From an uncultured Lachnospiraceae bacterium (GTDB lineage Bacteria > Bacillota > Clostridia > Lachnospirales > Lachnospiraceae), in NCBI GenBank assembly GCA_947063675.1, contig CAMSTM010000017.1, forward strand, positions 1 to 36,556: a stretch of 36,556 bases of DNA, in the 5' to 3' direction. Shown here one piece after another: positions 1 to 36,556 of this stretch. A program made the translations under genes and the position numbers. Position 1 is the first letter of the stretch; every line of letters starts with the position of its first letter. The notes beneath the pieces are model-generated. The model worked only from the letters and a program-made list of their open reading frames with translations. It made no database searches and was not told where the DNA came from.

Positions 1-57
1 TTTTCTTTTGAGGATAAGTTGCGGGCTGTAAATATGTATCTAAGAGGCTATGGATAA
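1..57 (+). pseudogene. Possible IS3-family transposase orfA remnant (N-terminal region only)
   Basis: Frame 1 from the first base reads FSFEDKLRAVNMYLRGYG and then stops at 55-57. This resembles the first helix of the helix-turn-helix of IS3-family OrfA proteins, which often begin with a YSFE-K-K-V--YL pattern. The reading breaks exactly where the truncated uxuB-like gene begins. The fragment is only 18 residues and has no visible terminal inverted repeat, so the family call is an inference. It could equally be a contig junction artefact. Confidence 0.35.
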
Positions 58-1072
58 CTGTTCCCATAACGGCGATAAGGTAAAGGCTGCCGTTATCGCC
101 TATGCTTCTAAATGGGCAGAGCAGGGACTGGTTCCGAAGGAATTTCTGGAGTATGTACAGGATTCTTCAAAGGTTACCTATCCATGGAGCATGATTGACA
201 AAATCACTCCCCGTCCCGACCCCAAGGTTCAGAAAATGCTTGAGGACGACGGTTTTGAAGACAATTACACAATCATTACCGAAAAACGTACCTATACGGC
301 TCCTTTTGTCAATGCGGAAGAAACCGAGTATCTGGTTGTGGAGGATAACTACACCAATGGCCGTCCTCCTTTAGAGCTTGGCGGCGCGTTGTATGTTGAC
401 CGTGAAACCGTTGATAAAGTGGAGAGAATGAAGGTCTGCACCTGTTTGAACCCTCTGCACACAGCAATGTCAGTTTACGGCTGTATGCTGGGATATGACC
501 TTATTTCCGCCGAAATGGAAGATGAGGATATCAAGGGCCTTATCAAGAAGATGGGCTACATCGAGGCAATGCCGGTTGTGGTAGACCCGGGCGTTCTGAA
601 ACCGGCTGATTTCATCGACGCTGTGCTTAACCGCCGTCTGCCGAATCCGTTCATGCCCGACGCGCCTCAGCGTATTGCAACGGATACCAGCCAGAAGTTG
701 TCCATCCGCTTTGGCGAAACCATCAAGGCCTATCAGGCAAGAGGCCTTAATATGGATGAACTGATTCTGATACCTCTGGTACTTGCCGGATATGCCCGTT
801 ATATTAAGGGAATCGATGATGAAGGCAAGGCATTTGAGCCCTCGCCCGACCCGCTCCTTGCAGAGCTTTCGGCGATTGTAGCTCCCCTTGAGGTAAAAGA
901 GGGCGAACAGGACTTCTCCTGCCTGAAAGAACTTTACAGCCGCAAGGACGTGTTTGGCGTTGACCTGTACGAAGCAGGCCTCGGCGAGCGCATCGAAGGT
1001 ATGGTGGCAGAGCTGTACGCAGGCCCCGGCGCCGTGAGAAAGACGCTGCATAAATATGTTTCTGCAAGATAA
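50..1072 (+). pseudogene. uxuB: Fructuronate reductase / mannitol dehydrogenase family, 5'-truncated
   Basis: The product matches the second half of the polyol dehydrogenase family, NAD-dependent enzymes that interconvert D-fructuronate and D-mannonate or mannitol and fructose in cytoplasmic sugar catabolism. The open frame starts inside the family motif DNCSHNGDK and keeps the catalytic segment K128, N134, H137 in KVCTCLNPLHTAM. Full proteins in this family are roughly 480-540 residues with an N-terminal Rossmann domain. Only 340 residues are here, and an in-frame TAA lies at 41-43, so the NAD-binding domain is missing. An internal ATG at 50 could be used, but a functional enzyme is unlikely. 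A terminator follows. The uxuB assignment over a generic mannitol dehydrogenase is moderate; truncation is clear within the window. Confidence 0.75.
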
Positions 1073-1128
1073 TACGATATTTTAAATAGCAGGCCGTTAC
1101 AGGGCCGGACAATATAACCAAAAACAGT

Positions 1129-1165
1129 AAAGGAACCGGAGCAATTTGAAGCCGGTTCCTTTTTG
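1129..1165 (+). terminator. Rho-independent terminator after uxuB remnant
   Basis: An 11-bp stem AAAGGAACCGG / CCGGTTCCTTT with a 12-nt loop is followed by a T run. It lies 57 bases after the uxuB-like stop and separates it from spoIVB. Confidence 0.85.
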
Positions 1166-1296
1166 GTATGTGCTTTTGAGCATTTAATAGAAACAATTGG
1201 AAGAAAAAAATTGTAAATCTAAAAGTAAAATTCAAAGTTTTCCGCATACTAAAACAGAAAATTTCTCTTTTACTATAAAATAAAGGATGTGGAAAC

Positions 1297-2601
1297 TTGA
1301 ACTACTTAGATGAAGCAAATCATGGCAAGGCTGCCGGATATAAAAAATTTTTATATGTCATGCTTGTTTTCGGCATAACTGCAGTGATGATTTCTTTCTA
1401 TTATTTTATGTGGCTCAGTGTTCCGTCCACCATCATGATAAAGGCGGGGGTGGAGCAGGAATTGGATTTTAAAGTACCGGCCACCGGTGAACTATATCGG
1501 GAAGCAGTGGAGGTGAGCGGCCCCGCTGTCGCAGCCCCGGAAGCGCAAGGAAGCCTTTACATTGACTTAGGGAGGCCGGTTACAGTAAAAGCAAACCAGG
1601 TCGAGCAATATAAGCTTCAGTTAAAGTTGTTCGGCGTTATTCCCCTAAAGGAAGTAGATGTAGAGGTCATTCAGGATTTACAGCTGAAGCCGGCGGGTAT
1701 CCCAATCGGAATTTACGTAAAGACAGAAGGGGTGCTTGTAGTGGGAATCGGAGAATTTGAGGGAGAGGACGGACAAAAATTTACCCCGGGAAAGTATGTA
1801 TTCCAGGTGGGAGACTATATATTGGAAATTAACGATGAGGAAATCAATGAAAAAAAGGAGCTAATAGAAAGAGTCAGCCACAGCGAAGGGCAGGAAATGG
1901 TATTTAAAGTAAAACGCGGAGACGCCCTGATAGAAGTGAAAACCAGACCGGAGATGAATCAGAATGGAGAGTACAAATTAGGCGTCTGGGTCAGGGATAA
2001 TGCCCAGGGGGTGGGCACCATGACCTATATTGACGAGCATGGATGCTTTGGCGCGTTAGGACATGGCATAAACGATGTGGATACCAGCACATTGATGAGC
2101 CTGTCCAAAGGAACTCTTTATCACACGGAAATTATAGGAATCACAAGAGGCGCCAACGGCTCGCCGGGAGAACTGACGGGTTTTATTGAGTATGACGATA
2201 AAAATATTATGGGAGAAATCACAGCCAACACGCCCAGAGGCATTTTTGGAATCTGCACGCCGGAAACTGAAACCAATGCGGATAACGATTACTATCCCCT
2301 TGGACTGAAACAGGAAATCCAAAAAGGCCCGGCACAGATTATATGCTCACTGGGAGATGAAACACGGATATACAATATTGAAATCACGGATATAAATCTT
2401 GAAAACGACAATATCAACAGAGGAATCGTCCTGAAAATTACAGACCCCGAGCTCCTTGCGGCGACAGGCGGAATCGTTCAGGGAATGAGCGGCAGCCCCA
2501 TCATCCAAAACGGCAAACTAATCGGCGCAGTAACCCACGTTCTGGTTCAGGACCCCACCAGAGGATACGGGATATTTATTGAAAACATGCTCGTGCATTG
2601 A
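1297..2601 (+). CDS. spoIVB: SpoIVB peptidase (S55 family), sporulation signalling protease
   Basis: SpoIVB is a serine protease made in the forespore that crosses to the intermembrane space and triggers pro-sigma-K processing. This 434-residue protein has one N-terminal membrane helix (about residues 19-41), a PDZ domain (about 140-215) and the S55 catalytic domain. Visible catalytic residues are H256 in GALGHGIND, D383 in KITDPELL and S398 in GMSGSP. All three sit exactly 20 residues later than the Bacillus H236/D363/S378 triad, so the enzyme should be active. The start is TTG, preceded by AAAGGATG. The usual recN and spo0A neighbours are absent, so this may be a relocated or second copy. 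Confidence 0.93.
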   Translation: MNYLDEANHGKAAGYKKFLYVMLVFGITAVMISFYYFMWLSVPSTIMIKAGVEQELDFKVPATGELYREAVEVSGPAVAAPEAQGSLYIDLGRPVTVKANQVEQYKLQLKLFGVIPLKEVDVEVIQDLQLKPAGIPIGIYVKTEGVLVVGIGEFEGEDGQKFTPGKYVFQVGDYILEINDEEINEKKELIERVSHSEGQEMVFKVKRGDALIEVKTRPEMNQNGEYKLGVWVRDNAQGVGTMTYIDEHGCFGALGHGINDVDTSTLMSLSKGTLYHTEIIGITRGANGSPGELTGFIEYDDKNIMGEITANTPRGIFGICTPETETNADNDYYPLGLKQEIQKGPAQIICSLGDETRIYNIEITDINLENDNINRGIVLKITDPELLAATGGIVQGMSGSPIIQNGKLIGAVTHVLVQDPTRGYGIFIENMLVH

Positions 2602-2611
2602 GTCCGGGCAG

Positions 2612-2672
2612 ACGCAGAGCCAGAGGGAAATTTATCAAGCTTGCTTGAATAAATTTCCCTCTGGCTCTGCGT
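2612..2672. repeat. Near-perfect 29-bp palindrome (long hairpin)
   Basis: The left arm (2612-2640) and right arm (2643-2672) are complementary over 29 positions with one bulged A and a 2-nt centre. The outer part is ACGCAGAGCCAGAGGG and its complement. It starts 11 bases after the spoIVB stop and could terminate transcription from either side. It has no T tract and is far longer than a normal terminator, so it looks like part of a repeat element. Confidence 0.9.
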
Positions 2673-2675
2673 ATA

Positions 2676-2757
2676 TCCGGCGAAAGCCGGACATGAGCGA
2701 AACGAAGTGAAGCGAATGCTGCCTGCAGAGGGGAAGCGAGCGGAACGAAGAGAAGCG
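2676..2757. repeat. GNRA-tetraloop hairpin plus two 23-nt direct repeats
   Basis: A 6-bp hairpin TCCGGC-GAAA-GCCGGA (2676-2691) is followed by two copies of a 23-nt unit, GAGCGAAACGAAGTGAAGCG-AAT (from 2694) and GAGCGGAACGAAGAGAAGCG-AAT (from 2738), with two mismatches between them. Together with the adjacent palindrome this makes a structured non-coding element of about 145 bp. It ends where homology of the minus-strand GH172 gene begins. It may be a miniature mobile or REP-like element. Confidence 0.6.
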
Positions 2758-3251
2758 AATTCAAAGGCATGGTAAATGACATGCCCCCACCCTCCTTCAT
2801 TTTTGGTGCGGTCAAAGCCCTTTAGGCAGATGCTGCTGGTAATCCGGCAGCTTTTTTGGTAAGGCATGGGAACAAAGCTTCTGACCACCCGGATTGGACC
2901 TCTGCCGTTATCGTAAGGCCCGATATACCGTGAAGCCAGGGGTTCCACAAAGGGGTATTTTTCTCCGAACTGAGAGTGGCGGATTGTAAAACGGGGTGTT
3001 TTTTCCCCGTCAAAATAAAAGGAAAAGGCAGGTTCCTCGCAGCTGGGATAGCGGTGCTGGACAAAATTATAAATGCATCCCGGTCCCAGATGCTCAAAAA
3101 GAACCCATTCCCCGTTTTCGTCCTGATAGAGGTTCCAGTCCCAGTCGGCATTGCCTCCGGTTTTGTCAATGCTGCCTTCATAATGGGCCCGGCAATGGGC
3201 CTTGGGGACAGGGAGGGCTTTGGGGTTTAATAAAGTTTCATAAACATTCAT
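2757..3251 (-). pseudogene. GH172/DUF2961 glycoside hydrolase, 3'-truncated
   Basis: Reading leftward from ATG at 3251 (RBS GGAG upstream), the first 165 or so residues match the N-terminal part of DUF2961 (now GH172) proteins: FEHLGPGCIYNFVQHR, the FDGE strand, VEPLASRYIGP and RSFVPMPY. Homology stops after GGWGHVIYHAF. The open frame then runs on through the low-complexity repeat element and palindrome and antisense to spoIVB, to a stop at 2547. GH172 proteins are normally about 350 residues or longer, so the C-terminal half of the jelly-roll fold is lost. Promoter and operator are still present upstream. I consider it a recently broken gene. Confidence 0.8.
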
Positions 3252-3274
3252 AACGGATACTCCAATCTACATTT

Positions 3275-3306
3275 ACAGATTTACCAATCATCATATGGTT
3301 ATCTGT
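3275..3306. promoter_or_regulatory. Dyad operator for the GH172 remnant
   Basis: An interrupted inverted repeat, ACAGAT-TT-ACCA and TGGT-T-ATCTGT, lies directly downstream of the minus-strand -10 box at 3307-3312. This position suits a repressor that blocks transcription start. The regulator is unknown. Confidence 0.5.
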
Positions 3307-3334
3307 ATTATAAAAAGTGAGGAGGAAATCACAA
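3307..3334 (-). promoter_or_regulatory. Candidate sigma-A promoter of the GH172 remnant
   Basis: On the minus strand, TTGTGA (3334-3329), a 16-nt spacer and TATAAT (3312-3307) precede the ATG at 3251. The -10 box is perfect and the -35 box is partial. Confidence 0.5.
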
Positions 3335-3405
3335 GGTAGGATTCTATGATTTTTGTAAAAAAGTAAAGATGCTTATAAGGCATAATACAGAATGCAATAC
3401 AGGTA

Positions 3406-3435
3406 TTGGACATCCCTCCAGAATATGTCTATAAT
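3406..3435 (+). promoter_or_regulatory. Sigma-A promoter for the aldo/keto reductase
   Basis: TTGGAC, an 18-nt spacer and a perfect TATAAT lie about 80 bases upstream of the aldo/keto reductase start. Confidence 0.6.
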
Positions 3436-3516
3436 AATGAAAACATCCGAAGGAAAATATTGTCCGGGCGCTTTTAAAGGAAGGCAGCCGGAAAACGGAA
3501 AAAGAGGAGGGCTACA

Positions 3517-4506
3517 ATGAAATATGTAAAACTGGGCAATTCGCAGCTTAAGGTTTCCCGCGTCTGCATGGGATGTATGGGATTTGGGGATGCCGGAAGC
3601 GGGCAGCATTCCTGGACTCTTGACGAGGAAAGTTCACGGGAGATTATAAAGCAGGGGCTTAACGCCGGTATCAATTTTTATGACACAGCCATCGGCTATC
3701 AGGGAGGAACCAGCGAGCAGTATGTAGGACGCGCCCTGCGGGATTTCGCAAAGCGGGAGGATGTGGTGGTGGCGACAAAGTTTCCGCCCCGGACGAAAGA
3801 AGAAATTGAAAAAGGCGTGACCGGACAACAGCATGTCGCCCGGATGCTGGATAAAAGCCTGTCAAACCTTGGAATGGACTATGTGGATTTGTATATCTGC
3901 CATATGTGGGATTATAATACGCCGGTATATGAGATTATGGACGGATTAAATCAGGCGGTGAAGGCGGGAAAAGTCCGTTATATCGGCATTTCCAACTGTT
4001 ATGCCTACCAGCTTGCCAAAGCAAACGCCGTGGCGGAAAAAGAGGGGTTTGCAAAATTTATTTCCGTACAGGGGCATTATAATCTGATTTTCCGGGAGGA
4101 GGAGCGGGAAATGGCAAGGCTCTGCAAGGAGGATAATATCGCCATGACTCCTTACAGCGCGCTGGCGGGCGGACGGCTTGCAAAGCTGCCCGGAGAGACT
4201 TCCAAACGTCTGCAGGAGGATGCGTATGCCAAATCGAAATATGACGCAACCGCCAGGCAGGACGGTATGATTATTGAGCGTGTGGCGCAGCTTGCCGAAA
4301 AGCACGGCGTGACCATGACGGAAATTTCACTTGCATGGTTGCTCACAAAGGTGACGTCTCCCGTGGTGGGCGCAACAAAAAAACGGCACATTGACGGAGC
4401 GGCAGGTGCGGTCGATATTGTTTTGGACAGGGAGGAGATTGCTTATCTGGAGGAGTTATATGTTCCCCATAATCTGGTGGGGGTTATGTCGCAGAACGGA
4501 GCGTGA
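3517..4506 (+). CDS. Aldo/keto reductase
   Basis: This is a cytoplasmic NADPH-dependent oxidoreductase of the aldo/keto reductase superfamily, acting on small carbonyl compounds; the substrate cannot be read from sequence. The 329-residue length fits a full TIM barrel. The catalytic tetrad is visible as D56 and Y61 (NFYDTAIGYQ), K88 (VATKFPP) and H129 (YICHMWD). The cofactor-binding end is present (SPVVGATKKRHI). The start ATG has GAGGAGGGCTACA upstream. It has its own promoter, a divergent GH172 remnant upstream, and a compact terminator overlapping its stop codon. It appears to be a single-gene unit. Confidence 0.9.
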   Translation: MKYVKLGNSQLKVSRVCMGCMGFGDAGSGQHSWTLDEESSREIIKQGLNAGINFYDTAIGYQGGTSEQYVGRALRDFAKREDVVVATKFPPRTKEEIEKGVTGQQHVARMLDKSLSNLGMDYVDLYICHMWDYNTPVYEIMDGLNQAVKAGKVRYIGISNCYAYQLAKANAVAEKEGFAKFISVQGHYNLIFREEEREMARLCKEDNIAMTPYSALAGGRLAKLPGETSKRLQEDAYAKSKYDATARQDGMIIERVAQLAEKHGVTMTEISLAWLLTKVTSPVVGATKKRHIDGAAGAVDIVLDREEIAYLEELYVPHNLVGVMSQNGA

Positions 4507-4520
4507 AAACGCTATTTTTT
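4500..4520 (+). terminator. Compact terminator shared by convergent genes
   Basis: AGCGT-GAAA-ACGCT followed by ATTTTTT forms a small GNRA-capped stem. It includes the stop codon of the aldo/keto reductase (4504-4506) and touches the minus-strand stop of the XRE regulator (4512-4514). Confidence 0.75.
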
Positions 4521-4826
4521 CCCAAGATATCTTCGAAGGGTTTCCTCAAAAAACGCCAAATCATCGTCATTTAAGAGCTTCAACTGATCCACAATCCCGT
4601 GAATGCGGTCGGGGTTGTGGATATCTTTGTCAAAAAATTCCTGAGGGCTGATTTTAAAATAATTGCAGATATCAAAAAAGACAGACATGGAGGGGGATGT
4701 CTTGCCGGAGGTGATAGACTGTATATAAGAATGACTGCGGCCTAATTCCAGACTTAACTGATATTCAGACATATCCTTAAGCATTCTCAGTTCGGTAATT
4801 CTTTCACGGACAAACTTCGCATCCAT
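4512..4826 (-). CDS. XRE-family (Cro/CI-type) transcriptional regulator
   Basis: This is a DNA-binding regulator with an HTH_3 domain at its N-terminus: RERITELRMLKDMSEYQLSL, then the recognition helix around SHSYIQSITSG and SPSMSVFFDICNYF. The ORF track begins further upstream, but I take ATG 4826 (MDAKFVRERI) because GGAGG (4834-4838) sits 7 bases before it, giving 104 residues. The short C-terminal tail (residues 70-104) is acidic and probably helical. It is divergent from an orphan GHKL kinase. Three inverted repeats in the intergenic region are plausible binding sites for it, implying autoregulation and control of the kinase gene. Confidence 0.88.
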   Translation of the reverse strand: MDAKFVRERITELRMLKDMSEYQLSLELGRSHSYIQSITSGKTSPSMSVFFDICNYFKISPQEFFDKDIHNPDRIHGIVDQLKLLNDDDLAFFEETLRRYLGKK

Positions 4827-4934
4827 TTTGTTTCCTCCATTAACACCCATGCGGCGCTTACAGCGTATCGCCTGCATGAAAGTTAACTGCCTTGACATTG
4901 CCGGGTATTTCAGAGTCAACAACCCTGCGGCAAG

Positions 4935-4958
4935 CAGATACATTTATAAGTGTATCTG
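4935..4958. promoter_or_regulatory. Inverted repeat CAGATACA-N8-TGTATCTG
   Basis: Perfect 8-bp arms are separated by 8 bases, about 110 bases upstream of the XRE start. It is a possible operator with a sequence different from the two AT-rich dyads next to it. Confidence 0.5.
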
Positions 4959-4976
4959 TAAAGAGAATACCCATAT

Positions 4977-4991
4977 ACTATTTAAAATAGT
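4977..4991. promoter_or_regulatory. Dyad operator copy 1 (ACTATTTaAAATAGT)
   Basis: A perfect 15-nt palindrome around one central base. It matches the copy at 5018-5032 except for the central base. Confidence 0.6.
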
Positions 4992-5017
4992 TATATATAA
5001 TTGAAATAATAATAAAA

Positions 5018-5032
5018 ACTATTTTAAATAGT
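5018..5032. promoter_or_regulatory. Dyad operator copy 2 (ACTATTTtAAATAGT)
   Basis: The second copy of the same 15-nt palindrome lies 41 bases from the first, close to four helical turns. This suggests cooperative binding on one face of the DNA in the XRE/kinase intergenic region. Confidence 0.6.
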
Positions 5033-5124
5033 TGTATCGCAAAAAAACAGGAATGTTGTGTCAATTGGTGTAAAATTTAAGAAGGTGTTTCACAAATTTA
5101 AGTGGCAAAGGAGCTTTTCATCCG

Positions 5125-5781
5125 GTGAATAATGCAAAAATGAAGGAAATGTATGAATTGCAGCTGCAGGCATATCAAAATCAACTGGAAATTCTGAGAA
5201 GCGCCAATGAGGATTATAGAACGCTCCGCCATGATATGAAGCATCATATTGTCATGCTTACGGATTTTATTTATAAGGGCGAGAATGAAAAGGCGCTGGA
5301 ATATCTGGGAAAAATCAGCAGTTATGCGGCAGGAAACAGAGGGTATGTGGAAACCGGAAACTCAGGGATAGACAGCCTTATCAATTATATGGCCGCAAAA
5401 ATAAAGAAAGCTTCCGGGCAGGTGCTGGCGGATATTTACCTTCCGCCGGGGCTTGCCGTTGATAATTTTGACATGAGCGTTATACTGGGGAATCTGCTGT
5501 TAAATGCATGTGAAGCAATGGAAAACTGTCCGCAAAAGGAGCTGACGATTGTTTTAAGGTATAACAGAGGGATTTTGCTTATCTGTATAGAAAATACGTA
5601 TGACGGAATTCTCGAGGAGAAAAACGGAAAAATAGTGACAAGAAAAGAAGACGCGTCCAGGCACGGCGTAGGACTTGCCAGTGTGCGGCGGGCGGTTAGA
5701 AAATATGACGGAAATATAAAAATCCATTCCGATGAAAGGAGGTTTCGGGTGGAAGCCGTGTTGTATGTCGGCCGGAAATAG
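5125..5781 (+). CDS. GHKL-type histidine kinase, cytoplasmic part only (AgrC-like)
   Basis: The protein contains only the kinase core of AgrC-like GHKL sensors: a short coiled segment (residues 5-28), the H box LRHDMKHHIV, the N box ILGNLLLNACEAM and the G box RHGVGLASVRRAV. No membrane segment is present, whereas AgrC-type kinases usually have five to seven helices and about 430 residues. It starts at GTG 5125 with AAAGGAG upstream, and the frame is blocked by a stop 18 codons earlier, so it is a genuine short kinase or a stable remnant. No LytTR response regulator is adjacent. It may act as a soluble kinase on a partner elsewhere, or be controlled by the divergent XRE protein. Confidence 0.8.
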   Translation: MNNAKMKEMYELQLQAYQNQLEILRSANEDYRTLRHDMKHHIVMLTDFIYKGENEKALEYLGKISSYAAGNRGYVETGNSGIDSLINYMAAKIKKASGQVLADIYLPPGLAVDNFDMSVILGNLLLNACEAMENCPQKELTIVLRYNRGILLICIENTYDGILEEKNGKIVTRKEDASRHGVGLASVRRAVRKYDGNIKIHSDERRFRVEAVLYVGRK

Positions 5782-5811
5782 GGAGAACAGGCGATACCTG
5801 TAAGATATCAT

Positions 5812-5842
5812 AAAAAGGCGGAACCGGTTATTCCGCCTTTTT
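5812..5842. terminator. Bidirectional terminator overlapping the clc stop codon
   Basis: AAAAAGGCGGAA / TTCCGCCTTTTT is a perfect 12-bp stem with a 7-nt loop. On the minus strand the right arm encodes the last four residues (KKAE) of the ClC protein, and its TAA lies in the loop. It terminates the kinase gene from the left and clc from the right. Confidence 0.85.
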
Positions 5843-7087
5843 ATTAATGTAATTGGCTTTAAACTTGGAGTACATAATTTTCTGGCTGTGGTAAAGACCG
5901 TAGTACCCCGACAGCATATAACTGAACGCCGCGGTCAAAAGAAAATAGGGCATTCCTTCATAGCCAAAGAGCTCAAAGCTGATGAGCAGGGAGGTGATGG
6001 GGCAGTTTGTCACGCCGCAGAAAACGGCAGTCATGCCGGCGGCTGTGCACAGTGAAGGGGAAAACCCCAGAAGGTTTCCGAACAGGCAGCCGAAGGTTCC
6101 GCCGATACAGAAAGAGGGAACAATCTCGCCGCCCTTAAAGCCCGCGCCTAAGGTGGCGGCGGTAAACAGCATCTTAAGCAGAAACATTTCCCACCGCGCC
6201 TCTCCTTTCATAGCGGGCTCAATCAGGGCGATGCCGGAGCCGTTATAGGTCTGGCTGCCCACAAGCAGGGTCAGAACAATCACAAGGCAGCCGCCGGCAA
6301 AAATTCTTATGTAGGGATTGGGAAAAAATTTGTGGTAAAGGTGTTCCGACTGATGAAGCAGGATACAGAACAAAATGCTAATCAGGGCGCACAGAGCCGC
6401 CAGAACAGTGATTTTTACCGCAGAGTCTATTGTAAAGGCGGGGATTTCCCCGAGAAGGAAAAGCTCCGCTTCCGCACCGAAACGGGAGGCAATGCTGTGG
6501 GCAATCAGGGAGGCAATCACACAGGGAACCAGGGCGGAGTAGTGCATAATCCCCACACTGACTACTTCCATGGAAAAGATGGCGGCGGCCATAGGGGTTC
6601 CGAACAGGGCGGAAAAGGCCGCGCTCATACCGCACATGGTCATGATATGCTTATCCTTTTCATTAAAGCGAAACAGCTTTCCGATTTCATTTCCGATACT
6701 TCCGCCAAGCTGCAGGGCAGCGCCTTCCCGTCCGGCGGAGCCTCCCAGCAGATGGGTAATTAATGTGGAAACAAAAATCAGCGGCGCCATGCGGACAGGA
6801 AGCTCATCTCCTGAGTGAATCGAGGAAAGGACCAGATTAGTTCCCGAGTCCTTTTCATCGTGGAGCAGATGGTAAGCGCCCACAATAAGAAGGCCGCCAA
6901 AGGGGAGCAGCCAGATAAGCCAGGGATATTCATCCCGCGACGCGGTTACGTATGCCATACAAAAATAAAACAAAGTGCCCACAGCGCCCACGACGATTCC
7001 CGAAATAATGGCGAAAATAACCCATTTGACGGAGGTTCGCGCGCGCTGTAAATTATGGTGGATTTTGTGCTTTAACCTTTCGTTCAT
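5828..7087 (-). CDS. ClC-family anion channel or proton/anion antiporter
   Basis: This is an integral membrane protein with about ten predicted helices in 419 residues, the usual bacterial ClC length. The key motif GSAGREGAALQLGG carries the gating glutamate E121. A second re-entrant segment, GFKGGEIVPSFCIGGTFG, lies near residue 315. The classical GSGIP selectivity motif is not visible; the corresponding stretch appears to be KDSGTNLVL, so the ion preference may differ from chloride. The fluoride subclass CLC-F is one possibility, but I saw no fluoride riboswitch upstream. It has its own sigma-A promoter and a terminator that overlaps its 3' end. Confidence 0.88.
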   Translation of the reverse strand: MNERLKHKIHHNLQRARTSVKWVIFAIISGIVVGAVGTLFYFCMAYVTASRDEYPWLIWLLPFGGLLIVGAYHLLHDEKDSGTNLVLSSIHSGDELPVRMAPLIFVSTLITHLLGGSAGREGAALQLGGSIGNEIGKLFRFNEKDKHIMTMCGMSAAFSALFGTPMAAAIFSMEVVSVGIMHYSALVPCVIASLIAHSIASRFGAEAELFLLGEIPAFTIDSAVKITVLAALCALISILFCILLHQSEHLYHKFFPNPYIRIFAGGCLVIVLTLLVGSQTYNGSGIALIEPAMKGEARWEMFLLKMLFTAATLGAGFKGGEIVPSFCIGGTFGCLFGNLLGFSPSLCTAAGMTAVFCGVTNCPITSLLISFELFGYEGMPYFLLTAAFSYMLSGYYGLYHSQKIMYSKFKANYINKKAE

Positions 7088-7119
7088 GACAGTTGCCTTT
7101 CCTGTTTTGCAGTACTCTC

Positions 7120-7148
7120 AGTATACAACTTTTCACCCTGAAAATCAA
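7120..7148 (-). promoter_or_regulatory. Sigma-A promoter of the ClC gene
   Basis: On the minus strand TTGATT (7148-7143), exactly 17 nt, then TATACT (7125-7120), about 32 bases before the start codon. Confidence 0.7.
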
Positions 7149-7188
7149 TTTTGTAAAATCCGTTTCCGGGAATTTTTGCTGCATTTTG

Positions 7189-7217
7189 TTGAATTTGCTT
7201 TCTTTCTGTGATAAATT
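7189..7217 (+). promoter_or_regulatory. Candidate promoter of the ibrAB-nfo set
   Basis: TTGAAT, 17 nt, TAAATT. The boxes are moderate matches, but spacing is ideal and a perfect dyad lies just downstream. Confidence 0.45.
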
Positions 7218-7230
7218 CACTTATAGCACT

Positions 7231-7251
7231 AATTTCCAGAATATGGAAATT
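7231..7251. promoter_or_regulatory. Perfect dyad AATTTCCA-N5-TGGAAATT
   Basis: A 21-nt inverted repeat with 8-bp perfect arms sits just after the predicted transcription start of the IbrA-like gene. It is a candidate repressor operator; no regulator gene is adjacent. Confidence 0.55.
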
Positions 7252-7321
7252 TTACGGTAAGCGGGCTTGCAGGGCAGAGCGGCGCCTGATTGCGGCGGTA
7301 TCATTGGAAGGGTGATGCGTA

Positions 7322-8653
7322 TTGAAAAGAGAGTATGTGAAGCAAAATGTCTACGACGCTTTTATTGAGCGTCTGCATTTTATTTTTCAGGAATTTAATA
7401 ACATTTATGTGTCCTTTTCCGGCGGAAAGGACAGCGGGCTTTTGCTGAATATGGTGCTTGACTTTCGGAGGAAATATTATCCTGACAGGATAATAGGCGT
7501 TTTCCACCAGGATTTTGAAGCGCAGTACACGGTGACGAGCGAGTATGTGGAGAGAACTTTTGAGAGGATAAAGGATGAGGTGGAGCCTTACTGGGTGTGC
7601 CTTCCCATGGCCACAAGGACGGCGCTTAGCAGCTATGAGATGTACTGGTATCCCTGGGACGATACGAAAAAAGAGGTCTGGGTAAGGCCCATGCCGGAAA
7701 AGGAATATGTTATCAATCTGGAAAATAATCCCATTACCACTTACCATTACCGGATGCATCAGGAGGACCTTGCAAAGCAGTTTGGACGCTGGTATCGCGC
7801 AATCCACGGCAGCAAAAAGACGGTCTGCCTTCTTGGAATGCGCGCGGACGAATCTCTGCAGCGGTACAGCGGATTTTTAAATAAAAAGTACGGATATGAG
7901 GGGGAATGCTGGATTACCAATCAGTTTAAGGGCGTCTATTGTGCGTCGCCTTTATATGACTGGTCGTCAGGGGATATCTGGCATGCAAATTATCTGTTTG
8001 GCTATGATTATAATTATTTATACGATTTGTATTATATGGCGGGGCTTAAGGTTTCACAGATGCGGGTGGCCTCTCCCTTCAACGATTATTCCAAAGACGC
8101 TCTGAACCTTTACCGTGTGATTGACCCGGAAATCTGGGCAAAGCTGGTGGGAAGGGTACAGGGTGCGAACTTCGCCTGTATTTACGGTAAGACGAAAGCC
8201 ATGGGCTACCGCAATATCACGCTTCCCGAGGGGCATACATGGAAATCCTTCACTCTTTTTTTGCTGGAAACGCTTCCGGCGAGGCTCCGCAACAATTATG
8301 TGAAAAAATTTAAAACCTCCATTGAATTCTGGCATAAAACCGGCGGAGGGTTGGACGAGGAATCCATCACAGAACTGGAGCGGCACGGGTATCAAATCAA
8401 AAGAAACGGCGTTTCCAATTATACCCTGAGCAAGAAAACAAGAATTATTTTTCTTGGGGATATCCCCGACGACACTGACGATATTAAGTCGACAAAAGAC
8501 ATTCCAAGCTGGAAAAGGATGTGCTATTGTATCCTGAAAAACGACCATATCTGCCGTTTTATGGGGTTTGGGATGAGCAAGGAACAGAAAAAGCGGATTG
8601 ATGTTATCAGAAAAGAGTACAAAAGCGTAGAGGAGATGGAATATGGAGTATAA
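7322..8653 (+). CDS. ibrA: IbrA-like PP-loop (PAPS reductase family) protein with DUF3440
   Basis: The N-terminus has the PP-loop of the ATP pyrophosphatase / phosphoadenosine phosphosulfate reductase superfamily, SFSGGKDSG at residues 31-39. The middle contains the GMRADESLQR segment and the C-terminal two thirds resemble DUF3440. The combination is that of IbrA, a partner of IbrB reported as a regulator of prophage-encoded immunoglobulin-binding genes in E. coli; its biochemical activity is not established. The length of 443 residues is usual. It starts at TTG 7322 with GGAAGGG upstream; the nearby ATG is out of frame. It overlaps the IbrB-like gene by 11 bases, a pairing conserved in this family. 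Confidence 0.85.
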   Translation: MKREYVKQNVYDAFIERLHFIFQEFNNIYVSFSGGKDSGLLLNMVLDFRRKYYPDRIIGVFHQDFEAQYTVTSEYVERTFERIKDEVEPYWVCLPMATRTALSSYEMYWYPWDDTKKEVWVRPMPEKEYVINLENNPITTYHYRMHQEDLAKQFGRWYRAIHGSKKTVCLLGMRADESLQRYSGFLNKKYGYEGECWITNQFKGVYCASPLYDWSSGDIWHANYLFGYDYNYLYDLYYMAGLKVSQMRVASPFNDYSKDALNLYRVIDPEIWAKLVGRVQGANFACIYGKTKAMGYRNITLPEGHTWKSFTLFLLETLPARLRNNYVKKFKTSIEFWHKTGGGLDEESITELERHGYQIKRNGVSNYTLSKKTRIIFLGDIPDDTDDIKSTKDIPSWKRMCYCILKNDHICRFMGFGMSKEQKKRIDVIRKEYKSVEEMEYGV

Positions 8654-9170
8654 GAGTCCGGTTTACCAGGTGATTCCGGTTCCTATTGAAAAAATACAGC
8701 CGAATACCTATAATCCGAATACGGTGGCGCCGCCGGAGATGAAGCTGCTCTATGAGAGCATTAAAATTGACGGTTACACAATGCCCATTGTGTGCTATTA
8801 TAATAAGGAAAGCGATACTTATATTATCGTGGACGGTTTTCACCGTTACAGAATCATGAAAGAAAACGCCGATATTTATGAGAGGGAAAAGGGGATGCTC
8901 CCTGTGTCGGTGATTAACAAGTCAATTGACCAGAGAATGGCAAGCACGATTCGTCACAACAGGGCAAGGGGAAGCCATGATGTGGATTTGATGAGCAATA
9001 TTGTAAAAGAGCTTCATGAGCTGGGAAGGTCGGACGCGTGGATATCCAGACATCTTGGCATGGACAGGGACGAAATTCTGCGTCTGAAGCAAATCACCGG
9101 CCTTGCGTCGCTTTTTAAGGATATTAAATTCGGCGACGCATGGCGTCCGGTGGAGGAGGAAGGCGAATGA
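8643..9170 (+). CDS. ibrB: IbrB-like ParB/sulfiredoxin-fold nuclease-domain protein
   Basis: This is a 175-residue protein with a ParB N-terminal-type domain: [14 protein letters not shown], the [13 protein letters not shown] strand-helix region and the signature VDGFHRYRI (residues 63-71). A C-terminal helix-rich segment ([12 protein letters not shown]) resembles the ParB DNA-binding part. It overlaps ibrA upstream and ends in ATGA shared with the endonuclease IV gene, so the three are translationally coupled. IbrA plus IbrB resembles the DndC (PP-loop) plus DndB (ParB-like) arrangement of DNA phosphorothioation loci. That parallel is my inference and no DndA/D/E genes are present. Confidence 0.85.
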
Positions 9171-9997
9171 TAATCGGGACACATATGTCTATTGCGGACG
9201 GGATTGCCCGGACGGCGGAAAATGTGGTGTGGATGGAGGCAAATACCATGCAGATTTTCAGCCGCAATCCCAGAGGCTCAGGCTATCGAACCTACAGTAA
9301 TGAGGAAATAAACAAATTTCAGAAAATAAGAAAGGAAAACGGCTTCGGCCCCCTTCTGGCCCATGCGCCTTACACCATGAACCTTGCCAGCCCGAAAGAG
9401 AAGGTGTATGAGTTTGCATGTATGGTGATTAAAGAGGATATCGCCAGGATGGACGCCCTTGGCATAGAGTATATTGTATTCCATCCGGGAAGCCATACAG
9501 GAATCGGGGCGCAGGAAGGAATAAAGAACATCATTGCCGGTTTGAATCAGGCGATTACAGGGCAGGAGAATATTACAGTGCTTCTGGAAACCATGTCGGG
9601 AAAGGGGACGGAAATCGGAAGGAGTTTTGAGGAGCTTAAGGCGATTTATGACGGCATGGCGCATCCCGAGAGGGTAGGCGTATGTCTGGATACCTGCCAT
9701 GTGTTTTCGGCAGGCTATGATATTGTTCATGACCTTGATGGTGTCCTTGCGGAGTTTGACCGCATTTTAGGGCTTTCTCTGCTGCGGGCGGTTCATTTAA
9801 ATGACAGCCTTACGCCCTTTGGGGCGAATAAGGACCGCCATGCAATAATCGGCGGCGGGGAAATTGGTCTGGACGCATTGCTTTCCGTGATGAAGCATCC
9901 GCTTCTTGGGGAGCTGCCTTTTTATCTGGAAACGCCTCTGGACGATGCGGGGCATAAGGAGGAAATCAGGAAGCTGAGGGAACTGGCCGGAAGCTGA
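9167..9997 (+). CDS. nfo: Endonuclease IV (AP endonuclease, AP_endonuc_2 family)
   Basis: This metal-dependent enzyme cuts the backbone 5' of abasic sites in base excision repair. The frame is open to 9140, but ATG 9167 gives the canonical N-terminus IIGTHMSI and an ATGA overlap with ibrB, for 276 residues. Zinc-ligand motifs are visible: [59 protein letters not shown] and FYLETP. Coupling to IbrA/IbrB is unusual, since nfo is normally a stand-alone repair gene. Confidence 0.94.
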
Positions 9998-10082
9998 CGG
10001 AGACGGAAAAGCGCTGCGGCGGTTGCGGAATCTGGCCGGAAACGGAAGAAGACGCAGGTCGGCGACGATATCAGGAGGATTT

Positions 10083-11435
10083 ATGAAAAAGGATTTGACC
10101 GAAGGGAACGTGATGGGCACGATGCTGCGGTTCGCCGGGCCCATGATACTGGGGAATCTGTTACAGCAGTGCTATAACATTGCGGATACTCTGATTGTGG
10201 GACGGTATCTGGGGCCGGATGCGCTTGCGGCGGTGGGAAGCGCCTACACGCTGATGACATTTTTGACATCAATACTGATTGGACTTTGTATGGGAAGCGG
10301 AGCCGTGGTTTCATTTTATTACGGGAAAAAAGAGGAGTTGCAGATGAAAAAGAGTATGCTGGCCTCTTTTTTATTTATTTCCGCCGTGACACTTGCCCTG
10401 AACGGGCTTGTGTTTCTGACAATCCATCCCATTTTGCATCTTTTACAGGTGCCGGAGAGCATTTATGATTTGATGCATGAATATGTGTTTATGATTTTCT
10501 TCGGCATTGTGTTCGTGTTCCTCTATAATTATTTTGCCTATCTTCTGCGCGCCCTGGGCAATTCCGTAGTTCCGCTTTATTTTCTCGGGGCGGCGGCGGC
10601 GCTTAATATTGTTCTGGATGTGCTTTTCGTGATGGGATTTCAGATGGGAGCAGGGGGAGCGGCTCTTGCAACCGTGATTGCCCAGGCGGTATCAGGGCTT
10701 GGAATCGGCATTTATACCTGGCTTCGGGAACCGGCGCTGCGCCCGGGGCGGGAGCATTTTGCCATTGACAGAAAAACCTCGAAAGAAGTGATGCGCAACT
10801 CGGTTGCCGCCTGTCTCCAGCAGTCGGTGATGAATTTCGGGATTCTGATGATACAGGGACTGGTAAACAGCTTCGGCACCGTTGTGATGGCGGCCTTTGC
10901 TGCGGCGGTTAAGATTGATTCCTTTGCCTATATGCCGGCTCAGGAATTCGGCAACGCGTATTCCCTGTTTATTTCCCAGAATCACGGAGCCGGAAAGGAC
11001 GGGAGAATCCGGGAGGGGACGCTGAGGGCGGCGGCGGTTTCCGCTTCCTTCTGCTTTGTGATTTCCGCAGGGATTTTTGTGCTGGCGCCATATCTTATGC
11101 GGATTTTTGTGGACGCCGGGGAGCGGGAAATCATAAGAACCGGCGTGCAGTATCTGCGGATTGAAGGGGCTTTTTACTGCGGAATCGGGCTTTTGTTCCT
11201 TTTATACGGATTTTACCGGGGGGTGGAAAAGCCGGAAATGTCGCTGGTGCTTACCGTCATTTCCCTTGGAACGAGAGTGCTTCTCGCCTATATGCTTTCC
11301 CCTGTTTCATGGATTGGCGTTCTGGGTATCTGGTGGGCGATTCCCATCGGGTGGTTTCTGGCGGACGCTGTGGGGATTGCGTACATGAGGAGGATTGGAG
11401 GGTATCGGATTTTGGGGAAGGACAGAGCAGTGTGA
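10083..11435 (+). CDS. MATE-family efflux transporter
   Basis: This is a cation-coupled multidrug/toxin exporter of the MATE family with about twelve membrane helices over 450 residues. The N-terminus MKKDLTEGNV and the following MLRFAGPMILGNLLQQCYNIADTLIVGR are typical, as is the second-half repeat starting at SKEVMRNSVAACLQQS. I choose ATG 10083 over the ORF-track start because it has CAGGAGGATTT directly upstream. It follows nfo by 85 bases in the same direction and may be cotranscribed. Substrate unknown. Confidence 0.9.
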   Translation: MKKDLTEGNVMGTMLRFAGPMILGNLLQQCYNIADTLIVGRYLGPDALAAVGSAYTLMTFLTSILIGLCMGSGAVVSFYYGKKEELQMKKSMLASFLFISAVTLALNGLVFLTIHPILHLLQVPESIYDLMHEYVFMIFFGIVFVFLYNYFAYLLRALGNSVVPLYFLGAAAALNIVLDVLFVMGFQMGAGGAALATVIAQAVSGLGIGIYTWLREPALRPGREHFAIDRKTSKEVMRNSVAACLQQSVMNFGILMIQGLVNSFGTVVMAAFAAAVKIDSFAYMPAQEFGNAYSLFISQNHGAGKDGRIREGTLRAAAVSASFCFVISAGIFVLAPYLMRIFVDAGEREIIRTGVQYLRIEGAFYCGIGLLFLLYGFYRGVEKPEMSLVLTVISLGTRVLLAYMLSPVSWIGVLGIWWAIPIGWFLADAVGIAYMRRIGGYRILGKDRAV

Positions 11436-11445
11436 GAGTACGGTG

Positions 11446-11474
11446 TTTACTTTTACGTTTGTTTCGGGTACAAT
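11446..11474 (+). promoter_or_regulatory. Sigma-A promoter of the PARIS-like island
   Basis: TTTACT, exactly 17 nt, TACAAT, placed 11 bases after the MATE stop and 47 bases before the ATPase start. This marks an independent transcription unit beginning here. Confidence 0.65.
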
Positions 11475-11520
11475 ATTATAATAAAAGCATTGATAAAAAA
11501 TCAGGGCGCAGGGAAAAAAC

Positions 11521-12795
11521 ATGAAGCATATTGAAATAAAAGGATTATTTAACAGATTTAATTACAGTTTTGATTTTGGCGGGCAGGAGATACAGATGCT
11601 GACCGGACCGAACGGGTTTGGAAAATCTACTATTTTAAGATGCATAAAGGCTTTTTCGGACAGCGATTTGCGGTATTTTTTTACGCTGCCCTTTAAGAGT
11701 ATCAGGATAGGGAATTCTGAAATAAAAGAAGAGGTTTTGATAGAGAAAAATGCCCAAAAGCAGCTGTTAATAAATGGAAAATATATCACAGAAAAAATCA
11801 TGCTGGAATATAAAAGTCCGTATCCCAGAAACGGCGTTGATGGAAGAATTGATTATATGGCAAAGATATGGGATGAATCCGAACAGAATACTTCCGATTT
11901 GGGGCAACTCGGTAAAAGTGATTATAAAAAGATACTTATAACAATGAAAGATATTGTTGGCGATGTTTTTTTCATAGAAGAACAGAGATTGATTCAAAGG
12001 AAGCAAAATGAAAAAAACAGTTTCTATTTTGATGCGAAAGGAGTGCTCAGAACAGAAAAAAACAGCGGGGACTGGGAGAGTATCATAGAACTCATACCGG
12101 GAAAAATTAAAGGGTATCTGGACACCGTTGCAGGAGAGTATGCCAATAAAGCGAATTCTCTGGACGCCACATACCCGCAGAGGCTTTTTGACGACAGCGA
12201 CGACAGCTTTTCGGAGGAAGAATATAAACGTCAGCGGGAGCTTATGAACGAAAAACTGGATAAGCTCAAAAAATATGAAATTTCCCAGTTCAGAAAAATG
12301 GAGGCGCAATATAAAGCAAAGTACGAGAAGGCTCTGAAAATTTATTTTGAAGATTTTAATGAAAAATATAAAACTTATGAGCAGTTGATTGAAAAGTTGG
12401 ACATGTTTACAGACATGGTCAACAAAAGAATTTACTTTGATGAAATCAGAATTGATAAGGATAAGGGCTGCGTAGTGGTCGATAAAGAGAACGAGAAGGA
12501 TGTTCTGGATTTAAATAAGCTCTCTTCCGGGGAAAAAGAGATTATCGTTTTATTTTATAAGCTGATTTTTGAAGTAAAAGAGGGTACGATGCTGCTTCTG
12601 GACGAACCGGAAATATCGCTTCATGTCGCGTGGCAGAGAATGTTTGCGGAGGATATGTATACAATAGCCAAAAAACGCGGAATAAGGATACTGGCGGCAA
12701 CGCATGCACCGATGATTATCAACGGACACAGGGATGTACAGATAGATTTGGGAGAATTATATGGGAGAGCTTGCAAAAGACTCAATCAGGCGTGA
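11521..12795 (+). CDS. ariA: AAA ATPase, AriA-like component of a PARIS-type phage-defence system
   Basis: This is a 424-residue ABC-type AAA (AAA_15/OLD-like) ATPase. Visible are Walker A GPNGFGKST (29-37), a charged coiled region (about 225-300), the signature LSSGEKE (334-340), Walker B MLLLDEPE (357-364) and the H-loop AATHAP (392-397). The next gene encodes a DUF4435 TOPRIM protein and overlaps it by 35 bases. This is the AriA/AriB arrangement of PARIS, in which the ATPase senses phage anti-restriction proteins such as Ocr and releases the AriB nuclease. Its AT-rich codon use differs from the neighbouring GC-richer genes and suggests acquisition by transfer. A different ATPase/DUF4435 defence type remains possible. 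Confidence 0.75.
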   Translation: MKHIEIKGLFNRFNYSFDFGGQEIQMLTGPNGFGKSTILRCIKAFSDSDLRYFFTLPFKSIRIGNSEIKEEVLIEKNAQKQLLINGKYITEKIMLEYKSPYPRNGVDGRIDYMAKIWDESEQNTSDLGQLGKSDYKKILITMKDIVGDVFFIEEQRLIQRKQNEKNSFYFDAKGVLRTEKNSGDWESIIELIPGKIKGYLDTVAGEYANKANSLDATYPQRLFDDSDDSFSEEEYKRQRELMNEKLDKLKKYEISQFRKMEAQYKAKYEKALKIYFEDFNEKYKTYEQLIEKLDMFTDMVNKRIYFDEIRIDKDKGCVVVDKENEKDVLDLNKLSSGEKEIIVLFYKLIFEVKEGTMLLLDEPEISLHVAWQRMFAEDMYTIAKKRGIRILAATHAPMIINGHRDVQIDLGELYGRACKRLNQA

Positions 12796-13597
12796 ACTGG
12801 AAGATGCCGTATGTTATGATATTGATAACATGAGACTTCTTCTTGCGGAGGATTTCAGGCATACAAAAGGATTTGTCTTTCTGGAAGGGCCGGACGACGT
12901 TAAATTTTTCAGGAGACAATTATCAGATGTGGCAATAGGGATTGAGTATTATGGAACCGGCGGAAAGCACGGAATAGAAAAAGCTCTTGCAGACGAGAGC
13001 ATGAAAGATGACAGGGTAATAGGAATATGTGACAGAGATTATTCAGAGGAACAGGCGGACAGAATATTTTATTGTGACAAATGCTGTCTGGAGCTGATGG
13101 TGATAAGCGAAAACGAGGTGTGGCATAAATTTTGTGATTTATATTATAATGGAGAGGAAGATTATGCATCTGTTCTGGCAGGAATATTGCGACAGCTTGC
13201 GCCTGTCAGTATGCTAAGAAAAGAGAATGCACAGAAAAATGCGGGAATAGAGGAGGTTGATTTCCGCAAATTGAAGCTTGGAAAATATTTGGATGTACAT
13301 AATATTGACATTTGTCAGGCATTTACTGACTGCGGCTGGAAAGGGTATTATGAGCATTGTCTGCGGCTGGCAGCAAATTTGACGGATGCAGAATTATATG
13401 AGTATACAAATGGACACGATTTATGCAAAATTTTAGGGATGATATGCGAAGGCGGAAAAGGACCTTTAGGGGAGAAGAAGGTAAGAGATATTCTATATAA
13501 AAAATATGAAAGAAGAAATTTTGTGAAAACTGATTTGTATAATGACTTAAAACAATATCAGAATCAGGAAAGCCGGACGTGGAAATATGTAGACTAA
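12761..13597 (+). CDS. ariB: DUF4435 TOPRIM nuclease, AriB-like toxin of a PARIS-type system
   Basis: The 278-residue protein has TOPRIM-like acidic motifs: E42 in VFLEGPDDVKFF, the D91/D93 pair in GICDRDYSEE and E111 in CCLELMVISE. This is the DUF4435 pattern. In characterised PARIS the AriB subunit is held by AriA and, on release, cuts host tRNA-Lys to abort infection. The start ATG 12761 lies within ariA with GGGAG upstream, so translation is coupled and stoichiometry probably controlled. The C-terminal half (about 130-278) is helix-rich and has no motif I recognise. Nuclease activity and tRNA target are inferred from family knowledge. Confidence 0.75.
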   Translation: MGELAKDSIRRELEDAVCYDIDNMRLLLAEDFRHTKGFVFLEGPDDVKFFRRQLSDVAIGIEYYGTGGKHGIEKALADESMKDDRVIGICDRDYSEEQADRIFYCDKCCLELMVISENEVWHKFCDLYYNGEEDYASVLAGILRQLAPVSMLRKENAQKNAGIEEVDFRKLKLGKYLDVHNIDICQAFTDCGWKGYYEHCLRLAANLTDAELYEYTNGHDLCKILGMICEGGKGPLGEKKVRDILYKKYERRNFVKTDLYNDLKQYQNQESRTWKYVD

Positions 13598-13627
13598 GAT
13601 GAAGGCCTGGCCGATTGGGAGAAGAGA

Positions 13628-14005
13628 ATGCTTCTGAATAAAAATATTGTATTTGAAATTATTGATACGAATTTTATAGATGATGTAACTGACTGCTGTG
13701 AAGAATCTATTCTGAGGATGGACGAAGACGAGTTGGGCGATTACTTTGAAGAATATGCAGATAAAGCCTGTCTGGAGACCATTTATGACATTAATGTAGA
13801 GGATTATGATGAGGAGGAAAAGGACGGAATCCAGACAGTGGAGGGCTTGCTGGAAATCGCGGCGCTGATTAACGGATATGCAGATTGGGGAGATGAAGCG
13901 GAGTACATCGGAGATGCGGAGGTGATTCTGGGCTTTGCATTTTCTTTTCAGATTGATACACAGACGAATGAAGTCGGTTTTTTTGATATTGCCTGGGAGT
14001 ATTAG
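13628..14005 (+). CDS. Very acidic small protein next to ariAB, unknown function
   Basis: This 125-residue protein is not one I recognise. It has 36 Asp/Glu and only 4 Lys/Arg, net charge about -32, with acidic clusters such as RMDEDELGDYFEEYADK and EDYDEEEKD. The C-terminal third (AEVILGFAFSFQIDTQTNE) looks like beta strands. GGGAGAAGAG precedes the ATG, which lies 30 bases after ariB in the same direction. Size and charge are close to those of phage Ocr, the DNA mimic that triggers PARIS. It could mimic nucleic acid as a regulator or antidote, be an immunity-type protein, or be unrelated cargo. No homology is claimed. Confidence 0.6.
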   Translation: MLLNKNIVFEIIDTNFIDDVTDCCEESILRMDEDELGDYFEEYADKACLETIYDINVEDYDEEEKDGIQTVEGLLEIAALINGYADWGDEAEYIGDAEVILGFAFSFQIDTQTNEVGFFDIAWEY

Positions 14006-14023
14006 CCTGTAACGGAGAAATCT

Positions 14024-14872
14024 ATGATAACCATAACAAAAGATAATTTTTCCATAAAACAAATCTGCGAATCGGGACAGTGCTTCCGGCTGGATAGGAT
14101 TAAAATGCCGGGGGAACAGAGCAACGTTGTAAAAATGGAGGAAGCAGAACGGTATAACCTTATTGCTTTTGGAAAATACCTGGAAATTGCGCAGGAGGGG
14201 AATCGGCTTTCCTTTGACTGCAAGCAGGAGGAATTTGACAGTCTGTGGAAAGGCTATTTTGACCTTGAGGAGGACTACGGGAGAATCATCGCCTCTATTG
14301 ACGGGGAGGATGACTATCTTTTTAAGGCGGCTTCCTATGGAAGCGGAATCCGCATTCTCAGGCAGGATTTATGGGAGATGATAGTATCTTTTATTGTTTC
14401 CCAGCAGAATAATATCAAACGGATAAGGAAATGCATTTCTCTTTTGTGCCGGAGGTATGGAGAGGAAAAGGCGGCGGCTTCGGGAAAACGCTATTATGAT
14501 TTTCCCACGGCAAAGGCTCTTGCCGGGGCGTCTTTTGAGGAGTTATATGCCTGTAATCTGGGCTACCGCAGCCGGTATATCCATGAAACCGCCGTGAGTA
14601 TTGCGGAAGGAGCCGTGGATTTGGAGGCGGTCAGGAAAATGGACTATCTGGCGGCAAAGGCGGAGCTTATGAAGCTTTGCGGTGTGGGAATCAAGGTGGC
14701 GGAATGCATCTGTCTGTTTGCCCTGCATAAGACGGAGGCGTTTCCGGTGGATACGCATATCAGTAAGGTGCTTACGGCGCAGTATCCGTCGGGATTTCCT
14801 TTCGACAGGTACAAAGGTTATGCGGGGACTTTGCAGCAGTATATCTTTTATTATGATTTGATGAACGGGTGA
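14024..14872 (+). CDS. ogg: 8-oxoguanine DNA glycosylase (OGG1 type, HhH-GPD)
   Basis: This is a bifunctional glycosylase/AP lyase removing oxidised guanine from DNA. The protein (282 residues) has the OGG N-terminal domain with SGQCFR (17-22) and the HhH-GPD core: VSFIVSQQNNIKRIRK, the hairpin LCGVGIKVAECICLFAL with the Schiff-base lysine K224, and FPVDTH with catalytic D243. The hairpin is strikingly close to eukaryotic OGG1. It starts 18 bases after the acidic ORF (CGGAGAAA upstream) and its TGA is part of the next gene's ribosome binding site, so it sits inside the island. Whether it serves general repair or the defence cluster is unclear. Confidence 0.9.
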   Translation: MITITKDNFSIKQICESGQCFRLDRIKMPGEQSNVVKMEEAERYNLIAFGKYLEIAQEGNRLSFDCKQEEFDSLWKGYFDLEEDYGRIIASIDGEDDYLFKAASYGSGIRILRQDLWEMIVSFIVSQQNNIKRIRKCISLLCRRYGEEKAAASGKRYYDFPTAKALAGASFEELYACNLGYRSRYIHETAVSIAEGAVDLEAVRKMDYLAAKAELMKLCGVGIKVAECICLFALHKTEAFPVDTHISKVLTAQYPSGFPFDRYKGYAGTLQQYIFYYDLMNG

Positions 14873-14880
14873 GGAGGAAA

Positions 14881-15126
14881 ATGAACCAACTAAAAAATGA
14901 GCCGATTCATGATAAACGAGAGTTGGAGTTTGCGGTATTTTGTATCGAAAATATAGCGCTGGCGCTTGGTGTCAGCCCGGAAAAGGTGTATATTGCGCTG
15001 TCGGAGAACAGCGATATTTTGAACGGATATATTGTTCCGTGTTATGACGCTCTGCATACTCAGGGAAAAGAGTATATTGTAGAGGATATTTTGGCGTTGA
15101 TGGAGAAAAGGGGTGTATCTGTATGA
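14881..15126 (+). CDS. DUF3791 protein, putative antitoxin-like partner
   Basis: An 81-residue protein matching DUF3791: VFCIENIALALGVSPEKVYIAL then the conserved YDALHTQGKEYIVEDI segment. I choose ATG 14881 over the GTG at 14869 because TGAGGAGG lies just before it, overlapping the ogg stop. It ends in ATGA shared with the DUF3990 gene. DUF3791 genes frequently sit beside DUF3990 genes in clostridia, and a toxin-antitoxin relation has been suspected from this pairing. No biochemical role can be read from the sequence. Confidence 0.8.
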   Translation: MNQLKNEPIHDKRELEFAVFCIENIALALGVSPEKVYIALSENSDILNGYIVPCYDALHTQGKEYIVEDILALMEKRGVSV

Positions 15127-15596
15127 CGGTGTATCATGGTTCCAATATTGAAATTATGAAACCGGATATGGCGCATTCCCGTCTGAAACTGGATTTTGGA
15201 AAAGGATTTTATACAACATCTCTTTTGCCTCAGGCGGAAAAATGGGTGGAGCGTTTTCGCCGGGGCGGAGGCGAGGGGATTATAAATATTTATCAATTGG
15301 ATGAAGCTGTATGGACAGAGACGAGGATTCTTTGTTTTGACACTTATTCCGGCGAATGGTTGGATTTTATTACAGCCTGTCGTCAGGGAAAAGACACGTC
15401 AGACTATGATTTGATAATTGGCGGTGTGGCGAATGACAGGGTATTTAATACCTGTGAGTTGTATTTTAAACACTATATAGACAAGGATACAGCGATTGAC
15501 AGGTTAAAATACGAGAAACCAAACCAGCAAATCTGCCTGAAAAACCAGAAAACCATCAACCGGTATCTTCATTTTGAGAGGAGTAAACGTAGATGA
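15123..15596 (+). CDS. DUF3990 protein, putative ADP-ribosyltransferase-fold toxin
   Basis: A 157-residue protein of DUF3990, placed in the ADP-ribosyltransferase superfamily by fold prediction. The N-terminal VYHGSNIEI (H5), the LDFGKGFYTT segment (residues 23-32, Y30) and the late PNQQICL stretch (134-140) match the H-Y-(E/Q) pattern of NAD-binding ART domains. DLIIGGVANDR (96-106) is also typical. It overlaps its upstream and downstream DUF3791 genes by 4 bases each (ATGA), giving strict translational coupling. The likely reading is a NAD-using toxin flanked by two small partners. Target and activity are unknown. Confidence 0.78.
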   Translation: MTVYHGSNIEIMKPDMAHSRLKLDFGKGFYTTSLLPQAEKWVERFRRGGGEGIINIYQLDEAVWTETRILCFDTYSGEWLDFITACRQGKDTSDYDLIIGGVANDRVFNTCELYFKHYIDKDTAIDRLKYEKPNQQICLKNQKTINRYLHFERSKRR

Positions 15597-15805
15597 ATGC
15601 AGAACCTCTGATTTTGCAGATGAAATATGCAGATATTATTCAGCTTTTTGCAGAGCAGGAAAAGATTTCCCTGGATGAAGCACTGTCGTTTTTTTATCAT
15701 TCTGATACTTATCAGCTTTTGAAAGATGGTGTATCGGATATGCATTGCATGAGCGACGGCTATCTTGCGGAAGAATTGGAGCGTGAATATAAGAAGAATT
15801 TCTAA
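15593..15805 (+). CDS. Second DUF3791-type protein
   Basis: A 70-residue protein whose central part (ADIIQLFAEQEKISLDEALSF) and ending (SDGYLAEELEREYKK) fit the other common DUF3791 subtype, distinct from the copy at 14881. The start is within the ATGA shared with the DUF3990 gene and AGGAGTAAACGTAG precedes it. Its position as third member of a coupled trio suggests it acts with the ART-like protein, as an antitoxin or chaperone. That function is inferred only from context. Confidence 0.75.
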   Translation: MNAEPLILQMKYADIIQLFAEQEKISLDEALSFFYHSDTYQLLKDGVSDMHCMSDGYLAEELEREYKKNF

Positions 15806-15861
15806 AAGGTGTAAAATTAAGAGTGTGACGGGAAATGAATCGGCGCGCAGGCAAAAGCAAA

Positions 15862-15903
15862 AGAAACAGATTGTACCTGACAGGCAGTTACAGTCTGTTT
15901 CTC
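15862..15903. terminator. Hairpin between the defence island and the ABC operon
   Basis: AGAAACAGATTGTA pairs with TACAGTCTGTTTCT (one G-T pair, 14-bp stem, 13-nt loop) between the convergent units. There is no long T run, so termination strength is uncertain. Confidence 0.5.
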
Positions 15904-15949
15904 TGTGTTATACCGCAAATATCCTGTATGCTTTCAAATCTGCGCTGGC

Positions 15950-16585
15950 TCAGCGCCGCCTTTCATATCCCGCCGCGCTTACCGCCATGGAAATCCCGAA
16001 TAAAATCACGGCTCCGAGAAAGAGGGCGGGAACACAGCCCTGGGGAAAGCCTGCCATTTCTTCAAAACCAGGGCCGTCTTCAAAATATTTAATCAGGAAA
16101 AACATAGGGATAAACACGAAAAATCCCATTATCTGTGCGGACTGAAACCCGAACCAGTAGGTCATTGGCAGGCAGACGCCGGTCCACACCAGAGGAATGA
16201 CTACAGCGGAAAGAATGGAAAGCTTCCAGATATTCCAGTCAAAGCTTCGAAAAAAAATGCCGGGGAGGAGATTCAGCAAAATACTTCCCGCAAGGCTGAC
16301 GGACAGAGTGCAGAGAACGGAAAGATATTTGCCGGCCACCACGTGGAAGCCGTTTACAGGCATGGCAAGCTGGTATTTTTTCCAGCCGGCCCGCTCGTCA
16401 ACGGTAAAGCACATGATATGCTGCATACCGATGGTGATTGAGAGCATAACGGAAGATAGCATACCGGCATAGGGACCGGCGTTGCAGATAAGTAAAATGA
16501 TTGCCGCTCCGGCAATAAAAAGCAACTTTTTGTCGATACTTTTGTAAAAAAGGGAAATTTCCTTATAAATCAATCCTTTTATCAT
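15950..16585 (-). CDS. ABC-2 type transporter permease
   Basis: A hydrophobic 211-residue protein with about six membrane helices, for example LLFIAGAAIILLICNAGPYAG, LSVLCTLSVSLAGSILLNLLPG and ALFLGAVILFGISMAVSAAG. It is the membrane part of a small ABC-2 exporter whose ATPase is encoded immediately upstream with an ATGA overlap. Together with the GntR gene it forms a YtrA-type regulator-ABC-permease operon, which in Firmicutes responds to cell-envelope-active compounds. The transported substrate is unknown. Confidence 0.85.
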   Translation of the reverse strand: MIKGLIYKEISLFYKSIDKKLLFIAGAAIILLICNAGPYAGMLSSVMLSITIGMQHIMCFTVDERAGWKKYQLAMPVNGFHVVAGKYLSVLCTLSVSLAGSILLNLLPGIFFRSFDWNIWKLSILSAVVIPLVWTGVCLPMTYWFGFQSAQIMGFFVFIPMFFLIKYFEDGPGFEEMAGFPQGCVPALFLGAVILFGISMAVSAAGYERRR

Positions 16586-17445
16586 TTTTCGCTCCTGCCT
16601 CCTTTGATATAAAACAGCATAATTTCTTCTAAACTTGTGGAATCAACCACCACATTTTTGTATTTTTGTTTTGCTGCCTCCCGGTCATGGACAAGGCATT
16701 CCATAGAAAGCTTTTCTTCCCTGTAAATAATGTAGTCGTCGGGAGAAATGCCGGTGAATTTTTCCCTTCCGCATCTGATAATACCGTAATTGTAAATCAA
16801 ATCATCCTTGGATTCTTCAAAAATAATTTTTCCCTGATGAATGAGAATTACGTAGTCGGCGATTTTCTGGATATCCGATGTGATGTGGGAGGAAAAAAAG
16901 ATGGAGCGTTCCTCGTCCTGTATAAATTCCAGGAACAAATCAAGTATCTCATCCCGGACCACAGGGTCGAGTCCGGTGGTGGCCTCGTCAAGAATCAACA
17001 GCTTTGGCCGGTGCGCCATGGCGCAGATAATGGAAAGCTTCATTTTCATTCCCTTTGAAAGGGAGCCTATGGTTTTTGTACGGGGAAGCCGGAAGCGGTT
17101 CAGGTACTGCTCGAAAAGTGCTTTGTCCCATGATTTATAAATTCCCGACAGGATTTTTTCGAGGTCGTCGGCAGTAAAAATATCATGGAAATTGCAGCTG
17201 TCAAAGACAACTCCGATATCCTCCCTGACAGAAAAAGCCGTGTGGTCCTTTCCGAAAAGCTGTATCTGCCCGCCGTCCTTTTTCAGCTCATTCAAGATTA
17301 AGTTGATTGTGGTGCTCTTTCCGGCGCCGTTTTCTCCGATAAATCCTACAATTCTGCCTTTTGGCACCTGAAAGGACACATCTTTCAGAGAAAAATTGTC
17401 AAAGCTTTTGTATAAATTCCGTACAACAATATTATTTTCTTCCAT
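16582..17445 (-). CDS. ABC transporter ATP-binding protein
   Basis: A 287-residue ATPase subunit with Walker A GENGAGKST (37-45), signature LSKGMKMKL, Walker B LLILDEATTGLD and the switch histidine in FFSSHIT. The C-terminal tail after residue 215 is the variable domain of ABC-2 exporters. The start ATG has GGAGG in its leader. It lies between the GntR gene (85 bases upstream) and the permease (overlapping), so all three should share one mRNA. Confidence 0.92.
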   Translation of the reverse strand: MEENNIVVRNLYKSFDNFSLKDVSFQVPKGRIVGFIGENGAGKSTTINLILNELKKDGGQIQLFGKDHTAFSVREDIGVVFDSCNFHDIFTADDLEKILSGIYKSWDKALFEQYLNRFRLPRTKTIGSLSKGMKMKLSIICAMAHRPKLLILDEATTGLDPVVRDEILDLFLEFIQDEERSIFFSSHITSDIQKIADYVILIHQGKIIFEESKDDLIYNYGIIRCGREKFTGISPDDYIIYREEKLSMECLVHDREAAKQKYKNVVVDSTSLEEIMLFYIKGGRSEK

Positions 17446-17530
17446 ATATTAAACCTCCGATACAATCTTGCCGCAGCGCCGACACATCCGGTATGCGGCA
17501 GCCATCTGTGCGGGTCTTGCGTCCGCCGGC

Positions 17531-17902
17531 TCATTCTTCATAAAACATTTTAAGAATCCCGGCCAGTTTTTCATAGCCAATCCCGTGTGCCCTGCCGATT
17601 TCCGCCGCCTTCTGCAAAAGCTCCTCCGCTGTCCGCAGCTGTTCTTCCCTGATAAATTCCATGTTTTGTGAGGCAACAAAGCTGCCTTTTCCCGATACGG
17701 TTTCGATAAAGCCGTCCCGGGTCAAATCCTCGTAGGCCCGCTGAACGGTAATGACGCTGATATGCAGGTCTTTTGCCAGCGCCCGCATGGAAGGCAGGGC
17801 TTCTCCGGCGGACAGGGTTCCCTTCATAATCATGCTTTTTATCTGCAGGCATATTTGTTCATAAATCGGCTTATCGCTGCCATTACTCAGGATAATTTCC
17901 AT
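17531..17902 (-). CDS. GntR-family regulator, YtrA subfamily
   Basis: A 123-residue regulator with the GntR winged helix: PIYEQICLQIKSMIMKGTLSAGEALPSMRALAKDLHISVITVQRAYEDLTRDGFI. A short two-helix C-terminus (about residues 75-123) for dimerisation is the YtrA hallmark instead of a ligand domain. It heads the ABC operon. AAGGGGGCGG precedes the ATG, and a dyad lies across the transcription start of its own promoter, so it probably represses the operon. Confidence 0.92.
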   Translation of the reverse strand: MEIILSNGSDKPIYEQICLQIKSMIMKGTLSAGEALPSMRALAKDLHISVITVQRAYEDLTRDGFIETVSGKGSFVASQNMEFIREEQLRTAEELLQKAAEIGRAHGIGYEKLAGILKMFYEE

Positions 17903-17938
17903 TTATCCGCCCCCTTCTGCGTACTGTCTGTAATTATT

Positions 17939-17957
17939 GTACTTAAATGATAAGTAT
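17939..17957. promoter_or_regulatory. Operator dyad GTACTTA-N5-TAAGTAT at the GntR promoter
   Basis: Arms TACTTA/TAAGTA with 5-nt centre immediately downstream of the -10 box of the minus-strand promoter. It is the likely autorepression site of the GntR protein. Confidence 0.65.
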
Positions 17958-17986
17958 AGTATAGACGCATAGAAAGAATATGTCAA
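17958..17986 (-). promoter_or_regulatory. Strong sigma-A promoter of the GntR-ABC operon
   Basis: On the minus strand a perfect TTGACA (17986-17981), exactly 17 nt, then TATACT (17963-17958). This is the best promoter in the window. Confidence 0.85.
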
Positions 17987-18020
17987 GAGAGAAAAGGAAA
18001 AAATTTCACAGGTGATTATA

Positions 18021-18075
18021 CAAAACAGACACAAAATATGCAAAACAGATAAGAATTTCCGTGATAATGTCTGTT
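18021..18075 (+). promoter_or_regulatory. Direct repeats CAAAACAGA, candidate activator site of the sugar operon
   Basis: CAAAACAGA occurs at 18021-18029 and 18041-18049, exactly 20 bp apart (two helical turns). An inverted half-site, TCTGTT, lies at 18070-18075. The repeats lie upstream of the solute-binding lipoprotein, where no good -35 box is seen. This suits binding by an AraC-type response regulator such as the one at 21481. Confidence 0.45.
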
Positions 18076-18127
18076 AATATTATTTTATAGAAAAGGCTTC
18101 GGCCAAAAGAATGAAGGAGGAAGTAAG

Positions 18128-19534
18128 ATGAAAAAGAAGAAATTATTGTCGATTTTGCTTTCAGTGGCGATGTTGACGGGCATTTTAAGCGGCTGCGGTT
18201 CCAAGCCGGCCGAAGGGACGGATGCGGGAAGCCAGACGTCCGGGGCGGAAAGCACTGATGAAGCTGCCAGTGCAGGAGATGAGCAGCAGGCGGCGGAGGA
18301 AGATACCGCTTCTGGGGAAAGCGCAACGGGAGATAAGAAGAAAGTCGTTTTCTGGAGCTGGGCATCGGGACAGCTTGATGCAACTTATAAGGCTTATTGC
18401 GAGGCGCACCCTGATATGGATTGGGAATTGGAAGAGGTAGTAGTTGCAGCTGAGGACTATCTTACTAAATTACAACAAGGGTATGCTTCCGGCGGGGATA
18501 TGCCCGACATATTGATGGGGGAAATGGGGTGGAGAGGCAGCGCCTTTGCCCTTGATATCTGGGAAAATCTTGAAGAAGCGCCTTATAACTTTGACCGTTC
18601 TATCGTTATGGATTCTGTAATCGGCGGTATGGTGAATTCACAGGACCAGGTAATCGGTATTGAAAATGCATTAAATCCGGCGTTTATGATGTATAAGAAA
18701 GACTTGGCAAGGGAATATCTTGGAACAGATGACAGGATGGAACTTGAAGCAATGTTTAAAACCTATGATGATTATGCAAAGGTTGGCGCGCAGGTGTATG
18801 AGAAGAGTGGTGGAAAAGTAACCTTGTTTCCGGGATTACAGGATATATCCAATATGATGATGATGCAGCAGAGAAATGTTAATAATGTGGATGCCGACGG
18901 CAATGTGAATGTGAGCGGAAAAGTGCAAAGAGTGTTTGAGACGGTTGAAGTAATGAGAAGCGCAAAGGCCTGCGGCAATCTGGCACAGTATTCTACAGAA
19001 TGGTCTAATGCTTTTGCAGACGGCGCCTGTATCCTTTTTCCAGGAGCTTCCTGGAGCGTGACTTATTGGGTAGAGCCCTATGACCCGGAAGGCATTGACA
19101 ATTGGGGAATGTTTACACCGGCTGAAGGCGGCTTTGGCTGGGGAGGAACTTGTATGGGAATTTATAAAGATTCCAAAATGAAAGGAGAAGCATGGGATTT
19201 TATTTCCTGGCTGCTTTTATCAGAAGAGGGTGCAAAGACAATGAAGGAAGATACAGGTTTCTTTTTGCCAGTAAAGTCCTTATATGACGACCCGGAGTAC
19301 ACCAAAGGAACAAGACCGAACTTCGGTTCTCAGGAAATCAACGCTTTCATGATGGAAGAGATTTCCCCTAATATTCCCGAAGCAAGCCTGTCCATTTACG
19401 ATAACCTTGTATCGGATTCCGTAAATATGGTGGTTCAGATGATGGGCGCGGACGAAAGTATGACGGCGGAAGACGCAATGACAGAGTTCATGACGGATTT
19501 ACAGTCCAAGATACCGGATGTAACAGTTAAGTAA
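18128..19534 (+). CDS. Sugar ABC transporter substrate-binding lipoprotein (family 1)
   Basis: This is an extracellular solute-binding protein anchored to the membrane by a lipid. It has an N-terminal signal with lipobox LSGC (Cys23), a 35-residue Glu/Ala/Ser-rich linker, then the binding domain beginning KKVVFWSWASGQLDATYKAY. The 468-residue length and the C-terminal Trp/Gly-rich cleft (EGGFGWGGTCMGIY) fit CUT1 oligosaccharide binders. GAAGGAGGAAGTAAG precedes the ATG. It is first in an operon with two permeases and its own two-component system, and candidate activator sites lie upstream. Confidence 0.92.
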   Translation: MKKKKLLSILLSVAMLTGILSGCGSKPAEGTDAGSQTSGAESTDEAASAGDEQQAAEEDTASGESATGDKKKVVFWSWASGQLDATYKAYCEAHPDMDWELEEVVVAAEDYLTKLQQGYASGGDMPDILMGEMGWRGSAFALDIWENLEEAPYNFDRSIVMDSVIGGMVNSQDQVIGIENALNPAFMMYKKDLAREYLGTDDRMELEAMFKTYDDYAKVGAQVYEKSGGKVTLFPGLQDISNMMMMQQRNVNNVDADGNVNVSGKVQRVFETVEVMRSAKACGNLAQYSTEWSNAFADGACILFPGASWSVTYWVEPYDPEGIDNWGMFTPAEGGFGWGGTCMGIYKDSKMKGEAWDFISWLLLSEEGAKTMKEDTGFFLPVKSLYDDPEYTKGTRPNFGSQEINAFMMEEISPNIPEASLSIYDNLVSDSVNMVVQMMGADESMTAEDAMTEFMTDLQSKIPDVTVK

Positions 19535-19604
19535 CAAGCGCTGTCATGCTCCGCAAGTCAGCTTATTGTAACAAACGCTGCCACGCTTTGCGCGGCAGCT
19601 CATT
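19531..19604 (+). repeat. Two tandem 37-bp hairpin units between lipoprotein and permease genes
   Basis: Unit 1 (19531-19567) and unit 2 (19568-19604) share GTAACAARCGCTG-CA-GCT-GC-G-CAGCT-ATT with period 37, and the first begins at the lipoprotein stop codon. Each can fold (GCTGCC...GGCAGC in unit 2, 19577-19599). Such stems can protect the upstream message or reduce read-through to give more binding protein than permease. Confidence 0.7.
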
Positions 19605-19661
19605 GTAAACAGAGTGGGGATTGCTTACAGGGCGGTTCCCACTTATTTAAAGGATGGTTCG

Positions 19662-20585
19662 ATGAAAGAAAAAAGTAAAAAGAAAAATAAGCTTGGTAAA
19701 TGGCCTTATATCTTCGTGGCGCCCTTTCTGATTTCGTATCTTGCATTTTATCTGTATCCTATGCTGTATTCTTTTGCCATCAGCTTTACGGACTGGACGG
19801 CGGTTAAGATGAACGACAGGCAGTTTCTGGGGCTGCAGAATTATATCAGGGTTTTCACAGCCGACCCGCTGTTTTGGAGTTCTATTTTAAATACCGTGAA
19901 AATTATGATTATCGCCATGCCTCTTACCATTGTGGGCGGCCTTCTGGTGGCTGTGCTGATGTTTAATATTGTCAAAGGCAGGCAGTTCATACAGACTGTC
20001 AACTTTCTGCCTTATATCACAATGCCGGTGGCGGTGGGGCTGATTTTCGCAAATATGTTTAATACGAATATCGGGATGGTGAATACGGTGCTTACCCGGT
20101 TAGGGCTCATGGATGAAAAGATTAACTGGCTGGGAGATAGCAAATATGCCTTTATCGTAGTAATATTGATTTGTATCTGGAAAAATTTCGGATATTTTAT
20201 GGTACTTTATTTATCAGGTCTTTCCACCATCAGCAACGAGTACTATGACGCGGCGAAGGTAGACGGCGCAAATGCGGTGCAGTCCTTTTTTAAGATTACG
20301 CTGCCCCTTCTTCGTCCCATTACCACCTTTGTGATTGTGCAGGGGGCAATCGGGGGCTTCCAGCTTTTTGACGAGGCCAAGACGCTGGTGTCCGGCTCAG
20401 GCTCCACCATTGTAGGAGGTCCCGGAAGGTCGCTTCTTACCATTGTGTGGTATTTTTACGACAGTTCCTTCCAGAATAATTCCAGATACGGGTACGGCGC
20501 GGCGATTGCCTTTAGTATGCTTCTTATTATTGCGGCGATGTCCTTTATTAATTTAAGGGTTCTGCGGGAAAAGAATGATAACTGA
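19662..20585 (+). CDS. CUT1 sugar ABC transporter permease (MalF/UgpA type)
   Basis: A 307-residue inner membrane permease with six predicted helices, starting WPYIFVAPFLISYLAFYLYPMLYS. The ATPase-coupling EAA loop reads YYDAAKVDGANAVQSFFKITLP. I choose ATG 19662 (MKEKSKKKNK) over the ORF-track start because AAAGGATGG precedes it and the positively charged N-terminus is typical. No ATPase gene is in the window, so it probably uses a shared MsmX-like ATPase encoded elsewhere. Confidence 0.92.
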   Translation: MKEKSKKKNKLGKWPYIFVAPFLISYLAFYLYPMLYSFAISFTDWTAVKMNDRQFLGLQNYIRVFTADPLFWSSILNTVKIMIIAMPLTIVGGLLVAVLMFNIVKGRQFIQTVNFLPYITMPVAVGLIFANMFNTNIGMVNTVLTRLGLMDEKINWLGDSKYAFIVVILICIWKNFGYFMVLYLSGLSTISNEYYDAAKVDGANAVQSFFKITLPLLRPITTFVIVQGAIGGFQLFDEAKTLVSGSGSTIVGGPGRSLLTIVWYFYDSSFQNNSRYGYGAAIAFSMLLIIAAMSFINLRVLREKNDN

Positions 20586-20604
20586 AAGAAAGGCTGGATA
20601 AAAT

Positions 20605-21423
20605 ATGAAGAAAAAAATAAAAAAGCTGCCTAAGGCAATAGCGATAGCGATTGTTTCCCTGATTTCCTTTATTCCCTTTTATTACACGCTGATTGCGGCG
20701 ACCCATTCTACCGACGAGGTAATGCTGGGACTCTCTCTGCTGCCGGGAAGTCATCTGATTGAGAATATAACCACGGCGATGAACGGCACCTTCTGGGTTG
20801 CTTTTAAGAACAGCATGATTGTGTCCTTCAGCGCCATGTTCTGTTCTGTGGCCATCAGCCTGATGGCGGGCTACGGCCTTGCGGCGTATCAGTTTAAGCT
20901 GAAAAGGGTGATTTACAATTTCGTACTGCTTACCATGATGGTGCCGTCGGTGCTCGGGGTTATCGGCTACATGCAGGAGATGCGGGCGCTTCGCCTGTCG
21001 GGCTCGTTGCTGCCGCTGATACTGATTTGGTTTCCCAGCGGGTTCGGGGTGTTCTGGATAACGCAGTATTTACAGAGTTCTCTGCAGATGGAGCTGGTGG
21101 AGAGCGCAAGGATTGACGGCTGTAATGAGTTTTCCATTTTCCTCAAAATCGTACTGCCCTGTATCAGGCCCGCCATTATCTCTCTGTGCCTTTTGATTTT
21201 CCTGTGGTCGTGGAATTCCTATCTGCTTCCGCTGGTTATGATAAATAATGTGGAAAACTATACCATTCCCCTTTACATCCAATCTCTGGGGAACGAGCAC
21301 CGCAAGGATATTGCAGCGCAGATTACCGGTCTGCTTATTTCGGTTCTGCCGCTCATTGCCGCCTTTGCCGTATTTTCAAAGGACTTTATCAGAGGACTGA
21401 CAGAAGGCGCTGTCAAGGGATAA
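20605..21423 (+). CDS. CUT1 sugar ABC transporter permease (MalG/UgpE type)
   Basis: A 272-residue second permease of the importer, six helices, with N-terminal IAIAIVSLISFIPFYYTLIAATHS and the coupling loop VESARIDGCNEFSIFLKIVLP. It begins 19 bases after the first permease. It ends with the usual LTEGAVKG C-terminus of MalG-like proteins. It works with the preceding permease and lipoprotein. Confidence 0.93.
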   Translation: MKKKIKKLPKAIAIAIVSLISFIPFYYTLIAATHSTDEVMLGLSLLPGSHLIENITTAMNGTFWVAFKNSMIVSFSAMFCSVAISLMAGYGLAAYQFKLKRVIYNFVLLTMMVPSVLGVIGYMQEMRALRLSGSLLPLILIWFPSGFGVFWITQYLQSSLQMELVESARIDGCNEFSIFLKIVLPCIRPAIISLCLLIFLWSWNSYLLPLVMINNVENYTIPLYIQSLGNEHRKDIAAQITGLLISVLPLIAAFAVFSKDFIRGLTEGAVKG

Positions 21424-21480
21424 TTGGGATTCGTAAATCCGTGATTTGCGTGGTGCGGACACATTGAAATGGGGATGAAA

Positions 21481-22956
21481 ATGAACAGGGTTCTGATTAT
21501 AGATGATGAAATACTGACAATCAAATATTTAAAGAGCCTGCATTCCTGGGAGAAATTTGGATGCGGGGATATTCTGTATGCGGTTACCATTGCGGCCGCC
21601 CTGGATATTTTTCAGCGGGAGGCGCCGCAGATTGTGTTTGTGGACGTGAGGATGCCGGGAATGGACGGTCTGGAATTAAGCCGAAGGCTTCTTTTGGAAA
21701 ATCCGGGCGTCAGCATTGTGATTATGACGGCTTATCAGGAGTTTGACTATGTGAAGGAAGCCATGGAGATGGGGGTTAAGTATTTTCTGGTAAAGCATGA
21801 GATTACAGAGGATACCCTGGACGAAGTCCTTCAAAAAATATCCGACGGTTTCCTGTCGAAAAAAAGATACGAGCAGATGATGGAAAACGACTGGCTGCGA
21901 AAGGTATGGGACGGCGAGAGGACGGATAATGTCAGGCTTTTGCAGGGAGCAGACCGCTGCTTTCTTGCGATGATGGCGCTTAGCGGACTGTCAGTGTTTA
22001 CCGGGGATAAGGAGCCTGTTTATCTGAAGGAGGAGAGAATCAGGGAATTGTCCCCTTCGGGAATCCGGGTGAGAGGTTTTACACGTCAGGGATTTTATAC
22101 TTATGTGATGATATGCGAGTATGAAAAGCCGGTTTCCGAGAAGGAAAACTATCGGATTCTGGCACACTTTACCGGGGAGCTGGGAGAGAGGTGCCGTACA
22201 GACAGCGGCCTTACGCCCGTCTTTTTCCTTTCCGCCGCTTATGAGGCTTATGAAAGCCTTAAAAGTGTTTGTCCGGTTATGCGGCGTTACTGCGACTGCG
22301 TTCTTGCCCAGAGGGAAGGGGTGGTTTGGGAAGAAATGCTTTCCGGCTACGAAAAGCTGTTTCCCGAAAAGCTTGAACTGGAGAGAAAACCGGAGGTGTG
22401 GAGTAAAGCAGATATATCCTCTATGCTCTCAAAAATAAAGGACGGGAGCTATTACATGGAGATAAAAGACTTTACCCATCTGCGGCAGTACCTCCGCGCT
22501 GGAAATTTCGTTTCTTTTCTGGAGGGCGAGGAGAAAGAAATCCCGATGGTCTGTCTGGAACAGTTACTTAGAGCCTGTCTGCGTTATTATGAATGTCAGG
22601 AGGAAGAAAAAGGCGCAGGGAACAGGATAGTCAGAAAAACCCTTGACTATATACACGGTCACTATGCGGAAGACATTTCCAGCACCATGATAGCGGAATC
22701 TTTAGGCATCAGCGACGGCTATCTTCGGCTTCTCTTTAAGAGGGAGATGGACTGTACGGTAAAGGACTATATTCTGCGCTGTCGGGTGGAGCAGGCAAGA
22801 CATCTGCTTCTGGAAAATAAGAAAAAGATTTATGAGATTGCGGCGGAATGCGGCTTTGTCAGCAGCCAGCATTTCAGCAGAGTGTTCCGCCAGATAACGG
22901 GGATTGCACCGGGAGAATTCAAACAGCAGGATGGAGGAGGGGATATTGGTACGTAG
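21481..22956 (+). CDS. Response regulator with AraC-type DNA-binding domain (YesN-like)
   Basis: The receiver domain (about residues 1-120) has the acidic pair DD (8-9), phospho-acceptor D55 in VFVDVRMPGMDG and the lysine in YFLVK. A variable middle is followed by a C-terminal AraC double HTH: DISSTMIAESLGISDGYLRLLFKREM and IAAECGFVSSQHFSRVFRQ. Three ATGs are in frame; I take 21481 because GGGG lies 7 bases upstream. It overlaps the kinase gene that follows and probably activates the transporter operon through the repeats at 18021. Length 491 residues is typical. Confidence 0.92.
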   Translation: MNRVLIIDDEILTIKYLKSLHSWEKFGCGDILYAVTIAAALDIFQREAPQIVFVDVRMPGMDGLELSRRLLLENPGVSIVIMTAYQEFDYVKEAMEMGVKYFLVKHEITEDTLDEVLQKISDGFLSKKRYEQMMENDWLRKVWDGERTDNVRLLQGADRCFLAMMALSGLSVFTGDKEPVYLKEERIRELSPSGIRVRGFTRQGFYTYVMICEYEKPVSEKENYRILAHFTGELGERCRTDSGLTPVFFLSAAYEAYESLKSVCPVMRRYCDCVLAQREGVVWEEMLSGYEKLFPEKLELERKPEVWSKADISSMLSKIKDGSYYMEIKDFTHLRQYLRAGNFVSFLEGEEKEIPMVCLEQLLRACLRYYECQEEEKGAGNRIVRKTLDYIHGHYAEDISSTMIAESLGISDGYLRLLFKREMDCTVKDYILRCRVEQARHLLLENKKKIYEIAAECGFVSSQHFSRVFRQITGIAPGEFKQQDGGGDIGT

Positions 22957-24733
22957 ATTCACAGGTTTCAGACAGTCTGTAGGGATGCGGTTTATGGCGG
23001 TGACTCTTATTGTGATTTCGGCACTGGTTGCAATCAGCTCTCTGTTTTCCGCCTGGTACATGGTGAAAGCCACGGAAAAGAAGCTGCTCGAGGATTATCA
23101 GGCAACGTTGGATTTTACTACCGGACAGATAGAGGATTTTGCGGATGAAATCACCCGTCACAGCGCATTGGTGGCGGCGGATGAAAACATTCAAAGGCTT
23201 CTTGTGGAATCGGACAGCTTTTCCAAACTGGAAAAGGTAAAATATTCGCGCGATATTTACAAAAATTTAAGATACTATGAGCTCCTCCGGGACGACTGTA
23301 TCAATATCGAGCTGTATCTTTATAACGGAAATATTTTTACCAGCGATTCCTCCAATAAAAATACTCTGCATTCCACCGGGGATACTTCGTGGTTTGACAA
23401 CGCGCTTTCAGGCGGGGCGACAAAGGTTTTTTCCAAACCCCACGGACTTCTGTGCAAGAATATTTCCTATGATAATGCAGTTACTTATATCTGTGATATG
23501 GGGAATTACAACACCAATCAGGAAAAAATAGGAAAAATCTTTCTGCATTTGAAGCAGGATGCTTTTTACAGCCTGCTTTATAAGGTGGATTTGGAAAATG
23601 CCTGGTGTGCGATAATGAATTCCCAGAATGAGATTCTGGCACAATCCGGTGGCAGAAATGAGGATGTGGAAGGCTGGCTAAGCAAGGCAGGTGATACGCT
23701 TCCGTCTTCCGGGACGGAAAAAGGAAAACACGGGTGGATTCTCTGTAACAGCAGGCTGAAATGCGGTCTCCAATTAGTGATGTATATGCCTGATGCAAGA
23801 CTTCACGGCGAAGTGAAAAATATTTTCCTGTTTTTTCTGCTCCTGTATGTCTCCTGCGTTTTTGTCTCTGTGGTGGTGATGATACCTGTTGCAAGGAGGT
23901 TCAGCACCCCTATCAGCGCCCTGAGCAACGCCGCCCGGCAGATTTCAGAGGGAAGGCTGGACGTTCAAATAAAGGCGGAGAATCAGGATGAAATAGGGAC
24001 GCTGACGGAGGTTTTCAACCAGATGGCCTTAAGCCTTGAGCGTCAGATGCGGGATTTGCAGAAGGCCGAGAGAGAGGGGGCGGATTTGCAGATGAGTATT
24101 CTCATGGCGCAGATAAATCCCCATTTCATTTATAACACTTTAAATTCGGCTATCTATCTTTCAAAAACAGGGGAGAGCAAAAAAGCGGAGAGGCTGCTGA
24201 CATTATTTATCAGCCTTTTGCAAAACAATATGAAATCGGGCGTCGACGGTATTATCACCACTTTAGGGGAGGAAGTGCGGGATGTCCGTGAATATATCGA
24301 GCTGCAGCAGATAAGGTATCCGGAGAGGTTTTCCTTTCTCCTAAACGGGGACGAGTCGCTGTATCATTACGCAGTCCCAAGGCTTTTTTTGCAGCCTTTG
24401 ATTGAAAACGCCTTAAACCACGGGATTCTGCCCAGGGAATCGGGAAAAATCGAACTTACCATTTACGAGGAAAACGGATGGCTCATTTTCCGGCTGAAAG
24501 ACGACGGAGAGGGAATGAGCAGGGAAAAAGTGAAGGCGCTCTTAAAGTGGAAGGACGAGGGCAAAAAGCACGGGAAGAGGAGAAGAAGCGTATCCAAAAT
24601 CCATTCGATAAGTATCGAAAATATCTGCCAGAGGCTGGAGCTTTTATATAAGGAAGAATACCAATTTGAAATTATCAGCAGCGTCGGAAAAGGAACGGAA
24701 ATCGTGATAAGCTTTCCGACGGAGTACAGATAA
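22946..24733 (+). CDS. Sensor histidine kinase, YesM-like
   Basis: This is a membrane sensor with two helices (near residues 19-40 and 292-315) bracketing a roughly 250-residue extracellular domain, then HAMP, the His_kinase motif QINPHFIYNTLNS (H393), the N box ENALNHGI and the ATP lid DDGEGMSREK. I choose TTG 22946 because GGAGGAGGGG precedes it; ATG 22931 is an alternative. It overlaps the response regulator by 11 bases, which supports pairing. It probably senses the sugar, or the loaded binding protein, outside the cell. Confidence 0.92.
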   Translation: MVRRFTGFRQSVGMRFMAVTLIVISALVAISSLFSAWYMVKATEKKLLEDYQATLDFTTGQIEDFADEITRHSALVAADENIQRLLVESDSFSKLEKVKYSRDIYKNLRYYELLRDDCINIELYLYNGNIFTSDSSNKNTLHSTGDTSWFDNALSGGATKVFSKPHGLLCKNISYDNAVTYICDMGNYNTNQEKIGKIFLHLKQDAFYSLLYKVDLENAWCAIMNSQNEILAQSGGRNEDVEGWLSKAGDTLPSSGTEKGKHGWILCNSRLKCGLQLVMYMPDARLHGEVKNIFLFFLLLYVSCVFVSVVVMIPVARRFSTPISALSNAARQISEGRLDVQIKAENQDEIGTLTEVFNQMALSLERQMRDLQKAEREGADLQMSILMAQINPHFIYNTLNSAIYLSKTGESKKAERLLTLFISLLQNNMKSGVDGIITTLGEEVRDVREYIELQQIRYPERFSFLLNGDESLYHYAVPRLFLQPLIENALNHGILPRESGKIELTIYEENGWLIFRLKDDGEGMSREKVKALLKWKDEGKKHGKRRRSVSKIHSISIENICQRLELLYKEEYQFEIISSVGKGTEIVISFPTEYR

Positions 24734-24869
24734 GTGTGCTTGCGGAACTGAAACAGCAAGTCCCCGAACAGTGCACGAAACGGTTTCCGGGCACAAAGTG
24801 ACCGCAAACCGTTTCAGACCCGGGTGTGCTGGAAGGGGGACTTGCGGAACTTAAAATGGAGGAAAAAGA
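24734..24869. repeat. Intergenic hairpin flanked by 11-bp direct repeats
   Basis: CTTGCGGAACT occurs at 24739-24749 and 24841-24851. Between them GAAACGGTTT (24777-24786) and AAACCGTTTC (24806-24815) form a perfect 10-bp stem with an inner CAC-AAA-GTG. It separates the regulatory pair from the esterase genes. It could be a processing site or a small insertion scar; it has no T run. Confidence 0.55.
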
Positions 24870-25724
24870 ATGAAGAAAACAATCAGGGTAGAAACGAAAC
24901 AAAAATGCTGGTCACTGGTGGAGGATATCACTTACGCGGCGGTTCCCGCATGGTACGGGAGCACTTACCGCAGTATGAAGTGCAGTATCTGTATGCCAAA
25001 GGTGAGAGAGGAAGGGGTGAAATACCCGCTTCTTGTGTGGTTTTGCGGAGGGGCTTTCAAGGTGATGGACAAGGATGTATGGTGGCCTCAGTGGATGGAA
25101 TTTGCCAGAGAGGGCTGTGTGGTTGCCAGTGTGGAATACCGAACCAGTAACGAGGCGGTATTTCCGGCGGCGCTTACGGATGCGAAAGCGGCTATCCGGT
25201 ATCTAAAGGCAAATGCCGAAGCATACGGCATTGACAGGGACAGGGTTTTCGTGGCGGGGGAATCCGCCGGCGGCGCGCTGGCAAGCCTTGTGGGCGTGAC
25301 GGGAGATAATTATAATGAAGGGGAATTCCTTTCATATGACAGCCGGGTCTGCGGAGTCATTGATTTTTATGGGCTTGCGGATATGACCGCGCCTGTGGAT
25401 GCGAATGCGCAGAATATGACTTTCGGGGCAAACGAGCAGTTTATCGGCGTGGAGGGCGACAGTAAGGCCTTGAAAAAAGAAGCCAGTGCAGTCAGCCATA
25501 TTTCACAGGATACGCCGCCGTTTCTCATTTTCCACGGAGATAAGGATGATTTGCTGCCCAAAAGTCAAAGCGATTTGCTGTACGAAAAGCTTTGCGAGGC
25601 CGGGGTAAGGGCGGATTATTATATTTTAGAGCAGGAAGGACACGGAGCCGACGCTTTTTACCAGAGGGAGATTCTGGACATTGTGCGGGCATTTATGGAA
25701 TCCGTGGCAGGAAAGGAAAAATAA
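24870..25724 (+). CDS. Alpha/beta hydrolase, carbohydrate-esterase-like
   Basis: A cytoplasmic 284-residue alpha/beta-fold esterase (no signal peptide). The oxyanion motif WFCGGAF replaces the usual HGGG form. The nucleophile elbow GESAGG gives S132; the acid is probably in HGDKDDLLP and the histidine in QEGHGADAF. ATGGAGGAAAAAGA precedes the ATG. It follows the transporter-regulator genes and is directly adjacent to an SGNH esterase, suggesting the imported glycan carries ester groups. Substrate is inferred from context only. Confidence 0.85.
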   Translation: MKKTIRVETKQKCWSLVEDITYAAVPAWYGSTYRSMKCSICMPKVREEGVKYPLLVWFCGGAFKVMDKDVWWPQWMEFAREGCVVASVEYRTSNEAVFPAALTDAKAAIRYLKANAEAYGIDRDRVFVAGESAGGALASLVGVTGDNYNEGEFLSYDSRVCGVIDFYGLADMTAPVDANAQNMTFGANEQFIGVEGDSKALKKEASAVSHISQDTPPFLIFHGDKDDLLPKSQSDLLYEKLCEAGVRADYYILEQEGHGADAFYQREILDIVRAFMESVAGKEK

Positions 25725-26387
25725 ATGGCAGCGGATAAAAAAGATTATCTAAAGGATATGACGGAAAAGCTTAAGAGGGTCTGGCCGGATAATGAAAGTA
25801 TGACGGTGGTTTGCCATGGGCACAGCATTCCCTGCGGATACATGGCGGACAACGTTACCAGACCTTTTGACGCTTATCCGCATCTGTTTCATGCCGCCCT
25901 GGCGGAGCGGTTCCCCCATTCCGTGATAAACGTGACGGTAACGGCGGTGGGAGGAGAAAATTCCCTTTCAGGTGCAAAAAGGTTTGGGCGGGACGTTTTG
26001 TCCCACCGCCCTTATCTGATAACGATTGATTATGGAAGAAACGATATGTTTCTCACGGAAGAACAGATGCGTGGGGCGTGGAGGGACATGACAAAAGAGG
26101 CACTGGACGCCGGATGCAAAGTGCTTCTGCTTACTCCGGCGCCGGACAGCGGCGCGGCTTATTATGAGGAAAACGAAAGGCGGCTTACGGATGCAAAGAT
26201 GGCTGAAATTATCCGTGAAACGGCGGAGCGTTTCCAGGTAGGACTTGCGGATGTCCACGGAACTTTTGAGAGACTTTTTGCGCAGGGACATAACAGGAGC
26301 GAATATGCGGCCAGCGTAAATCATCCGAACAGACAGGGCCATGAAATTATTGCGGATTGTATGATGGAGTGGGTTCCGTATATTTGA
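25725..26387 (+). CDS. SGNH/GDSL-type hydrolase
   Basis: A 220-residue SGNH esterase without signal peptide. Block I is GHSIP (S34) instead of GDS, block II/III residues are in GGENS and YGRNDM (N106), and block V is NHPNRQGH with the catalytic histidine H200. The Asp normally three residues before that histidine appears to be Ser197, so a Ser-His dyad may be used. The start codon immediately follows the previous stop, so the two esterases are cotranslated. They probably deacylate the same imported sugar. Confidence 0.87.
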   Translation: MAADKKDYLKDMTEKLKRVWPDNESMTVVCHGHSIPCGYMADNVTRPFDAYPHLFHAALAERFPHSVINVTVTAVGGENSLSGAKRFGRDVLSHRPYLITIDYGRNDMFLTEEQMRGAWRDMTKEALDAGCKVLLLTPAPDSGAAYYEENERRLTDAKMAEIIRETAERFQVGLADVHGTFERLFAQGHNRSEYAASVNHPNRQGHEIIADCMMEWVPYI

Positions 26388-26407
26388 AGAGGTGTGAGAT
26401 AAAAAAT

Positions 26408-26470
26408 ACGGAAGCCAATCCTCAAAACAGCGTACGGCGGTTTGAAGGTCTGGCTTCCGTGTAAGTTTTT
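26408..26470. terminator. Terminator hairpin between convergent genes
   Basis: ACGGAAGCCA / TGGCTTCCGT forms a perfect 10-bp stem with a 33-nt loop. The minus-strand side runs into ATTTTTT and the plus side into GTTTTT, so it can end both the esterase unit and the minus-strand gene. Confidence 0.75.
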
Positions 26471-26810
26471 AGGAAATGTGCTGTGAAATCCAGTCGATAT
26501 ATTTTTTGCGGCTCATATAGGCGAGCTTGTATTTGTTTCCGTCTTTCATTGTAATCAAAACGCCAAAAGGAAAGAAGGGCGGCGTCATGCAGGGCTTTAC
26601 TGATGCAATGTCTTTCATTTCAATTTCCCAGCTTGCGCTTGCCGTCCCGATTAATCCCGACGCCAGAAATACAATACGCTGGTCTGTGAGGTAGGTTTTT
26701 CCGGATATCTGCCGGCTGCCGACTTGTTTGGGGGATTTCCAGCAGTCTGCAGTTACCCTTTCTGCAAAAACATTTTCTCCGTTTCGTGCTTCAAAAACTG
26801 GTTTGGCCAT
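26469..26810 (-). CDS. Small GRAM/PH-like domain protein
   Basis: A 113-residue protein that looks like a single bacterial GRAM/PH-type beta-sandwich: GKTYLTDQRIVFLASG, then IEMKDIASVKPC and FGVLITMKDGNKYKLAYMSRKKYIDWI. Such proteins are widespread in Firmicutes and have no established function; binding of lipid or another protein is a guess. GAGGAAA precedes the ATG. It is transcribed from its own promoter, divergent from the HD-domain gene. Confidence 0.7.
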   Translation of the reverse strand: MAKPVFEARNGENVFAERVTADCWKSPKQVGSRQISGKTYLTDQRIVFLASGLIGTASASWEIEMKDIASVKPCMTPPFFPFGVLITMKDGNKYKLAYMSRKKYIDWISQHIS

Positions 26811-26861
26811 AACTGTTTCCTCGCTTTTTCATTATGTGATGATAACTGTATTTTATTTATA

Positions 26862-26890
26862 ATTATAGCAGATATATAATTTTGATACAA
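26862..26890 (-). promoter_or_regulatory. Sigma-A promoter of the GRAM-like gene
   Basis: On the minus strand TTGTAT (26890-26885), exactly 17 nt, then TATAAT (26867-26862), about 50 bases before the start codon. Confidence 0.7.
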
Positions 26891-26911
26891 GGACGGAAAA
26901 GCGCGTTTGGC

Positions 26912-26940
26912 TTTACACAGAAACGACGTTTTGGTATAAT
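26912..26940 (+). promoter_or_regulatory. Sigma-A promoter of the HD-domain gene
   Basis: TTTACA, exactly 17 nt, perfect TATAAT. It drives a long leader toward the HD-domain gene and is back-to-back with the GRAM-like gene promoter. Confidence 0.75.
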
Positions 26941-26946
26941 AAAATT

Positions 26947-27136
26947 ATCCTGTAAATGCATTGCATGTGGAAAGCCGCATTAATAAATAACCAGAATAAC
27001 AACTGACAATGAGGGGTGCAGAGCCTGTAAGCGGAAGGGTTCTGTGCCTTGTCTTTTCCTTTGTGCAATCAGGGAGCGTAAGAGATAGTCTGACGCATTC
27101 ATCTGTCTGGATAAAGGAAAATACAGGAGGTATTTC
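26947..27136 (+). other. Roughly 190-nt untranslated leader with a hairpin
   Basis: From the predicted start near 26947 to the ATG at 27137 there is no plausible coding frame. A stem forms between GCAGAGCC and GGTTCTGTGC (about 27018-27047), followed by TTGTCTTTTCCTTT. It does not match a riboswitch consensus I know. An attenuator or small leader RNA is possible. Confidence 0.35.
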
Positions 27137-27916
27137 ATGGAAATCAATCGTCCGAGGGCAGCGGCAGGCTTTGCCGCTTATGTGAAAAATTACGACGTCA
27201 GCGATGAGAAAATCAGGCTGAAAATAGAGCATACCTATAAGGTTGCGGATTTATGTGAAAAGATTGCAAAATCGGAAGGCTGTCTGCCGCAGCAGGTGGA
27301 TACGGCATGGCTTATAGGGCTTTTGCATGACATTGGCCGTTTTGAGCAGCTTAAGCGTTTCGGAACATTTATTGATTCCGAGTCCATCGACCATGCGGCT
27401 TTCGGAGCGGATTTACTGTTTGGAGACGGACTGATACGGGAATTCATTCAGGAGGACTCCGGGAATCACCTGCTGGAAAGAGCCATCCGTACTCACAGCG
27501 CGTTCCGGCTGCCGGAGGATTTTGACAGGGAAACTATGATGTTCTGCAATATCATAAGGGACGCCGACAAAATAGATATCATGCGTGTCAATGTGGAGAG
27601 CCCTCTGGAGGAAATCTACAACGTATCCACGGAAAAACTGCGCGGCGACGTGATTTCTGACAGGGTTCTGGCCAGCTTTTTTGAGGAGCATGCGACTTTG
27701 AGGGATTATAAGAAAACTGCCGTAGATTATATCGCCGGGCATATTTCGCTGGTCTATGAGCTGGTGTACCCTTATAGTATCCGGGAGGCGTACAGGCAGG
27801 GATTTTTACACAAAATGATTGATTTCCAGTCGGATAATCCCCGGACCAGAGAACAGTTTCAGATAATCAGGCAAAGAGTGGAGAACTATCTTGAGAGGAA
27901 AATGAAGCAGATTTGA
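27137..27916 (+). CDS. HD-domain metal-dependent phosphohydrolase
   Basis: A cytoplasmic HD-superfamily hydrolase of 259 residues. Metal ligands are visible as H34 (KIEHTYKVADL), the H-D pair of LLHDIGRFEQ, a later H in AIRTHSAF and the D of IIRDADKIDIMR. This matches uncharacterised nucleotide-hydrolase-like HD proteins rather than a known housekeeping enzyme. ACAGGAGG precedes the ATG. It has its own promoter and a long leader, and lies between the two glycan loci without obvious functional connection. Confidence 0.85.
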   Translation: MEINRPRAAAGFAAYVKNYDVSDEKIRLKIEHTYKVADLCEKIAKSEGCLPQQVDTAWLIGLLHDIGRFEQLKRFGTFIDSESIDHAAFGADLLFGDGLIREFIQEDSGNHLLERAIRTHSAFRLPEDFDRETMMFCNIIRDADKIDIMRVNVESPLEEIYNVSTEKLRGDVISDRVLASFFEEHATLRDYKKTAVDYIAGHISLVYELVYPYSIREAYRQGFLHKMIDFQSDNPRTREQFQIIRQRVENYLERKMKQI

Positions 27917-27957
27917 AAGATGGGAACAGAAAAGGCGCGGACTGCGAAAAGTGCGGC

Positions 27958-28000
27958 AAAAGGCTGCAGCGGCGCCGGAACAGGAGGGTGTCAAAAATTA
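27958..28000 (+). repeat. Flanking repeat copy upstream of the GH2 gene
   Basis: AAAAGGCTGCAG, 11 other bases, then CAGGAGGGTGTCAAAAATTA. A related copy with the same two blocks lies just after the GH2 gene at 30639. Confidence 0.5.
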
Positions 28001-28017
28001 TATCCTCTTTTCAGCAA

Positions 28018-28043
28018 CTGTTTTCATTTTATAATGAAAACAG
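28018..28043. promoter_or_regulatory. Palindromic operator enclosing the -10 box of the GH2 operon
   Basis: CTGTTTTCATT / AATGAAAACAG is a perfect 11-bp inverted repeat with a 4-nt centre, and TATAAT lies at 28030-28035 inside it. A binding protein here would block RNA polymerase. The -35 region is weak. Confidence 0.6.
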
Positions 28044-28113
28044 ACGGAGCAGGTATCGGCAAACGGGGTTTGCATGGGATGTACCGTTCTAAAACAGAAC
28101 AGGAGAGTAAAAA

Positions 28114-30633
28114 ATGGTGCGAGTGGAAAGAGAATTTATGGACGGCTGGCGTTTTGCCCTGACAAACGCCGGTAAAACGGAAAAGGAAACGCTGGATTTG
28201 AACTGCCCTGAGGAAGCTGCATTCCGGGAGGTTGCGCTGCCCCATGACTGGGCGATTGCGGCGCAGATAAAGGAGGATACAGAACGGGGCGCAGACCAGG
28301 GATATTTTGACAGATGGGGAATCGGCTGGTACAGAAAGGATTTCGAGCTTTCGGAAATCAGGGAGAAGGTATGTTATTTTCTGGATTTTGGCGGCATTTT
28401 TGAGGACAGCACCGTCTGGGTAAACGGAACGGAAGCGGGAGGGTGTCATTATGGCTGCCGGCCTTTCCGGCTGAATGTCACAGAGGCCTTGCATACCGGA
28501 AAAAACGAGATTCTGGTGCGGGTCAACAATACTGCCTCTCCGGCGGACCGCTGGTACAGCGGGTGCGGCATTTACCGCACGGTGAAATGGGTGGAGGTAA
28601 ATGAAAGGCATCTTTTTGCGGAGGATGTGACGGTAAGAACAGAGGTCACGGAAAAGGGAGCTTTTGTGCATGTAAAGGCGGACACGGACGGAGATGTGAG
28701 GGCTGTTTTATCGCCGCCTTCAGAAGAACCGGAGGGCCGGGGCGGATTTTCAGAAGTAGGTGCAGAGAGCCGTGGCGGATTTTCAAACGGAGAAGGTTTT
28801 TGCAGAATAAAAGAAGATTGTCAGCGGGGAGAAAAGGAATTCTGCGCCGGGGCAAAAGGAAAAGGCGGAGAATGGCTCACTTTATCGGTAGAAAATCCCC
28901 GGCTTTGGTCGGCGGAGGAGCCTTTTTGTTATAAGCTGACTCTTACTTTGATGGAGGAAAGTCAGTCTGTGGATGAGATTTCCCTCAGGATTGGCATACG
29001 CAAGGTGGAATTCCTTCCGGGAAAGGGGCTGTTCGTCAACGGAAAGGAAACTGTTCTGAAGGGAGTCTGCCTCCATCAGGATATGGGATGCCGGGGAATT
29101 GCGGCAAAAAAAGAGATGTGGCGGCAGCGGCTTTTGGATTTGAAGGAAATGGGATGCAACGCCATCCGGGCAGCGCATCATATGCACTCGGAGGAGTTCC
29201 TTGATTTGTGCGACGAGCTGGGCTTTTATGTGTATGAGGAGTGCTTTGACAAATGGACGGGCGGCCTTTACGGAAGATATTTTGAGAAAGACTGGAAGAT
29301 GGACGTAAGGGCCATGATTGACAGAGACAAAAACCGTCCCAGCGTGATTATCTGGGGCGTGGGAAACGAAGTGGAAAATCAGGGACAGCCGTCCATGCTG
29401 GCGATTTTGAAGGAGCTGACGGATTACGTGCGGGCTCTGGATGGCAGCCGTCCCGTTACCTGCGCCATGAATCCTCATTTTAAAAGAGAAAGCAAGGTGG
29501 ATATCAGGACGGTTTCGGATATCCAGCAGTTTGTGGACGAGGTTTCCGATACGGAGATTACCGACAATGTGGAGAGGATGGAGAGGATTTGTGCAATCGG
29601 AAGGCTGGTGGATATCATTTCCTGTAATTATCAGGAGCAGTGGTATTCCATGATTCATGAGGCCATGCCGGACAAGCTGATTTTGGGAACGGAAATTTAT
29701 CAGTATTTCTGCGGGCACCCTGACCAGATGCAGAATTATACGGAAGAAAATCCTTCTCTGGTGCCTTTTCGTTACCCGTGGTGCATCGGCGGCATGATTT
29801 GGACGGGGATTGATTATCTGGGAGAATCCATGGGATATCCCTCCAAAGGCTGGAGCGGAGCAATGATTCGCACCAACGGTGAGAGGAGGGCTAATTTTTA
29901 TACTCTGAAAAGCTATTGGGCGGAAGAGCCTGTGGTGCACTTTGCGGCGCTGGACGCTTCCCTCGGGGATGAGATGGTCAAGGAACACTGGGATGCGCCC
30001 ATGTATATGGAGCATTGGGATTTCCCGTGGCTTAAGCGGGGGCTGATTCCCTACAGAATTGCCACCAACTGCGAAGAAGCGGCAGTTTATTTAAACGGAA
30101 AGCGGCTCTATGTGAAAAGGCCTGCGGATTTCCCGAACAGAATCATTACCGGATATCTTCCCTGGCAGCCCGGGGAGGTGAAAGCAGTCGGTTACCGGAA
30201 CGGGAAGGAGGCGGCGCGCCATGTGGTAAAAACGCCGGAAAAGGCGGAGCGGCTTGTGTTTACCTTTCATGCCGGCTGGCCGATGGAAGCCGGGCAGGAA
30301 ACACTTTTAACCGTCCATGCGGCGGATGCTTATGGTATCATAAACATGCGGACAAGGGCGGAGGTTTCCTTTGAAGCAGAAGGAGCGGCGGAGATTCTGG
30401 GAGTGGATAACGGGGATTTGACAGACCATACCCCGTATCAGAGCCGCCGGATTTCGCTGTACCGCGGAGCCGCCAGCGTGGCGGTCCGCATGACAAAGCA
30501 GGACTGCGAAGGAATGAGAACCGGTATTACAGCAGGAGGCCAGGGGGCGGAATTAACAAAGGAAAGGTACGTTAAGGTACGGGCGTCTGCGGAAGGCCTG
30601 GAAAGCGCGGAAATTATTGTGAGGCGAATTTAG
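28114..30633 (+). CDS. Glycoside hydrolase family 2 (beta-galactosidase/glucuronidase-like)
   Basis: A cytoplasmic 839-residue GH2 enzyme without signal peptide. It has an N-terminal jelly roll (FRLNVTEALHTGKNEILVRV), Ig-like domains, and a TIM barrel with acid/base E419 in GVGNEVENQG and nucleophile E527 in LGTEIYQYF. C-terminal beta domains contain ILGVDNGDLTDHTPYQ, typical of DUF4982-type GH2 enzymes. Residues about 205-250 form a Gly/Glu-rich insertion with two RGGFS repeats that breaks the second beta domain. ACAGGAGAG precedes the ATG. It is followed by a transporter set and probably cleaves the oligosaccharide imported by it; sugar specificity cannot be told. Confidence 0.9.
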   Translation: MVRVEREFMDGWRFALTNAGKTEKETLDLNCPEEAAFREVALPHDWAIAAQIKEDTERGADQGYFDRWGIGWYRKDFELSEIREKVCYFLDFGGIFEDSTVWVNGTEAGGCHYGCRPFRLNVTEALHTGKNEILVRVNNTASPADRWYSGCGIYRTVKWVEVNERHLFAEDVTVRTEVTEKGAFVHVKADTDGDVRAVLSPPSEEPEGRGGFSEVGAESRGGFSNGEGFCRIKEDCQRGEKEFCAGAKGKGGEWLTLSVENPRLWSAEEPFCYKLTLTLMEESQSVDEISLRIGIRKVEFLPGKGLFVNGKETVLKGVCLHQDMGCRGIAAKKEMWRQRLLDLKEMGCNAIRAAHHMHSEEFLDLCDELGFYVYEECFDKWTGGLYGRYFEKDWKMDVRAMIDRDKNRPSVIIWGVGNEVENQGQPSMLAILKELTDYVRALDGSRPVTCAMNPHFKRESKVDIRTVSDIQQFVDEVSDTEITDNVERMERICAIGRLVDIISCNYQEQWYSMIHEAMPDKLILGTEIYQYFCGHPDQMQNYTEENPSLVPFRYPWCIGGMIWTGIDYLGESMGYPSKGWSGAMIRTNGERRANFYTLKSYWAEEPVVHFAALDASLGDEMVKEHWDAPMYMEHWDFPWLKRGLIPYRIATNCEEAAVYLNGKRLYVKRPADFPNRIITGYLPWQPGEVKAVGYRNGKEAARHVVKTPEKAERLVFTFHAGWPMEAGQETLLTVHAADAYGIINMRTRAEVSFEAEGAAEILGVDNGDLTDHTPYQSRRISLYRGAASVAVRMTKQDCEGMRTGITAGGQGAELTKERYVKVRASAEGLESAEIIVRRI

Positions 30634-30962
30634 CGTACAAAAGGCTGCAGTTACTGCAAAATCACAGGCAGGTGTCAAAATTTTAGAACATTGACAGAGC
30701 CCTCTGAAAGCCCCGGATGCGGGAAGAAAGCGGCGGAAATGCAGCAAGTACAGGCATTTTTCAATAAGGAAGAAAGAAGGCATTGCTTACAGGAAATTTG
30801 TGTAATCAGTGTCTTTTTTTCTGCCAGAACGGGGAAATATGCAAAGAAAAACAAAAGAAACAGGAGGGACGGTGCGATAAATTTAAACACTTTACCTGAA
30901 AAGCAGGATGGATTTACACTTGGACTATACAAAACAACAGGAAAGGGCGGGGACATGGAAGA
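30634..30962 (+). other. Gene-free interval between GH2 and the permease
   Basis: This 329-bp stretch contains the second copy of the flanking repeat (30639-30684) and a small TGCAG-TTA-CTGCA hairpin (30644-30656). A short open frame (30691-30990) has no recognisable features. I see no convincing promoter; TTGACA at 30692 lacks a -10 box at the right distance. Read-through from GH2 is possible. Confidence 0.5.
30639..30684 (+). repeat. Flanking repeat copy downstream of the GH2 gene
   Basis: AAAAGGCTGCAG, 14 other bases, then CAGGCAGGTGTCAAAATTTTA. It matches the block order of the copy at 27958, so the GH2 gene is bracketed by related sequences in the same orientation. Confidence 0.5.
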
Positions 30963-31928
30963 ATGGAAATGCGGACGTTTCGGAAGATGAAGCCGGAAAA
31001 GGCAAAGACAAAAGTAAAGAAGAAGGGCGGAGGAAAAGAATACTGGAAAAACAACTGGCAGTTATATGTGCTGGTGCTGCCGGCCATCATTTACTTTTTC
31101 GTATTTAATTATCTGCCGCTGTACGGAATCCAGATTGCATTTAAGGATTACAAGGCGGTGAGCGGAATTGCAGGAAGCGCGTGGGTGGGGCTGAAACATT
31201 TTAAAGAGTTTTTCAACGCCTACTATTTTAAGAGGTTGTTATCCAACACCTTTTTGCTGAACATCTACTATTTATTATGGAGCTTTCCGGTGCCGGTATT
31301 TCTGGCAATTTTGCTGAATCAGCTCCGGGGCGCAAAAAAGAAACGGTTTATCCAGACAACGATTTATGTGCCATACTTTATTTCAACGGTGGTTCTGGCC
31401 GGAATGCTTTACATATTTTTATCGCCCACCAGCGGGATTTTCAATGTGATTCGTCAGGCTATGGGAATGCAGGCCATTGATTATATGTCAGATGCGGGAG
31501 CATTCCGAAGCATCTATATTATATCGGGAATCTGGCAGGCGGCCGGGTACGGGACGATTCTCTACATTGCAACCCTGACGGGCATCGACCAGTCCTTATA
31601 CGAAGCGGCGGAAATCGACGGCGCAAGCATCTGGCAGAAAATACGCTACATTGATTTGCCGAGTCTGGTGCCCACGATTATGATGGTGTTTATACTTGAC
31701 TGCGGAAAGCTCCTTTCCAGCGATACCAACAAGGCGCTGGTAATGCAGACGGCAGGGAACATTCCCACCTCGGATATCATAGGCGTTTATGTCTACAACG
31801 TGGGTCTGGGAAGCGGGCAGTTTTCCTACACGGCGGCCATCGGGCTTTTCATCAATGTCATTAATTTTGTGATGATAATTGCAGTAAACCGCATTTCGAA
31901 AAAGACCACAGACGTGGGACTGTTTTAG
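30963..31928 (+). CDS. LplB-like polysaccharide ABC transporter permease
   Basis: A 321-residue CUT1 permease of the LplB subgroup. After a Lys-rich N-terminus it has six helices starting WQLYVLVLPAIIYFFVFNYLPLYGIQIAFKDY, a subgroup hallmark. The EAA coupling loop is YEAAEIDGASIWQKIRYIDLP. GGGCGGGG precedes ATG 30963; ATG 30969 and 30987 are alternatives. It forms an importer with the next permease and the lipoprotein at 32966, and has no ATPase gene of its own here. Confidence 0.92.
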   Translation: MEMRTFRKMKPEKAKTKVKKKGGGKEYWKNNWQLYVLVLPAIIYFFVFNYLPLYGIQIAFKDYKAVSGIAGSAWVGLKHFKEFFNAYYFKRLLSNTFLLNIYYLLWSFPVPVFLAILLNQLRGAKKKRFIQTTIYVPYFISTVVLAGMLYIFLSPTSGIFNVIRQAMGMQAIDYMSDAGAFRSIYIISGIWQAAGYGTILYIATLTGIDQSLYEAAEIDGASIWQKIRYIDLPSLVPTIMMVFILDCGKLLSSDTNKALVMQTAGNIPTSDIIGVYVYNVGLGSGQFSYTAAIGLFINVINFVMIIAVNRISKKTTDVGLF

Positions 31929-31944
31929 GGGAGGTGAGCGAAAG

Positions 31945-32850
31945 ATGAACAAAAAAGAAATAAGCCTGTCCAACAGAGTATTCCATATTTTTAATACGAT
32001 TGTGTGGATTGTGGTAATGTTTCTGATAGTGTACCCTTTATATCTGGTAGTCATTGCATCGGTTTCCGACCCGGACGCAATCATAAGGGGGGAGGTTATC
32101 TGGCATCCGGTGAATTTTTCCCTTGTGGGGTACAAGGCAGTTTTTAAGAACGGCGAGCTGCTCCGCTCCTACGGGAATTCCATTATTTATACTTTTTTAA
32201 GCGTCATTATCAGTATCGGGGTAACGCTGGCGGCGGCGTACACGCTGTCAAGGCCGAAGTTTAAGGGCAAGGCGCTGATAAACCTGTTTTTCGTCTTTAC
32301 CATGTTTTTCAACGGAGGGCTGATACCTACCTTTCTGGTAATGCGGGATATCCATTTGTACAATTCGCCTCTGATTATGATTTTGATGGGGTGCGTCAGC
32401 GTGTGGAACCTGATGGTGGCAAGAACTTATATCCAATCCAGCATCCCTCATGAGCTTTACGAGGCGGCCATGCTGGACGGGGCAAGCCATTTTCAGTACT
32501 TTTTCAAAATAGTGCTGCCTCTTTGCAAAACCATTGTGGCGGTGCTTGCGGTATACTACGGAGTGGCAAAGTGGAACGACTACTTCACCGGTCTGGTGTA
32601 TCTGCGGGACAGAAGCCTTCTCCCCTTGCAGACCATTCTCCGGGAAATCCTGGCGACTTTGCAGGTGGATAAGTCCAGCTACATGATGACCATGGCAGAC
32701 AACGCAGAGAGCATGGCCGAAGCCATGCGGGTGGCAAATGTGGTGAAATACTGCGTGATTGTGGTGGCAACCGGGCCGGTGGTAATTCTTTACGGCTTTA
32801 TGCAGAAGTATTTTGAAAAAGGCGTTATGATTGGCTCTTTAAAGGGCTGA
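31945..32850 (+). CDS. LplC/YtcP-like ABC transporter permease
   Basis: A 301-residue second permease with six helices beginning IFNTIVWIVVMFLIVYPLYLVVIASVSDP and the coupling loop YEAAMLDGASHFQYFFKIVLP. The C-terminus FMQKYFEKGVMIGSLKG is diagnostic of the LplC/YtcP group. GGGGAGGTG lies upstream, 17 bases after the LplB-like gene. It is the partner permease of the same importer. Confidence 0.93.
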   Translation: MNKKEISLSNRVFHIFNTIVWIVVMFLIVYPLYLVVIASVSDPDAIIRGEVIWHPVNFSLVGYKAVFKNGELLRSYGNSIIYTFLSVIISIGVTLAAAYTLSRPKFKGKALINLFFVFTMFFNGGLIPTFLVMRDIHLYNSPLIMILMGCVSVWNLMVARTYIQSSIPHELYEAAMLDGASHFQYFFKIVLPLCKTIVAVLAVYYGVAKWNDYFTGLVYLRDRSLLPLQTILREILATLQVDKSSYMMTMADNAESMAEAMRVANVVKYCVIVVATGPVVILYGFMQKYFEKGVMIGSLKG

Positions 32851-32965
32851 CAGGAAGCGGAAACAAGTTCGTTGCACGTAAGTGTTGATGATAAAAAACA
32901 GCATCTGTCCAGACAAAGTGGCATTGGGAGGACGGATGCGGAACTGGAACAGGAGGACAAATTTA

Positions 32966-34642
32966 ATGAAGAAAAAATTGATTGCAGCTTTATTGACAAC
33001 AGCCATGTTATTTACCGGCCTTACCGGATGCGGCGGCTCATCGGAGGGCGGAGCGGATAAGGCAGCCTCGGCACAGGCCGGGGAAGGCGGCGCAGAGACC
33101 GCGGCGGCAGCCGAGCCGGGGGATAATTTTAACGAGACAGGCTACCCCATTGTGAACGAGCCGATTACCTTAAAAGTGCTTCTCGGAATCAGAGACGTGG
33201 ATTCCTTAACGCCCACGGAGGAAATGCCCGCCCTTGTAAGACTGGAAGAACAGACAGGCATTCATATTGAATGGGAAATCATCAAGGGAGCGGACTGGGA
33301 GACAAAGCTGAATCTGATGTTTGCTTCGGGAGAATATCCGGACATCATTCTTTCCTGTAATACTACGGTTGATGATGAGGAGTATGGCGTTACCCAGCAG
33401 ATTCTGATTCCTCTGGAGGATGCGATTGCCAAATATATGCCTACTTATATGGAGCGTGTAAACGCGGAGGATTCCGACCCCACCACGGGCCTCGTGGCTT
33501 CCGACGGACATACTTATTCCGTGGGCTATCTGGTGGGACAGAACATCAATACCAACGCCCACTATTTTATCAATCAGACCTGGCTGGACAACCTGAATCT
33601 GGAAACGCCCACCACACTGGAAGAACTGACAGAGGTTCTGCGCGCCTTCAAGACACAGGACCCTAACGGAAACGGAGAGGCGGACGAGGTTCCGCTGGAA
33701 ATGAACCTGGACGGAGGAGCTTACTACGGCGTCCGCTATATGCTCCCTATGTTCGGAATCCCATGCGACCATGAAAAGTGGATTTATCTTGACGACGATA
33801 AGAAGGTTCAGTTTGCGGCGACCCAGCAGGGCTTCAGAGAATGTATGGAATGGCTGAACCTGTGTTATACGGAAGGGCTGGTTGACCCGGAAATCATTTC
33901 TCAGGACGTCAACACAGTAGAGACAAAGCTGAAAGAAGGCAATGTGGGATTCTTTGCCGCATGGCGGCTTCTGGCAATGGGATTTGACGACGGCGTGGCA
34001 AAGGACTGTACGCTTTATATGCCCGCGGGTCCCGAGGGAAGAAAAGCAAGCCTTCTCCGTTACATAGAAATGGCAAAGCCGGAGTCCGGCGCGTTCCTTA
34101 CATCGACAAACGAGCATGTGGCGGAGAGCCTTCGCTGGCTGGATGCGCTTCTGGAGACGGAAACCATGTTTTCCCTGTATTACGGCGAGCAGGATGCCGG
34201 CGATGAGAAGATGGGATGGGAATACGACGCTGAAAACGGTAAAATCAACGCCCTTGCCGACGGTTCCGTTGAAGTGAAGAATTGTCTGGACTGCAATACA
34301 TTATTCTTTGCGCCCGGTAAATATATCTCAGAGACCTTTAATATGCCGCCGCAGAGAATTGAAAAGACCGATTACTGTACAAAGTATGATGATGCGGGTA
34401 TTATCCAGAAGTATTCCAACGATTATTTAAAGCTTGCGCCTCTGACCGCGGAACAGCTCCAGCAGCTTTCACTGAAAGAAACGGATATCAAAAACGCGGT
34501 GGAGGAAAATATGGCTGCCTTTATCACTCAGGGCGTGACCGATGAGAGCTGGGATGCGTTCATGAAGCTGTTTGAGGGAATGGACGTAGCCGGTTACGTG
34601 AAGGTTTATCAGGACGCCATCGACCAGATGGATATCCGGTAA
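32966..34642 (+). CDS. LplA-like extracellular solute-binding lipoprotein
   Basis: A membrane-anchored binding protein of about 558 residues, the large size typical of LplA/family 1 proteins that go with LplB/LplC permeases. The signal peptide ends in lipobox LTGC (Cys22) and is followed by a Gly/Ala/Glu linker. The binding domain starts [17 protein letters not shown]. The ORF-track start lies 28 codons upstream; ATG 32966 is chosen because AGGAGG precedes it and it begins a standard lipoprotein signal. It presumably captures the glycan processed by the GH2 enzyme. Confidence 0.92.
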
Positions 34643-34667
34643 AAATATTATTTAAGTAAAGACGATG

Positions 34668-34732
34668 GTCCTGACGCGGGTCAGGACTGTCTCCAAAAGC
34701 CGACTTGACATAAAGGATAAGCCGGCTTTTGG
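34668..34732 (+). terminator. Two hairpins between lipoprotein and regulator genes
   Basis: GTCCTGAC / GTCAGGAC (34668-34687) is followed by CCAAAAGCCGACTT / AAGCCGGCTTTTGG (34693-34732, one mismatch). Neither has a long T run, so they may act as processing or partial termination stems that lower expression of the downstream regulator. Confidence 0.5.
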
Positions 34733-34802
34733 GGATAAATGGATTTACTTTTGCGAGAAGATATCTGATAATAGAAAAAACAGAAAACCCGGGGGAAGTC
34801 GG

Positions 34803-36556
34803 ATGAGGAAAGCGTTGAAAGCGTTCAAAAATCAGAGCATTTTTTATTATATCCTGATGTTCAGTGCCATGGTGGTGCTGATTATCGGGCTTCTTGGCGG
34901 GTATCTGTACCGGTTTTATTACCGGACGCTTTATAATGATTTCCTGTCCTCCAACGAAGCCTGGCTTTCTTCTGTCGCCGGGCGTCACGAATACGATATG
35001 CAGACCTTTTCAAATGTTGCTTTAGAGATGGGAATTTCCATGGATATTGCGGCGTTTAAGCTGGACGAGCAGCCGGAAAAAAGTATACGGCTGAAGGAGA
35101 GGCTGAATCAGTATATGGCGGTGAGCCAGAATATCAGCGATATCTTTTACGCCTATCATCAGGACAACTATATTTACGATTACCGCACTTCCGCTGATAT
35201 TGACCGCTTTTTTACAAGCGGGATTGTACTGGAGGAGACGGAGCCCTGGAAATTCCGGGAGCTTGTCTACCAGGATATCAGGGAAATGACGGCGCTTCCC
35301 GAGCAGAATATTTCCGGCTATCTCACCGGCTCCTTTAAGGATGTGAATACCAATGCGGTCATTTATATTTATCCTGTGGCGCCCAAATACTGGGGAAATG
35401 TGGTTTTTGTGGTGAACAGCAACTATTATGAGGAGCTTCTTTCCGCTTCGGAGGAACAAAAAAGGGAAACCTGCCTGCTTTATGACGGACAGATAATCAC
35501 CCGGCGGGGAAATCTCGGCCTTTCAGGAGAAGCGTTGACAGAGGCGCTTGCAGGAGCAGAGGACGGACAGAAGAAAATAAGCATTGACGGCAAAAGCTAT
35601 CTTCTTACCGCAGCTTCCGGCAGCGGGTTGACCTATTGCAGTATCCAGCCCATGGGAATCTTTTACGATAAAATTATGACCCAGCAGTGGGGGATTATTC
35701 TGTTGCTTTTAATTTGTAGTATTCCGGCCTCTTTCATTATCGTGTCGCTGTCAAGGAATCTGATGGGAAAGGTGAAGGGAATCAATATTCTCTTAAACGA
35801 CGAGGAGGAATCTTACTATAATATCAGCAATATCGAGAGCGGAATCCGTATGCTGGTGGAAAACAGTCGGGAGACGGAGAAGGAAAGCGCCTCCCTTCGA
35901 AGGACAAAATTTTTAATTAATTTTATCCGCAGCGAATATCCCGACAGAAAGAGCATGGAGGAAATGGCCCATAAGGCGGAGCTTTGCGTGGATTACCGGT
36001 ATTTTGCGGTGCTTCTTATGGGGGACAGGGGGAACAGCAACGAGCGAAAGGCTCATGAGAAGATGCTGGCGGAAGTGGCGGGAGCCAAGGGCATCGAGGG
36101 CTACGGCATGAACCTCATCAGCAATAACCAGAGTCTTTTTGTGATTTTCGGGGACGAGCCGGAGCGGCTTTGCCGGATAGAAAAGAGTATTTTCAATATC
36201 GGCAAAAAATACTGCGAGGAGTTTATCATGGCGGTCAGCGGGCTTCATGAGAAATTTGCGGAGGCTTCCGAGGCGTATCTGGAGGCGGACGCGGCCTTTG
36301 ACAACCGTTTTCTGATGGATAACGATGAGATTATCCGCTATGAATCTCTGGCGGATACGAAGGAGGTTCACCTTCTTCCCGAAAATTATTTAAAGCGTTT
36401 GAAAAACGCCATCCGCACAGGGCAGGAGAAAGAGATGGAAACGACGGTGGAGGAAATCTGCCGGCGGCTTAAAAAGGAAAACTATACCCTGCTGACTTTC
36501 CGTCTTTTATACAACGATATTATTCATATGCTGGTGTCCGAGTGGAACATCGGGGA
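34803..36556 (+). CDS. Membrane-anchored AraC-type regulator (YesS/YtdP-like), 3' end beyond window
   Basis: This frame is open to the window edge, so it is missing from the ORF track. About 584 residues are visible. It has an N-terminal helix (IFYYILMFSAMVVLIIGLLGGYLYRF), a roughly 270-residue extracellular sensor part, a second helix (GIILLLLICSIPASFIIVSL) and a cytoplasmic region with the PucR/GGDEF-like middle found in YesS/YtdP proteins (YRYFAVLLMGD). The C-terminal AraC helix-turn-helix should follow after the window. GGGGGAAG precedes the ATG. Regulators of this kind control Lpl-type sugar importers, so it probably controls the GH2-lpl locus. Confidence 0.85.
   Translation, partial: MRKALKAFKNQSIFYYILMFSAMVVLIIGLLGGYLYRFYYRTLYNDFLSSNEAWLSSVAGRHEYDMQTFSNVALEMGISMDIAAFKLDEQPEKSIRLKERLNQYMAVSQNISDIFYAYHQDNYIYDYRTSADIDRFFTSGIVLEETEPWKFRELVYQDIREMTALPEQNISGYLTGSFKDVNTNAVIYIYPVAPKYWGNVVFVVNSNYYEELLSASEEQKRETCLLYDGQIITRRGNLGLSGEALTEALAGAEDGQKKISIDGKSYLLTAASGSGLTYCSIQPMGIFYDKIMTQQWGIILLLLICSIPASFIIVSLSRNLMGKVKGINILLNDEEESYYNISNIESGIRMLVENSRETEKESASLRRTKFLINFIRSEYPDRKSMEEMAHKAELCVDYRYFAVLLMGDRGNSNERKAHEKMLAEVAGAKGIEGYGMNLISNNQSLFVIFGDEPERLCRIEKSIFNIGKKYCEEFIMAVSGLHEKFAEASEAYLEADAAFDNRFLMDNDEIIRYESLADTKEVHLLPENYLKRLKNAIRTGQEKEMETTVEEICRRLKKENYTLLTFRLLYNDIIHMLVSEWNIG

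Follow-up and report, generated by a model that had tools for sequence, protein, structure and literature searches.

A four-stem RNA-like element 3' of spoIVB, probably related to Clostridiales-1 RNA, beside a GH172-type gene remnant in an uncultured Lachnospiraceae bacterium

Overview

A four-stem RNA-like element, with a fold common to its relatives, lies at 2604-2726 directly behind spoIVB in the window (the whole analysed stretch of 36,556 nucleotides from an uncultured Lachnospiraceae bacterium, contig CAMSTM010000017.1). With a probability of about 0.7, the locus is read as an RNA element of the spoIVB 3' region that is related to Clostridiales-1 RNA (RF01699), next to a separate remnant of an acquired GH172-type gene into which the element was not inserted. 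The initial annotation had described a GH172 gene cut off at its 3' end by one structured element of about 145 bp; the truncation and the structured element are both real, but the element is the unit at 2604-2726 and not a single block starting at GH172.

Structure of the element

The features of the locus are collected in Table 1. The element starts at most 4 nt past the spoIVB stop codon, and its RNA folding energy (z = -8.4) was equalled by none of 200 shuffles. The palindrome, the GNRA hairpin and the two 23-nt direct repeats of the initial annotation were all found in place, with palindrome arms of 32 nt instead of 29 bp (2604-2635/2649-2680, 91% complementary), the hairpin CCGGC-GAAA-GCCGG at 2677-2690 and the repeats at 2695-2717 and 2738-2760 (91% identical). 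These two repeats are the GA-rich P4 hairpin module and a degenerate second copy of it, and they do not delimit a mobile unit. The second copy was recovered as the second match of model R1 (20.8 bits, E 0.0017, 85 kb searched), and second or tandem units comparable to it occur at L077, L078, L082 and L103. Four tandem P3-P4 units with a spacing of 61 bp were seen at L082.

Table 1. Coordinates of the features at the spoIVB-aldo/keto reductase locus of the window.
Feature	Position	Strand	Remarks
spoIVB (SpoIVB peptidase S55 with PDZ)	1297..2601	+	Pfam PF05580, E 1.7e-84; stop codon 2599-2601
Chimeric tail of open frame	2547..2759	-	Runs antisense across the element and the end of spoIVB
Four-stem structured element	2604..2726	+	Covariation in 21/46 pairs; diverged relative of Clostridiales-1 RNA (RF01699)
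P1 5' strand CGGGCAG	2605..2611	+	Partner CTGCCTG 2719-2725; compensatory changes among relatives
P2 long hairpin	2612..2672	+	Arms evolve fast, AAGCTTGCTT apex conserved; both-side changes in 17/24 modelled pairs
P3 GNRA hairpin TCCGGC-GAAA-GCCGGA	2676..2691	+	Loop GAAA or GCAA across spoIVB copies
P4 CAUGAGCGAAACGAAGUGAAGCGAAUG, symmetric GA internal loops	2692..2718	+	Contains the first 23-nt repeat
P1 3' strand CTGCCTG	2719..2725	+	Partner of P1 5' strand
Degenerate second P4-like hairpin	2722..2761	+	Contains the second 23-nt repeat (2738-2760); model R1 match
GH172-type gene fragment	2760..3251	-	About 165 N-terminal codons of about 640; DUF2961 missing; probable pseudogene
Aldo/keto reductase	3517..4506	+	PF00248, E 3.6e-68; borders the variable interval on the right; synteny with G007 and G020

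Covariation was estimated from the seven complete spoIVB-linked copies with 46 modelled pairs. In the common P1-P2-P3-P4 fold, 96.8% of the cells were paired, against 82.3% in shuffled and 36-44% in slid controls, and changes on both sides (compensatory) were recorded in 21 of the 46 pairs. When five measures were taken jointly, no shuffle out of 500 was as good as the real seven-copy alignment. The P2 arms diverge strongly in sequence between species and keep their complementarity. P4 follows the consensus CAU-GA-GC(NN)-GNA-NC-GAA-GN-GNA-(NN)GC-GA-AUG, with an inner stem of 2 or 4 bp; its 4-bp form (n = 14 copies) has double changes in 7 of 14 P3/P4 pairs, and for the longer form 94.9% of the P3/P4 cells are paired, with 22 double-change cells.

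Two other assignments were rejected. A guide or antisense role of the P2 arms was discarded, their sole other match in the genome being 19 nt long (E 0.33), and the other Rfam families gave only chance hairpin matches in the window, mostly to eukaryotic microRNA families. The copies with the 23-nt pattern in genome G256 were excluded as a differently shaped repeat; around 1501-1523 in L067, L071 and L073 of that genome, a near-identical GAGCGAAACGAAGTGGAGCGA stretch lies inside another dispersed repeat.

Occurrence 3' of spoIVB in relatives

spoIVB was found in all 38 congeneric genomes. The complete element directly follows its stop codon in three congeners (G010, G012 and G020), a copy interrupted by an N-run inside P2 follows it in a fourth (G004), and a spoIVB-linked element of a diverged subtype is present in a fifth (G018). 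It also stands 3' of spoIVB in three other genera, complete in two (G398 and G133) and as P3-P4 units in the third (G272). In the closest relative at spoIVB (G007, 98% amino acid identity) the element is retained no further than the 3' arm of P2; only its first bases remain in G003. The element is missing behind spoIVB in most congeners and is thus not essential. Since the congeners that carry it at the spoIVB 3' end are without GH172, the gene being absent from all 37 other congeneric genomes, the element is assigned to the spoIVB 3' region, where it exists independently of GH172.

Transcription would place the element in the 3' untranslated end of the spoIVB mRNA, where it may fold into a compact terminal structure and either shield the message or end it. 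A classical intrinsic terminator was found after the element at none of 8 element loci, as compared with several among the loci without the element (few loci in all), so a role in termination is at most possible.

Relationship with Clostridiales-1 RNA

Clostridiales-1 RNA was described as a probable RNA of unexplained function that is probably not cis-regulatory (RF01699; Weinberg et al. 2010, PMC2864571), and no functional paper on it after 2010 was found in the literature searched. The window copy did not match the RF01699 model, either at the gathering cut-off (48 bits) or at E<=10, and is therefore called a diverged relative and not a member. Two bridging copies were reached by this model: L087 over the whole model (E 3.2e-7, under the gathering score) and the spoIVB copy of G018 (E 2e-4). 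For the opposite direction, model R3 was built from the spoIVB-linked copies only, with E-values that are rough owing to a short calibration. It retrieved the groEL- and rpsI-linked copies L070 and L066 (82 and 73 bits, respectively) and, within the genus, the canonical RF01699 copies L148 (the best, E 1.5e-5), L153, L147 and L104 (E 0.0035). L104 is a canonical Clostridiales-1 RNA of the same genome as the window (G000:C7:15217-15375, 98.9 bits, 3' of rpmB) and its only RF01699 match above the cut-off. groEL, rpsI and rpmB were identified from their translated ends, not by database search. Through these bridging copies, in both search directions, the model searches show the spoIVB-type element to be kin of RF01699.

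The anatomy of the window copy can be read alongside. The RF01699-type junction (a P1-closed multistem with a long P2 and a GCUUGC-type apex) is present, as are the conserved UGAG...GCGAAU hairpin and the symmetric GA internal loops; the position of P5 (3' of P4) holds just the degenerate second P4-like hairpin.

Dispersal of related copies

Copies that share their ends, which the initial annotation had proposed to look for, occur among relatives of the element across Lachnospiraceae, scattered over unrelated sites. Five canonical copies in G037 are 87-96% identical over about 200-228 nt, with near-common ends and unrelated flanks; four copies in G044 are 81-98% identical over about 170 nt; several copies in G394 align over about 160 nt. 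The window's own genome has no close second copy; its one distant relative is the canonical Clostridiales-1 RNA L104. Inspection of the five G037 copies by eye revealed no target duplication. No exact match to the element was found in viral contigs and none in plasmids, and the phage search gave one weak 28-nt match to the element. Three tandem Clostridiales-1 RNAs with a spacing of about 133 bp were observed at G016:C34:142677-143076 (L152).

Near-identical copies that end alike in unrelated places, tandem arrays and the absence of the element from the spoIVB site of most congeners are what a selfish dispersed DNA repeat of the REP/MITE kind would leave, the spoIVB copies then being old insertions with no RNA role. 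Such a repeat would hardly account for the strong covariation, which includes short internal helices, for the retained GA loops or for the GNRA/GNNA loops, and 29 of the 35 window-type copies lie 3' of a same-strand gene; we regard it as unlikely, though as the strongest of the alternatives. The latter count, like that for the canonical RF01699 copies (11 of 22, no clear bias), rests on crude gene calls, in which short genes (rpmB, for example) are missed.

The GH172 fragment

The fragment shares 80-85% identity with the N-terminal part of L007, L008 (Blautia parvula) and L009 (Faecalicatena orotica), of which L008 and L009 are full-length proteins of about 640 residues (643 cited for the intact protein). 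DUF2961 (PF11175) occupies about residues 249-481 of the intact relatives; no Pfam match to it was found in the window fragment, whose homology covers a region of about 165 residues N-terminal to that domain. The abrupt stop of homology, placed at 2757 and within DUF2961 by the initial annotation, was located at the codon GAA (2760-2762) adjoining the second P4-like hairpin, and the region concerned precedes a domain that is itself absent. As had been claimed, the minus-strand frame stays open from 3251 to 2547 (234 aa), through the element, and so has a chimeric tail. The remainder of the gene was found nowhere in the bacterium's own assembly (95% complete). The fragment is most readily explained as the remnant of a horizontally acquired gene that is decaying as a pseudogene, which by itself is ordinary.

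A surviving promoter had also been claimed. Consensus-like -35 and -10 boxes (10/12) lie at 3334-3307 of the minus strand; chance alone would give 1.5 promoter-like sites in the region, so the site is at best a weak candidate promoter. A plus-strand terminator-like hairpin followed by six T lies at 2832-2861, inside the GH172 remnant and antisense to it; it could end readthrough from spoIVB, and such sites are expected to occur by chance.

Junction and variable interval

The interval between spoIVB and the aldo/keto reductase gene measures about 0.9 kb in the window, against 4.3 kb in G007 and 3.7 kb in G020, and its contents differ; that of G007 includes a Schlafen/AlbA-type gene, an amidohydrolase gene and a 67-bp fragment of the spoIVB 3' end. 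The last (L107:2446-2512) duplicates the 3' coding end at 85% identity and lies about 0.9 kb downstream of the genuine gene, which suggests that recombination or integration has taken place here before. Identity to G007 is about 93% on the spoIVB side and 94.8% in the aldo/keto reductase gene, and then 99.5%. At 4507-4512, about 1 kb with a DUF3990 gene that follows the aldo/keto reductase in G007 is absent from the window, and the next 1.1 kb past this gap is 99.5% identical. At the contig start, the window has an incomplete mannitol dehydrogenase gene (1-1072), whose stretch 1-48 shows no alignment with the G007 locus.

Copies of the element are often situated close to contig ends, and the G004 copy has an N-run inside P2, as might be seen if a misassembly at the palindrome had joined a GH172 fragment to the spoIVB end. 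The match of both flanks to G007 argues against this, as the insert of about 770 bp would need two independent false joins, and such a chimera is considered very improbable.

The initial annotation saw the element as the agent, inserted into GH172 or mediating a recent deletion. GH172 homology does stop exactly at the second P4-like hairpin, breakpoints also lie within the element in G007 and within the remnant in G003, and relatives of the element are dispersed and multicopy. On the other side, the same spoIVB site is occupied in congeners without GH172, the start of the element is set by the spoIVB stop codon and not by GH172, this genome has no second close copy, and neither the far side of the element nor any other part of the assembly holds the missing GH172 sequence. 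GH172 is touched only by the degenerate second P4-like hairpin, not by the intact four-stem unit. No evidence was found that the element moved into the gene or cut it, and this explanation is judged improbable.

Palindromes often act as break or recombination points. Since breakpoints inside the element occur in G007 and G003 too, it is plausible that a deletion or recombination event ended in the element here, and the 3' end of GH172 was possibly lost against the element in this way.

Discussion

In the reading we prefer, that of a spoIVB 3' RNA element beside an unrelated GH172 remnant, the element would descend from a copy of a dispersed element that reached this site long ago. GH172 would have come in by horizontal transfer and have lost its catalytic three quarters, the remnant persisting in a variable interval; the element may have served as a break or recombination point without inserting into the gene. 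Clostridiales-1 RNA has diverged relatives that the Rfam model does not reach, and dispersed copies share their ends. A variant that different genera have in the same position behind a sporulation gene offers a concrete locus for the role of Clostridiales-1 RNA. More tentatively, and with less than even confidence, the Clostridiales-1 RNAs and the spoIVB-type variants might form one large superfamily of dispersed structured Lachnospiraceae elements, with P2 rewritten wholesale yet complementary and some copies having become fixed to form the 3' ends of housekeeping and sporulation messages (spoIVB, rpmB, rpsI and groEL).

Three known systems can be compared with the locus. The GH172/DUF2961 family includes difructose dianhydride I synthase/hydrolase (PMC8605356) and D-arabinan-degrading enzymes (PMC10115798); the N-terminal 165 residues of the fragment are 80-85% identical to full-length relatives that bear DUF2961, whereas the fragment lacks this entire domain. 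With the REP/BIME and MITE-type palindromic repeats of bacteria, the relatives of the element share several near-identical copies, common ends and tandem arrangement, while the element differs in its four-stem junction and conserved internal loops and in that target duplication was not evident by eye at the five G037 copies. Nothing relevant on dispersed repeats in Lachnospiraceae was found in the literature searched. From Clostridiales-1 RNA the window copy differs by an extra P3 GNRA hairpin, a shorter P4, no clear P5 and no score on the Rfam model; the two share the closing stem P1, a long P2 with a GCTTGC-type apex, a hairpin of the form UGAG-stem-GAA-stem-loop-stem-GGA-stem-GCGAAU with GA internal loops, and their occurrence in gut Clostridiales.
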